Positions 1-64,000 of a stretch of DNA of 64,000 nucleotides are shown one piece after another (the stretch's first letter is position 1; each line of letters opens with the position of its first letter). The DNA lies in contig JAPEUQ010000015.1 of NCBI GenBank assembly GCA_027946365.1, positions 868,001 to 932,000 of the forward strand, written 5' to 3'. A program made the position numbers and the translations under genes. Origin of the DNA: Kalmusia sp. IMI 367209. Taxonomy: Eukaryota > Ascomycota > Dothideomycetes > Pleosporales > Didymosphaeriaceae. The notes under the pieces were generated by a model. That model was given only the letters and a program-made list of their open reading frames with translations, did not search any database and was not told the DNA's origin.

Positions 1-21
1 ACATGTATTAATAATAGTCAG

Positions 22-483
22 ACAAGGGCCGCAAGAACAATCGTCGTGAGATTGCCATTGAAGAGCGCGACCCTCACCACAAGGGACGCAAGAATAATAA
101 GAGAGAGGTCGAGATTGAGGAGCGTGACCCCCATCATAAGGGCAGGAAGAACAACAAGCGCGAAATCGACATCGAGGAGCGTGATCCTCACCACAAGGGC
201 CGTAAGAACAACCGCCGTGAAGTTGAAATAGAGGAACGTGATCCTCACCATAAGGGTCGCAAGAACAACAAGCGTGAGGTTGAAGTTGAAGCTCGTGAGC
301 CCCATCACAAGGGCCGCAAGAACAACAAGCGCGAAGTGGAGATCGAGGAGCGTGACCCGCACCACAAGGGCCGTAAGAACAACCGCCGGGAGATCGACAT
401 TGAAGAGCGTGACCCGCACCACAAGGGACGCAAGAACAACAAGAGGGAACCCGAGGTTGATGTTGAGGCTCGCGAAGCCCACC
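22..483 (+). repeat. 57-bp coding tandem repeat, 8 copies
   Basis: Eight 57-bp units in phase with the reading frame. The dibasic codon pairs sit at 42, 99, 156, 213, 270, 327, 384 and 441, exactly 57 bases apart. Copies differ at many synonymous third positions. Units 5 and 8 also differ at amino-acid level (EARE in place of EERD). Confidence 0.92.
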
Positions 484-559
484 GTAAGTTACAACCATGG
501 TTCCCCACAATGTGACTAGGCTAACGTATCGCACAGACAAGGGACGCAAGGGTAACTAA
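22..559 (+). CDS. Tandem-repeat protein, Kex2-processed precursor candidate (5' partial)
   Basis: Exons 22-483 and 537-559. The gene runs off the left edge; bases 1-21 are the end of an upstream intron closed by cag at 19-21. The visible protein is eight copies of a 19-residue unit, typically KGRKNNKREVEIEERDPHH, plus a short KGRKGN end before the TAA at 557. Each unit has exactly one dibasic KR or RR pair, in the NNKR|E context a Kex2-type protease would cut. Predicted products are about 17-residue charged peptides such as EVEIEERDPHHKGRKNN, without Tyr, Trp, Phe or Cys. The dibasic pair is written with seven different codon pairs in eight repeats, so the protein sequence rather than the DNA is being kept. 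Known fungal relatives in architecture are Kex2-processed repeat proteins, including precursors of pheromones, repellents and dikaritins. The signal peptide would lie outside the window, so secretion is unproven. The alternative is a highly charged structural repeat protein. Confidence 0.7.
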
Positions 560-1591
560 ACGAGCAAGCCTGCTTCGATATTGGGGCCAAATCGTAATTT
601 GTTCGTTTTGAAGTCCCTGATACATCCTATTGACCGGGAACGAGTTTCAATATTTCTTATGGTATCTATTTTTGATCTCCTGTAGCTAAACGTTAGTCAA
701 ATCTGTAGTATATGGAGTGGGCGAATGAATTGAGTATGATTCGAGGACAACCTATCTCATGCTGTCTCCTATGAGTGTCTGCCACGCGAAGTCTAAGCAC
801 CGTGTAGGGTGATCTGATACGTATCGGGCGGCGACTGCCTGAACTCCTTGACGCGTCATCGCTGGAGGCCGATACGTGTTGTTCGGTTTCGAAGAACGTC
901 GCACGAAGCGCAAGGCTATGACTGCACATCGTTAACAGCGACATGCTCGCTCCAGATCAAAGCTTCCAATGGAAAACCAGCTTCAGTATTTATGAATGGT
1001 GATGGCTGAATCGCATTAGAAGAAAGAAAGGCGCGGTGTCGCGTCGTCCGTGCCGCAGTGTATCCCTTCCGGCTAGCGTGTTTCGCTACCATCTCCATAT
1101 AAGTACCTCAACCATTATCAACATCGCATCAGTAAATTGTCCATCATCATAAAGCGAGAGCTTATACTAATCCAAGCGTTATACCGCTACTATGTCCGGA
1201 AAAACGTGGCATCTCCGTAACACAGCCACCACAAACACGAGCCAAGGTAGCGGTTTTCGTAATTTCCATTGCAAAATATCAGGCACCAACTTGCTATACG
1301 AGAAGTGGCATTGCGTAGAATTTTGTAGTTCACTTGGTCAACTTCTCTTCAGCTCAATCAAATCTCTTAGCTTGCCCAAATCGTCGACTCAATTACCTTC
1401 CTCTATCTACCTGATTTCTCGCTCCCCTGGCTTGAACCACATCCCTCGTTCCACCAACATTCACTTGATCTAAACCACCTCCCATGATTTGAACAAGTCC
1501 TGATCACTCCGATTTGAATCACTCCGCGTTTCTAAATACCTCAGTAAAACCAGAATATTCACTAAAATAAACCCAAATCCCGACGCTTGTT
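560..1591. other. Intergenic, no gene seen
   Basis: About 1.0 kb between the repeat gene and the ADP-ribosylglycohydrolase. It should hold the 3' UTR of the first and the promoter of the second. Short open frames here show no recognisable protein pattern. Confidence 0.6.
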
Positions 1592-3077
1592 ATGTCCGAT
1601 TTTGTGCTTGTCGAATCGCCAATCGACGATGAATTTCCTACTGGCAGTTCGGTGTGCAGAACCACCTCCAAAGCGCTCGAAGGCGATCCAGCTACACTTT
1701 CGCTCCGAGAAACATCCAAGAAAAGCACTCCAGAGGAATTGAGAGATCCAAGATTCCGATTGAAGTTTCTGGATACACATCCGTTCGTGAGGACAAGTGT
1801 TGTGGACAAAATCTACGGGTGCATCATCGGCTCCGCCCTAGGCGACGCAATTGGCTTATACACCGAGTTCCTACCAAAGCACGCCTGCGATGCAGTCTAC
1901 AAATCCAGAAAATTCAGTCTGGTGGACCAGGTTACAGAGTACTATGCAGACACGCATCGAATGCGATTTGAACCACGAGGATGGACAGACGACACAGATC
2001 AGGCCCTGCTCATCCTCCTCTCGTATCTAAGCAAGCGTTCAGACACTGATGGGCTGGCGCAAGACTTCGCCAACCGCCTACAAATCTGGATCTCCCACGG
2101 CCTCCGCGCACTCAACCGCCCACCTTGTGGAATTGGCGCACTCGTCGGCAGTGTAGTGAGCTCACCCTCCTATCTCGCGTCCCCATGTGCAACAGCCATT
2201 GCAGCCTGGGTCAAGTCCGCCCGTCACGCAGCACCAAATGGTAGCCTCATGCGCACTCACCCCATTGGTATTATCGGCATAACCCTAAATGAGAAGACGA
2301 CATGGGATCTGGCGACGGAGGTGGGTATGACGACCCACGCGGACCCCCGTTGTACAGTTTCCGTTTGTATCATCGTCTCCTTGATCCGAGGCATCCTCCT
2401 TGGCGAGATCCTATGTGAAGGGGATGTCAATGAAGCAATTGAGCGCGCATATGATCACGTCCTATCCAGCCCTGTACTCTTGAACCTAGGTGGTGATGCC
2501 GACATCGCTTCCTTTGGGATTGCGCGGCACCTTGATCGTACGGAATTTAATCGCCACGTATATGCAGATTCTTTCGAGGCCTTGGAGCTGGATAATCGGA
2601 GGGGAGATGGGATATGTGTACAAATGCCTGGGTTCTGCCGTCCTCAGTCTACGACTTTGTTTACGGGCCGCTTCGACATGTGCTATCCCGTCGAAAAATC
2701 TTTACGAAGATATTATGACAGATCTCATCATGGAAGGCGGCGACGCAGACACCAATGGTGCAGTAGCCGGTGCGCTAATGGGCGTATATCTCGGACACTC
2801 CCTTCTACCATCACATTGGGCGCAGGGACTTGCACACAAAGAGTGGTTGGATGGAAAAATCACACGCCTCTGCAGGGTATTGGGCGTGTTGAAAGGAGAT
2901 ATAAGGGAAGAAGTAGACGAGAAGCCTGATGCGGGGAAAGGGTTGATGAGTAAAGTGCAGTTGGAGGAGAGGGACCGTGCGATGTTGATGGGAATTATGG
3001 AAAGGAAGAGGGTGAGGGATGAGAAGGAGAGGAGGGAGGGGAGGGGAAAGGGTTTCGTGGGTTGGTTTACTAATTAG
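1592..3077 (+). CDS. ADP-ribosylglycohydrolase family protein, frame break near 2601
   Basis: Family known to remove ADP-ribose from proteins or small molecules using a two-magnesium site. The first frame (1592-2603) carries GSALGDAIG at residues 80-88, the metal-binding GWTDDTDQ at 130-137, and LNLGGDAD. The second frame (about 2604-3077) continues with MGYVYKCLGSA and the second metal motif GGDADTNGAVAG (2736-2771), then a basic, lysine/arginine-rich tail to the TAG at 3077. The two frames are offset by one base at AGGGGAG (2600-2606); dropping one G of 2601-2604 gives a 494-residue protein. A 49-nt GT-AG intron at 2558-2606 would also keep the frame, but it removes the SFEALELD segment I expect to be conserved, so I favour a one-base error or true frameshift. 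The start is the first ATG before the conserved region. Confidence 0.8.
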
Positions 3078-3493
3078 GAGTTTGAAGACCGCATCGCATC
3101 GCTAAATAGGGCAAATACTGTTGTAAAAGATGGCGGTTGAAAAATTGTAAGACACAACGGCCAGTATATTGAGGATGGGCAAAGGATGTGGTGCACATGC
3201 CATGAATACTGTAATGGTAAATCGATGCTAATATTCTACACACGGTTTCCCGATGGTATCCTTATGGTGTCACATATGGTACATGTACATAGCGCACAGG
3301 AACGCCTCTTCCTCTCCGCAAATCCGGCCACAATTGCAATCACCCTTGTGTCGCTGCCCTCTCCCATTTTTTCTCTTTTCTCGTCTCCAATCTTCTGTCT
3401 GAAGAATACACAGCTGAAAATAATGACCTCCATCCATGCATGCATGCCAAATAAAACCAGAATAACTCCAAAGTGTGGTTTAGCAACTGCATC
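3078..3493. other. Convergent 3' intergenic region
   Basis: Lies between the 3' ends of the ADP-ribosylglycohydrolase (+) and mL44 (-). It holds both 3' UTRs; no gene seen. Confidence 0.6.
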
Positions 3494-4702
3494 TTACACA
3501 ATGACTTCACCACAGTCCACCATGTTGGGCTTCCATTTACTTGTATCCAGTTCGCCCTCCATGCTGCTCGGAACGGTGACCTCTATAGGTCGATAGAGAT
3601 ACCATGACTTCAGCGCGGCTGCTGCTGCGCGTACTCTTGCCTCATCTAAAGAGCTTCCTGCACCTTCTCCAAGCTTGTCCTTTCCACTGTATACACCAAC
3701 CACGAACACCGGATGTCTGCTCAGTCGACCAGTTTCCGATATTAGACGGGCAACGGGCGCTTCGAAGCCTTCTCTCGCACAAAGACGTGAAAGATCGCGG
3801 GTGGGCGTGCGGAAATCGAACATGGCCGAGAGGTCAAGATGTCGGCTGAGGATATGGTTTTTGAAAAAGCGCTTTACCAGCGGTGCTCCTAGATGCAAAT
3901 GTAATGATCCGACCAGTGCACGCACAAAGGATTGTGCTGCTTCTTCCATTGGTACTGGTGTCGCGATCAAAGTATGTGGGCCTGGCAGTGCATTGTCAGA
4001 GCCAAACTCATCAGTCGCAACGATCCTATGTGTTGTCGTAACATTCCACTTCCACGGCGCTTGTCGCTTCAACGCTGACGGCACATCTTGCCCAGGCTTT
4101 AGCCGCGTGTATTGCAACAGGCCTGGATCTACTTCGCCTCCTGGCGATGCCACGGCTTCGATGCCCCATTCGCTAGCAATGGTAGCCAGAGCTCTTGGTC
4201 CAACATATGCGTTTTGTGCGGCGAATACAACACTCGTTGGCAATCGAGGATAGTTGCAAAGTAGATGTTCGGTGGTGTAGTAACCGAGGAGGTTGGCTCC
4301 GAGGATGGACATGGAGGCGTTGTTGAAGGCGGGATCAGGGTCAGCGGAAGGATGTACAAGAGTGCGGGCGAGCGTCTGGAGGGGGAATCGCTGTGGCAGC
4401 GAAAGTCGAGCTCGCAGAGCGGAGAGCTTTTGTGATTCTAATGCCTTTCTTGGATGAGGCGAGGGCAACTTTCTTCGCGGCGACGCAGGGCGGATCGGCG
4501 CCTCGGTTGATGGCTCTTCTATCTTAATCTCCAAATCTTCCAAGCCCTCAATGGTAGCGGTAGTCTGGAATCGTGCTTGTATCCTATGGTTGTGAGGCGC
4601 GATGGTCCGCTGGAGAGCGATAGCATAGGGACATAGCGGGCGGCGCGGAGCACTTTGAGCCAGCAATTGTGTGGCACATGACGATATGCGTATTCGCTTC
4701 AT
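3494..4702 (-). CDS. MRPL3: Mitochondrial large ribosomal subunit protein mL44 (MRPL3)
   Basis: Single-exon 402-residue protein. An arginine-rich, acid-poor N-terminus suits a mitochondrial presequence. The middle is a degenerate RNase III fold (NASMSILGANLLGYYTTEHLL, LATIASEWGIEAV, FVRALVGSLHLHLGAPLVKRFF). The C-terminal third is a double-stranded RNA-binding domain ending in SLDEARVRAAAAALKSWYLYRP. That RNase III plus dsRBD order is the mL44/Mrpl3 layout of the mitoribosome. The acidic catalytic residues of true RNase III are not apparent, as in the family. The ATG at 4702 is chosen; the open frame extends three codons upstream only through a GTG. It is divergently arranged with the small gene at 4912, about 210 bp away. 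Confidence 0.9.
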   Translation of the reverse strand: MKRIRISSCATQLLAQSAPRRPLCPYAIALQRTIAPHNHRIQARFQTTATIEGLEDLEIKIEEPSTEAPIRPASPRRKLPSPHPRKALESQKLSALRARLSLPQRFPLQTLARTLVHPSADPDPAFNNASMSILGANLLGYYTTEHLLCNYPRLPTSVVFAAQNAYVGPRALATIASEWGIEAVASPGGEVDPGLLQYTRLKPGQDVPSALKRQAPWKWNVTTTHRIVATDEFGSDNALPGPHTLIATPVPMEEAAQSFVRALVGSLHLHLGAPLVKRFFKNHILSRHLDLSAMFDFRTPTRDLSRLCAREGFEAPVARLISETGRLSRHPVFVVGVYSGKDKLGEGAGSSLDEARVRAAAAALKSWYLYRPIEVTVPSSMEGELDTSKWKPNMVDCGEVIV

Positions 4703-4911
4703 TAATGACACGACAGAAGAGAAAGGGAAATATTATAAAGGGTGGAAGAAGGCTGGACGCAATTGGACTGTCGTGTGTCTCCTGGAGCTCCGCTGATCGC
4801 GACTTCCAAAATTTCTGGGACGCTTAGTCAGGCAGGCGCGACACTAGCTCGTAACCTCACGCCAGAGCACCAACGACACGAACCCACACTACCACTCTAC
4901 AACGATTCACA

Positions 4912-5273
4912 ATGGGCGGCGGAGGAAAGATTCCGTAAGAACGCTGCGCCAATGCCCCTTGCGATACAATTCTGACCTACTGCTGTCCAGGTACCCTAAG
5001 CACGTCTGGTCGCCGGCCGGTGGTTGGTACGCCCAACCCGCAAACTGGAAAGCCAACACAGCCGTCATGGGTGCTGTTCTCACCGGCATCGTCGGAGCTG
5101 CCTGGATGCTCAGCGCAAATCGAGAGTACCGCGACAAGATGCCCCGGGAAGATCGATTCTTCCCAAGCCGATAGTATGAGCTCCTCCGTAGGATGCGAGT
5201 ATGAAGCTGACAACGGCCTAGTTGGAGCAAGCAGATCATCGAACATGAGCGAAGAGTAAAGGAGGAGAAATAG
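4912..5273 (+). CDS. Small conserved fungal single-pass membrane protein
   Basis: Exons 4912-4934, 4991-5173 and 5222-5273, coding for 85 residues. The spliced protein begins MGGGGKIPYPKHVWSPAGGWY, has one hydrophobic helix (AVMGAVLTGIVGAAWML) and ends with a charged tail after FFPSRYWSKQIIEHERR. Both introns are clean GT-AG and join codons exactly (P|Y and the Y of SRYW). The gly-rich start, GGWY motif and single helix resemble small accessory subunits of mitochondrial inner-membrane complexes, but I do not recognise the family and give no symbol. It is divergent from mL44, so the two may share a promoter. Confidence 0.8.
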
Positions 5274-5331
5274 GTGGATAGGGAACAATGGCGAGCGGTT
5301 GAGGAGCACTTGCATTGCGTGCTGGAGCACA

Positions 5332-6488
5332 CTATGGCTGTACATATCTATCCAGCCTTTCCTTAAATTCTGAAAGTCTATCCTCGACACGAACATTATT
5401 CCAAGTCTCTTCTCCCTGCGGAGAGCACGACAAGGCGGGCATTCCTACTTGTTCAATGGCAAAACTCGCCGAAATGGAACCCCATATGGCCGCCTTCTCT
5501 ATGCTGTCTGACCCAGGGGTAGTACTGCCCCTTACCAATCCCACCGTAAACCCTCCAAGAAAGCCGTTGCCTCCGCCAGTAGGGTCAACTACTTTCTCCG
5601 CTAGCTGATGATATGCAGGCAGCCACTTTCGGAGACCTGGACGAGCGACAAGGCAGCCATCTTTGCCGGCTCTGACCACAATACCACCTTTTCCATTTAT
5701 GCCTATGCCGCTCTGCAGCCACTGATCACATAGAGCTTCGATAGATCGATAGTTTACGTGATCTACGCCATTCGTGTTCTGACTAAAAAAACCGCCAAGC
5801 TCAGCATGATTGGGGCTGACGCAATCGACATGCTTCAGTGCCTGTAGACAATTATTCAGCTCCTCTGGAGTACATAAATCAGGAACCGGCTCCCAGACGA
5901 AGAGAGGACGTGGCGCTTGCATGTCTCCAGATTTATTGCGCAACGCAAGAATATTCACCACCAAGTCAATGCACCGCAGTGGCGAGCAGATGAGATGGAA
6001 AGACTTGGACCACAGCAACTGTGTGTCAATTAGAGCATGGTGATCAAGGCGTAGTTTTGGGGTCGTGTAACGGAAGGCTGCAACATTAACAGGCGCTCAA
6101 CGCACAGCATGGTCAAGCGTACCTCTATGTTCATTTTCACCATACCCATTCCACCCACGAGTGGTCAGACGATCTGGCGTCTCGCGAATGAGCACTCCAG
6201 TGTCCCAGGTGGCAATGGTTTCTCGCAGTGCAGGGGGGAAGTCGGAGCCGCAATCAACGATCCATCCCACAGCTTTGGATCGTGGGGGCCGGGAGAATAT
6301 GCGCGCACCCAGCGCTGAGTACGAACCGGCACCACCGAGAATGTCCCTCACTGGCGGCTTTGGTGCTGCGAACTCAATCTCGTCTAGAACATATTAAACG
6401 GCGGCCACAGAGGTGACACAGTGCTTCAAGTACCAATGATAAACATTCCCAGCGTGCAGAAGTCGATATCCCCTGCCTCTTGGGCCAT
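5332..6488 (-). CDS. MAK32: Mak32-like pfkB/ribokinase-fold protein
   Basis: Exons (transcript order) 6488-6434, 6383-6123 and 6077-5332; 353 residues. It starts MAQEAGDIDFCTLGMFIIDEIEF and continues DILGGAGSYSALGARIFS, the sugar-site GG region of pfkB kinases. Then come ETPDRLTTRGWNGYGENEHRAF and LLWSKSFHLICSPLRC, which I recognise from fungal Mak32 proteins. Near the C-terminus the usual pfkB DTTGAGD anion-hole and catalytic-base motif reads DPTGGGN, with Asn where the catalytic Asp should be. In yeast Mak32 is needed for stability of L-A virus-like particles; its enzymatic role is unknown. Introns are 50 and 45 nt with good borders. Confidence 0.86.
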
Positions 6489-6814
6489 GTTGTTCCATGT
6501 GGGTGCAAGCGTCGAGCTGTAGAAGAGGGTGCTGACGCATGGACATTGAGTGGTTGGCGCTGGGGAGAGGAGCGGCTTGGCGCGCATGGTCCAGGTCACC
6601 ATTCTAGGTAACGTGCTTCACGTCTGTGACAGTGCACCTCCACGTTGTTTTCGCGCCCTACGCAAGAGGCCATTCCCAGGCTCCATTCACTTATCCTTAG
6701 CATAGAATTCTTCCAGAAAGCAAGCGCCCGAGTGCATACCTGCAGCTGCCCGCCCCCCTCCTTTAGTCCTAGCTTCCCCTTTGGTTGCGAGCAGAGCAGC
6801 CGCACGACTACAAC
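6489..6814. other. Divergent promoter region, MAK32-like / CAP
   Basis: 326 bp between two divergently transcribed starts. It includes pyrimidine-rich leader sequence before CAP. No further gene. Confidence 0.5.
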
Positions 6815-8621
6815 ATGGCACAAACGGGCATGCACAACCTTCAAACGCTTATAAAAAGGTATGTCTTTTGGACCTTCACCGCACATTTCCACTAGAGGCA
6901 CACATGGCTGCGCCAGAGAGACACATCCTCGGTCGTAAAGGCCCCGTTGCAGTGCCAGGAGCTCGACTGACATCTGCGCTTTCCAGGCTCGAAGCAGCCA
7001 CGAGTCGACTTGAGGATATAGCATCCACTTCTATCGGTTTTGAAGGGAACCCCACGAATGGAACACCCGCGCCTCCATCCATCGTAGCAGGCGCCGCAAC
7101 GAGCGCCGCACCCGCCGTCAAAGCTGCCGAGAGCTTGCCTCCGTCGGTCGAAGCCTTTGATGCCATCCTTGACACCGACCTGAAGCCGTGGCTAGAACTG
7201 AGCAGCAAGTTGGGGAATGTCATCGACGGTCAGGCCAAAGCTGTCCAACAAGCTTTCACTGCGCAGAGAGACTTTCTCTTCATCGCAGCCAAGGCCAAAA
7301 AGCCGGATATCTCTACCAATACAGAGATCCTCAAGCATCTCCAGGCCGCCATAGGAGAGGTTGACGAGATCCGCCAAGGCAACCGGGAACCCGCGCTGCA
7401 ACAGCCGTTGACTATGGTAGCAGATAGCGCCTGGGCTCTGGGCTGGGTGACGGTGGAGGGAAGCCCCAAGCCCTACGAGTATCTCAACGAGCTTTTCGGT
7501 GGCGCTCAGATGGCCGGGAATAAGGTTCTCACTGAGTTCAAGGACAAGTGAGCAGCTTCACATATCTCCCCTGATGATTGCTAACCCGCCTAGGCCGGAC
7601 AAGACCAACGTTGAGTGGGTTCGAGCATACTACAAGTTGTTCAAATCGCTATCCGAATATGTCAAGAAGTTCCATACCACCGGTGTCGCTTGGAACAAGG
7701 ATGGCATTGACGCCAAAGAAGCTGCTCAGCAAATAAAGAGTGGCTCAACTGGATCTGCAGGCACAAATATCCCACCGCCACCACCTCCGCCTCCTGGAGG
7801 CATTCCTCCACCCCGGGTCCTCCGCCACCACCCGGCCCACCTCCACCAGGCGGTCTACCTCCGGCGCCCACAAAAAAAGCTGCTCCAGACATGGGAGCTG
7901 TGTTCGATGATTTGAACAAGGGTGAGGCTGTTACCAAGGGTCTGAAGAAGGTGGACCAGAGTCAAATGACGCACAAGAACCCTTCACTACGAGCCACCGC
8001 GCCCGTGCCGAGCCGTAGCGACAGCAACGGATCACTAAGAAGCAAAAGCCCTGCACCACCAGGCAAGAAGCCCAAGCCTGAAAGCATGCGGACCAAGAAG
8101 CCGCCGAAGAAGGAGCTGGATGGCAACAAGTGGATAATAGTGAGTGAAGGTGCTAGGGTGACAGGATTCTACCGCTAACAGCTACCTAGGAACACTTTGA
8201 CAGTCCTAGTGAAATGGTGGAGATAAACGCCGAAATCAATCACTCAATTCTTATCTCACGATGCAAAAACGTTACCATACGCATCAACGGAAAAGCCAAC
8301 GCCATCTCCATCGACAATTCCGAAAAAACTTCCATTGTCATTGACTCACTGGTTAGCTCAGTCGATGTCATCAAATGCCCCAGGTTCGCCCTTCAAGTCG
8401 TTGGCACTCTACCAACCCTACTCCTAGACCAGGTGGATGGCGCCACAGTATACTTAGGGAAGGACTCTACGAACACGGAGATTCTCTCAAGCAAATCTTC
8501 GAGCGTCAACATTAATCTGCCAGTCGATGACGATTACGTCGAGAACCCGGTCCCGGAGCAAATTCGGACGTACATCAAGAACGGCAAGCTAGTGAGTGAG
8601 ATTGTAGAGCATGCTGGATAG
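6815..8621 (+). CDS. CAP: Adenylyl cyclase-associated protein (CAP/Srv2), frame break in poly-Pro
   Basis: Exons 6815-6858, 6987-7547, 7594-8139 and 8190-8621. It starts MAQTGMHNLQTLIKRLEAATSRLEDIAS, the helical cyclase-binding N-terminus. The N-terminal helical domain includes FDAILDTDLKPWLELSSKLG and VEWVRAYYKLFKSLSEYVKKFH. Next come a poly-proline tract, a WH2-like segment (DMGAVFDDLNKGEAVTKGLKKV), and the C-terminal beta-helix domain (ISRCKNVTIRINGKANAISIDN) that recycles G-actin. The frame shifts at the C run 7811-7814: before it PPPPPPPPGGIPPP, after it in another frame PGPPPPPGPPPPGGLPPAPTKK. One extra C restores a continuous 527-residue CAP. A forced intron 7740-7849 would also keep frame but deletes the whole poly-Pro region from a weak donor. 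It links Ras/cAMP signalling to actin turnover. Confidence 0.9.
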
Positions 8622-9234
8622 TTTGCTCTTGCTGTAGTATTTGTAAGATTTAACTTGGATGGTACTGAACATGTTGCATTGGGTGGAGTCTGACATTATG
8701 CGCCACCTACAGTGGCGCCTTGTTCTCGGGCTAGCGGTCTGACTGGGTGAATATCAAGAGCGGATACCTTTGATAAGCTACATGTTGTATTACAGCCCTG
8801 ATCTTGTCTCGAAAATACACTGTCTTGTGTTCTACTTCAACTTTTCACTGCCACATGCATGATTATAATGAGCTAGCGTATAATGGACTGATTGGCGGGA
8901 TATCGAGCCTACTGAGCCGTAGAGTTGGAAGGTTAACCGAGCCGAATAACGGAAGGTTTACCGAACAACACTACATCGCGTACACTTTCAATGCTCCATT
9001 TGGCAGCATCACGCCTGTCCATTTGCCCAGCTTGTTCCCACTGTCTTTGTACCCCACAATTCCTCCGACGCCTTGTCCTGACGTCATTCCCCTTTGGAAA
9101 GGGTCTCTCTCACCCCTCTCTATTGAAAGAATCTACCCGTATATAGACGGCTCTGTTCCCTTCCTGAAACTTAGGTCACCCCTCCATACGTACCGATCCC
9201 CCCACACCATATACCAATTCAGATACCGCCCAGG
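8622..9234. other. Intergenic, no gene seen
   Basis: CAP 3' UTR and promoter of the dehydrogenase. A TATA-like TATATA lies at 9140-9145. No supported open frame. Confidence 0.55.
9140..9145 (+). promoter_or_regulatory. TATA-like box upstream of the SDR gene
   Basis: TATATA about 90 bases before the ATG at 9235. Position and sequence fit a TATA box; function is inferred only. Confidence 0.35.
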
Positions 9235-10168
9235 ATGTCAATGACCCTTGAAGAATGCCAAACGGAGCGACCGCCCCGCCCAGTGCCTAATACCCCAACA
9301 AATGTCTACCAGCAACTCAGCCTAAAGGACCGCGTCTGTCTCGTCACAGGAGCGTCCGGCGGCATCGGATCCGCTGTAGCCACCGCCTACGCTGAAGCCG
9401 GGGCTCATCTCGCGCTGTTTTTCAATTCCAACCCAGCAGCCAAGGACCTCGCGAGCTCCCTGTCCTCTGTGCACAATGTTAAAGCTGTCGCATATCAAGT
9501 CAACATCTCGAATCCAGAGGAGGTAGAGAAGGGGATCCAGCAGGTAGTAAAAGAGTTTGGAAAATTAGATGTGGTGGTGGCGAACGCAGGCACAGCGGTG
9601 AGCAAGCCGTTGACAGAGATGAGCGTAGAGGAGGTGAGATTTTTGAATCAGGTCAATGCTGAGGGAGTTGTGTGGACGGCCAAGTACGCGGGAACGGTGT
9701 TCAAAGAGCAGGGCTTTGGAAATTTGATCATCACGAGTAGTATCAGTGCGCATATTGTTAATGTGCCCGTGGATCAGCCGGTAAGCTCCTCTCCTTCCCC
9801 CGGTTTGGTCTTTGGTCTTTGGTCTTCAGATGGCCTTTGATAAGCAAAGTCGGAAGCTTTTGCGAGCGAGCAGTTGACGATGTAAACAGATCTACAACGC
9901 AACAAAAGCCTACGTCTCCCACTTGGGCAAATCTCTCGCGCGCGAATGGCGCGAATTCGCACGTGTAAACGTTGTGTCACCTGGCTTCTTCACTACAGCC
10001 ATGGGTGCCTCTGACAAGGTGAAAAATGAGGCACATCGGATGACGCCGTTAGCAAGGCAAGGCGACACAAAAGAAATAAAGGGGTTGTTCTTGTATTTGG
10101 CGAGCGACGCGAGCAGCTATCAGACGGGGAGTGATGTTATTATCGACGGTGGATATACTTTGCCATAG
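9235..10168 (+). CDS. NAD(P)-dependent short-chain dehydrogenase/reductase (sorbose/xylulose reductase type)
   Basis: Exons 9235-9780 and 9890-10168; 274 residues. Classical SDR layout: cofactor-binding TGASGGIG at residues 38-45, VVVANAG in the middle, catalytic Ser in IITSSISAH around 165, and Tyr184/Lys188 in YNATK, then NVVSPGFFTT and a C-terminal SDVIIDGGYTLP. The catalytic Tyr and Lys come just after the intron, so splicing is needed for activity. An N-terminal extension of about 30 residues before the Rossmann fold resembles Sou-type sorbose reductases and L-xylulose reductases; the exact substrate cannot be told from sequence. Confidence 0.9.
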
Positions 10169-10630
10169 AGTAGATTGTGTACTATCGATTAGACTGAAAA
10201 TTACATACAGCAATGTCCTAACGCCTGTTTACTAGTCTTACGCCCATTGTGCGCCAGTGAAATGATGAGATGGTATGTGCTAGAAAAACTTTGGTGATAG
10301 CTGCAAATCGCCGAATGCCTCATCTTATGCAGTCGTGACTCCGTGCATGATGCTTCCCTCTCTGGAACTGCCTCAATATGCTGTATGAATGAAATACTCC
10401 AGACGTTGAAGGGGGTATCAAATTTCCTACCAAATCCAACATATGAGATTGCCGCTGACATGCGTCGAAGACAATAAATGGTGATACTTGTCACAAGGAA
10501 AGATGGATGCTTCCATGCCGATATATTCCGGTGTCACTGTGTGTGCAACCACTACGTTTCGTAATCCGGGTCGAGCTCATGCCGAGACGTCGTGCATGTT
10601 TCGCCGTGCATGTTGGTCGTTTGGCATCGT
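10169..10630. other. Convergent 3' intergenic region
   Basis: Between the stop of the SDR (+) and the stop of the pseudokinase (-). No gene seen. Confidence 0.55.
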
Positions 10631-12601
10631 TTACCAAGTTCCGGCCTGTTCGAAACGTCGTGGCTGCTGTTGCTGGAAATAGTCATCGAAAACGCTCAAC
10701 TTCGGTCTCTGTCCGGAAACGCTGGTGTACCCATATCCATTGTTTCCGGTCGCAACTCCATTGATACCGTTCCCGTTAACCACACCCAGTGCAGGAGCCG
10801 CTTGCCCACTGTAGCCTCCACCATCCAAACTTCTTCTGCGCACCCCAATTGTCTTCCCTGTTCCATAATTATTCACAATTGTTGCTATCTTTACACGTTC
10901 CTTGGGCTTCGCTTTGATCATCTCTTCGATGATCTGAAGCCACTCAGCCTCCAACTTCAGCTGCCGTATTTTGCGACCTGAGCCACCTGTGCCGTTTCGC
11001 TGTGCAGCGGTGTTCATTGCTTGTAAGCGGTTCCGCCATGAAGCAACACGATCCAAGTGGTTGTGAAACGAATAGTCCTGTGACGAGCCTGCCCTGTTCT
11101 CTTCGAAAAGGGAACGCGGATGCCCCTGAGCAGCCGTTATCATTGAGAGGAAAACACATCCAAGCGAGAAGACGTCAGAGAAGCGTTTCCCTCGTGAGAG
11201 TAATGTTTCAGGGGCAGCGTAAACATACGCTTGGTCTTGAAAGTATGTGTGAACCTGGTCTAGTCGTTGAGGACCGGGCAGAGTAGGACTAAGAGTATCG
11301 CCGCTACTTCCGATGCCAAAAGGAGCGAAGAACACACGAGATCCCTCGACGAGGATCTTCCTTGGTCTAATGCTACGATGACATATAGACTGAGAGTGAA
11401 GATAGTCCAGCGCTTGTGACAAGTCGTACATCCAATCTACGAGGAGTTTCGCTCGGCTTGGATCGACTCCTTGGAGATTCAGATAATCGTCAAGGGTGTA
11501 CTGCGCTCGAGCAGTAACGATTCCAACATGGCTTGGTTGAGCGTATGAACAGAGTAACTTGGCTATGTTCTTGTGGTCATATGCCTTGAACTTATTAATC
11601 TGCTCCAGCAAGGTATTCTTTTGGTGAGGTCGTGTGACGACAAATCTCTTTCGGATGAGAATGCGGTCGTCGCCATTACCTAGCATCCGAACGCGGTCAA
11701 CAATGTTTTCAGAGCCTCTAGAGGTCCGCACGATATTGATGTGTTGCAGAGGAACCGTTTCGCGAGAACCGAAATCTACGTGAGTTCCATTCAAGGGCAG
11801 CTCTTTCGCAGTTGCTCGCCACTGTTCGTCGACAATCCGCTGAGGATCCGAGACAATACCTTGCAAGCGATCTTCAGGGAAAGGGAGATTTTCATCCCTC
11901 ACGTCAAAGAAGGCAGCCTGGCGCCATGATGCCACATCATCGCAGACAACAAGCAGAATCGCAAATCTCGGGTTCGATAACGTCCACTGCCAAACCTTTC
12001 TGACCATAGCCGCATCTGCGAACTGCTTCCTCGATAGTTCATAGAACCATCCGGAGAGCGATTGTCCTTGGGAGTGTAACATAGAGGTATTGATAAAACC
12101 ATTCACTAGAGGGGTGAATGGTACCACGCTCTGCCGGTAAGGATTTGGGGAGCCGGGAAAGTTTGGGATGGGTGAGCTCGGGTAGTCTACGTTTCTGAAT
12201 GATTCTCCGGAAGAAGATGGTGGTGGAGACATTGGTACAAATCCTGCAGCAGGGTTTATTGGTCTTAAAGGCTGAGGCGCAATCGGAGTAGGCGTAGTTG
12301 CACGGCTTGTATGTTGCGGAGTTCGATTCGGGCTGTCTTTGGGCGAGCTGGTGGACTGGTCCGAGTACATCGAGCTGGGACTGTTCATAACATGCGACCA
12401 TGGGTTCTTCGTGTTTGCATTGGTCGGGGTTGCGCTTCGGCTGGCACACGAGGAGACTGAGGAGGCCGTGGGGGATGGGGGACCGCGCGTGTACCAGCTA
12501 GGCTCATCATGTAAGTTCACCATAGATATGGTATGTTGTAGTTGAGGTTTGGCATAATCAGACGCGGGAGTCCGCCAGGGAGAATTGGGATTGTGCTGCA
12601 T
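10631..12601 (-). CDS. Protein kinase-like protein, predicted pseudokinase
   Basis: Single exon, 656 residues. Residues 1-160 are Ser/Pro/Thr-rich and probably disordered. A conserved-looking N-lobe-like region follows at about 180-300 (WFYELSRKQFADAAMVRKVWQW). The kinase fold spans about 300-590: RILIRKRF at 313-320 (beta-3), YDHKNIAKLLCSYAQ, LDYLHSQSICHRS, YAAPE at 461-465 and FSDVFSLGCVFLSMIT. The catalytic loop reads HRSIRPRKILV (408-418) where HRDxKPxN is expected, and the DFG site reads PFG (427-429). The catalytic Asp, the loop Lys/Asn and the metal-binding Asp are therefore all replaced. A Gly/Asn-rich tail follows. It looks like a scaffold or regulatory pseudokinase; the partner is unknown. 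Confidence 0.82.
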   Translation of the reverse strand: MQHNPNSPWRTPASDYAKPQLQHTISMVNLHDEPSWYTRGPPSPTASSVSSCASRSATPTNANTKNPWSHVMNSPSSMYSDQSTSSPKDSPNRTPQHTSRATTPTPIAPQPLRPINPAAGFVPMSPPPSSSGESFRNVDYPSSPIPNFPGSPNPYRQSVVPFTPLVNGFINTSMLHSQGQSLSGWFYELSRKQFADAAMVRKVWQWTLSNPRFAILLVVCDDVASWRQAAFFDVRDENLPFPEDRLQGIVSDPQRIVDEQWRATAKELPLNGTHVDFGSRETVPLQHINIVRTSRGSENIVDRVRMLGNGDDRILIRKRFVVTRPHQKNTLLEQINKFKAYDHKNIAKLLCSYAQPSHVGIVTARAQYTLDDYLNLQGVDPSRAKLLVDWMYDLSQALDYLHSQSICHRSIRPRKILVEGSRVFFAPFGIGSSGDTLSPTLPGPQRLDQVHTYFQDQAYVYAAPETLLSRGKRFSDVFSLGCVFLSMITAAQGHPRSLFEENRAGSSQDYSFHNHLDRVASWRNRLQAMNTAAQRNGTGGSGRKIRQLKLEAEWLQIIEEMIKAKPKERVKIATIVNNYGTGKTIGVRRRSLDGGGYSGQAAPALGVVNGNGINGVATGNNGYGYTSVSGQRPKLSVFDDYFQQQQPRRFEQAGTW

Positions 12602-14328
12602 TGCTGCAAGACCAAAAACCCGATCTGTCAGGTGAGTGACTACTGATCAATGAGCGTCGAAGGAAATGGCGTTAGGGCGTGGGAGCGCAGATGCGGAGGG
12701 GTGAAGGGTGGCTATTGGTGGTGCAGGCCAGAAAGAAGCCCACGCTGTGCAAAAAGAAGAAAAAGACGCATATCAGCAGAAGAGGGGAAGCGTGGGAGGC
12801 AGTAGTGAAAGGAGGTAGCACCCAGCAGCTCAGCGCACATAGATGTATGTACTGGGCACGCCTTGGAGAGGGACGCGATGCATCCCGAAATCCTGGGGAC
12901 AGGACCAGGCTATGTCCAGAAAGCGCGCAGAGGCTTTCGATGTGCTGGCAATTAGCTGGCTGCACTCCGGACCGAATTAGTAGAGGTCTACAATATATGC
13001 CCTCAAGATGGGGTGTTGGGCGAATGCGATGGGCTAGCACCATGCATGCAACGTGGCTCGCTCAGAGTCGCCTCGCGCTCACGACGTCAATCCTTCTGCA
13101 TATGTTCGCAGCCGGCCGTTGTCAGCTGCACTCGTGTGGTGCCAGATCATCGAGGCGTGTGGCAGCGCGCCGTCCCGAGGAGCAGCGGACCTGTCCGAGG
13201 CGAGCCATGCGCCCAAGGGGAGCGATAAAGGACGATGATGCTATCTGCACAAAGCGCGACAACGCGACATCGATGTCGTGCGTCACATGCTCACCGTAAG
13301 TCCTGGGCACCGCCGGCAGAGGAATAACTTTACTCCGGCGGCCTGGAAGTGGGCCGGCGACTGGAGCTGGGATGCTGCTCGGTAGGCGCCGGGAAATATT
13401 GGTCAGGCCTCTGGGCCTTGGTGCAGTTGTGCGGCGAGACGCCGCCTCATAAGCTGTCACAGAGAGCCCTACGTCCGGCGTACGCATCGGGGGATTGCGA
13501 GCCTCGCGGCACAGTCGATGCGAGACCACAACCAGCGGCCGGTCACGGTGGGCACGGTGGGCACGGTGGTCACGGGGTGTTCGCGGGCTGGCCAGGAGGC
13601 GCTGGATACAATGTGATGTGACAAGCGTCGAGAGAAGTTCGTCGTGATGAAACCAGGAGGAGTGGCAGCTCTTGGCAAGTACTGCCAGACGCAGCGCGCG
13701 GATTGGGCACACAGACGACGCACAGGCCCCCCGAAGCGCCCCTTGCCTCGCCCGTGCCCCATCGCTCGAGACTTCAACACCAATTGTCTCAAGGGGCCAC
13801 CATCGTCAATGCTCCAACCGGTTATTCCCCAAGATGCGCCACAGCTTGGTTGGCAAAGAGCCTCCCGCTAGCGAGTTAGACTCCAATTTGCTAAATCAAG
13901 CTTAATTTTAGCCTCATCGAGTGCCCACGCATAACCATGCTCTCGCCACCCGTCTCGTGTGCGTCGCACCTGGTCTCAACTCTGCAATGGATCACAGCTC
14001 TTGGTCTGGTGCTGCTCTCCGAGTCTGGGTACCCTCGATACTCACGCCATTGTGAGTTCTTCCACGGACGTCTGTGACTAGGGGCCTCGTCACCCTACCG
14101 TGGCTCGCTCGTCCACTTTTCTTAATCTCGGCAGCGCCATCGATAGCCTCCCATGCAGAGCCGGTTTCTCGTCGGCCGTTCTTGACTCTTCATCCTCACT
14201 CTTTGTTTCTCTTCTCACTTTCCCTTCTTGCCACCCTCCTTTGCATCTGCTGCTGGCAGCCCGGCAACTACCTTCACTTCGCATAGCATCTTTAATCAGC
14301 AGGTCTATCTAATATCCTTTTCTTCACC
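12602..14328. other. 1.7-kb gene-free region
   Basis: Divergent promoter space for the pseudokinase (-) and the membrane protein (+). Long overlapping open frames on both strands follow from GC-rich sequence and show no domain pattern. A short imperfect GGTCACGGTGGGCAC-type repeat lies at 13541-13579. CT-rich leader sequence precedes 14329. Confidence 0.5.
13541..13579. repeat. Short imperfect GGNCACGGT repeat
   Basis: Four diverged 9-base units read directly from the sequence. No known function. Confidence 0.5.
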
Positions 14329-15409
14329 ATGCTTTTCCACAACGCCCTGGTGGGCGGACTCATGCTCGCCGGCTACGCATCCGCCAAGGCTTCGACAGTG
14401 AACGCTCTCTTCAGACGCAGCGACGATATCGAGGATGTACTACGACGCGACGCAGATATCATGGCCACCCTCACTAGACGCCAAGACGCCAATGGCGCGC
14501 AGTCCGCACCGCAGATCTCAACAACGCCGGCTTCGGGAGACGCAGCGAAGGCTGATTTAGTGAAGTGGGAGGAACAGACCAAGGCAGCTTGCGGGAATGC
14601 CCTTACAGCACTCAACGGCCAAGCATCGAACCCAAGTGGGATTGCTGTGTGCTACAACCTACCTTTTCTCGATAACCAGACCGGTATCTTCCAGGCCGAA
14701 CTTCGAATGTACAACGTGTCGGCGCCTATCGATCCTTGGAAGGGAATCACCGCTGCCGATGTGAACATGGCCCTGTCGTACCAGGGCGCTACGGTGCAGA
14801 ATATGAATGGGACATTTGCAAAGCGCGATATTACCGATATCTCCTTCCCACCAATCAAAGAGAGGACTATTGAGGGCATGCTTGTGGAGAGACAAACTGC
14901 CAACGCACCAACCGAGCTGAAGGTGCTCATGTATGTTGGCAAGATCAACAGCAACCTGATGGGCTCGGCTATGACACAGTGAGTACATGTTACATCTCTT
15001 ATAGGACCATGGCTAACCCTAGTCCAGAGCCACGCTCCAGCCTCTCCTAATCCCACAAATCGAGCTCTCCGCGAAGAATCCTAGCACTGGCGAGGACGTC
15101 AAAGCCACCCTTTCCTCCCAAGAGGCATCTTTCGTAAACGGTATCTTCGCAAAGCAAGGTCAAGCGACGCCCACCGACGCCGCAGCGCTAGCTTCCGCCT
15201 CAGCAGCAGTAGCCAGCGCCGCGCCCTTTGTCGTTCCAGGCCAAACCCTCGACCCGCGAGTCACCAAAGCCGGTCTCATCGTCACCCTTGTATGGACCGT
15301 CGCCTTCATGGGCATCGTCGGCCTCGGCACCTACGGCCGGATACAGTTCCGTGAACAGTACCGACGCCGCATGAAGAACGAGGTAGCACGAAACATGCGC
15401 ACCATTTAG
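14329..15409 (+). CDS. Type I membrane protein with extracellular domain (unknown function)
   Basis: Exons 14329-14978 and 15028-15409; 343 residues. An N-terminal signal peptide (ALVGGLMLAGYASAKA) is followed by several RR pairs (FRRS, LRRD, TRRQ) that could be Kex2 sites. The lumenal domain has a few Cys and N-glycosylation sequons (NQT, NVS, NGT). One C-terminal membrane helix (GLIVTLVWTVAFMGIVGLG) precedes a short basic cytosolic tail (RIQFREQYRRRMKNEV). The signal-anchor topology and clean 49-nt intron support a real gene. I do not recognise the family; it could be a cell-surface or secretory-pathway protein. Confidence 0.8.
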
Positions 15410-16000
15410 GCAAAAGAACATGTTATGATATCCCACTTTTCCATTGATAGCAAGGAGTAACTGCTGCTTTAGACAACTGTACGAAGCTTTTCTGAGATGC
15501 GAGCCATTCATTTCTTTCTTACAAATATTTTTGTACATAATTCATACAGACAGCGCTTGAGCGTTGTTCTATGCATCCAGGCGATGGGACTATTTTTGGT
15601 GAGGGAATAAAGGGCCAGGCATCGTAGAGTAGACAACACAGCTAAAGTCACCGACAACAACCATTGGAAAAATATCCGAATCGTTGGCTTCTTGCTCCCG
15701 TTTCATGTGACTATGAGCAACACAAAGATGGGCTTCTCCCTTTCTGGTTAGCTTCGTGGGGTTATGCGCCGTCTTGACTCCGCTTCTAGCCGCTTAGTGC
15801 CTGTCTTTGATTGGCTAATTGTCAATCTCCTTCAACTTCGCGCCCTTCGAGCAGTCACGTATACAGTCATATAAGATGTCCCATTTGCTTGACTCATCCA
15901 AACACTCATTGTTCGTATATAAAGCCAGTCCGCATGGTTCTACTACTTCCCTCTTCTTACCTTAGATATCGACATACTCACAGAACAGGTTTGTTCAGTC
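15410..16000. other. Intergenic with TATA-like promoter
   Basis: 3' UTR of the membrane protein and promoter of the aminotransferase. TATATAAA is at 15916-15923. No gene seen. Confidence 0.5.
15916..15923 (+). promoter_or_regulatory. TATA box upstream of the class V aminotransferase
   Basis: TATATAAA 78 bases before the ATG at 16001, a good consensus match; use inferred from position. Confidence 0.45.
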
Positions 16001-17789
16001 ATGACGTTAGAGCTTTTGAAGACGAAGAATGGGGGAAGGTTTGGGAGGAATTTGAGGAAGGAGTTCTTGTTTGACGAGAAGTTTGTCAATCTGAACCATG
16101 GTGAGTAGTCAATATCGTTTCCTCGGACACTCCCCATCAATTGTACTCGCAATCGTGTGGTCAAAGTCTCTTCCATAGTACCGTTGCAGAGTCATACATG
16201 CGTTCGATGGATGGATTTTGTGTACGAGTACTCTCCCTAGTCATCATATTGCTTGGGATCGTCAGCTTTACTGCCTTTCGACGTACCTTCATCTCTGAAT
16301 ACCGCTTCCAATCTCTAGCTCAGGTTTCTCAGAGCACATAGCACCCAAATTTCATTTAGAAGTTTCTATAAATCCAGTCCACTAATTCGTTTAGGCTCAT
16401 TCGGCACCTACCCTCGCGCCATTCGTGACGTCTTTCACTCCATACAGGACGGGCATGAAGCTCGTCCAGATGACTTTATCCGCTACGAGTACCCCAAGCG
16501 CCTCGACGAGTCTCGTCAGGCAATGTCAAAAGTGCATACCCACTCCATAGTACTCCCGTCTCCCTTGGTCTACACTACTAACACAATCAGTACCTCAACG
16601 TTCCTACTAACGAACTCGTCTTCGTCCAAAATGCTACCACTGGTGTAAACACCGTGCTTCGAAACTTGACATTCGAGCCTACGGACTATATCTTGTATTC
16701 CGCCACCATATACGGCGCATGCGAAAAAGCTGTAGCGTACATCACCGAAACGACGCCCGCGAAGGCAGCGAAAATCGAGTACACGTTCCCCGTTGAAGAT
16801 GATTGGCTGGTCTCTGCGTTCAAAGCCAAGATGGAAGAAATTGAGAAGGCGGGAGGGAGAGTCAAGGTGGCCGTCTTCGACACGGTAGTCAGCATGCCGG
16901 GCGTCCGGCTGCCATTTGAAAAGCTGACGGAGCTGTGTCGGGAGAAGGGCGTGTTGAGCTTGGTTGATGGAGCGCACGGAGTCGGACATGTGGAGCTGGA
17001 TCTGAAAACTCTGGATGCCGACTTTTTCGTGAGTAATTGCCACAAGTGAGTCATAAGCCCTTGGATCCCCATGCACCTCGTCTATCAGGGTCACGGTATA
17101 CTGATAAAAGCTACAGATGGCTCTACGTCCCACGCGGTTGCGCCATCTTCCACGTACCGCTTCGCAACCAAAAGTACATCCGCTCTACGCTGCCTACATC
17201 CCATGGTTTCACCCCCAAACCGCTTCCCCCTTTCGGCGAGACCAAGAATCCGCTTCCGCCCTCGAATGTGCCCAAATCCGATTTCGAGCTAAACTTTGAA
17301 TTCATTGGCACGATCGATGCCAGCCCATACCTTTGTATCCCTGCAGCCCTGAAATGGCGCGAGTCCATTGGCGGTGAGGACACGATTCGTGAGTACTGCT
17401 GGACGCTCGTACTAGAAGGGTCGAAGAGGATGGCCGAGCTACTTGGCACGAACATCTTAGATAACAAGACAGGGACATTGACTAAGTGCTGTATGGTTAT
17501 GGTGGCATTGCCGCTTGAGGCGAAGAAGATGCATGAGATTGGGGCTCAAAAGGGCCTGGAGAAGGGCGTGGTGGGCATTGCAGTTCGGGACTGGATGAGT
17601 AGGACGTGGATTGATGACTACAACACGTTCATCCAGTCCATGTTCTACGATGGGAGGTGGTGGCTTAGGATGAGCGGGCAGGCGTATCTGGAGATGGCAG
17701 ATTTTGAATGGGCTGCCAAAATCGCGAAGGAGGTATGTGAACGAGCCGAAAAAGGCGAATGGGCGACGAAGACGAAGTTCAGGCTATAG
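16001..17789 (+). CDS. PLP-dependent class V aminotransferase-like enzyme (isopenicillin-N epimerase/cysteine desulfurase superfamily)
   Basis: Exons 16001-16100, 16395-16531, 16591-17045 and 17117-17789; 454 residues. The start reads FVNLNHGSFGTYPRAIRDV, the usual substrate-side loop of this family. Then come FVQNATTGVNTVLRNL (cofactor phosphate region) and LVDGAHGVGHVELDL (Asp and His contacting PLP). The presumed Schiff-base Lys is in FFVSNCHKWLYVPRGCA, split across the third intron. The C-terminal small domain ends EWAAKIAKEVCERAE. The first intron is unusually long here (294 nt); the others are 59 and 71 nt. Fungal members include ergothioneine C-S lyases and lolT-like enzymes; which one cannot be decided from sequence. 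Confidence 0.87.
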
Positions 17790-18014
17790 AGATCGAGCGA
17801 CGCATCAAGAAGGGTAGCAGCCATATGGCAGTGTATTCTCTGAATTATATCAAGCGCTAGAAAGAACCCCAACCATATGGATTGATTCAAGCTGATAATA
17901 GGTCACTTCGTATCGCCACAGCAGCCCGCCCCAGCTTATCGAACCATTGTACACAGAATCTCTCCATGCAAGTGTAACACAAGACCCAAAACGCACAGCG
18001 CGTTCTGCTCAAAT

Positions 18015-18491
18015 TTACCAACCAGGCGGCATCGTGAGATTCGCATCGGTGCAATTGAACTCAGTCCCACAGTCACGGCACTATACACCCATGTCAGTCC
18101 CCGCACTAATCGATGATTAGGATGTACTTACATCGGGCCACTTGCGGCAAAGGTAGTTTTTGCAGACCTTCCTACAGTTGGACTCCTCATATCCGCTGCC
18201 GGCCAGCGCACCCATTCCGTACTATACTCGTTAAAATCTAATACAGCTAGACATAGCGACGGCACAAGTGCCTATAGGTTTCTCTCCGTAGACGTTACAT
18301 ATCGAAAGACAACTCAGCACACGCACCTTAAGACACGAGTTCTGGCGCTCGTGGCACTCGTCGCAGCCGGAGATGGGGTCGCGGGGAAAGAGCTTGGAGA
18401 TCTCGTTCTCGAAGGCGGCGTCGTTGAACGTTGGCGCTGCGAGACCGAGGCCGACGAAGGCGAGGGAGGTCAAGATGACGAAGTATCTCAT
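18015..18491 (-). CDS. Small secreted cysteine-rich protein
   Basis: Exons (transcript order) 18491-18327, 18221-18132 and 18080-18015; 106 residues. Signal peptide MRYFVILTSLAFVGLGLAAP, then KLFPRDPISGCDECHERQNSCLK, an exon with NCRKVCKNYLCRKWPD, and a last exon CRDCGTEFNCTDANLTMPPGW. The mature part has nine Cys in about 85 residues, with CxxC pairs at both ends. All three joins are in phase 0. Reading through the first intron would end the protein after a few dozen residues, so the spliced model is preferred. Such proteins are often apoplastic effectors or cell-wall proteins in plant-associated fungi; no specific family is recognised. Confidence 0.75.
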
Positions 18492-19994
18492 GGCGACGTG
18501 TGATTGGAGTGGCGGCCTGAGGTGCAAGCGAGCTCTGTAGTTCAGGATGTCCAAGGTTGAGATATAAATAGGTGCGCTTGTACTGTAAGATTCGCGGAGA
18601 GCGACCGAGGAGAAAAGGTTGAGGAGAAGGAAGTCTGAACAAAAAGGTGGGAGGGAGATGAGATTGGCCATTTGCCTGGTTGGCCGGGAAGATGCACTGT
18701 GAAAGGTGTTTGTTGTGTGACAGAAGGAAAGTGCGGCCCAGTAGGTGAGCCTTGAGCCTTGGGCGAACGGCACGTTGGGTCACACACGAGTACAACATTG
18801 ATTACTTTAAGATTTATTATGGAGTACCAGAGCTGTGTGTAGGGTGAAGCACTGGCCTATTGATTCGACATCGCGCCCATTCCCCATACCTGTCCTTCAC
18901 GCATAGCCAAGCCACTCACGCACGCACAAAATGCCACAAACTTCTGAACACAGAAATGGATACTTGTCGTCCCTTACACCGTCATACCTTAGCACCGAGA
19001 TTGGTGCTAAGCCATAGACCAACAAACACAGAGTGGTGTCAACACCTGGGCGTCCAAGCATGCTTTTGTAGTTTTCAACAATGCGACTTCCTTACCTGTC
19101 CACTAGACTTCGCCTGCATCATGAACAGTATACCACCAGAGATTCTTAAAGACGAAATGAAGCATCGCCTACTACACCGTGCATTTTAGACATAAGCGAC
19201 TTCCCATAATCACTCTACCCTCAAAGCAAGGCATCCTCAATGCTCGGCCAGTCTATCGACAGTCTGAACGGAGTTACTAGCTTATAGAATGGGGTACAAA
19301 ACTTAGTTAAGAAGCTAACAATATCGTCAACCATACGGATGAATACGGTGAGCAGGTGCACAAAGCCATGCGCCACATTCACAAAAGATTGATGTATGCT
19401 TCATTGTCTTCTAATATGGATATCTGAAACGACCAAACCTTTCGTCTCGGTGGGGCAGACTTTGCAGACTGGTAGCCTGGCTGCTACGTCACTCTCTTCT
19501 CTCAAGAGTCAACAAAGGTTGGGGGAAAGCATGTGGCTCTTCATGCATTTACAGCCAACCTTCTGTATGGTGTCTGGAAGTGTCGACAAAACTTAGCCCG
19601 GCTCTTAACACTCGCAACATCATACCTCCCTCCTACCTAAGCCAGGCTCTATCTAAAGGTGCGTATATGGTACCGGAGAGGAGAAAGTGCACCGCATCCG
19701 GCCGTGGACTTGACATTGCTGAACACAATCGGTCCATAGGTTGTTGTTGCCGATCCTAAGTCTTCGATTTCATGATGAATCCAGGGCCTTTTCCGTGGGA
19801 TTCAATAGCTATCTGTGGCAGAGCACCAACGAATGCGTGAGCCTTCGGGAGCGTAGAGATACTGCACCAATGCGCAAAGTTGTCATAATCTGTCGTATGA
19901 ATTGGATTTTCCGGCGTGATTCGAGTCGCAGCGTGTCTCCAAACTTCTGACCTGATCCTAGGCAACGTCCTTCATAGAATCTGTGCAGCCCTAT
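18492..19994. other. 1.5-kb intergenic region
   Basis: Promoter of the secreted protein and 3' side of EAF7. Open frames are short and unconvincing; nothing else seen. Confidence 0.5.
18562..18570 (-). promoter_or_regulatory. TATA-like box for the secreted cysteine-rich gene
   Basis: On the minus strand TATTTATAT about 70 bases before the ATG at 18491. Position fits; inferred. Confidence 0.4.
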
Positions 19995-20897
19995 TTACCG
20001 CTTCCTTGTCCTTTTTGGAGGAGGTTGTGGCTTTCCTTTCGTTCGATTCGTTCTGCGGGTGCTGGGTGCAGTTTCTTCTTCTGATTCGGAGCTGGATTCA
20101 TCACCATCCTCATCTTCTTCATCTTCTTCCTCGTCCGATTCAGATATCGCAGACTGGACTTTGCTGTTCTTCGCAACTTGACCTTTGGCACCCTTGCCAC
20201 TCCTTGTAGATCCTCTATTCGTGCGCGTGTTCTTCCCTTTCTTTGGTGTGGGTATCGCTTCAGCTAGGCTCTCTGCTTGTCGCGACCTGACACCGTCGGG
20301 CAGATCTTTTAGCATGCCCATGTCTGGCACATAGTGCAGTTTCTCGTCCTCAACGGGCATCGCCGGCGGGGAAGAAGACGTGTCGGATTCGGGACCGTGG
20401 AAGCGTCGTTGCCACATGAATTCGCCAAAGTCATACTCTGGCAGCTCGAAGGCTGGGATAGCGGAGGCCTCTTCTGGGTCAAGCGGATTGGGCTCTTCGC
20501 TGAAGGCATATGCGTCCTCACGCTCGTCAAGGGCTCGCAGGTCAAACAATGAATCGAGTTTGTTCCAAATGCCGGGGATGCGCGTGTGCGGGGCGTCGTC
20601 GGTCGCAAAGCCGTGCGAGCGCATGTCGGCATGAATTGAGATCATGCGGAAGTGCTTGTGCATACCTGAGAAGGTCAATTGTGGCACATGGCAACTCTCT
20701 GGAACGGGACGGAATTTACCTGTCGGCTTCCACTTCATCATACTCTTAAAAAGCTGCGTCTCCTGTTCGTCGGCCCAAGCATCATTGAGTTGCTCCTGCT
20801 CGAGCGACGCGGCGCCCACGTCCTGCGGCGTCTTGGGCTGTGCATCTGCGAGCGGCGTCGAGGCTGCACTGGCTTTGGCTTTCTTGCGAGGTGGCAT
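19995..20897 (-). CDS. EAF7: NuA4 histone acetyltransferase subunit Eaf7 (CT20 family)
   Basis: Exons (transcript order) 20897-20720 and 20665-19995; 282 residues. The N-terminus MPPRKKAKAS leads into WADEQETQLFKSMMKWKPTGMHKHFRMISIHADMR, the CT20/MRGBP-type signature of Eaf7. Then come IPGIWNKLDSLFDLRALDERE, the acidic PEYDFGEFMWQRRF, and a long lysine/acidic low-complexity tail. The 54-nt intron (20666-20719) is a multiple of three with no stop, so an unspliced message would insert 18 residues between G and MHKHF; the family alignment says it is removed. The ATG at 20897 (MPPRKK) is chosen over an upstream in-frame ATG at 20996 that adds an unlikely Cys/Arg-rich stretch. It acts in nuclear H4/H2A acetylation. 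Confidence 0.85.
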   Translation of the reverse strand: MPPRKKAKASAASTPLADAQPKTPQDVGAASLEQEQLNDAWADEQETQLFKSMMKWKPTGKFRPVPESCHVPQLTFSGMHKHFRMISIHADMRSHGFATDDAPHTRIPGIWNKLDSLFDLRALDEREDAYAFSEEPNPLDPEEASAIPAFELPEYDFGEFMWQRRFHGPESDTSSSPPAMPVEDEKLHYVPDMGMLKDLPDGVRSRQAESLAEAIPTPKKGKNTRTNRGSTRSGKGAKGQVAKNSKVQSAISESDEEEDEEDEDGDESSSESEEETAPSTRRTNRTKGKPQPPPKRTRKR

Positions 20898-21098
20898 CGT
20901 AGGTGCAGTGCAAGCGGACAGGAATGGGCGTGGACGCCTGCTGTGTGATTGTTGAGAAGTGCGGAGCAGGTAGGTGCAGGCGACACACAAGGGCAAGAGC
21001 GCGCGCGCAAGGGTCCGCGTAGGGCTGAAAGTTTGGCGTCATGCCGAGGCCCCTCCGCCATGGGTGCATGGCTATGCTTCTCGAGGCCGCTCACCAGC
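20898..21098. promoter_or_regulatory. Compact bidirectional promoter, EAF7 / gamma-tubulin complex gene
   Basis: Only 201 bp separate the two divergent start codons, so both promoters must lie here or overlap the leaders. Confidence 0.6.
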
Positions 21099-23904
21099 AT
21101 GGCCGATATGGACGGCGCTGGTATTGTCCATGATGCCTTCGCGACCGAACGCCTCTGGAAGCCGTCCGCATTCTTTGAGGATCCCGCGACGTACGAGTCG
21201 TCACTGTTTGCGCCCGTACAGCTAGATGGCATGTCGCGTCTCCCTCACACGCGTCGAGCAATGCTAACCGCGTCCAGTGCCCGCCATAAAGCTCGACCAT
21301 CCGTATGCCCCAAAGAAAACCCTCGACCAGGAACTGCGACTACCTGATGTTGAGTCATTTGAGTTCGGTCCCCTTCCGGACCTCGACAGCTTCGATGAGT
21401 CGTCGATATCGCTCGACACCCCGCCGCCGGCGCAGGAAGAAGATGTTTGGCAAATCGCCTCAGAGCTAGGCCCAGCAAAGAAGGATGTCAGATTCTTCAC
21501 CTGGGAATCTTTCGAGCATCCTGGACACGTAGAACGCAGCACGGTGTATATCACAGAGTCTGATTCAGTCATCTTTGATGCTGCACTTGCTCAAGACCAT
21601 GACAAAATAGCTGCGGGGAGGGTTCTGAAGGGCAACGTGCTTCTAGAGTCCCTATGGAACCTAGGGCTCGGGCGTTCTTCAATTCTTTTCTCTTTCAACG
21701 CAAAGTTGCGGTCCTTTGAGCCCGCCATATCCGACGGAAGAGCTTCCGGCGTCAGTCTTCGTCTTGCTCAGAGTGTCATCAATCAGTTTATCCATAGTGG
21801 GAACACCTTCCTCTATCTTCGGTCTTTTGTCGAGCGTACGTTTATCTCGGCCGATTCCCTCTCGGCAAGAGTCGCCTTGGCTACTTCGGTATCTAGTCTG
21901 CTGTCCACCTTCGAAGAACATCTTGGACGCCAATCTGCCAACATCAAATCCTTGCTCCAATTGCAGCGTCTTTTTACCAAACCACGCGAGATCCTAAATT
22001 ATATCGCACGAACAATCGATGCCGTAAAGCATGCTCAAAACAATGAACAGCTGTCTTCACTAGTTCATCGTCGATTGCTGGAGACAGAGGAAGGAGGCAG
22101 CTACATTCGCCAACTGTCTTGTCAAATTCTCAGTCGAATTGCGCAACCAAGTATGGATCTCTTGGGTGAATGGATTGGTATCCGACAAGAACAGGAGACC
22201 GTGCCATTCTCAGACCGGGGCGGCTTTGTTGCCGCTAGTGACATTTCGGAGCAGCAAGGTCCCCCTGAGTACGTATACCGTCCAGAATTGATGCCAAGAT
22301 TTGTCAGTCCCGAGGATGGGAGTACTGTATTTGAGACTGGCAACAGTCTTCGATTCCTGAAATATCATCATCCGGAGCATCCGCTAGCATCATTACAAAA
22401 GTTCGCCGTGAAACCTCCTTCGTTGGAATGGAAATTCGGTTGGCAAGATATTGAGTGTGTCTCCGATAAGGCGAAAGCCTACGAGAATAATCTCCGTAAT
22501 GCGATCCTAGAATTCTCGAGGGGCTCGTTGTCGTCGAAACCTGCAGACACTGGGGTCAATAAAACGACCTCTCAGGAAACGAACGAAGGCATGAATTTTG
22601 AAAATTATATTGAACAGTCGATGCAAACTTTGGATGGCCCGCCCAAACAACCGCTTAGCGGTCTACCAGATGAGCTTAAGCTTCTAACGGAACGGATACT
22701 TAGTACCCATAGTGAAACTCAATCATCAGAGTCCAACACCTTCTCGCCGCCGCTATCGATAACCTCTACCCTCTCCTTTGGACCGCTTCTTCTAGCACAA
22801 GCAAAGCTGGTAAACGCTACCACTCTCCGCCTTTTCTTTCGTTCCCACAATTTACGTTTGCATCTCGCACTGCAGCGACAATATCAACTTCTCGGAGACG
22901 GTGTGTTCTCGTCAGGCCTAGCTTCGGCTCTCTTTGACCCTGAACGTGAGAGTGCGAAACGACACAAGGGCCAGATGCGAAGCGGCGTCCATATGGGCCT
23001 TCAATTGGGCTCCCGAGAGAGCTGGCCACCTGCCAGTTCTGAGCTGAGACTTGCACTTATGGGCTTGTTGAGCGAAAGTTATTATTCTTCTGCGCTCTTC
23101 CATTCTACACAAAAGCAGAATGCAACACGAACAGATCGACGAGACAACAATGAACTCCCGGGCCAGCTCAATTTTGCTGTTCGACAGCTCGAAGAATCTC
23201 AAATGGAGAGGATCATGGATCCATATGGACTGTATGCACTTGACTTTCTGCGCTTGCAATACGCACCACCTAGTCCGCTGAACCTCGTTATCACCCCTAT
23301 TGCATTAGACAAATATGACTACATCTTTAGGTTTCTCCTCCGGCTCTTACGCATGATTTTCGTTGTCGCACATCTTCCACGACAATATGCAGATTCAGAA
23401 TCTCGTCTCTTCAGAACGGAAGCGCACCACTTCGTCACTGCGCTTTCGACGTACATCTTCCAGACGGGTATTGCAGAGCATTGGGATGTCTTTCAGTCGC
23501 ATGTTACCAGCCTCGAGCGCCGCCTCGCCGAAGAAGACGCGGCGAATGAGCTCGGAACACACGTTACGGAAGGCCTCGCTTCCATCCGCGACGCTCACGA
23601 GAAGTGTCTCGACAGCATTCTGTTCTCGCTCTTGTTGCGCAGACGGCAACGCAATGTCATGGCTCTCATTGAAGAGATCTTCGAGCTTATACTTCTCTTC
23701 GCGAAGAAACAAAATCCTGACACGACTGTGGAGGAGAGCGTCAAGAACATGTATCTGAACTTGAGAGGCAAGATCAAGGTCTTTTTGAATGTGTGCAGGC
23801 AGTTGGCAGGCAAGAAAGGGTACGGGAAAGGGAAGGGAACAACGGAAGAAGATACGATGGATAGATTGGGTGTGCTATTAGAGATGAATGGGTACTTTGG
23901 CTAG
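21099..23904 (+). CDS. Gamma-tubulin complex component (Spc97/Spc98 family, GCP5/6-like)
   Basis: Exons 21099-21228 and 21278-23904; 918 residues. The N-terminal part (LLESLWNLGLGRSSILFSFN, SGVSLRLAQSVINQFIHSGNTFLYLRSFVE) and the C-terminal GRIP-2 half (LNLVITPIALDKYDYIFRFLLRLLRM, HFVTALSTYIFQTGIAEHWDVFQSHV, HEKCLDSILFSLLLRRRQRNVM) match the family that forms gamma-tubulin ring complexes at spindle pole bodies. Length and large central insertions suggest GCP6 rather than GCP2 or GCP3. The 49-nt intron appears to start with GC: the only donor in the required phase is GATG|GCATGT, with branch GCTAAC and acceptor CCAG. No GT donor in the correct phase exists nearby. Confidence 0.85.
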
Positions 23905-24149
23905 GGGCAGAGTAATGGAGGCCTGACGCGTATATCGTCTAACATACCCTTTTGGGACGTCGCTCCCATCATCTTCGCAAACTAGTACCTTTCCATCGAT
24001 AAAAACACCTAAGCAGTTGACGACTAACTTTTAGGCAACGAAATAGTTACCCTTACGCAATTCACAGAACACGTCTCTTTCGTGCATTTTCACGGAATCA
24101 TTTTAAGCTCAATTCTTTCTACATATCTGTTTCTACAAACCTCAACACT

Positions 24150-25370
24150 ATGTCCCGCACACACTCCCTCGACAATCTCCGTACCTTACTCACAGCCCTC
24201 GTCGTCTTCCACCATGCCTCTATTCCCTACGGCGGTGTTGGAAACTGGCCGTATGTCCCTTCTTCCGGCCCAGACTTGTCTCTCTTTGTAGCAATCTTCA
24301 ATATTGTCAACCAATCCTACTTCATGGCGTTATTCTTCCTCATGTCTGGCTTCTTTTCTACAATTGCGGCGGAAAAGCGCTCTAGGACTGTGTTTCTGAA
24401 AGAAAAATGGAAGAGACTAGGCGTACCGATGGTTGTATACAGTGTGTTAGGCCCGGGAGTTATTGAATGGATGATTGGTTTGAGGGATGGCGCAGGGTGG
24501 GGACAGGCGGCAGTAAGGGCGTGGGCCGGGGTGCGGAGCGTGAGGGGAGTCAGAGGCCCAGTATGGTACTGTGCGCTCCTTTTGATATTCGACGCGCTTT
24601 ATGCTCTTCTCCGACCTGACCATTTCCTGCCCGCCCGTCCGAAAAAAGAGGACGTTGCACCGCAAGGGCGCATGCCGCTGCATCGATCCTACCTCCTAGA
24701 CCGCTACATCTACGCCGGCTTGCTGGCTGCTTCGCTCTCGAGCTTTGCCATCAGGACAGTGTGGCCGATCGGAACTCCCTTCAAGCCGCTGGGTCTCGAA
24801 CTCGGCTTCCTCCCGCAGTACATTCTATTTTATACCACGGGCGTGTACACCCGTCGCTCCCTCAAGACCTCGCTCGATCGCATCATTCCGCGCTCTTCGG
24901 TTCGAATTCCACGGACCTTGGTCGCGCTGAGAATGGTCGGAGCTGTCGTAATGGTGTTTGTCAATATTGGCGTGTTCCACGCGATGACAATGTCTAATTT
25001 GGAGGAGGCGCGGGGAGGGTGGAATCTACTTTCTTTGTGCTATGTTGTGTTTAACGAGGGGCTTGGGATTCTGGTTTCAGCATGGATGGTAAGGATTTTC
25101 AATGAGTGGGAGTGGACGAAGAGAAAGTGGGTGTTGTGGGGTGTTGACCTGGCGAGGTGGAGTTATGCAAGTTTTTTGGTGCATGCGCCTGTGGTGGTCG
25201 CGGTGCAGTGTGCGTCGGAGCGATGGGAGGTAGAAGGTGGGGTGTTGGGGTTGGACTTGGGCCCGGTGGTCAAGGCCGCAGTCGTAGGGTTAGCGGGGGT
25301 GTGGGAGCTGGGTTTGGGGTGGGCGCTTGGGAGAGGGTTGGAGGGCTGCAGTGTCAGGGGATATATTTAA
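24150..25370 (+). CDS. Acyltransferase-3 family membrane protein
   Basis: Single exon, 406 residues. It starts MSRTHSLDNLRTLLTALVVFHHASIPYGG, the conserved first helix with the HH pair of acyltransferase-3/OpgC proteins, followed by YFMALFFLMSGFFS. About nine or ten membrane helices follow, including FLPQYILFYTTGVYTRR and WSYASFLVHAPVVVAVQ. Members transfer acetyl or other acyl groups to sugars, lipids or natural products at membranes. No biosynthetic partner gene is adjacent, so the substrate is unknown. The last third is very G-rich on the coding strand. Confidence 0.85.
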   Translation: MSRTHSLDNLRTLLTALVVFHHASIPYGGVGNWPYVPSSGPDLSLFVAIFNIVNQSYFMALFFLMSGFFSTIAAEKRSRTVFLKEKWKRLGVPMVVYSVLGPGVIEWMIGLRDGAGWGQAAVRAWAGVRSVRGVRGPVWYCALLLIFDALYALLRPDHFLPARPKKEDVAPQGRMPLHRSYLLDRYIYAGLLAASLSSFAIRTVWPIGTPFKPLGLELGFLPQYILFYTTGVYTRRSLKTSLDRIIPRSSVRIPRTLVALRMVGAVVMVFVNIGVFHAMTMSNLEEARGGWNLLSLCYVVFNEGLGILVSAWMVRIFNEWEWTKRKWVLWGVDLARWSYASFLVHAPVVVAVQCASERWEVEGGVLGLDLGPVVKAAVVGLAGVWELGLGWALGRGLEGCSVRGYI

Positions 25371-25666
25371 GGGATAGAGATCGTTAGTCTCAAGGTGAGG
25401 TATTGACGAACTTTTTGTTCTGCATGGATCAAAACCAGTTTGCCGAAAACGGTCTGGAGAACGGATTGCTGGGATGAGCATGTCATACGTCAGCACAGCA
25501 CTCAATCTACCAGTTAACGGATCAGCATCGGATTCACTAGAACCACACCTCAGAGACAACAGATTATCATTACAGGGTCCTTATATGCTCCGTCGCCAAA
25601 GCGACAAAGAAGGCATTGATGGGTATCGAACGGGATGCGGTAGACAATATCAGGACTAGAGTAAGG

Positions 25667-26340
25667 CTAGTAAGAGGATGATGGGACATCAGGCTTTTCC
25701 TTCTTGATCTTCTCGCACTTGACACTAGCGATCTTCTGGTCGAATTCGGCGGGGAGCGTCTCCTGCGTGATTTTCTTGTCGGTAGCGCTGAGACAAAGGG
25801 GTGTAGATGTGGTGGGGCATTTGAATTCGCTAGGTAATGTTAGCACCAAACATGCAAACCTCTTATACTACAAGATGTCTTTTTAATGATGTAGTTTCAT
25901 GATGTAGTTTTTCAGACGCGGTTATGGGGAAAAGTGACTTACGTGAAGAAGTCACATTTGTACCCCTCCTGCACGACCAAGCTACGTGTCTTGCTCTCCC
26001 ATGCACCGTATAGGCTGGTCAAGTCGAAACATCCGGAGTCTGTGGGGAGTGCAGTGTAGTCGGTGGGGGAGGTCGTGCCCTTGAGGTTTTGAGCTTTGTA
26101 GAGGGTTGCTGCGCCATCGTTCCGAGAGTCCTGATTGATAAGGTATTAGTGAGGCTTCAATGTGAGTGTGGAGGAGAGACGTACAGGCGCATCGACTGAG
26201 CCAGATCCAGATCCCGAACCGGAACCTGAGCCGTAAGTGGGAGGAGAGTCATCGGTGGGACCGGATCCATAGGTGGGATAAGCAGTCGCGAATGCGGGTA
26301 TAGCGCTCAATAGAGCGAAGACAGCCAGTGACGTGCGCAT
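25667..26340 (-). CDS. Secreted protein with Gly-Ser linker and cysteines
   Basis: Exons (transcript order) 26340-26185, 26130-25943 and 25829-25667; 168 residues. Signal peptide MRTSLAVFALLSAIPAFATA, then YPTYGSGPTDDSPPTYGSG leading into a (GS)n stretch at the end of exon 1. Exon 2 holds SPTDYTALPTDSGCFDLTSLYGAWESKTRSL and YKCDFFT; exon 3 holds EFKCP, PLCLSATDKK and SVKCEKIKK. The mature part has five Cys. Introns of 54 and 113 nt have good borders. The flexible linker followed by a small Cys domain is typical of secreted fungal proteins. Family not recognised; effector or cell-wall role is a guess. Confidence 0.72.
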
Positions 26341-27501
26341 GTTTGAGTCAAATGGTTCGATGGTTTGATATGGTAAGTCGAATACGAGTGCTGTTTTTGA
26401 CGTAAAAGCTTGCGTTTTGGTAGTATGCGATTCGTGCGGTTCGTGAACAGTAAGCTTGAGCGCGAGGATATTTAAACGAGTGACAGCGTCCAGCAGCGAT
26501 GCGTGGAGCAAAGAGAGCGTGAAAGAGACAAAAGAGCGAAAGCGTTGGTAGGCAACAGACGGGCAGGAGCAAGAGCCAGAGAGAAGAGAGACCACCCGTG
26601 CCTCCGGAACTCCTCGTGCCTTATATGAGAGGGCAACACCGTTGCCAAGGGTACTCCGATGCAGCTCGCAATTTGACAGTAAGAAAGACAGGCCAACCTA
26701 GAAGGATCGGCGAACCTTAAACCCAAGCTTGTAAGTGATTCGTTCACGCCCACGCTCATAGAGGGGCGAAGCGCCACAGAACATTGCGAAACACTGGATA
26801 GATCTCGTCGCTGCACGAGGTGCTGGACTTTGGTAGCATGCGAAGGTGTACGCAGGTGGAGGGCCTAGAGCAGCTGTGATTGGGTGGATGGGTGCGAAGC
26901 CAGACATCGTGGGCCTGAAAGGGTTAAGTCTTGTCCAAGTCCGTTCGGATGCCGATCCTCACATCAGACGCCTTGACCAAGTTGCGATCATCTGTGCATT
27001 CGCGAAATGCGCGCTTGCTTCGAATGTCCGCTTTACGCCTGCTTATCCACACCTTGTAGTACGCCCGAGTGAGCTGCTGCATCCCTAAGATGTGGGATGC
27101 CTAGTACTGCGCCGTTTTGCAGCGAGTAAGAAGTAAGAAGAAGTCCGATCAAATCTACCCTTGCACGATGCCGAGCATCGTAGGGATGAAGATGAACTCT
27201 CAAACTACGGAAAGGAGCCGTCCCTTGTATGCAACACTAACTCAGTAGTGTGGCACTGAATGTGCATTTTCGTAAATGGCTGCGTAACTCATACTCGGAA
27301 GGGACTGATGAACTGAGAATGCCTCCCTTACAAATGAGGGTGTGTGCCCCGGAGACATTCCGTCAACGCCACGCACAAGGCGCAGGTTCGTTGGATGCTC
27401 CCGATGTCTTTTCCGGAGTAGTAGTTGTCACTGGGCATATCCCCCAAGGAGAATGACCAAAGAAACCGCCCGATCCGTTGAAGGAAAGGTATTCCCTCCC
27501 C
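26341..27501. other. 1.2-kb intergenic region
   Basis: Promoter of the secreted protein gene (an AT-rich TATTTAAA lies near 26469) and 3' UTR of the Zn2Cys6 gene. No convincing gene. Confidence 0.5.
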
Positions 27502-29003
27502 TCACACGCCCTTTCCTAGATTCTTGAAATCGGGTTGCTCAACAATCTTGTAGGGCTGAACGCTGTGTGTCCTCTCTGGGCTATCTCGGCTCAGATCCCT
27601 TGTCCTGTCTACTAGGACCGCAGCTGCTGCATCACGTACCGAAAGGTACGGGTCTCCTTCACGACACTCCCAACACACGCAATCCGCGGGGTGGAAATTT
27701 TTGGGAATGATACCACACACCTCTGCAGGCCACATCAACCCTCTTCTAGTTTCTTTATCTGATATGTGCCAGATATCAGCAACCACTTCTTTTGCCCAGG
27801 CGTTGAACCACATGTTAGGAGCGCGAACCAATCCTATCGCCCAATTCGCAAAGATGATCAACGCGAAGGGTCTTCTCTCTCTTAAGAGCTTGAAATACGC
27901 TTGCGGAGCCGTCATCGTCCAAACAAGAGCGTTGGCCCAGAGAGGAGGATTGCAGGGCGAATTCATGAAGAACCTCTCCCAATGCATCAGGGCCTCCCGA
28001 TAGGTCTGTCGATGCTCATCTTCCACAATCGGAGAGGTGTCTAGGAAGTGACTGAGAGAGCGGACCACTTTTGCTCCCATAGCATGCATTACACACGGCT
28101 TACGCTTGAAAGGTTGCGGCTTGACCAATTCTCGCAATTTGCCGTTTTCGACACCTGCCATATTGGGCCCAAGAGCAGCCCACGCCCCTCGAAGTACTTG
28201 CAGAATATCGAGAAAGGACGACAGGGGGCTCGATGCTTCGTCAAAACCAAAGACGATGGGGAGACCAATGGTATAGACGAGAATCAGGAACGAAAATGCG
28301 GTAATGGCACCGCCATTTTCGACGTTGACCTCTTTGACCGACTCGCGAAAAGAGACTAGGGCTTCGTGATGCTGTTTGCAAGCATTCTGGATATGACGAT
28401 CTCGATTGCGGATATCGATAAGAGAAAGATGCAGTGCAGAGAAGGCTAAAACGCTGTGCATTAAGTACAAATGGGACTTTGCCTCGCCCGGTACGTTGAC
28501 CTGGAACAGGAAAACGGATTTTTGCGGCGCAAGAGTAAGGGAGGATGTAGTTGCATAATGTCGAAGGAGCCCCAAGTCATCTGCATCGAAGCTGGCTAAC
28601 GGCATCGGGTAGCTTAGTGCGTCTTCTGTAGGCAGGGTTCTACGATGGTGTTTAGTACTGGCGGGGCGTATAGCAGTCTGGAGTAGAGTTACTGACTCGG
28701 CAAACGCCTTCTCGATTATCGGACGAACCGCCGCGCTCCACGCGGTGAAATCGCATGTCGTTCCCCACTTTGTGCAGTTCCCACACTTGGGCATCCGCAT
28801 GTCACACTATATCAAGTAAGTTCAACCGCACTGTCCCAGTAAATGCGAGACGATATTCCCACAGGGCGTTCGGTTCTTCCATAGCCGTTACCTTGCTAAT
28901 CCTGCGGGAGTAATGAAATGGCCTGTACCTTTTTCCTGCGTTTTTTACATTGACTGCAGCCGTTCCGACTCTTAGTGTGATACTTGCGTAATCCACCCGC
29001 CAT
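27502..29003 (-). CDS. Zn2Cys6 fungal transcription factor (Upc2/sterol uptake control type)
   Basis: Exons (transcript order) 29003-28929 and 28806-27502; 459 residues. The DNA-binding cluster is split by a 122-nt intron: exon 1 gives KYHTKSRNGCSQCKKRRKK, exon 2 starts CDMRMPKCGNCTKWGTTC. Joined, this is the complete six-Cys pattern CX2CX6CX5CX2CX6C. The rest has the C-terminal ligand/regulatory region of the Upc2-like group (DLGLLRHYATTSSLTLA, YLMHSVLAFSALHLSLI, HHEALVSFRESVKEVN, VLRGAWAALGP). Upc2 itself controls sterol biosynthesis and uptake genes, but many fungal paralogues of this group have other targets. The start is the ATG directly before GGLRKYHTKSR. Confidence 0.88.
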
Positions 29004-30179
29004 TACACGGCTTTGGGATGGTTTGGTACCGCCGCGGTTTTTGTTTTCTACACTCGTTCAAGCCGCGTTCACAGTCGGTGAGCTGTCGTGAGGTTGGTGG
29101 TGAAGTGGGCGGCTGGCTCGAGGATTGGGTTCATCCGGCGTACACTTGACTTAAAGAGGCATAGCTCCGCCGTTTTAGTCCGTGTATTGTTCAGTAGCTT
29201 GGCGAGCGGGGGTATTATATGTACCACATCGAGTCCAGCCTCCGCTGCTGAACAAGAAAAAGCAAAACACGATACTGAAATTTACAGTTTTGGCTCATCA
29301 AATGCATTCAAACGTCGTTATGCAATCACTCCGAAGGTCTATTCCACAGTATTTTTCGCTCCCCGTTCTGTACGTTTAGATGAAGTATGACATCGCGGCC
29401 TTCCGATGGCAGAAACGACTCCGGTGCCACAGCAGCACACTTTCCGGGATGGTAACCAATCCGCTGTTGGCCTAGACACATATCATTGCTAAGAAAGTTC
29501 TGGCTGACTATCAAGATTATCCGTCCAATCATCGGAATTTCGCTCCTGGATAAACACTTATGATGAACGATCATACAACACCAAAAGGGGTTGTGCGCAT
29601 ACATAAAATGTCTTCAAACACATTGGAATCATCGGGTACTTGGAAAATACGCTCTGGATTCTGCGCAGCACATTGCCAGCGATCGTAAGATATATTAAAT
29701 GTAGAAGACTCAAGAATCCTGGCATGGGTATCTGGGAATTCTGGTCACCCACTGTATGCAAGATGAGAATCGGCATCGAACAGTTGCGCAAAATACCCTC
29801 TCGCTAAACTGCGTACCATTCTATTTAGCACAGTAGGGGACGTAGAATTGACGGAAGACAGTACATTAGGCGAGGGAAGAAGTAAGATTGAAATTTCGAA
29901 CAGAACATGTTCAGGTAGTTTTGTTACGCTCTTGCTTCCAAGTATTGAAATCGCTATATGCATAGTATGTATCCTCTCTCAACATGCCTACACGGAACCG
30001 TGTCTTGGGTATATTAACTACGAAAAAAAAAACTTCTACGTTATGCTTGGGAAACCATTCGCCGTTAAGAATGTTTCGCCTCGTATGAACGCCAGGGGTA
30101 TTATGTCCATGAAAATACTGCAGTATATATACTCCGAACCAAAGTATAGCAATAGAGTGGAGTTGAGCCACAAATTAGG
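29004..30179. other. Lower-GC intergenic region
   Basis: About 1.2 kb that looks more AT-rich than the flanking genes. Contains short A runs near 30026 and no supported gene. Could include an old decayed element, but no transposon protein pattern is visible. Confidence 0.45.
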
Positions 30180-32643
30180 CTAGGAGGTGGGATCATCATC
30201 TGGCTCAACATCGAGCCCACGAAGTCGTCTCGCTAAAAGACCTGCACCATGGGATGTGGGTAAACCCCCGACACCGCAAAATGCATTCCCTCCGTATCCT
30301 ACGTCGCCTTTATTGAGCTTTTCGAAAGAAGTCGTTTTGTTAACAGGAATTTGTGAGCTTTGGATTTCCGGAGTACTCGGGGACGTGTACCCACTATGCG
30401 ATCTGAAAGGGCTAGCCAGATCCACGTCCATAAGATCTCGGGACAATGGTCGAGAGGGTACCGAAGGAATGCGGGTTAACGGGAAAGGAATTGGTCTCAT
30501 ATCGGACATGGGAGAGCTGAAATCGGTGTGGTGAGAAGGTCCGCCTGTGAATTCTACTGCTGGTGGAGGGAGCTGTGGGCGATGCTTCGAGTTCCGGCCG
30601 TCTGCTTGGCTATGAAGTTGTTGTGATAGAGAAATCCCCGCACTGCGACGCCGCAATGCTTTGTCAGCCGAGAGCTGGGCTGCAGTAGATGAAGGTACCT
30701 GTGAAGCTAGGGAATCTCGGGATGCTTTATATGTACTGTATCGAGGTTCTGGTAGTTGTATTTCGTTACGGAGCTTCTCTTTTCCGTCCGGTACACGGTT
30801 GGCAAACACAACGCGAATGCTTTTGTAGAGGTAGTATCGACCTTTGGATGGGCAACATATGTGCAAATGAATCAAATAGCGTAAGATGGGTCGATCGTTG
30901 GGGTCATCCGAATGACTCAAGGCAGCCTCTGGACGATCCGTGCCCAGATTGTTGCGAGTAGAGAGCGGCATATCAATAATCGGTCCTGCCGAATAGCTGC
31001 GTTGGCGAATGAAAGTCTTTTGGCCTGCTTCCATGTCCGATAGATCGTACGGAACGAGGAAAAGCTTGACGGCGGTCTTATTAGGGTTCTTGATGACGAT
31101 TTGGAGTTGGCCCTGTTGGGGGAATGCGATAGCTGCCTCCTGGCGGAGCTTTGGGCGACGTTGACCTTCTCTTCTTCTTCTCCTTTCGCCGAAGAAGATC
31201 TTCTCTAGATTTGTACTGTCGGTCCTGTTCATCATGTTCCAGCCGATGCTCAAGATCGTCGTAACCAGGATCGGGAACCGTGTGCCGCCGCTTCCGTGTA
31301 CTCGTTTCAGTGCATTCCTCTGAACAAGCCAGAGAGTTCTCAAGATCCACGAGTCCCACGTAGGGGCTAGGTGAGTCGTCTGAAAGTCGCCCATTTCCAG
31401 TGCTATAGCTGTAGAAGACGGCTGGAAATGGCACGGCTACGTGTGGTGGACATTTGAGGGTTGGACCTGCATTGACTCCTTCCCAGCACGCCGATCTTGG
31501 CGATGAAGTTCAGAGGCCTTGACGGTGTTGTGGACATCCTTCCACGCAAGATCGATTCTTCGTACGAGCCTACCATTGGCGCATGGTGTAATGGCGAAGC
31601 ATCGGAGAATGATGGCCTGCGTGACCCTAACAACGGTGTCTGGGGGCTGGAATGAGGCTGAAACTGGTTCAAAGAAGTAAATGACCGTCTTGGCTGATGT
31701 GCTTGGTATGGCATTGCCGTAGCCTTTCTCATATGACGAGCTGCTGGGGTGCCTGAAACTGATGCTGCCATGTCGCTTGATTTGAAGGCCCTGAACGATC
31801 GCGGAGAAAATGTGTGACGTCTATTGCTTCGCTCTGGGCTTCTGGAAGACTGTCTCGAGCCAGGTCGTGATGAGAAGTCCAAATCGGTGTTGTTCGATTG
31901 CTGCACAAGCGGGCTTGTTGGTGGTAGAAAAGCGAACGACGAGAATGACGATTGCGAGATTGCCCGCGTACGGGCGAAAGGGCGTTGCTCATAGTTCGAG
32001 GCTTCTGGGAAAGCGTACGGCGACTCTGCCCGGCTCTGAGGGCGTGCAGCTGTCGGGAAAGAGTGATGCCATGGAACCACGGGTGATGTCGCCAGAGGTA
32101 CCACCGACGAAGCTCGTTCATCATGCTGGTCACGATCCTTCTCCTCCCTGAAATCCCCAGAGTGCAAAGCCGACCGCGGTCGGGCTATCTCCATTCCCGC
32201 CGACGCATGGTCTCGCAGTGGATCAGGTGTACAAGGACGCGAGGGTTTGTAGTGAGAGGGCGAAAGCAGCGGTGTTTTGGGTCGAGGTTCAGGGCTATTG
32301 TCACGGTGGTTATCCTGAGCCAAAGTTAGCAGGTGCCCTCTGGATAGTAAGAGAGCAACGCGGAGAGACTCACACGCTGGCACGGCGGGCTCTTTGCTCT
32401 TTTCAGACGCTCTATCAACTCGACACGATCAAGCAGGGGCGATTTCCGCGCATGCGCGGAGAATGCTGCTTCACCATCCGGGCTGGAAATGGACGGGACG
32501 GCAGGGCCGGAGCACCCACGGTCTAGCAGTGCTCTTTCATAGCCATTGCCCTGTTTCCAAGCTCTTTCAAGGTCCTGCGGGGACGAGGCCTGCAAAGCCG
32601 GGCGCGGCGGGCGGCCGTCGTCTGGCTCATGAAATATCGGCAT
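30180..32643 (-). CDS. Atos/FAM214-type protein (DUF4210 + chromosome-segregation domain), two frame breaks
   Basis: Exon 1 is 32643-32374, exon 2 32314-30180. Residues 1 to about 330 are low-complexity Ser/Pro/Arg-rich. Then comes the DUF4210 motif (VGSYEESILRGRMSTTPSRPLNFIAKIGVLG), followed after a frame change by LKCPPHVAVPFPAVFYSYS and SPYVGLVDLENS. After a second frame change comes the C-terminal domain (GQLQIVIKNPNKTAVKLFLVPYDLSDM, KTFIRQRSYS, LRYLIHLHICCPSKGRYYLYKSIRV). The same motif order occurs in animal FAM214/Atos proteins. The breaks are near 31478-31486 and at the five-G run 31118-31122 (CCCCC in sense); removing one base at each gives about 800 residues. No plausible intron explains either. 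Function in fungi is unknown; animal homologues act in transcription. Confidence 0.8.
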
Positions 32644-33317
32644 GGTCCAGGCCGTCCTCTGTGCACAGCAACATGGGAACAGAAAGGAGCAGTCTCAGGC
32701 GCAGTGGCGGGCTATGGGGGCAGGCGGGTGTATACGGTGAGCGAGTACTGAGACGCCGGATGGCGGGGACTTGGATCAGGTGCTGGCAGGAGCGACTGGC
32801 AGTCTTTGCGGAAATAAGTGGTGCGTTGGCTCCACCTCGTGCAGCTTCGCAATCCACGTCGCCGCCGCACAAGTGTGCCCTTGCCTGGGGAGTACTGAGT
32901 CCTGGGCAACGTGGAAGCGCCGGGTGGGAGGATGCGGAGGAGCAAGCGGCTGCCGTCGACGATGACGCTTGACAAAGGCGAAGCTCGGAGCTCCTCGTCG
33001 GCCGCAGGACGTGCTAATCGCTGTGCGGCCGCCCACCGCAATCGCATTCGCCGTCGCCCTAGAGCCTGTTGGGCGCTTGCTGGTCACACGACGCAGAATA
33101 TGACCTCGCGTTAATTGCCACGGCTTGCCGGCTGCGCAGCCGCGCCCTTTCTGTGCATTGTCGCCAGTGCTTGAGTCACGCCGGGGGTGACGGCTGGGCG
33201 AATCCCACCGCCGATGGCGCCAAGCCCTGACGCCGCCGCGCCGAAACTTTCCTCCTCTGCCAATGCTCGCCGCGCACGGAGAGCAGTCTGTGGCAGCACC
33301 AGCATACCGCACTCGAC
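32644..33317. other. Divergent promoter region, Atos-like / FYV7
   Basis: About 670 bp of GC-rich sequence between divergent starts. Open frames on both strands are compositional; no gene seen. Confidence 0.5.
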
Positions 33318-33993
33318 ATGGCCCCGAAACGACCGCACGGTGAAGATGCAGACAGGCCAGCAAAGAAGCAAAACAAGGGCTTCTCTGTGGGCCCTGCGAA
33401 CCTCCCCGACGGCACATACAAGCGCAAAGGTTCGCACGACCCGCCTCCAATGCCCGACCCGACTGGCTGACAGCATCCACACAGTGCAAAAGATCAAGAA
33501 AGACCTCATACACAAAGCCAAGTTGAAGAAGCAGTACGCTAAACTGAAAGCGCAAGAACATGTCGCGGATCAAAACCCTGCCTACTATCGCAACCACGGC
33601 GACAGTGAAGAGGAGCCTGTTGAGAACGTGCTCGAGCCCAGCCTAGAGCCCCATCCAGACCGGCTGAAGATGCTAGAGGAGCACTCCCAGGAGCCGGAGC
33701 CGGAGCCAGAGCGTGCAGTTACAACTCTAGCCTGGCGGAGACAGAGGCGGCCGCGTTCCCAGCCATTCGAGAAGGAGGCGGAACTCGGGCGGCAGAAGAA
33801 GGAACAAGCAGAGGCTCGCCAGAAAGCACGCGAACAGGCAGAGAAAGACCGCGCTAGGAAGCTGGCCGAAAGAGAGCGGTTCAGGAAGACCATGGCCAAG
33901 GCAAGGCACGGGGGTCCAAACGGGCAGAGGAAGCTCGGTCGCGAGAGCTCCGTCCTTTTAGAGAAGGCAAGACGCCTGGTTGGAAAGTCTTGA
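33318..33993 (+). CDS. FYV7: rRNA-processing protein Fyv7
   Basis: Exons 33318-33429 and 33485-33993; 206 residues. It starts MAPKRPHGEDADRPAKKQ and has the conserved KGFSVGPANLPDGTYKRK directly before the 55-nt intron, then VQKIKKDLIHKAKLKKQYAKLK. This N-terminal block is the Fyv7 family signature. The remainder is a highly charged coiled-coil-like region with repeated KAREQAEKDRARK-type sequence. Fyv7 works in the nucleolus in 18S rRNA maturation. The open frame continues upstream of the ATG in another frame, but the splice join fixes this start. Confidence 0.88.
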
Positions 33994-36431
33994 GCGCTTC
34001 ACCAGTAGTTTAGGATTCAATTGTGCCATCTTGGTCACGGAAGCAAGTCCAAGGTTTCTTCTAGGTTGGGTGTGTCCAGGGATGTCTGGCCACCTGGAAA
34101 CCCAAGAAACCCAACGAGACGATGTATTGGCCTACGAGAACCAAAACATGCAAGGCAACGTTTTGGATGGCCAGACGTGTGCTACTGGGCAGATTGGGCC
34201 ATCGGGTCTGTGGTCATGATTTGCATCCGGTTCGAATGGCTCCAAGAAGATAGTCACCCACGCGCTCGTTCTTGCCATAACTACCTTTCGGGCAGCCACC
34301 TGCACTTTTGCCTAATACCTGATGGTGGGATGGATGATGATGATGATGACGATGATGTTCATGCGCAAAATCTAACGGGAGGCGCACTGGTTTGGGTCGT
34401 ACTTCCAGGGTTCACACGGCCATTGATGCCCTGGAACGACTACCAATGTACAATCAGAGTACGGTAATTGTAGGGATGGCATACACCTGCGTGCATCGAT
34501 GCTCTCCTGCGGTCTGCGATAAAATGACGACGTGTGCTGCAGAAATCGGATGGACATTCCAAATGACACCTCTGCAATCGAATGATCCCTGTATAGCCAG
34601 CTCTACTTTTGTGATTTTGTTTCGACTCATAGATACGCATCCGATATCGTAGCGGTCTGAGAAAGCGGTGGCTTGTCACACAATGGCAGACACCATTTCG
34701 GCATCTGAGAAGTAGCGGTGGGAGTATGGTAGAAAGTATCTCGTGTCTGCACAGAGGGCTCTGCCCCAAGCTGGCATATTGGAAGCGCATGCATGCCGCA
34801 TGATTGATATCGCAGTCTTTGTAATTGTGATGGCAATCTTACCACATGTCCTCTTTCTTCACCGACCAAGCAGCTACCACGAGAATTTGTGGTTGTGCGC
34901 TTGATGTTGTTGCTGGCCGGCAACAGTAGCACCCCTTGTCGAACTATCCGATTGGCGAATCGTCCCAACACACTGAAAGCGACACCGGCATCGCTCTGAT
35001 CTCTTACATCGGCACCTCTTTGCATGCCAATAACACTCGATCCGTCTAAGCTGCGCGCCACCTCCATCCATTGTTATTGTTGTTATATTTACTCTTCTCA
35101 GCTTGGACCTCAATAGCATCGTTGCAAGCCGCCGTCACAAACACTCACCGTGTCCATGACGTCGGCGACCATGGCAGCGTCAAAGGGGGCTCCCAAAACG
35201 TCCCGACACTACCGCAGCGCATTGCGGCTAGCTGAGCAGGTATCCTTGCTGCCAACAGAGTCGATAGTTGCCCGCTGAAAAGACATAGTCGGCGTTCGTG
35301 GGGTTGCAACGAGCTTTGACAGAGTCGTCTCATGCTACCAGACCACTCACTATCCTGACCGAGGCATTTCATCGAAGAGCTGAACGCTATATCTATTTTC
35401 CACCCACCGCCTATAGTCACGTTGCATAGTGCCGGCACTATCTCGGTCGGCCGTGGCAGGTCCAGCCGACGGCCTCTACCGCCCGTCAGGAGATGGAGAG
35501 CGTGCAGCAGCCGACGAACGAAGACCAGCAGCATCTCTGTGCCATGTATGGCGCAGACGTCGAATTTGACTTCATGCTACGCCCATTGTCAGGACGAACC
35601 AATCCTTTTCGGCGACTAGGCGGATTCTTTCCCGCATACTGGGGCCAAACCATTGTTGCAATTATTAACGATGTCTCACAACCCAAACCGCCAATCAGGC
35701 CATGTGTCACCCACAAACCCTGCTCTTCCGAGAAGCTGAAGACGAGCGGAGCAATAAGCTTATTATGTATAGAGCCATGCTAAGCTTAACATGGTCCGAC
35801 ATCTAGCGGTGTATAGCTCATGCAGCCCTACCATGGAAGGTGCAGTGGCCTTCCGCTTGGGCATCCCGCATGGGTGAAGTGCGACCTAGCCGCCGTTGCA
35901 GGGTCCCAGCCTTACCAACCGCTATTACCGCACAGTGCAAAGCCTCAATGCATTGCGCACTGTCCTCTTCGCCTGCTCGAGCAGTCTGCAGGTGCGGGCT
36001 CCCGGCTACTACTAGTGAGCCCAATGATAGCCCACTAGTTGAAACATTTTCGGTCAAGGCAGTCTTGTCGCTCAAGTGAACAGTGCCATCCTACAGGTCT
36101 GCAGCTACCGACCTGACTCCGAGCTACTTACACAGCGATTGATCCCCGTATGCATTTGGTCTAGTCTTTAAAGCTTCCTCGTGCTGCCATCTTCCTACAC
36201 AATCTTCGTTAACTGACGCTCGCTACAAACCCACGTTCGCTCCCACTCCAGTCCAGCACAAACATCTGCTGTCCTCGACACGTTTCTTCTTGTTGCTGCC
36301 TTCTTCTTCGTTCAATATTATATCAGCACCAGCAAGACCAAGGAAGCAACCGTCGCCATCGCAAGACACAGCGCCCCTCGAAACCATTTCTCCACCGATT
36401 CAACCAAACCCTCCTGCAGCAAATCCCAGAC
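33994..36431. other. 2.4-kb gene-poor region
   Basis: FYV7 3' UTR and the promoter/leader of the Myb gene. Only short, non-homologous open frames. A GAT/GAC microsatellite lies at 34333-34357. CT-rich sequence before 36432 fits a long 5' leader. Confidence 0.5.
34333..34357. repeat. GAT microsatellite
   Basis: GATGATGATGATGATGACGATGATG, one imperfect unit. Simple sequence repeat outside any gene. Confidence 0.8.
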
Positions 36432-37965
36432 ATGTTATCGTCCACATCCAAGTCCAGCGGTCGCTTACCACGCAAGTGGACAGTAGCTGAAGACCAGAGA
36501 CTGCGAGAGGAGGTCGAGGCTCAAAGTACGTCATCATATACTCGTTCCTCTTCCAGCTGCGTGATTTTCCTTCCCATGCGCGCGTCGAGATGACGATTCG
36601 AAGCGCATGGGCCTGGTGCACCATCGAGTGCCTTTGAACATGGGCGACGGGCAATTTGTGTCAACATGCTATGTCATTCTACCGTATTTGTTCGTACGAA
36701 GCGACACTGCTAACTGGGAACCGTGTAGTGGTTGAAGGCGAAGTAAAAGACTGGTATGCACTACGAAAGCTTCCTATAGCCTTCCCTACTGACTGGTGTG
36801 AAGGTGCAGAATCGCAGCGAAGCTCCCAGGAAGAACAAACAAGGACTGCCGGAAAAGGTGGCACAATTCGGTTGCTGGAGGCCTCAAAAAGGGCCAATGG
36901 TCAAAGGGCGAGGACGTTCAGCTCGCTAGGGGAGTGGAACAGTATGGTCAAAGGTAACGGACTTGCGCCTCTTCGAACTGGACACGCGCTCACCGTACTC
37001 CTAGATGGACCTTGGTAGCCAACGTAGTGGGATCAAGAAGTGCAGACCGTACGTTGGTCAACCTATGCAGCCGAAAAGCTCTAACAGACGTTTAGAATGT
37101 GCGAAACGATGGCAACAGTCGCTCGATCCAGAACTCGATCGTAGCGAATGGCGAGATGCAGATGTAAGAATCCGGTCAATTTCTACAAGGGCAAATGTTT
37201 GCCTTCACTTTACCGCTGACTAACATCTCGCCGTCTAGGACAAAGTGCTCATCGAGGCGGTTCAAAGATTAGGGCGGCATTGGAAGGACATTCAGCGACA
37301 CCATTTCCAGGGAAGATCTAAAAATTGTATTAAGAATCGGTACGTTCAATTCTTCCACAAACCGGATTTTCCTAATGCGTTGCAGCTACACTGTTCTCGT
37401 TCGTCGTTACCAAAATCAAGGCATCACGTTGCCTCAGCCTGCGGGCACACCTGAGCCGCCGTGCTCAGCCACTGATGACGACGAGATGCCTTACCCACCG
37501 AACGGATTCGAACTGCCATCCCACACCCAGGTCTCTACCCCTGAGACACCGCGTTCTTGGCCACCGGAGTATTCAGGCTGGACGTCACAAGAACCCTTCA
37601 ACATTACTTCTACCGCACCAAATTATGCCCATGTCCAACCAGTCCTCAGTGTGAGCGTCAGTCAACCATCGCCATGGGATTGGCCCACGACTTCGGTGGA
37701 TCACTCTCCAATGATACCATTAGCACATTCACACGCATACACGAACGTTCCAAATCACGCTACGCTTTCGCCTTTCGAGAACTATGTTAACATGCCCTCA
37801 ATGCTTAGTCCCACAACGACGCACTACCCTGTAAGTGCGGCACGAGGACCAACGAGCTCGCCGATATCGAGCATCTCAGCATCCCCACCATATCAGGATG
37901 CGCAGGCGATGTCCCATTACATGAGATATGGCGACGGGATGCGTGATCCTCCGTATCAATATTAA
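36432..37965 (+). CDS. Myb/SANT-domain DNA-binding protein with three repeats
   Basis: Seven exons: 36432-36525, 36729-36753, 36804-36953, 37005-37048, 37096-37163, 37239-37339 and 37386-37965; 353 residues. Repeat 1 is RKWTVAEDQRLREEVE to DWCRIAAKLPGRTNKDCRKRW. Repeat 2 is GQWSKGEDVQLARGVEQYGQRWTLVAN to SADQCAKRW. Repeat 3 is EWRDADDKVLIEAVQRLGRHWKDIQ to KNCIKNRYTVLVRRY. Conserved tryptophans are present in all three repeats. The C-terminal half is Pro/Ser/Thr/Tyr-rich, like an activation region. Exon 2 is only 25 nt. It belongs to the Myb proteins of filamentous fungi (FlbD/Myb1-like in general type); the exact orthologue is not clear. Six introns cut the domain, none the tail. Confidence 0.85.
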
Positions 37966-40900
37966 TATGGGGATGGTGATGGATTTCGTTAGCGTTGTGG
38001 CTGTGTAGCATGAAGCTCAAGAGAAACGATACAATATCCTCCGTAAGTGGCATAGACGCATCCATCTCCGTGGAATTCCCGGACATTTCTACGACCCGTT
38101 TACGATTAATCAATATCAAATTCGATAATTCACAAACCAGTTCGTTTCATGTTTTTCTGCCCGCCATCGAAATAATTGACAGGTACCGAAACCGGTAAGC
38201 CCAGCTTGTGCGCCTCCCGAGCCACCAGGACCTAGCTCGCTACCATCATCTCGGTGACTGCTCCGCCAATGCATAGCACGCTGGCATGCAGTCATTGTCC
38301 CGGTGTTTCACACCACAGAGAGCGTTTCTGGAACAACATTCGCGTGAACACCACGTAATCAAGTCAGACCTCGGTATCCGCGAGATGCGATGGCCCTTGG
38401 CAGGGCAGAAACCCCATGGAGTTCCGCTGAGGATCTACAGAGCTCCATGCTGTCCACGACTCGCACAAGGTGGACCCTACTGACCCGACCGTCCTGACGG
38501 CCTATGCCACAAACACTAATGGATTCGCACGTTCGATCGCGCCTCGTTCCTGCTGCTGCTGCAGCAGCACACAGCACCAGGAAACTACGCTGCAATGGAG
38601 GACGAACCCTTGGACGTCACGAGTCTGCCTCGTATGCGCGAGCGATATGTTCACTTGCCTTGTTGAGGGACAAACGGGGAGGGCGGATGCAGCCCAGCCC
38701 TTGCGTAACCCTCATTGGGGCTTTGGAGGCTTGACCGCAGGTTTGACCGCCTCTTGCCTTTGTGCCGCCATGTATGTCCGAACCGAAACGACCATATGCG
38801 GCGATCTCTCTGGTGCTATCTCACCATGCGGAGCAGCCCACTGGAGTACCCGCAGGCCAATTCCATGGCCCCGTCGCGTCCCGTCGTTCGCCTGCGTAGC
38901 TACCGTCTGACGGGTTGGTTGGTTGATTGGGCCTGGGTCTGTTTTGGCGGGGGGGCGATATCAGTTCACGGGCATCACCACGACTGACTGTTATGCCGGT
39001 TCAGTTCGTCCCCCATGATATGATTCGCGATCGAACGGGTCGGGGTGGAAGGATTGCGGGCAGGGATGGTCGTGCGCTGCAGCGAGCACGCACATGGGTG
39101 TCTCGGCTCTGGGGCTGGGTTTCGGGCCGTGCAGGGTTTACGCTCGCATGTTTGCTCGATGAGGTATTCGGAACGAAAGCTTGATGCGCGGTTAATAGCT
39201 AGCGCGTCCCATCCGCGTGCGCCGCTCATGACACCACTGGTAGCGGTAGCCCATGGTGGGTATGCATTGTTGGCTAGCGAGCCGTCACGGAACAGACTAG
39301 GCTGTAGCGCGGTTGACTCATGATGTGCGATCGTGCGTGGGTTTTTCTCTATCCTCTAGCATGGACTTGGGCTTTCTGGGCACGCAGTACGGACGCAAAG
39401 GTGGACTCGAGGCGGAGACTGGCGAGAGTGGAGCCCTCTCAGTGGCTTAGTTAAGGGGGGGAGGGATGGTCGTGGGAGGATGACGAGAGGGCCGCTCGCA
39501 GGGATTTCGAGAGGGAAGTGAGCAGGGGTCGTCGGTTGACGTCCAACGTCGGTACGGGTGGGGCGCTCTTTCGCTCAATGACACCGCATAGGGTTTATCG
39601 ATATCGGGGCACTAGCGCGTCGAATGGAAGTTTTCTAGACTACCGTATTGATTGGATATTTTTAGAACTTCGATAGATACTTGAAGCCATGTGCAACATA
39701 TAGTACGCGGAGGCCGTGGGATGCGGCGTCTAACCATTCTTCGACTGGGCTGCAAGATTGGGTTGGAATCGCATGAGATGGAGATGCGTGACATGTCCGA
39801 CGGTCTTGTTTCTGCGGGTGGACACGGTCAACCCACTCGCAAATTATGTTTTGTAAGCAGTGCATCCTCCGGAAGGTGCACACATGTGAGTGCTGCGGCA
39901 CGCTTGGTGCCGATCTCAAGGCTACCGCCCGGCGGCGGGAGGCATAGTCAATTTAACGTCGAGCGTTTGCGGCCAAGGCCACACCTAAGCGCACTAGGAC
40001 CAATGCCTCCGAACACGTTATGTAACCAATGACGTTGGGTGGATCGTGTGCTCTGAACGGTGTGGGCGTGCTGTGCCACGGAAGGTTGAAGCGAGTGTGG
40101 AAGCGCGTTGTTGGCATTCCTCCAAGGCAGAAAGTATCTCTGAGTTGACGTTGCAGAATAATCAACAATGTGTAGACTGTTTACGGTATGGTTTACGCTC
40201 CTACGCTCGCACGCTGTAGCACCCTTTGCCTTGAGGTGTGGTGGTGATGTTTGCCGCGTTCGCGGGCATCGTACAAGGTCACAACATGAATACCGGATCC
40301 TGCTGCAGTAAGAAGGCCAGGCCTTACACAGATTCAGATGGGGGTCGGAGTTGAGCGCCGAGAGCACTTCAGCCCCGTGTTCATCAGATCGTGCTTCACC
40401 GGAATTCGAGGAACGTGATATAAAAATCCCATCAAGCTTTACCGCGTGATTCTTGATGCCGATAAGCAATCCCTTATCAATGCCCTCGAAGCTGACCACA
40501 CGCAGGGTGCTTTATCAGGCAATCATACGAGCGTAGTCCTAGTACGGCCCCGTGAGGGGACCCCACTGATGACGGTGATTGAGCAGCTTTTCCATAGGAA
40601 TAGACGGTCGGTGGACTTGAGATTGATACGGATTGCGAATGAACATATGTAGGATTCCGCGGACCCCCAGATTTAAGCTCATTCGTAGTGCTTACTGAGG
40701 GATGCGGTCCGTAGAAGCGCGCCCGTCGACCAAAGCCGTGGAAAGTCGGGGGGTTAGCGACAGGGTCTAGATCGGTAAATTTCTTCGATGAAACCTTGCC
40801 AGGGACAATCGCTACCATGCAAGCTGAGTCGCGTAAGATTTCGCAAAAGTCGACCTAGTCTGTGACCAGCATGACCTTTCGGTCTGATACCTGAGTATAT

Positions 40901-41729
40901 TTAGGTATTCAGAAAGATGGGCACGGGTCGAATGGGGACCTTTGACTTTACGTGTTCACGCTCGGTCAAATAAGATCACATACAACCCCTGATCGTTGAT
41001 GTGTGACCGGTGCTACCCCAGCATACGCCATTCAAACGTAGAAGGACCTTTCTTGTGAGGATCTTGGCCCATGTGACTTCGTGGTGAGGCAGTGCAATTG
41101 GCGGGTTCGGGTAGTCCATCATAGGCCCTGCACTGCCACGATCGATATTCACAAGGAACGGGGACGCCGAAATTTCGTAGATCCGTAGGAAACATCTATT
41201 GCCAATAAGCAACGTTGCAATCGATTCATCATGCCATTGTGCAAGTAGAACAAATACCAATGTAGGTGGAGTCGGGTGACCATGCTTGTTCCAAGTACGC
41301 GAAATAGAACTCGGGGAATTGTTCGAATGATCTGGGGGACCCATGTCCATCCTCACTGTAGCAGGAATGAGAAGTACTGCGAATTGATTTCCTCTTTCAT
41401 CAGACTTGTGTCATCCTTACGAGGCTGACAGAGCTACGGGTCGAATTGAGATATGTTGGCTTAGCAACGAATGAACGTAGCCATTGAAATGGAGACTACG
41501 GTTTTGATAGTGCAAAGCCACAAAGGGGTACGCATACTTTCGTGAAAAGGAAGGACCGAAGGATTTCGGACGGTGGTCTGCTATAATCATCAAGACCCTG
41601 TCCCTGGACGCACAGGTGTGCGCATCCTGCATATCCTGCGTGCCAACCCCGTGTAGGTGAATCCTTTTCTGGAAGACTTGCCTCTAACAACTGGCCGCGT
41701 AGTCTCGTGTAGGCTGGTCCTGGGTACGC
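37966..41729. other. 3.8-kb gene-free region
   Basis: The longest stretch without a supported gene. Small open frames on all frames have no domain pattern. A CTGCTGCTGCAGCAGCA palindromic stretch lies near 38550-38566. No transposase, reverse transcriptase or terminal repeat was recognised. Confidence 0.5.
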
Positions 41730-42629
41730 TCATGGGTGCGCTGCGTTATCCTTCCCCGCATCCGATGTGTCTTTTGTCTCCCCCGCATCTAACTTTCCCA
41801 AGTCGTTTCCAGTATCCTCTCCAAGGCTAGACTTGTACTCTTTCCACAGGTGATTGATGCTCTTGCCGCAGCAGCGCTTCCAAAATGTGTCGGACTCGTA
41901 CTTGCAGCCCCTCAAGCCTTCATTGATCTTGCGCACAACATCCCCACCATGCGCAGCCTCTAGCCACTCCAAAAAAAATCCCGTACGCTCATAGCCCGCG
42001 TCCCAATCGCTGTCAGCGGTTCTCTTCCAATGTGGAGGTGCAAATCCAGCTTTCAAGCGCACCCAGTCCGCTATCCCTTCAATCAAGCCGCCTGGAGCAG
42101 TACCCAGCGCATTATGCTGCCAGCAGTGTACCATCTCGTGCACGATAACTCCTTGCATCTCTTCTTTCTTCCTTGCTTCCGGTATGTGGTTGATGTAATC
42201 GGTACTGAAGTGAATCTCCTTGTGGTCATCGTCAATATCACGACCAGTAGTGTAGGCAACGCCAGGCATTGAGCGTAGCACTAGGGTTATCGAGCGTGTG
42301 GGCGGTATGCAGTGCGACCCCAGATCGGTATAGAGCAGCCGCAGAACTGCGTCCACGGCATCCTCGAGCGTGGTGGAGGCGTGTAGAAGGCGAAGGAAAG
42401 CTCGAGTACCCTCAGAGGAAAGATCGCGGAGCTCTAGACGAAGGAGAGGCTTTCGACTTGGTTTGACTTTTTCATTTGCAGCAGTATCTGGCGTAGGTTC
42501 GTTCCGATTGTGAGCAATGTTCGATGAATCAGTGAAGGGTGGCAGGGCTGAAGATTGCGGGGCTGGAGGGGTAGCGGAAGGGGTGGGCGACATGGTCTGG
42601 AAGTAGGTAGGTATTGATGTAGATGTCAT
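41730..42629 (-). CDS. Basic secretory protein (BSP) family metallopeptidase-like protein
   Basis: Single exon, 299 residues from the ATG at 42629; the open frame upstream begins only at a TTG. Core motif VIVHEMVHCWQHNALGTAPGGLIEGIADWVRLKAG contains HExxH plus a downstream Glu/Asp, the proposed zinc site of the plant and fungal BSP family. Further conserved parts are IHFSTDYINHI, SDWDAGYERTGFFLEWLE and KSINHLWKEYKSSL. The first 70 residues are Ser/Pro/Thr-rich and no clear signal peptide is seen, so despite the family name the protein may be intracellular, or an upstream exon may be missing. Role unknown; plant members are defence-related. Confidence 0.83.
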   Translation of the reverse strand: MTSTSIPTYFQTMSPTPSATPPAPQSSALPPFTDSSNIAHNRNEPTPDTAANEKVKPSRKPLLRLELRDLSSEGTRAFLRLLHASTTLEDAVDAVLRLLYTDLGSHCIPPTRSITLVLRSMPGVAYTTGRDIDDDHKEIHFSTDYINHIPEARKKEEMQGVIVHEMVHCWQHNALGTAPGGLIEGIADWVRLKAGFAPPHWKRTADSDWDAGYERTGFFLEWLEAAHGGDVVRKINEGLRGCKYESDTFWKRCCGKSINHLWKEYKSSLGEDTGNDLGKLDAGETKDTSDAGKDNAAHP

Positions 42630-42931
42630 TTCTAGAGAGCGACGGATTATATTCTGGAGGGGCTCCAAATCATTGTACTGGTCTGGAGATGGTGACAGTT
42701 GAAGAGGGCCACTTATCGATAAGGCTCTCGCCAAGGGATGTGGGGTAGTACGAGCACCATGGTTGGGAACATCAAAAAAGAAATTGCACGGGATTTGAGC
42801 GGTACATATAAATGCTGAACATCGTAATAGGATGTCAAGTACCGTCTAATGCATTCTAGATTCGCTATGAATGACACAGGCCGATCTCTTTTTGCTCCGA
42901 GTGGTATCTAGAAAAGATCCAACTAGCAATT
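42630..42931. other. Intergenic, no gene seen
   Basis: About 300 bp upstream of the BSP gene and downstream of the nucleotidase, both on the minus strand. Nothing else seen. Confidence 0.5.
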
Positions 42932-43966
42932 CTACATGGTCTCCTCTGCTTTGCCGTTCGCAGAGACTGTACTCTTGAAGAGGTGGGGAAAGATTTCTCG
43001 CAACTCCATCAGACTCCTGATTTGGTATTTGGCAGCCGGTACTGCTGGGGCGGGATCGGATTCGTCCAGAAGGTGTGCTGTATTCCAACCTCGCTCATGT
43101 GCGGCTTTTGTATTGATGTACGAGTCATCTAGAATACATCAGTTCGTCCTAAGGCAATTCTCGCTGGGGGTGTACAAACCAACAAAGTAACATTTTCCAT
43201 TTGACTTCACTCCTGCTTGACTCATTGCCTTGTCGAACATCTCAGCATGTGGCTTGCAATAGAATTTATCGGATCCGTAGTCGCAGTACGTCATGCCTTC
43301 AAACAAATCATCGATTCCCAATAACTTTACCACTCTCGTGCCGTGTGTTACGTATGCATTTGTGAAAAGCCACATCCTGATTTTGCTCGTATCGATGTCT
43401 TCGAGAAGTTTTCGCAGCTCTGGATTTGGTTTGATGACATCTTCAAGGGGTAGTGCGTCGTCAACCTTTGCATTGTACTCCAAAGCATCGACCTTGTGAT
43501 GACGGACAAGACCCTCGATGGCGAGACCATACTCGCGGTAGTACTTGAGGTGAAGCTCATTCGCTTCTGCTTTTGAGAGTGACAGATGGGTTTCGAAATA
43601 CTTGTCTGTGATGAGGTGAGTTAAGGTTGCAGCAAGAAAGATGCGAAAGGAATAAGAGGAAAGAATAATTTCAAGCAAAAACTAATGATAGACAAAATGA
43701 TATGATATGATATTTTGAGAGTTAGGTGCAGTATGGAGAAGGCGTATGGTGGATCGAGCTCTTACCTATTAGATCCGACATTAAGTGCTGGACCTTATAG
43801 CCTGTGCACTGGTGAGTCATCGAACAATGGACATGAGCTTGATCGACGAAACGTACTCTTGGGATAGAGCTGTCGAATTGTTAATGTAAACCATCTGTTG
43901 GAATGTATTCTGACCTACACAATTGTCTATATCGAAGAAGAAGACGGGTTTTTCGGTTTGTGCCAT
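42932..43966 (-). CDS. SDT1: Pyrimidine 5'-nucleotidase, HAD family (Sdt1/Phm8-like)
   Basis: Exons (transcript order) 43966-43919, 43869-43857, 43801-43766, 43605-43180 and 43128-42932; 239 residues. The start MAQTEKPVFFFDIDNCLYPK contains the HAD nucleophile motif DxD (Asp12, Asp14). The helical cap includes LMSDLIDKYFETHLSLS and YYREYGLAIEGLVRHHKVDAL. Motif II is WLFTNAYVTHG, the motif III region FYCKPHAEMFDKAM, and motif IV YFVDDSYINTKAAHERGW, the last created by splicing. Exon 2 is a 13-nt microexon. Sdt1 dephosphorylates UMP/CMP and related nucleotides, including toxic analogues. Long frames in this area read into introns; the spliced model is required to restore motif IV. Confidence 0.88.
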
Positions 43967-44550
43967 TGTTCGAGGTAGTAAAGGCCTAACACGAATATCG
44001 ATGGTAAATAGAATAGGGGTCCTGAATCAAAAAGATCCCTTAAATTGGGTTTCCCCTTGCGCTCGAATATACGTAGTTTAGTAGATGGGCGTTTGCGCAG
44101 TGGAACAATGGATTAAATACGTCGGGATGAATAGAATGGTTGAATTGGCGACTTGGTATTCGAAAAGGACAGAGATAAGAGGTAACAGACAAGAGCAACC
44201 AGGGTGACTCTAGATGTCTACACCGAGGAACAGTGAAGCCGAAGGTCTTAGTCTGGCGCAGTGTCGAAGGACAGTGCTGGTGGTCGGGTACAGGTCAAGT
44301 ACGAGGCAGCCGCCTACTTAGGAGTAGCGTCTTGGCGGCACATAGACGCTTACCTCAACCGCGCGTCTGGCGACATAGCTTCAATTTCTCTCCAACCCCC
44401 TCTTCACACTCGCCTCCACACGTCGCAACACCATGTATACACCCTGTATTTGTATGCGAGTTGTTCTTTAATTGAAAAGCTCACCCGATCTTTTCGTAGC
44501 TTAGCTTGAGCGTGCGGTAAGTTGAGCAGATCATCGGCTGCTACGCCGCC
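43967..44550. other. Divergent promoter region
   Basis: About 580 bp between the nucleotidase (-) and the disordered-protein gene (+). CT/CA-rich leader near 44380-44430. No gene seen. Confidence 0.5.
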
Positions 44551-46966
44551 ATGTCGACAAGCGCAGCATTTCCGCTCGCGAACGGGAACAGCGTGGTACC
44601 TGCTGAGGACCAGAGTGAGCGCGATTTTCTGACAAAGCTCCTGAAAATTCGCGATGAAGTGTATGCGGGCAAACATCCGCGCATACGACTCCCACCCAAA
44701 GTGTTAGAACAGGTCGCACCACGTCCTCCGCAAACTGCTTCACTTGCACGACCCACGACAAACGGGGCCCCCAATGGGGCTTCTGCCTCACACCTGTTCC
44801 CACCGCGTTCCGCAAACCCTCTACAGCAGATTCCATCGCCAAACAAGTTTGCCCCACCCGTCGCTCATACTTCGCGGCCCTTCTCGGCCATGTCTGCATC
44901 GTCTGGAATCGACCCAGTGTTGCTTACCAAGTCTGATCATCTCATCAGGGCTGAACTACAACTCAAGCGACAACAGCTTGAACGGGGACTGAAGGACCAG
45001 TTGGACAAGCGTGGTCGTGCGAACGATGAGGAGCGCGAGTTGCTGGACGTGGATGCTCTGCTGGCTCAAGCTCATAGACTGGTGAAGCCTGTTTCTGGTC
45101 TGCAACCTGCTGCCACTAACAGTGATGGTGGCGAGTCTTTTGACGAAAACTCGTACTACTCTAGCAAAGCTGACAGTTGGTCGTCGGATGAGGTTGATCG
45201 CAATCACAACACCAATGCTGATGCCATAGGGTCACTCACACAACAGGGCAAACGCTCCACCAATGAGGCACAGCAAGCTGCTGTCAAACCTTCTCAGCCC
45301 GGTCCTATCGGCGCTGAAGTGATTGATCTTGATGAGGAACCATATGAGCCTGCCGATGATATAGAAATCTATGAACCGGAGGCTACTGGCATGCACGAAG
45401 ACGTAGAGGAGTCGGATTACTCACCACCACCGGCTGATGCAGGTCCTAGTGAGCTTAGAAGGGCGAACGGACGATACACTAATAGCGGCTTGAATGGGTA
45501 TGGTAGCGACGTGTTTCTTTTCACTCTCTATTCCCACGCACACTACCACGCTTCATTTCTGTTATCCTTATGACGCAATCATGCGAACTGGTGCTCATGT
45601 CGCTCTCGCAAGACAGCTCTTCCGAATTAGTCTTTCTGAAAAGTCATCTACCTCTCGACCTGCAATGCTGAAATACTGATTTCTGTCTAGGTCATCGCGA
45701 AGGCAAAGCCCGAATGGTCCAGTACCACCGATTCAGAACGTACGGAAACGGAAGAGAGAGGCAAATAAGGAGGAGAAACGGCGCCAACAGGCCAACAAGC
45801 GTGCGGTACGATCTCCTGAGCCTTATATCAAAGAGGAGCCGCAGTCGCCTCCTCCGTTTGTGCCATATTCGGATCCACCATCGAGCAAGCGACGCGCCTT
45901 GCAACCTCTTCCCAACGATGTTGAGATCGTATCAGCCCGAGAAGACAACCGGATGCCTGTCTATTACCGAGAGCCAGAGTCTGCTGCTCGACTACCTCGA
46001 CTGTATGATGAGCCAATGTCACCCAGTGTCGCACGTATCCCTCAACGTCGAGCAGAGAGGGATGATCAAGACCTGCGCCGCGTAGCTAGCCTACAGCACG
46101 CTCGTCGGCCATACTCGCCTACTAATAGTGATTTGTATACTGCACCTTCACCACGTCATAGTCGTGCAGCGTCCCATGCATTCGCTGAGCGTCCTATCGA
46201 AGTACCTCTTTACCGAGAAGCATCAGCTCGGCCGTCAGCGGCGCCAAGATATGTACCTGATCAACCACAGGAAATCGAATATCTGGCTCGAGCTCAATCT
46301 CCTATGGCTATGGCACCGCCCCCTCGCCGCATTGTGGTAGATCAATACGGTAACAAATACTACGCGGCTCCGGTGGATGCAAGAGATTCTGTTGCCCCGC
46401 CTAACAGGAGAGCTGAGATTGACCCCTACTACGAGCGTGCTGTGACCCGGGAACCAACATTGCGGGCTCCTGCGCGTGCTGAGTTGTACGAGAACGACGA
46501 CATTCACATGATGCCCCCGCCGCCTCGCCGTTACATCGAGGCTTCGGAAGCCGACGTTATCGATACGCGATCCTATCGGCGGGAGGTGTCGCTTCGCCCA
46601 ACGGAGGTCGAGTACCGACCGCATGAAGTAATTGAACGACGTCCGATTGTGCAGTACGAAGAGATGGGCCCTCCACGCGAGTATCTGCCAAGCCGAGCAT
46701 ACAGTGTTCGACCTGAAGTGGTTCGACGCGAGGTCCCAGAGGGCTATTCTCGGCACGAGAGCGTTCAGCCCGGTCATGTCCGCGTAGCTGCACCTCGCTT
46801 GCGTGAAGTGAGCGTTGCTCATCACGATCCCCACGACGATCGTCGGTACGCTTTAGCAACTTCACAGAGACGCTACTTGGACGACGGTGGCTTGGAGCGC
46901 CCCGTTGAAGTTATACCAGAACGCTATGCAACCGAAGCACCCCGACGAACGAGCTACCGCTACTAA
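44551..46966 (+). CDS. Large disordered fungal protein, probably nuclear (unknown function)
   Basis: Exons 44551-45497 and 45691-46966; 740 residues. An N-terminal conserved-looking helix, ERDFLTKLLKIRDEVYAGKHPRIRLPP, is followed by a coiled-coil segment (LIRAELQLKRQQLERGLKDQLDKRG). Then come acidic stretches (EVIDLDEEPYEPADDIEIYEPE) and a bipartite basic sequence straight after the intron (VRKRKREANKEEKRRQQANKR) that could be a nuclear localisation signal. IKEEP looks like a SUMO site. The long C-terminal half is Arg/Tyr/Pro-rich with VDQYGNKYYAAPV. I do not recognise the family. The 193-nt intron is supported by an in-frame join (G|SSRRQSP). Confidence 0.72.
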
Positions 46967-48885
46967 GTATCATGGGCATCAAGGAGGGCCAAAGGCTGTG
47001 CCGGTTCGTGGCCTGACGATATGTGTTCTACCGAGTAATATTGTCACGATCCATTCTAGGTACGTTGCAGCAGAAAAGCAATGACAATGGCGGATACTTG
47101 TACATACGCTGAGGCAGCTGTTGTTGACGGATTATATTTAGCGGACAATGTAACATGGCTTGGAAAGCATGAGTATTATTTGGATAGGACTAGTAATAGC
47201 CCGGTATGGGCGCTTTTCGAGCAGATTATTCGGTAAATTATTTGAGTTGCACATGTTGTTTGAAATACTCGTATAGCCGTATTCTGGCATTCACTAATCT
47301 CGGTCGATCTGCGCTCATGATAACGCTAATTGCCAAGTAGCGCGACACCATCTCCAGCAGAAGGGTAAAGAACCAGCTCGTCGGACACGAGACAAGCCGA
47401 GACCCGGAAAGCTATCGATAAAATTTAGATAAAAAAAAATTATGGAGCGGCTTTGCGTTCTCCGCACGGTGCAGCCGCGGCCAAACAGCATGGCGTGTTT
47501 GTCGGTAGACGTTGGGCTAAAGGCTAGCTGCAGATATATAAGGAAAATCGGGTTTGTGAGTTATATAGGTGTCGTCATCATTGATGGAGGGGGTTGGAGG
47601 CTTTGCTGGCCTTGCGAGAAAGGGGAACGTGGCTTGTGTCCAGAGCATGATGATGATGATGATGATGCCTGAGGATCAGAGCGAGACAGTGAAGACATCT
47701 GGAATGGGGTGGTAGGCTGGGTGCGGTCTTGAGGTTTGCTGTAGTGGTGCGGCATGGCGCGCGTGTACGTATCCTGCTTGCTCGTACCTACCCTAGCGAA
47801 TGATGATGATGCATCGAGCTGTATAGCATTACAGTCTGTAGTCTTTTATACATGTATAGTCTATGTCTGTATAAAAAAATAATGGACAGGTGCTGTACGC
47901 AGTGCTCTGTCAGGGGGAAAAGCTTGAACGACTCGCTTACGGCACAGCCTGCTCGACTGGGCCTTGTACCACCCGGACTGCAGGTCTACTGTCAGCTCGT
48001 AGAGCCCGTGAGGCACGGCGGTGGACCTGTCTCGCCGTATCCAGGAGGAGAGTAACACTGCAACGGTGTCGAGGTGAGACGGATGGACGCGGGCTGCGAG
48101 GCACAGGGAAAGAAAAGGGAAAAGCGTAGAGTTCCCTTCTGATGGCAAGCCTAGGCGGCACACGTGACCTGGGCTGTTTACGGAACCCGTGGAATGGGCA
48201 ACTTGGCGCGTAGGGATGGGTGGTGTGTGGGCTGAGGGCTGTAGCAGAAACGTTTGCGGACGTGCAGGTGAAACGTCGCGGCAGCAGGGCGATCTGGACT
48301 CTTTTGCACCCCACGATGGGAGCGGCAGCTGGAGCGGGCAACGTCCTATGTGCCAGTGCGGGCAGCATGCAAAGCGCAAATGAAGGGCGTGAGGGGGCTG
48401 CAGCTGTTGAGCCCGCCTGGCAGCGCGGAACTGGGAAGAGCTCGGTGCGTCTATGTCATCCGCGGGCGATGGGCCTAGCCGCTTCGGGCGCTCGCACTGA
48501 GCAGACGCCACACGTGGGCAGGCCGGCGCCGGTGTGCAGGAAGCAGGACTCGCGGCGGGACTCGCAGCAGGACTTGCAGCGCTGCAACAGAAGCGCGCGC
48601 AGGTCGAAAGACTCGCAGCATCGGCCCCGCGCGCAGAGGCGCCGCCCGTGAGACGTGCCACAACCAGCTGCAACGGGCGGCCGGCCGGCACCTCTGAAGC
48701 CTGCTTCTGGGTGGGCGAGCTCGCCAGCAGGGCTATCGGGCAGGGGCCCGTGCATGTGCCTGCTAGTTTAGCGGGCATTCTCACTCAGCCTCTGGCTGGC
48801 GACCTCGACCTCGCTCGTGTCTCCCTCGCTCTTCCCCCCCCATCACACGCCGCCCGACACATCCCCAGGGCGTCTCTCCCCCACT
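46967..48885. other. 1.9-kb intergenic region
   Basis: 3' UTR of the disordered-protein gene and promoter of the KH gene. A 307-codon open frame on the minus strand (48784-47861) is Ala/Pro/Cys/Arg-rich and compositional. ATG microsatellite at 47647-47667. A pyrimidine-rich leader (CTCGCTCTTCCCCCCCC) lies just before the KH start. Confidence 0.5.
47647..47667. repeat. ATG microsatellite, 7 units
   Basis: Perfect (ATG)7. A shorter GAT run occurs about 140 bases further on. Confidence 0.85.
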
Positions 48886-51800
48886 ATGCACAAGATATCC
48901 AACTTTACGGGCCAAGCTCGACACGGCTGGGAAAAGATGGCTCCGTCCGCCGGCTTCCCGTTCTCGAGATCGAACCACGAGATGCCCGTCACAGCTCCCA
49001 TCAAGCGGCCCTCAACGGCCACGTCCGCCCCGCCTGTGATCCCGCCCGGCACCCAGGTCAATCTGTCCTTCAACGTGCCCTTTGCCTCCAACTTGGCGGG
49101 GCCCGACGTCGACGACATCATGTACGCCAGCCCCGGAGCAAAGGCGCGGTGGACCTTTCCGGAAGGCACGGCTGAGGGCACCCCCGTCCACAAGCTGCCC
49201 GTCCACGCCCAGAACGTCGAGAACCTGCGTACAATGTGCCGCGAGGTGCAGGAACAGACAGAGGGGCGCGTTGCCGCCACCGTCGTGTCCGCCGAGTCGA
49301 AGCCGCTGCCCGGCTTGCAGCGGGGGCCCTTGCGGGCACTCGTCACCAACGTGTGCCTGTCTGGGGAGCTGGAGATAGTGAACCAGATGCGCTGCAAGGT
49401 GCTCAACTCGACGCCCATCTCGCTGGTAGGCTGCATTGGGAGCTATGCGTGAATCATACAGCGTCTGACAAAATTGCAGCGGTCATCGTTCGTCGACATC
49501 GACTCCGATCTGATCATCGACCGGACCTCGCAGAACGTCAATGGCCAAGTGCTCAACCAACTGGACCTCATTGCGAAGACGACCAAGGCGGACATTTTCG
49601 TGCTGATGCCCAAGCAACCCGACATCGAGTCGGCGAGCTTCAACGGCAATCTCGAGACAGGCATGGACTCGCGTCTGCGCTGCGCCATTTTCGGCGACAT
49701 GGAGACCATGGAGCATGCGAAAACGCGCGTGCTCATCATGATCGACCAGATTGTGAGTTCTGATGCCCCGCAGTCCTGGTACCCACTAGCGCACAAAGCT
49801 AATTTGATATCGTCACAGCTCAAGCGATACGTGGATACGATGAAGCTGGAGTTGACCATGCACACCCTGATCTGTGGGCGAGGGCGCAAGAACATCAAGT
49901 TGATTGAGTCTGCTACAGGAACTGCCATCTACTTCCCGCCGCCCTTTCCCCGCCTTTTCGGCTACACACCCCCTGGCGCGACACGACGTCCTGATGACTT
50001 GATCTACATCACTGGTGAGAATTCGGAATGCATCTTGCGAGCTAAACAGCGTCTTCATGACCTTGTCATGTCGACCAAGGTCTTCGTAAAGCCGGTCATG
50101 GTCACGGATACGAAGCTAGATGCCATACTACTCGAGCGTCTCGACAAGGTGCGCAAGATCATCGAGAACAATGGCTCTTACATTCTCTTGCCTCCTCTTG
50201 GGATGCAACGCGGTGTTGTCCGCGTCCAGGGCACAGACGTTCTCCATGTCGAGCGCACCGTGCGCGAGTTGATGGCTCTCGTAAGATACACAGCCCACTC
50301 ATGCGTGATGCAGTGCTTACCCCGTGACAGGCCGGCCAATTCTATAGCGCCTCGTGGTTCATCACGCACCCTGACCCTTCGCAGCGCCCACCTACTGCAG
50401 CTGATGTGCGTGCTATGCTCTCGGATATCTGCATTAACTCTGGCGCAGAGATCAGCTTTGAAAAGTTGAACTTCCACATCTACGGCTCCGACGACGCTGT
50501 CAAGGCTGCCATGATGGTGATCAACAATATACCGTTCGTGAAAAAGTCCCAATACAATATGAGCGTCAAGATTGAGCTCGCGAACGAGCACAAGGAGTTT
50601 GTCAGCGGTAAGAAGAACGGAAAGATCAACAAGATCATGAGCCATAGCAGCGTACAGATTGTCTTTGATGGCTTCAACGAGTACAACTTCTACATTGTAG
50701 TCCGCGGTGCCCAGTACGACGCCACAAAGAACGGTCTTGATCTTGTTGAGCAAGAGATGCCTGCTGCCATCTCATTCCACGTCCCTGATCAGTACCACAA
50801 GCGCATCATTGGCATCGGTGGCCAGCATATCCAGCGCATCATGAAAAAGTATTCAGTCTTTGTGAAGTTCTCCAACGCCATGGACCGTGGAGGTTTTGGC
50901 AAGGAAGAAGACGATATCAAAGTCGACAATGTAATCTGCCGCACGCCGGCGCGTAATGCACAGAACCTGGATCTGGTCAAGCAAGAAATCATGGACATGG
51001 TCGAGAAGGCTGATGCCGAATTTGTCTCTGAGACCATCAACATCAACCGTCTCTACCATCGCGAGCTCATTGCTCGCCTAGATAAGATTGACGAGTTAGA
51101 GAAGAAGTTCAACTGCAAGATCACTTTCCCAAGCACTGAGGAAGCAAGCGATACTGTTACTGTCTCTGGCCCTGAATACCAGGTGCCTTTGGCAGTTGAT
51201 GAGTTCTTGGTAAGCTTTCTTCGACCGCGTCCGAAACAGTATGCTTACATTTCCTTAGGGTATGGTTCCTGAGACCCATGATCTCGCCTTTCCTGTTTCC
51301 AAAGAGCTCGGCGAACACATGCGTTCTGCTGAATTCAAGACTGACATTCTTGACAAACTCAGGGATCAGCATGTCGTTGAAGCTCACTTGAAGGAGGCCC
51401 AGACAGAGACTGCTGAAGATGGCAAAGAACAGCAAATCGAGACCCTTCATCTAAGCTTCACTAGGAACAATGCTGGCGGACTCAAGGATGCTCTAGACTT
51501 CTTGATCAACCATCTAGTCATGCACGGTCTCGATACCAACACCATTCGCGGGGCTCTTCCGCGACCCAAGTCGGATTCATTCGAAGAATCCCTGCCATTC
51601 TTCGAGTCTAAGCTGCTTCAACGTGCCGAGCCACCCGTCGACAGCACCGATTCGCCTACTCGATCCCACTTCGGCGACGAAGAGCGCCCGGGCATGTTGG
51701 ATCGACTCCGCAAGCCAGGCAGCATGTCCTCTTTCACCTCTCTGTTCAACTCTCGCAGGAACGGCACGAATTCTCCTGGTTCTCTCTTCAAGCATGCCTC

Positions 51801-52086
51801 CAGCAATGCTTCAAAAGCTTCCCTTGCCAGCCTAGAGTCTCAGGGAAGCGGATACCGCAACCCTTGGAACGATAGCGGCATCAATCTCACGGATGACGAA
51901 CATCACACTAACAGTTGGCCCATGCCAACGCCCCGATTTGAAAGCAAGTTTCCTTTTGGGTCCTCTTCGGCGGCCCCTGGAGATGTCACTCCTAGGTACG
52001 ATCCGCGGGCGTCCGTTGACAGCGGTCGCCCATCTACTTCTCATTCTGCATCTGGATACCCGGGCCCTATTGGCCCTCCTCGTTAA
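48886..52086 (+). CDS. Multi-KH-domain RNA-binding protein
   Basis: Exons 48886-49425, 49480-49752, 49819-50280, 50331-51209 and 51259-52086; 993 residues. The N-terminal 60 residues are Pro/Ser-rich. Several KH domains follow. The clearest are MHTLICGRGRKNIKLIESATGTAIYFP and YHKRIIGIGGQHIQRIMKKYSVFVKF, each with the GxxG loop and a following helix. Partial copies are around LLERLDKVRKIIENNGSYILLP and VSGKKNGKINKIMSHSSVQIVF. The C-terminus is Ser/Gly/Pro-rich. The layout resembles yeast YLL032C and the vigilin-like KH proteins, but the orthologue is uncertain. The ATG at 48886 is used because the upstream frame opens only at a GTG. All four introns are 49-66 nt and in phase 0. Confidence 0.88.
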
Positions 52087-52939
52087 ACGATACACCATTT
52101 CTCAACTTTGTACCGGGCTTTATGACGAACAAATACCCCAGCTTCGGTCTACTAGCGACGCTCAACCAAAAGAATTATACCCCTGTGGCGAATTACAAAA
52201 GCCTTCGGTTGGTTTGCTTTGCGCTGTTCTATTGTATTTCAGTGTTTCTGCAGTTATTGGATTTGTCACGTTTGTCATTGCTGTTTATTTTCAGGCGTTT
52301 TGTGGAAGTGAAATGATTCCCCCGGCGCCAAAAGAAATATACCAATTTGCTGCTGTTTGCTGCTTTTGCTGTGGATTTTGCATGTCTTCCCTTATGGTGA
52401 GGGTCTGGACGCTGGACTGGCGGGATGATACCCGGATACCCGTGGTGAGACGGATTCCTGGACGGTGTATGGAAAATGACGGTATGCTTGGATAATTCGG
52501 CAAGACACGGTGCCAGGGCGCGAGGCTTCTCTCTCCTCTCTACGAAGGGCACGCATCACGTCTGGGGCGACGGGATGATGTCCGATGGTAACAACAGGGG
52601 ACGGGCGGCAGCACGTTACGAAATTGGTCTTGTTCGGATGTGATGGAGGTACACAATAGATAAGCACAAGCTATACCCCAAATCGCACTCAGCTACTATC
52701 TGCACACGTGAATGTTGGTGCAGCTCGGGAGTCGGAGTTCGGCAGTCGGAGCGGCGCCCATGCACGGCTACCAAAGGTGACGTCGGCCGTTATTGTGCGC
52801 CCAGCGCCGAAGATGTTGCGCCATCTGGCACGGGTTGCCAACAGCTCCAGACCTCCACGACTGTAGTTAAGTGCGCTTTTCTTCCCATTGCAGAGGATTA
52901 CTTTTGTCTTGCTCTACTTCTCCGACCAGTTTCAACACG
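52087..52939. other. Intergenic, no gene seen
   Basis: KH gene 3' UTR and rhodanese promoter. A hydrophobic open frame near 52200-52400 overlaps the KH frame upstream and lacks a proper start; not accepted as a gene. Confidence 0.5.
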
Positions 52940-53660
52940 ATGGCCTCGAAGCGGGCAGTCCAATTGCTCACTTTGCGCGCCCCGCAGGCTGTTGCGACGA
53001 GAACATCGGCGGCCCGGTTCAGCACGCAGTGCACAGCAAAGGCTCCTTTCGTGAGTAGCATTGCAGTAAACGTCGCGCGGTCACAAGCCGGCGCTACCCA
53101 GAAGAGGTGGCACTCCGCGTTTCCCTCCAACAAGCGCAGCAAAGTCTACGAATTCAACGATGTGCGTCCTTCCCAAATCTCTCTCCCCCTCCCATGACCT
53201 TCGACTAACCCAGACCCGAGGTCCTCACCATCATCGAAAATCCAAGCGACTCGACCCTCCTCATCGACGTGCGTGAGCCCTCCGAATTCAGCGCGAACAG
53301 CATCCCCACAAGCCTGAATATCCCGATCACGTCGCAGCCGGATGCGCTGCTACTCAGCGAGGAAGACTTCCAGGATCGGTTCGGGTTCGCGAAGCCGCCC
53401 AGAGAGAAGATGGTGGTGTTCTTTTGCAAGGCAGGGGTGAGGAGCAGTGCGGCGGCGCAACTGGCGAAGCAGGCGGGGTACGTATGCTCCCGGAGGAGGA
53501 GGAAGACTGAAGGGCCAACTGACAAGGGGATAGGTACGAGAATGTCGGCGAGTATAGGGGGAGTTGGTTGGACTGGGAGAGGAATGGCGGGCCAGGGACG
53601 AAGAGTCCGCCTCCGGCTGGGGGAAGAGGCGAGCCCAGCAAGACGGAAATCAGGGAGTAG
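52940..53660 (+). CDS. Mitochondrial rhodanese (thiosulfate sulfurtransferase) domain protein
   Basis: Exons 52940-53161, 53221-53477 and 53534-53660; 201 residues. The N-terminal 70 residues are Arg/Ala/Ser-rich without acids early on, a mitochondrial presequence. The single rhodanese domain has LLIDVREPSEF, the active-site loop FFCKAGVRS with Cys143, and the closing YENVGEYRGSWLDWERNGG. A short Pro/Gly tail follows. Yeast Rdl-type proteins have this size and placement. The first intron must end at GAG (53218-53220) to keep frame, although a better CAG acceptor lies seven bases upstream; a one-base error in the intervening CCC would be the alternative. The third exon restores the conserved Tyr-Glu-Asn-Val block. 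Confidence 0.86.
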
Positions 53661-54292
53661 GTCGACGGCTAAGTCTTGGAGAGGGCTTGGTTGTGAACGA
53701 GATGCTGGCTGCGTGGTAGGACTGAATTGTAGGATGACGATGCGATGACGGTGGAGCTGCTCAGTACGACCTAGATTACGATTTTCAAGGATCACGCTAT
53801 AGATTGTACATGTTGGATGCGTCTTTGACTAGAGATGGACGCTTCAATGCGAGGAAGGCGGGCATTTGGGTCTGGCATAGTACCACGGGCAAACACGAAC
53901 AATGCTCTCCTTAGGATGTTCGGGACATTAGTGCGACTCGGCAGAAGTCTAGTAACACATTATAGCTCGATTGACCCCAGAATGCATACTATACATAACG
54001 AGCTGTGTACAGACTTGTATCGTGAAACTGTATCCAAGAGAAGTATTCATTACGATGATATATCATTACAAGGTATATGTAGACCGAGACTTGCGACACT
54101 GTATGAGTTGAATCTCGCCCCAGAGTAGAGTGGTGCGAAAGAGCGCAGAGAGAGCATAACCTAGTCTAAAATCGAATGCTTCGAGATGAGCACATGCGAA
54201 TGAGTGCTCGCTCGAGTAGCTAGATCTAAACGCGATGACCGACCATGACGCTCCAGAGAAAGAAAAAGCGATATACTTGACTCGGGCCAAAT
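53661..54292. other. Convergent 3' intergenic region
   Basis: About 630 bp between the stops of the rhodanese (+) and the ABC transporter (-). No gene seen. Confidence 0.55.
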
Positions 54293-57200
54293 CTACCGAT
54301 CGAGCGCTTGCGCTTGACACTACGAAACGTTAGCAGATCCCTCTTGGTGTGAACTCGAGAATGACTCACCATCTGATAATACACTCCCCTCTTCCTCAAC
54401 AGAGCCTGATGATCCCCCTTCTCCAACACCTTGCCGCTCCCCAACACGAAAATCACATCAGCCTTTTGGATCGTAGCCAGGCGGTGCGCCACCGCAATCA
54501 CCGTTCTGCCCCCCTCGTCCGCTGCCCGCTCAATCGCCTCCTGCACCAGCTTCTCCGACTCTGAATCTAGGCTGGACGTCGCTTCATCCAACAGTAACAG
54601 TTTCGGTCGCCGTAGCAGCGCGCGAGCGAGCGAGAGACGTTGTTTTTGGCCGCCTGAGAGGGACATGCCTTTCGGTCCGAGACGCGTGGCATAGCCGTCT
54701 GGCAAGGAGGTGATGAAGTCGTGGATTTGGGCGTCGGCGCAGGCGGTCTGGATCTCGGCGTCGGTGGCGGAGTCTACAGAGAGTGCGACGTTGTCACGTA
54801 TGCTGCCTTCGTACAACGTGGGCTCTTGGCTCACTAGGCTGATGTTCTTCCTGTACTCGTCTGGGTCCAGCGTTGTGATGTCCTGTCCGTTGACCGACAC
54901 GGTGCCCGAGGTGGCGTCGTAGAAACGTTCTAGGAGAGATATGGTGGTCGATTTGCCACAGCCAGAAGCACCCACAAGGGCAGCAAATTGCCCTGGCGCA
55001 ACAGAGATGTTGAGGTTGTTTAGGACTGGGGTGGGGCGGGAGCGGTAGGTGAAGTTTACGGAGCGGAAGTCTATGGAGACACCAGAGGGGGAGTCTTTGA
55101 GGGATGCGTAGGAGGGTGGTGGAGCGTCTTTCCGGGGACGCATGCTGAGGATACGGTTTGCGGCGCCGGTGGCTTGTGCAATGTCTGTAATTGGTGTTAG
55201 CGTAGGAGAAGGGTAGGTGAAATGGGGGACATACTTGGGGCAAAGCTAAACCACATCCCTGCAGCGATAGCTCCTTGTATTACTGCCATATATATCTAAA
55301 GTAGCGGTACAGAGTTAGTGTAAGTAGAAAAAAAATGAGGTCAAGTACCGTGGGCTTCAGTCAAGCGGAGAAGAAGCCTTCCCTTCTTGGTGAAGAAACT
55401 TCCACTTCATGATCGCGCCTTACGTACCACAAAGAAGTCTACAATGCCGTATTCGTAGGAAGCGAGAAGAGTACCACCGTACCTGTTGTGGTCAGTAAGA
55501 AATTACACTTAAAATACAATCCGCAAAGACCTGACTTACCAGAACGCTAAGGCCATGCATGCTAGCTCCACGCTGTCCGAGGCAGCAAAGACGATAGTGC
55601 CGAATCTTGCATCATTGAATGCTTTCTTCACATGGTACCGCAGTAAGGTTTCATATCTTGTGGCGATCAGGTCCTCCATGATCAAAGAGAGAACTGTCCT
55701 GAAAGCGCCAACAGCCTCTGTTCCAAACTGCGAACTCTCTTCGAACACAGCAGCATTCGTCTTCTCAAATTTTTGTTCGAGGCTCAGACGTAGATAACCA
55801 GCAGCAAGAATAGGTGGCAGGGCAGCGAATAGGCTAACGAGGGAAAGTTTCCACCCATAGACGAATGCAATGATAGTCGATCCGATGAGATTGACGACGG
55901 CAATCGCCGCCATAGACATCTCTGTGCTCATGAGCTGCTGAAGCTGTTCTGAATCTCCGCTCACTTTAGAAGTCAGCGTTCCAGCAGAGTGTCCTTCAAG
56001 GTCAAAGAACGGAATTCGCTGTCGGATAATGTTGCCCAGATACTCTTGTCGGTAGTGACGAGTGATAGCAACCGATACCAAGTGTGTGCAAAATCCGATA
56101 GTGAAGTAAGCCAACATGACCCCTGCAGCTTCAACACCGAACATTCCCGACCAGAAATATCCCTTGTCTATGAATTCTTGGCCAGTGAACGATGTAAACA
56201 CTTGGATGACGTTGGCGAAAACGTAGGCCTGGATCGGATACACAGCTCCAGCAGCAAGGATACCGAGAAATGCGAAGATATAGAGTATCCAATGGTGTCG
56301 TTGTTCTAGAATCAGACGGCCACCGCTGGCTAGAAAGCTCTTGTCCTTCCACTCTGGGTCGTCTGAAGGTGATGTCCCCTCCATTTCGACGACCTCTGAC
56401 CTCTCTGTCTCTGCAGTTTTAGTCTTTTTTAGAGATATGTCCTCAAGCTCTTCCTCATCTGCTTCTGTGGCGAGAGTTTGCGCATACACAAGACCCCGGT
56501 AAACTCCGTCTTCGATCTCGAGTAACTTATCGTGGCTACCTTGTTCAACGAGTTCCCCTTGTCGCATCACTATGATCTTGTCTGCTCGCTTGATCGTCGA
56601 CAGACGGTGCGCGATGACGATGGTTGTCCTGCCCATTGACACTCGGTCGAGGGCTTCTTGTACAATTCGTTCTGTCCGAACGTCGATGGCCGAGGTAGCT
56701 TCGTCGAGGATTAGGATAGGCGGCTGTTTGATGATGCTCCGGGCTATAGCAATCCGTTGACGTTGTCCACCTGCACAATGCCTCAGTAAGTCTATATCTC
56801 ACAAGCATGTTCCATCGTAGTGACTCACCGGATAACTTTATACCACTCTCTCCCACCATCGTTTCATAACCCTGCGGCAGTCTATCTATGAACTCTTCTG
56901 CATAAGCTTCTCTGCAGGCCGCTTTGACCATTTTCATCTTTTCTTCTTGCGAAGAGTCTTGCCACTGGGTTCCACAAAGCCCAAACGCAACATTGTTGAA
57001 TAGAGTATCATTGAAGAGGAAGGGCTCCTGCTGTACAAGTCCGATTTGCGAACGCCACCACTTAAGGTCGACCTCGCGAAGATCTGTTGAGCCGATTCTG
57101 ACTGCACCAGTGCATGTATTTGGACCTGCATTTTACGTAGAATAAGCGCATGTCTAGCATGTGTTACGTATTTTTATGTGACTTACCTAAATCCTCTTCT

Positions 57201-59256
57201 TCTTCCTTTTCGCCTGGCTTTTTGTCTTTAGACATATCTTTCTTCTTCTTCTTGTCTTTCTTCTCCTTTTTGTTCGCTGGCGAATCTTTCTCAGACAGGT
57301 CTTCTGGTGTTGAATCTTTCGTCTGATCGGTTGTCTCCTCTCTAGCAGTAGTGCCTGAGAGATCGTACCAGCGTTGTATCAATCCGACTATAGTACTCTT
57401 GCCACTCCCGGAAGGGCCAACAATGGCAGTGACTTTGCCAACTTCAAATGTAGCATTCAAGCCGTTGATGATCTGGACGTTCGGCCGGCTTGGGTACGAG
57501 AAAGCAACGTTTTCGAAGGAGACGTCTCGGTCTGCGCTCACGTCTGGATCCTTGAGGCCTGAAATGTCTGGTACCGGTGCATCAATTGTTGCAAAGATTT
57601 CCGTCGCAGCAGTGGCAGCTTTCGTTATTGCTATGGCAGGGCCAGCTATACGCCCGATGAGCATCACCGCTGTCATGACAGAGAAGAGAACGCTAGCCAC
57701 ATCAGCACATTTCGAGGAGCGTCGTGTTCCAGCGTGAAGATACAACGCGTTTGCGCTCGGCGACACGATTTAACATAACTTACACGACAATGTCTCCAAC
57801 ATTCGAGACATCCCCACGACTGTATTGCCTCACGCCAAACCAGAAGGTGAGCCCAAAGGTTCCTATGTGTGGAGGACAAAGGTTAGAAAAATTCGTAAAG
57901 CCGCTTGGGTGTCTGATATGGGTATTTCAGAGGTCGTTTACTCGCGCAACTCACCATACATTGCCATCATTGATGGGGCCATTATCATACCCATCCAGGG
58001 AGCGACCTTTTTGCCCCGGTCTCTCGCCTTGTCCAAGAGCACCTCGTGTTGTCGAGATAGTTTCGCCTGGGCGCCGAAGGCCGCCACAATGCGGATGGAT
58101 GAAAAGATCTCATACGCTACAGCAGAGGCCTCCTCGAGGGTCTCTTCAACGGCCTTGTGGAACTTCATCATGGGTGGAAGTAGCAGTCCGTACGTCACGA
58201 AAATGAAAGGAAGCGAGATGCTGGCAATGAGTGTCAGAATTGGACCCTTGATGAACGCGACGACATAGAGACCGATGGTGAAGGCGAGCGACTGGAATAG
58301 CAGAGCAAGCTGCTGCGAGATTCCCAATTGAATCGTATTACTTGATGTTGTTATGCGGGTGCTAACTTTTCCAGGGGATATCTAAGAAGTGCACAGTTAG
58401 CATTCGGCTTTCATGCAAATACCGGTCAATAGTTGAAGACAGCCCGTGTTCGAATGAGGCATCCTAGAGTAACTCATCTGATGATGAGCCCCCAGACTTA
58501 TCTTCTAGTACTGTATGTTTCCGGGGTTCACCTGCCTTATCAATAGCGCTCACTGGCTGCGAAAAGGTAGCTCGAAGGTAGGCTAATCGAAGCGCAGCAC
58601 TGATTCGAAGTCCGCTAATCCGTACGGTAACTAAAGAAGCGGGTGCAAAGTCAGTAGAAGTAAGAGCAGTGGGGATCTGGGATCTTGTGTATGTTTTAGC
58701 TGAGCGACAACAGTCTTTCTTTCTCAACCAAGAAACGTCCACTCTGTACCCGGGGTTTGCGTACACAACGAGATGTAGGACAAGACAAGCTTTCCAATGA
58801 ACAAATAGACAATATACAAGGCCTGCTTGTTGACCTCTGACTGAAATTCTTGCTTGGTAACGGTCGTATCCGGTAGAAAGTAATCGGCGAAGTGGCCAAC
58901 GAGCTGGCCAAAGACGATGTTCATCAGAGGCATTGCGATGCCGGAGCCAATTGAAGCGAGGACGCATAGCACCAAGAGGAGTGCGTCTAATTTCGTACCG
59001 TACGTGTAGACACGCTTGATAGTGTCAATTATGAAGCCAGCTCTGAGCGCATTGAACTTACAAAGTAGTTCCCAAATGTAGCTTGATTATTTTTCTTCGT
59101 GGAGAGGCCGCCGACTCCATTGCCCTCGACTTCCCCTGCCGAATTATTCTTCTCAGCTACTGCTGCTTCCTCGATGATCCGAACTTGATGTGCGGGATCT
59201 GGTGCAGCTACAACAGCAGTCGAAGGCTGCAGCTGGTCGCCTTTAGGGACACTCAT
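54293..59256 (-). CDS. Full-size ABC transporter, MDR/P-glycoprotein type (ABCB), 12 exons
   Basis: Exons (transcript order) 59256-59062, 59014-58765, 58630-58536, 58381-57955, 57862-57784, 57692-57187, 57125-56829, 56770-55540, 55482-55428, 55295-55235, 55184-54370 and 54319-54293; 1345 residues. Order is TMD1-NBD1-TMD2-NBD2. NBD1 has Walker [11 protein letters not shown]-loop [12 protein letters not shown], signature [13 protein letters not shown] and Walker [16 protein letters not shown]2 has [33 protein letters not shown] and [12 protein letters not shown]. The last exon adds only CQAQALDR. An Asp/Glu/Lys-rich insertion of about 55 residues sits in NBD1 between Walker A and the Q-loop (57190-57350). 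Intron 3 appears to begin with GC. Likely a plasma-membrane drug or metabolite exporter; the lone location gives no substrate clue. Confidence 0.93.
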
Positions 59257-61175
59257 TGTGTCTAAAGAATCTTGAAAATTACAAAAGAGGTTGAGACTAT
59301 ATTAGCAAAGGTCTTCCATGAGCATATGAAGCAGCATTAATAAGGAGTGTGTCAATTGTTGGTGCCTGAAGGATGTTTGCGCGTTGCGATTGTACCCAAT
59401 CACCACAATGGGATACGAGATACGAGCAGCCAATTGAACGAGGCAGAAGATTACGGCAAGTGGATGCCAATGCGTCAAGGGTGACGAGTAGGAAAGATGG
59501 TAAAACTCTCGCGTAAAGGAGTATGTCTCCGTTTCACGAGGCTTCCTTATATCTTCTGCCCCTTGACTGCAGTAAACGAGCAGTTGGAGGGAACGTCCCC
59601 CGGTCTTGACGCTAATCCCGAAAGGAGCGAGGAAGTGCGAGGCACCATGCCCTATGAAGGAGCACCACAGGCTTCGTTTCGAACCGTCGTTGGCAAGCCT
59701 CGCAAAATCACGACGTAAATGGCCCATGTACTCCCGTAACTTGAAGCGTCATAGAGGAGATGACAAAAGACCGCATACGTTGCCTTAATATCCCAACTAG
59801 GACGAATACTGCGAGACGTGAGATTCGAAACTGGCGGCCAGGACCGGCACCAAGCTAACCCACGGGTGATCCACGCGCACGGGCCGTCGGGGATCGGAAG
59901 CACACCGGCCCGGTCGTATCTATACGCCGCCGCCGGCTTGCCGCGCGCTCCTCTTATACTTGGCCTCAACAAGTTGTCGAAGCAGCATGACCCAGCATCG
60001 CTTCTCATATGCGCTGTAGTCGAGAATAAAGACACGCAACGCTTGAAATGATGTCCTCCCCGCCGATCGTCTCTTCTCTTTGATTGCCTACACCCCACTA
60101 CGTCTAGCGCCTACTTGATTTGGTCAAAACACTGGCCAAGGACTAACCCAGAAGCAACTCTCCCAGCAGCTTTGTGCAGAATGAGCAAGGTCGTCATTGG
60201 AAGACTGTTGCGCAATCATCTTCTCAGTTGCGTGTGCTTGACAGGAAAACATTTCGGCATATCGTTAGCTATCTATCGACACGCTTAAAACCCTTCTTCT
60301 TACAAGTGAATGCTCTATACCCTCGGTACACGTTCATAGAAGCGTCTTAGATATCACACCGACAAGCACAGTACGCTTATGCATTTGCTAGAGCGCGACT
60401 TACCGGGGGACTATGATGAGTATCTCAATACAAAGCGCGAGCCCAAGGCTTCCTGCTCAAATTTGAGTGCTTGAAGCATCACCAATAGTCGGAACCACGA
60501 GGACAGGCGCCGGCTCATGTTCTATATCGCTTTACAGTATTTTCAAGATACTTTGAATGTGAAGGTTCAGCTAGCCATTGACTAGTTTATTACCCTTGAA
60601 TGCTCCATGTCCATATTTTGGCAGGAGTCTTCGATCGGTCGGGATTGTGCTTCTGCACGAAGCATTACGGCACTGGGTAGCGTTGAAAGCAATAGACATG
60701 TGGACCATGGTGCTTAGCGGGTGACGAGAAAAGGCCACACTCTGATCAGAGCATTCTAGGACCTCATGTATTACCGGCAACCGTAGTTTTCATCATTCCG
60801 TGTAAGGGACTACTTACGCATCAGCAGTGGCTGCAGCGCAAAGCTACGGGAAGATGACGGAATGGGAGTGTGGCGCAGGTGGCTGTAGGCTGAGCCTCGT
60901 AGCCGCAAACATTCAACGAGTGCTCAGCTCCACCAAACGCTCCACAGCTCAGCCGCACCTTCTTACGATTGCTATGGTACGCTCCGGGCATCACCGCCTG
61001 CCCGAGTGACCTGCCGTCCATGTGGCGCTTTTCCCTTGCTGACTATACGCCGCACGTCTTACATTAAAGCCGTGATGGTCCAACCCTCCCGCCATCAGCT
61101 CTTTCCCGCCCCCTACCAACTCACTTCCTATTCTTCCACCTCCACCGGACTTCACAAGGTCTTGCGATTGTCAGT
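59257..61175. other. 1.9-kb intergenic region
   Basis: Divergent promoter space for the ABC transporter and the glycine-zipper gene. Open frames near 59650-60100 are compositional. The last 150 bases are pyrimidine-rich leader. Confidence 0.5.
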
Positions 61176-62082
61176 ATGAGCAGCTACGATTATTACGGCG
61201 GGGATGGCTCCCGCAATCAACCTCCGCAGCAGCAGCACGGGCAGCAAGGGCAAGGTTACAACAACTACCCCCCTCAGCAACCGGCGTACGGCCAGCAGCC
61301 CCACGACCAGTATTCGCAGGGGCACAGTCCGTACCCTCAGCAGCAGCAACATGTGAGTGCGATTATTTTTCCTTCGTAGAGCGCATGCTAATAAGCTCCC
61401 AGAGTCCTTACCCTCCTGCGCAGTCGCCGTATCAGCCCCCACAGCAGGGCTACGGTGCTCCACCCCCGGGTGATTACAACCAGGGCTATGACCAGAACCG
61501 CGGTCACTCTCCCTACCCTCAGCAACAACAGCAATACGGCGCGCCGCCACAGCAAGGATACGGCGACCACGGCTATGGGCAGCATCAACAACAAGGCCAA
61601 TACGGTCAGCACGATCAATACGGCCAGCACGATCAATACGGTCAACCTCAGCATGGAGCTCCCGGAGGCCCTGGTGGTCCTGCGGAAGGAGACCGTGGCC
61701 TCGGCTCGACGTTAATAGGAGGCGCAGGCGGCGCATTCCTAGCTAACAAGATGGGCGGTGGCGTCCTGGGCACCATGGGCGGTCTCGTAGCGGGTGCTGT
61801 AGGCGCAAACGTGCTGTCGGATAAGCATGACAAGAAGTAAGTCGCTAAGGTGTCTTGAAACGCTCCATGGTATGCATGCTAACCACTCGCCGCAGGAAGA
61901 AGGATAAGAAACATAAGAAGCACGGCAGCGGTTCGCATCACGGGTCCGCATACGCTGGCAGCGCCGGACTGGGTGGACTGTACGCTGGTAGCCATAGCAG
62001 CGGTCATAAGAAGCACAAGCACCACAGGTCGAAGAGCCGGGGCGGTTCAAGCTCCTCGTCGTCGAGCAGCGACTCGGACTAG
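61176..62082 (+). CDS. QPY-rich glycine-zipper protein with Lys/His/Ser tail
   Basis: Exons 61176-61352, 61403-61836 and 61896-62082; 265 residues. Residues 1 to about 155 are low-complexity Gln/Pro/Tyr/Gly with repeated [14 protein letters not shown] and QYGQHD units. Then comes a glycine zipper ([40 protein letters not shown]) with G every fourth residue, able to form a membrane-inserting or self-associating hairpin. The last exon is basic and His/Ser-rich ([16 protein letters not shown] to [14 protein letters not shown]). Fungal proteins of this layout are often stress-linked and possibly phase-separating, but no function is established. Introns are 50 and 59 nt. Confidence 0.8.
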
Positions 62083-62511
62083 GCAGTCTGCAATGTACAC
62101 TGAGGGACTCTGGGGTACCGGTACTCCAGTCTGTTCAGTAGCTCCCATGCTTGTCTCTCGCCTCTGTCTTGTTTACATAGTACTGTTATGTTTTGAAAGC
62201 TCGTAATGACACCCACTATTGTGCAAAAACCTATAAACCCTGTATCGGGGCTGTATTGAGGGATGAAAGCGTGATTCTAGATCTATAGTTTGTGTGATTA
62301 GGAGGACCTCTTAAGCACGTTCCATTCGAAAGACCAAACTATATGATTTAATCGACAACAACCTCGAAGAAACGGCGCCTGGCCTTTGTTGTATGACTAA
62401 AACGGTTAGCGCGCCGCCGCCTAATTTTCTCCACCATCAAATGAATCATCGCCCAAAGTTCCAACGCTAGAAATTCACAATTTTTCTTACACCATATCAA
62501 ACGAATCTAGA
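62083..62511. other. Intergenic, no gene seen
   Basis: 430 bp tandem intergenic region with the promoter of the EMW1-like gene. Nothing else seen. Confidence 0.55.
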
Positions 62512-64000
62512 ATGGGCGACATTTTACTTGACTTCTTCCGCGGCGCGTTGCCCGATGAGCTCGCTGCCGTGCTTGGAGATACCATCAAGGCAGTGGAGAG
62601 TGGGGATTTCCTAACTGTCCTCCAAAAGCCCGAAGTTCAAGTTCTCCTTGGCCACCAAGACAACAATAGCACCCGGGACGTTCAGCTGAAGGACTTTCCG
62701 TCGTGGAGCGATTTCATCTTCCACCGTTTAGGCTTGATATTGTCCGACCGAAGCGAAGATACAGGCCTCCCGATCCAGGAAACAGCTGCCTATCGCAGAA
62801 ACTTATTCTTCCTCGTGGCGATCGCTGCCCTCTACGCTTTTCTGCAGTCTAATGTCACGGGTCCTCCACTACCTTTCAGGTCGGCAGACACACTGCTTCC
62901 TAAGGATGTCGCATCGGTTGCCGCGTCAGTGAGTAAGCTGCGAGCGGTGCTTGTTGCCGCACTAAATGCGGATGGTATTGCCGCGTATAAGCTCACACCT
63001 AACGTGGAGCTTTTATCCCTCGCTGAAAGTATCCTAATATGTCCGCCGGTTCAGAAGCATATTGAACACTCAGCTTGGGCAAAAGTACGGGTCAACTTCA
63101 TTCATCAGCGATTGCTTTCGGAGCCTGCACCTTCGCTACAAAAGGCCATATATGATGATTTGGCGACGGTGGAAAGGCTGATACTTTCTCATCATCTGAA
63201 TCAAGATATCAAGGATTTGCATGTGCATTTTCTGCTTGAACGAGCAGCTGTTCACACGCACCATGGACTAGACAAAAAAGCCAGCGCGGATCTCCAACAG
63301 GCGACTCTCGAGAGAAAATTCGAGTTTGCTTTGACCGGGTTGATGGGAAAGAGGACAAAATATCAACAGAAAGATACCAGTCAGCTGGTGATACTAGCAC
63401 GAAGCGCCGACTCGAACACAAACGGGGTATCTAGAGAAAAAGCATCCAAACCGGACAGTCTGGATCTCAATGATGACACGCTTCTCGAGTCAATTTCATT
63501 TACATCGCCATCAACCTCCACGGATATCCAGAATGAATCCTCGTTGCCTCCTGGTCTTGCTTCTCTGGATCCCGAGAACCAACCCAGACTAGATCCTTTA
63601 GATGCTGTCATATTGCTTTCATTGGCTTCTTCAATAACGAACACGAATCCTGCTGATGGATTGACGAGAGAGGAAACGATACCATACGCGACACGAGTTT
63701 TGGAGGGTGGAAGTTCAAACTGGCAGGTCTACACGCAAGGACTGCTTGTTCGAAGTCGGATTGAAGGATACAAGTCACGCACAATGGAGCGCGGACTTCT
63801 CCAGCTGCAAGCTCTCGTGGACCAAGTCATCGCTGACACTTCTGGCCCACATGCAACAACGGACGGGGAAGCAGATAGCCAAGTAGCCTCGTTCTTGCCG
63901 AAAGCTAAGGAGGGCGAGTCTGCACCGATTAATGAGCGGCTACGCTATGCATTCTCTTTATGCTCGCCGTCACGTTGGGAACTTGAAGCGGAGCTCGCGG
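62512..64000 (+). CDS. EMW1: EMW1/TTC27-like TPR protein (3' partial)
   Basis: Open from the ATG at 62512 to the window end, 496 codons, no intron seen so far. It starts MGDILLDFFRGALPDELAAVL. The diagnostic block KFEFALTGLMGKRTKYQQKDTSQLVILARS is at about residues 267-300, followed by LDPLDAVILLSLASSI and WQVYTQGLLVRSRIEGYKSRTMERGLLQLQALVDQ, all typical of the N-terminal half of TTC27/Emw1. The TPR repeats would follow outside the window. Yeast Emw1 is essential and linked to cell-wall integrity through glycosylation; animal TTC27 supports large GTPase/spliceosome assembly. Confidence 0.88.
   Translation, partial: MGDILLDFFRGALPDELAAVLGDTIKAVESGDFLTVLQKPEVQVLLGHQDNNSTRDVQLKDFPSWSDFIFHRLGLILSDRSEDTGLPIQETAAYRRNLFFLVAIAALYAFLQSNVTGPPLPFRSADTLLPKDVASVAASVSKLRAVLVAALNADGIAAYKLTPNVELLSLAESILICPPVQKHIEHSAWAKVRVNFIHQRLLSEPAPSLQKAIYDDLATVERLILSHHLNQDIKDLHVHFLLERAAVHTHHGLDKKASADLQQATLERKFEFALTGLMGKRTKYQQKDTSQLVILARSADSNTNGVSREKASKPDSLDLNDDTLLESISFTSPSTSTDIQNESSLPPGLASLDPENQPRLDPLDAVILLSLASSITNTNPADGLTREETIPYATRVLEGGSSNWQVYTQGLLVRSRIEGYKSRTMERGLLQLQALVDQVIADTSGPHATTDGEADSQVASFLPKAKEGESAPINERLRYAFSLCSPSRWELEAELA

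Follow-up and report, generated by a model that had tools for sequence, protein, structure and literature searches.

The first bases of the window (the whole stretch of 64,000 nucleotides that was analysed, contig C7 868001-932000 of a 42.8 Mb genome in 30 contigs) hold the last two exons of a gene for a tandem-repeat precursor. We read it from its sequence as a secreted KEP that would release the octapeptide HHKGRKNN through cutting at two kinds of site and removal of a dipeptide, and we give this reading an even chance of being right. In the proposed route, in which we infer every cleavage as well as the secretion, the ends of the peptide and its function, a Kex2-type protease would cut after the dibasic KR or RR in the secretory pathway and also at the end of an acidic linker, behind the Arg of its closing [I/V]xxR, a Ste13-type dipeptidyl aminopeptidase would take off DP, EP or EA, and a Kex1-type carboxypeptidase would trim KR/RR. 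The acidic linker would be discarded, much as the EAEA spacers of alpha-factor, and a single short basic peptide would be released in about ten copies, most likely HHKGRKNN, with HHKGRKGN from the last copy. Such a product might serve as an external signal, the likeliest use of a peptide made in many copies, or as a metal-binding peptide, as its N-terminal His-His suggests, and it would probably undergo no classical oxidation by the adjoining UstYa. If this is true, a survey in which KEPs are cut at KR, RR or KK alone would mis-state the product of the HHKG family; the conserved peptide would begin after a monobasic site and a dipeptide, which gives an exact mass to look for.

A precursor with repeated cores and two kinds of candidate cleavage site

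The gene starts to the left of the window and is complete on L004, a stretch made of the window and 9 kb more leftward (window position = L004 position minus 9001), where it has four exons and encodes 233 amino acids (Table 1). Its introns of 49, 50 and 53 bases are all GT-AG, and introns 2 and 3 interrupt the core at the identical point (CAC C-AC AAG, the hyphen marking the intron). A preliminary description of this DNA, confined by the left edge of the window, had suspected a signal peptide. Once the contig is extended, a signal-peptide-like start is indeed present, MRFATIALLLGATSA, with MR, then a hydrophobic stretch and small residues before residue 16; on a hydropathy test only, the maximum over nine residues is 2.36 at this N-terminus versus 1.01 from residue 31 on. 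Pfam profiles gave no match above cut-off for the precursor, and the promoter and terminator scan, built on a bacterial consensus, is uninformative in a fungus.

Table 1. Positions of the precursor gene, of one example repeat unit and of related genes
Feature	Position	Strand	Remark
Precursor exon 1	L004 8707-8862	+	left of the window; exons 1 and 2 together 294 to 29 bases before window base 1
Precursor exon 2	L004 8912-8972	+	left of the window
Precursor exon 3	window 22-483 (L004 9023-9484)	+	rest of core 2, cores 3-9, start of core 10; eight KR/RR sites before Glu
Precursor intron 3	window 484-536	+	GT-AG, 53 bases
Precursor exon 4	window 537-559 (L004 9538-9560)	+	rest of core 10 (HHKGRKGN), then stop codon
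First dibasic site in the window (RR before Glu)	window 42-47	+	the rest follow every 57 bases to 441-446
Example linker, EIAIEER	window 48-68	+	the linker of every unit ends [I/V]xxR
Example X-Pro dipeptide, DP	window 69-74	+	between Arg and core; proposed Ste13-type site
Example core HHKGRKNN, copy 3	window 75-98	+	copies 4-9 every 57 bases to 417-440
UstYa gene	L004 7536-6586 (2415 to 1465 bases before window base 1)	-	four exons, 265 amino acids; PF11807 E 1e-52
Paralogue on C23, six HHKG copies	G000:C23:246510-247593 (L051 4511-5594)	+	one-base frame shift in this assembly

The whole precursor contains ten HHKGRK cores, copies 1-9 reading HHKGRKNN (9 of 10 identical), and nine KR/RR sites followed by Glu, which delimit one unit of 22 residues and seven of 19, counting the sites (20 and 17 residues without them). 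Eight of the sites (five KR, three RR) lie in the window, with seven complete 19-residue units between them and 19 further residues past the last one; the ninth (RR), core copy 1 and the start of copy 2 are upstream. The regular tandem repeat of the preliminary description is thus real, eight sites at a 57-base period in an open exon, and its count of seven codon pairs at these sites was reproduced. Its eight repeats correspond to the eight sites and seven full units of the window, but the full gene has ten cores and nine sites, and a dibasic site that is always KR holds at five of the eight positions only. It had also noted repeats without Tyr or Cys; past residue 30 the whole precursor lacks these as well as Phe and Trp.

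The second kind of candidate site closes the linker. In all ten units P4 is I or V and P1 is Arg, a pattern reached in at most 3 of 10 units in 200000 per-unit shuffles, a test that assumes independent copies, which these are not. An X-P or X-A dipeptide (DP in eight, EP and EA in one each) precedes the core in 10/10 units and stands behind this linker Arg, not behind KR/RR. RK occurs ten times in the precursor, once per core. The number of KR/RR pairs, nine, is not above that expected from composition (9.7, sd 2.4, in shuffled sequences), and the evidence therefore rests on their regular placement and on codon usage.

Codons of the core vary mostly synonymously: for copies 1-9 pS is 0.63, pN 0.011 and pN/pS 0.018, and with the tenth copy included pN is 0.030 and pN/pS 0.048. 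For the six-residue linker (copies 3-9) pN/pS is 0.14, above the core value. At the dibasic site K and R are exchanged, yet P1 is Arg in 9/9, encoded by five codons. A chance origin of the repeat was considered as well and is ruled out by the synonymous codon changes across copies.

Relatives and the ends of the proposed peptide

A search of 5.8 billion proteins with the precursor (E up to 1; 7998 candidates sharing most words were scored) gave at least four matches among the candidates scored: P0001 (E 7.6e-24; sources jgi and ena), P0002 from Mytilinidion resinicola (1.7e-15), P0003 (0.02) and P0004 from Lophium mytilinum (0.05). Relatives are thus few, two of the four among the matches listed having E > 0.01, and a protein search with the leader (residues 1-60) found P0001 alone and no further relatives. 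A literature search for the core letters (PHHKG, HHKGRK, HHKGKG) matched one paper, which deals with beetles. The database protein of P0001 seemingly reads, by eye, through an intron after DPH, the same place as the repeated intron of the window gene; its last unit is probably mis-annotated, as far as the sequence tells.

P0001, the closest relative among the matches listed, keeps KR/RR between its units. P0002, P0003 and P0004 keep the HHK repeat with no KR/RR separating their units: in P0002 and P0004 the one KR stands ahead of the first unit, P0004 has in addition one KK between units, and P0003 lacks any dibasic pair. The paralogue on C23 has HHKG directly after KR or RR in five of six copies and after LMPR in the other, with long spacers rich in Ala, Asn and Gly; it has no UstYa match near, the nearest listed on C23 being at 534105. 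Across the window gene, P0001-P0004 and the paralogue, Arg precedes HHK in 36/36 copies, at a distance of 0 (9 copies), 2 (24) or 4 residues (3), and every dipeptide in the gap is X-P or X-A; HHK copies in one protein share descent, so that counts of this type are not independent events. P4 is I, L, V or M in 24 of the 31 copies behind a monobasic Arg. The remaining seven, all in P0002 and P0004 (7 of their 14 HHK copies), read [SNK]C[VA]R, with Cys at P3 and no aliphatic P4, and every one of them lies between two cysteines; these units may form a disulfide loop rather than being cut.

Several observations argue for the octapeptide that begins at HHKG: the Arg before (X-Pro)HHK is conserved in all these copies, the dibasic pair less so; the pN/pS of the core is below that of the linker; and similar units of P0002 and P0004 differ by whole dipeptides (MEAR-DPSP-HHKG in P0002 versus LEAR-HHKG in P0004, and KCVR-DP-HHKG versus KCAR-HHKG). 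PMC8528282 describes an aliphatic P4 together with P1 Arg as the extended Kex2 preference, and PMC9769878 gives the Ste13 motif as XP or XA behind a Kex2 site, with D or E frequent as X. The kexin P-domain was matched once in the genome and DPPIV_N three times, one of these three matches being weak. Asp following Arg is not known as a favoured context for Kex2, which counts against a cut at the linker Arg. The octapeptide reading is weakened further because half of the HHK copies of P0002 and P0004 are without an aliphatic P4 and lie within Cys pairs, because the Ste13-type dipeptides stand behind the linker Arg and not behind KR/RR, and because relatives are few, copies non-independent and the dibasic count no higher than composition predicts.

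Were only the dibasic sites cut, the products would be bipolar peptides of about 17 residues such as EVEIEERDPHHKGRKNN, as the preliminary description expected. KR/RR is the standard Kex2 site, it occurs once per unit, and P0001 retains it; we nevertheless hold this outcome to be unlikely, since P0002-P0004 combine the absence of KR/RR between units with Arg-(XP)-HHK, the linker is more variable than the core, and KR or RR directly precedes HHKG in most copies of the paralogue. Homologues with the repeat and without the dibasic pairs, which that description saw as telling against its proposal, exist in part: P0002-P0004 lack KR/RR between units (one KK in P0004), whereas P0001 does not belong to them. 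What survives of the proposal is a multi-copy precursor with Kex2-type sites and a signal-peptide-like N-terminus; the 17-residue product is poorly supported, and the different or unmodified peptide that it also expected may prove right.

The adjoining UstYa gene and the other readings

The next gene to the left is a UstYa gene, divergent from the precursor gene, with start codons 1170 bases apart; the preliminary description had surmised that truncation at the left edge might hide such a neighbour. The genome holds a large set of UstYa matches (102, in about 70 gene-like groups), and about 1% of it lies within 3 kb of one; the rarity of such closeness argues for a link between precursor and UstYa, and a linear peptide leaves this adjacency unexplained. 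A tyrosinase gene beside the precursor, also envisaged in that description, was not found: the genome has 37 tyrosinase matches, and the nearest one on the precursor's contig is about 780 kb away. No tailoring family was found in ten scanned neighbouring frames on both sides (ten of 37 listed; small or many-exon genes could be missed), which correspond to thiamin pyrophosphokinase, SKN1/KRE6, a Zn-cluster protein, DUF7730, ADP-ribosylglycohydrolase, an mL44-like protein, PfkB, CAP, a kinase and one frame without match. Beyond the UstYa gene, at L004 5393 to about 5800 on the forward strand (about 3608 to 3200 bases left of window base 1), there is a small Cys-bearing protein with a signal-peptide-like start, MRFALLVFAIAVAASPFPWA, and HHNHHK further on.

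The UstYa protein carries HQLQC and YLDHC instead of HxxHC twice and so lacks two of the four copper His. With four open exons and a conserved protein, the gene bears no mark of decay. A search for homologues gave 85 at E up to 1e-20; those nearest to our protein come from Paraphaeosphaeria, Paraconiothyrium, Bimuria and Didymosphaeria (80-83% identity in our own alignment), a result that puts the host in or close to the Didymosphaeriaceae. HxxHC is kept at the first motif in 68 of 86 rows, our protein included among the rows. The tree was built from 47 rows, our protein and 46 of the 85 matches, all named (five of the 46 shorter than 240 amino acids; unnamed matches and, of the named ones, P0049, P0056 and P0077 did not enter it). 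We infer from sequence that these homologues are orthologues, because the best other match in our own genome is just 41% identical. The motifs are intact in 31 of the 47 rows and altered in 16, which needs four changes on the tree and likewise on its strongly supported branches alone (bootstrap 4-5); a long-branch warning applies, Cytospora being among the long branches. All nine rows in the clade of our UstYa are altered. Lentithecium, the sister row of this clade, has intact motifs, and so have 22/22 rows of the large clade that includes Alternaria, Pyrenophora and Bipolaris. The nine altered rows all have Gln at the fourth position of the first motif and have all lost the first His of the second, and the two other His are kept in 8/9 and 6/9; both motif cysteines are kept in 47/47 rows of the tree. 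Altered HxxHC also occurs outside this clade, in P0014, P0024, P0031, P0032, P0036, P0046 and P0079, from the genera Massariosphaeria, Pleomassaria, Amniculicola, Lophiotrema, Clohesyomyces, Polyplosphaeria and Cytospora.

In CctR, another DUF3328 protein, the motif makes up a binuclear copper centre, and exchange of its His and Cys for alanine abolished all activity (PMC12435403); PMC12048977 names two HxxHC motifs as a mark of RiPP-related DUF3328. Because its motifs are altered and the CctR mutants lost activity, our UstYa is, by analogy, probably not a normal oxygenase, and its classical oxidation of the peptide is doubtful for the same alteration of the copper motifs. A literature search yielded no paper on altered HxxHC motifs among the matches listed. 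A fold search with a structure model of the UstYa relative P0006 (not our own UstYa; mean pLDDT 80) found nothing in the PDB at E 0.001 or below, and a PDB sequence search gave one match, at E 0.66. A clade in which the sequence is conserved but the copper motifs are not intact would be a natural test of non-catalytic DUF3328 roles in peptide maturation.

These findings bear on whether the precursor could be a dikaritin-like RiPP, whose core would be oxidised or cyclised, perhaps via His or Lys, by the adjoining UstYa alone or with another UstYa protein of the genome. The divergent UstYa neighbour and the rarity of such closeness would fit this idea, as would types G-3 and G-8 of Umemura 2020, which have HH motifs and mostly DUF3328 neighbours (PMC7329392). 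In the same paper, HH rates are alike with and without DUF3328 neighbours (5.7% and 3.9%), and the cores here lack Tyr, Phe, Trp and Cys, at least two copper His are replaced in 9/9 rows of the clade, and the gene is accompanied neither by a close tyrosinase nor, among the ten frames scanned, by a tailoring family; we consider a RiPP quite unlikely.

Two further readings have a slender probability. The precursor might be a secreted repeat protein, rich in His and Lys, that acts without being cut and binds, say, metal or cell wall polymers, as the Cys-flanked HHK units of the Mytilinidion and Lophium proteins and the relatives without KR/RR between units would allow; the regular protease motifs of the window gene, the dipeptide quanta and the strict core speak against it and make it very unlikely. 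Equally speculative is a copper-handling module, in which a branch of the binuclear copper DUF3328 family that lost copper His and kept its motif Cys would receive missing ligands from the His-His peptide, which would then belong to the metal site, or in which the peptide would be a copper-binding product bound and loaded by the former oxygenase.

That the precursor is the alpha-type mating pheromone of the species is least probable of all and such a role unlikely, in spite of the X-P/X-A dipeptides, a STE2 receptor gene in the genome and the fact that no repeat matched the Pleosporales PYGxPxG (hydrophobic x) or WC..GQ.C patterns (a weak test of absence), since the core is unlike both groups of Le Marquer 2019 (PMC6339444), almost all pheromone KEPs, with three exceptions, are without a DUF3328 neighbour according to Umemura 2020 (PMC7329392), and the paralogue and distant relatives bear HHKG in other architectures.

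Comparison with known repeat precursors

Like the dikaritins (ustiloxin, phomopsin and asperipin type), the window gene is a repeat precursor adjoining a UstYa-family gene; unlike them, it has a core without an aromatic residue, a UstYa without two copper His and no tyrosinase nearby. The dikaritin ether link uses a core Tyr, according to Umemura 2020 (PMC7329392), and the gene pair described here has neither an aromatic core nor two HxxHC motifs. A second KEP of this genome (G000:C25:98034-98513, reverse strand, in L052) has eleven TNIYPGIKYLG repeats with acidic linkers and KR between them; it is Tyr-bearing, in a dikaritin-like arrangement among UstYa matches, its first copy also follows Arg-Glu-Pro, and HxxHC motifs were found in frames of this stretch.

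With ascomycete alpha-factor and alpha-pheromone precursors our gene shares multiple copies, a Kex2-type site and X-P/X-A dipeptides ahead of the core. It differs in a core without Trp, Cys or PYGxPxG, in dipeptides that stand behind a monobasic Arg and in its UstYa neighbour.

With KEPs as described by Le Marquer 2019 (PMC6339444) and Umemura 2020 (PMC7329392) the gene shares a signal-peptide-like start and similar repeats, more than three in number, set apart by KR/RR sites. Under the criterion of the latter paper, three or more tandem repeats with a minimum length of 8 residues lie between KR, KK, RK or RR; here one 20-residue and seven 17-residue stretches lie between nine such sites. Among its types, G-8 has DUF3328 nearby in 45/49 and G-3 in 57/64, with a di-histidine motif with Pro. 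The HH motif with Pro and the nearby DUF3328 gene resemble G-8 (or G-3), and 9 of the 18 genera of G-8 recur among our UstYa homologues, including Paraphaeosphaeria and Periconia; many genera of the UstYa list, e.g. Alternaria, are absent from G-8 as given there, and the copper motifs are altered here. The precursor may belong to G-8. The KEP kind is already known; what sets this gene apart is a processing code proposed to include, besides the dibasic site, a monobasic one and an acidic linker, and what is added here is this two-site reading with a discarded acidic linker, together with the altered UstYa partner.
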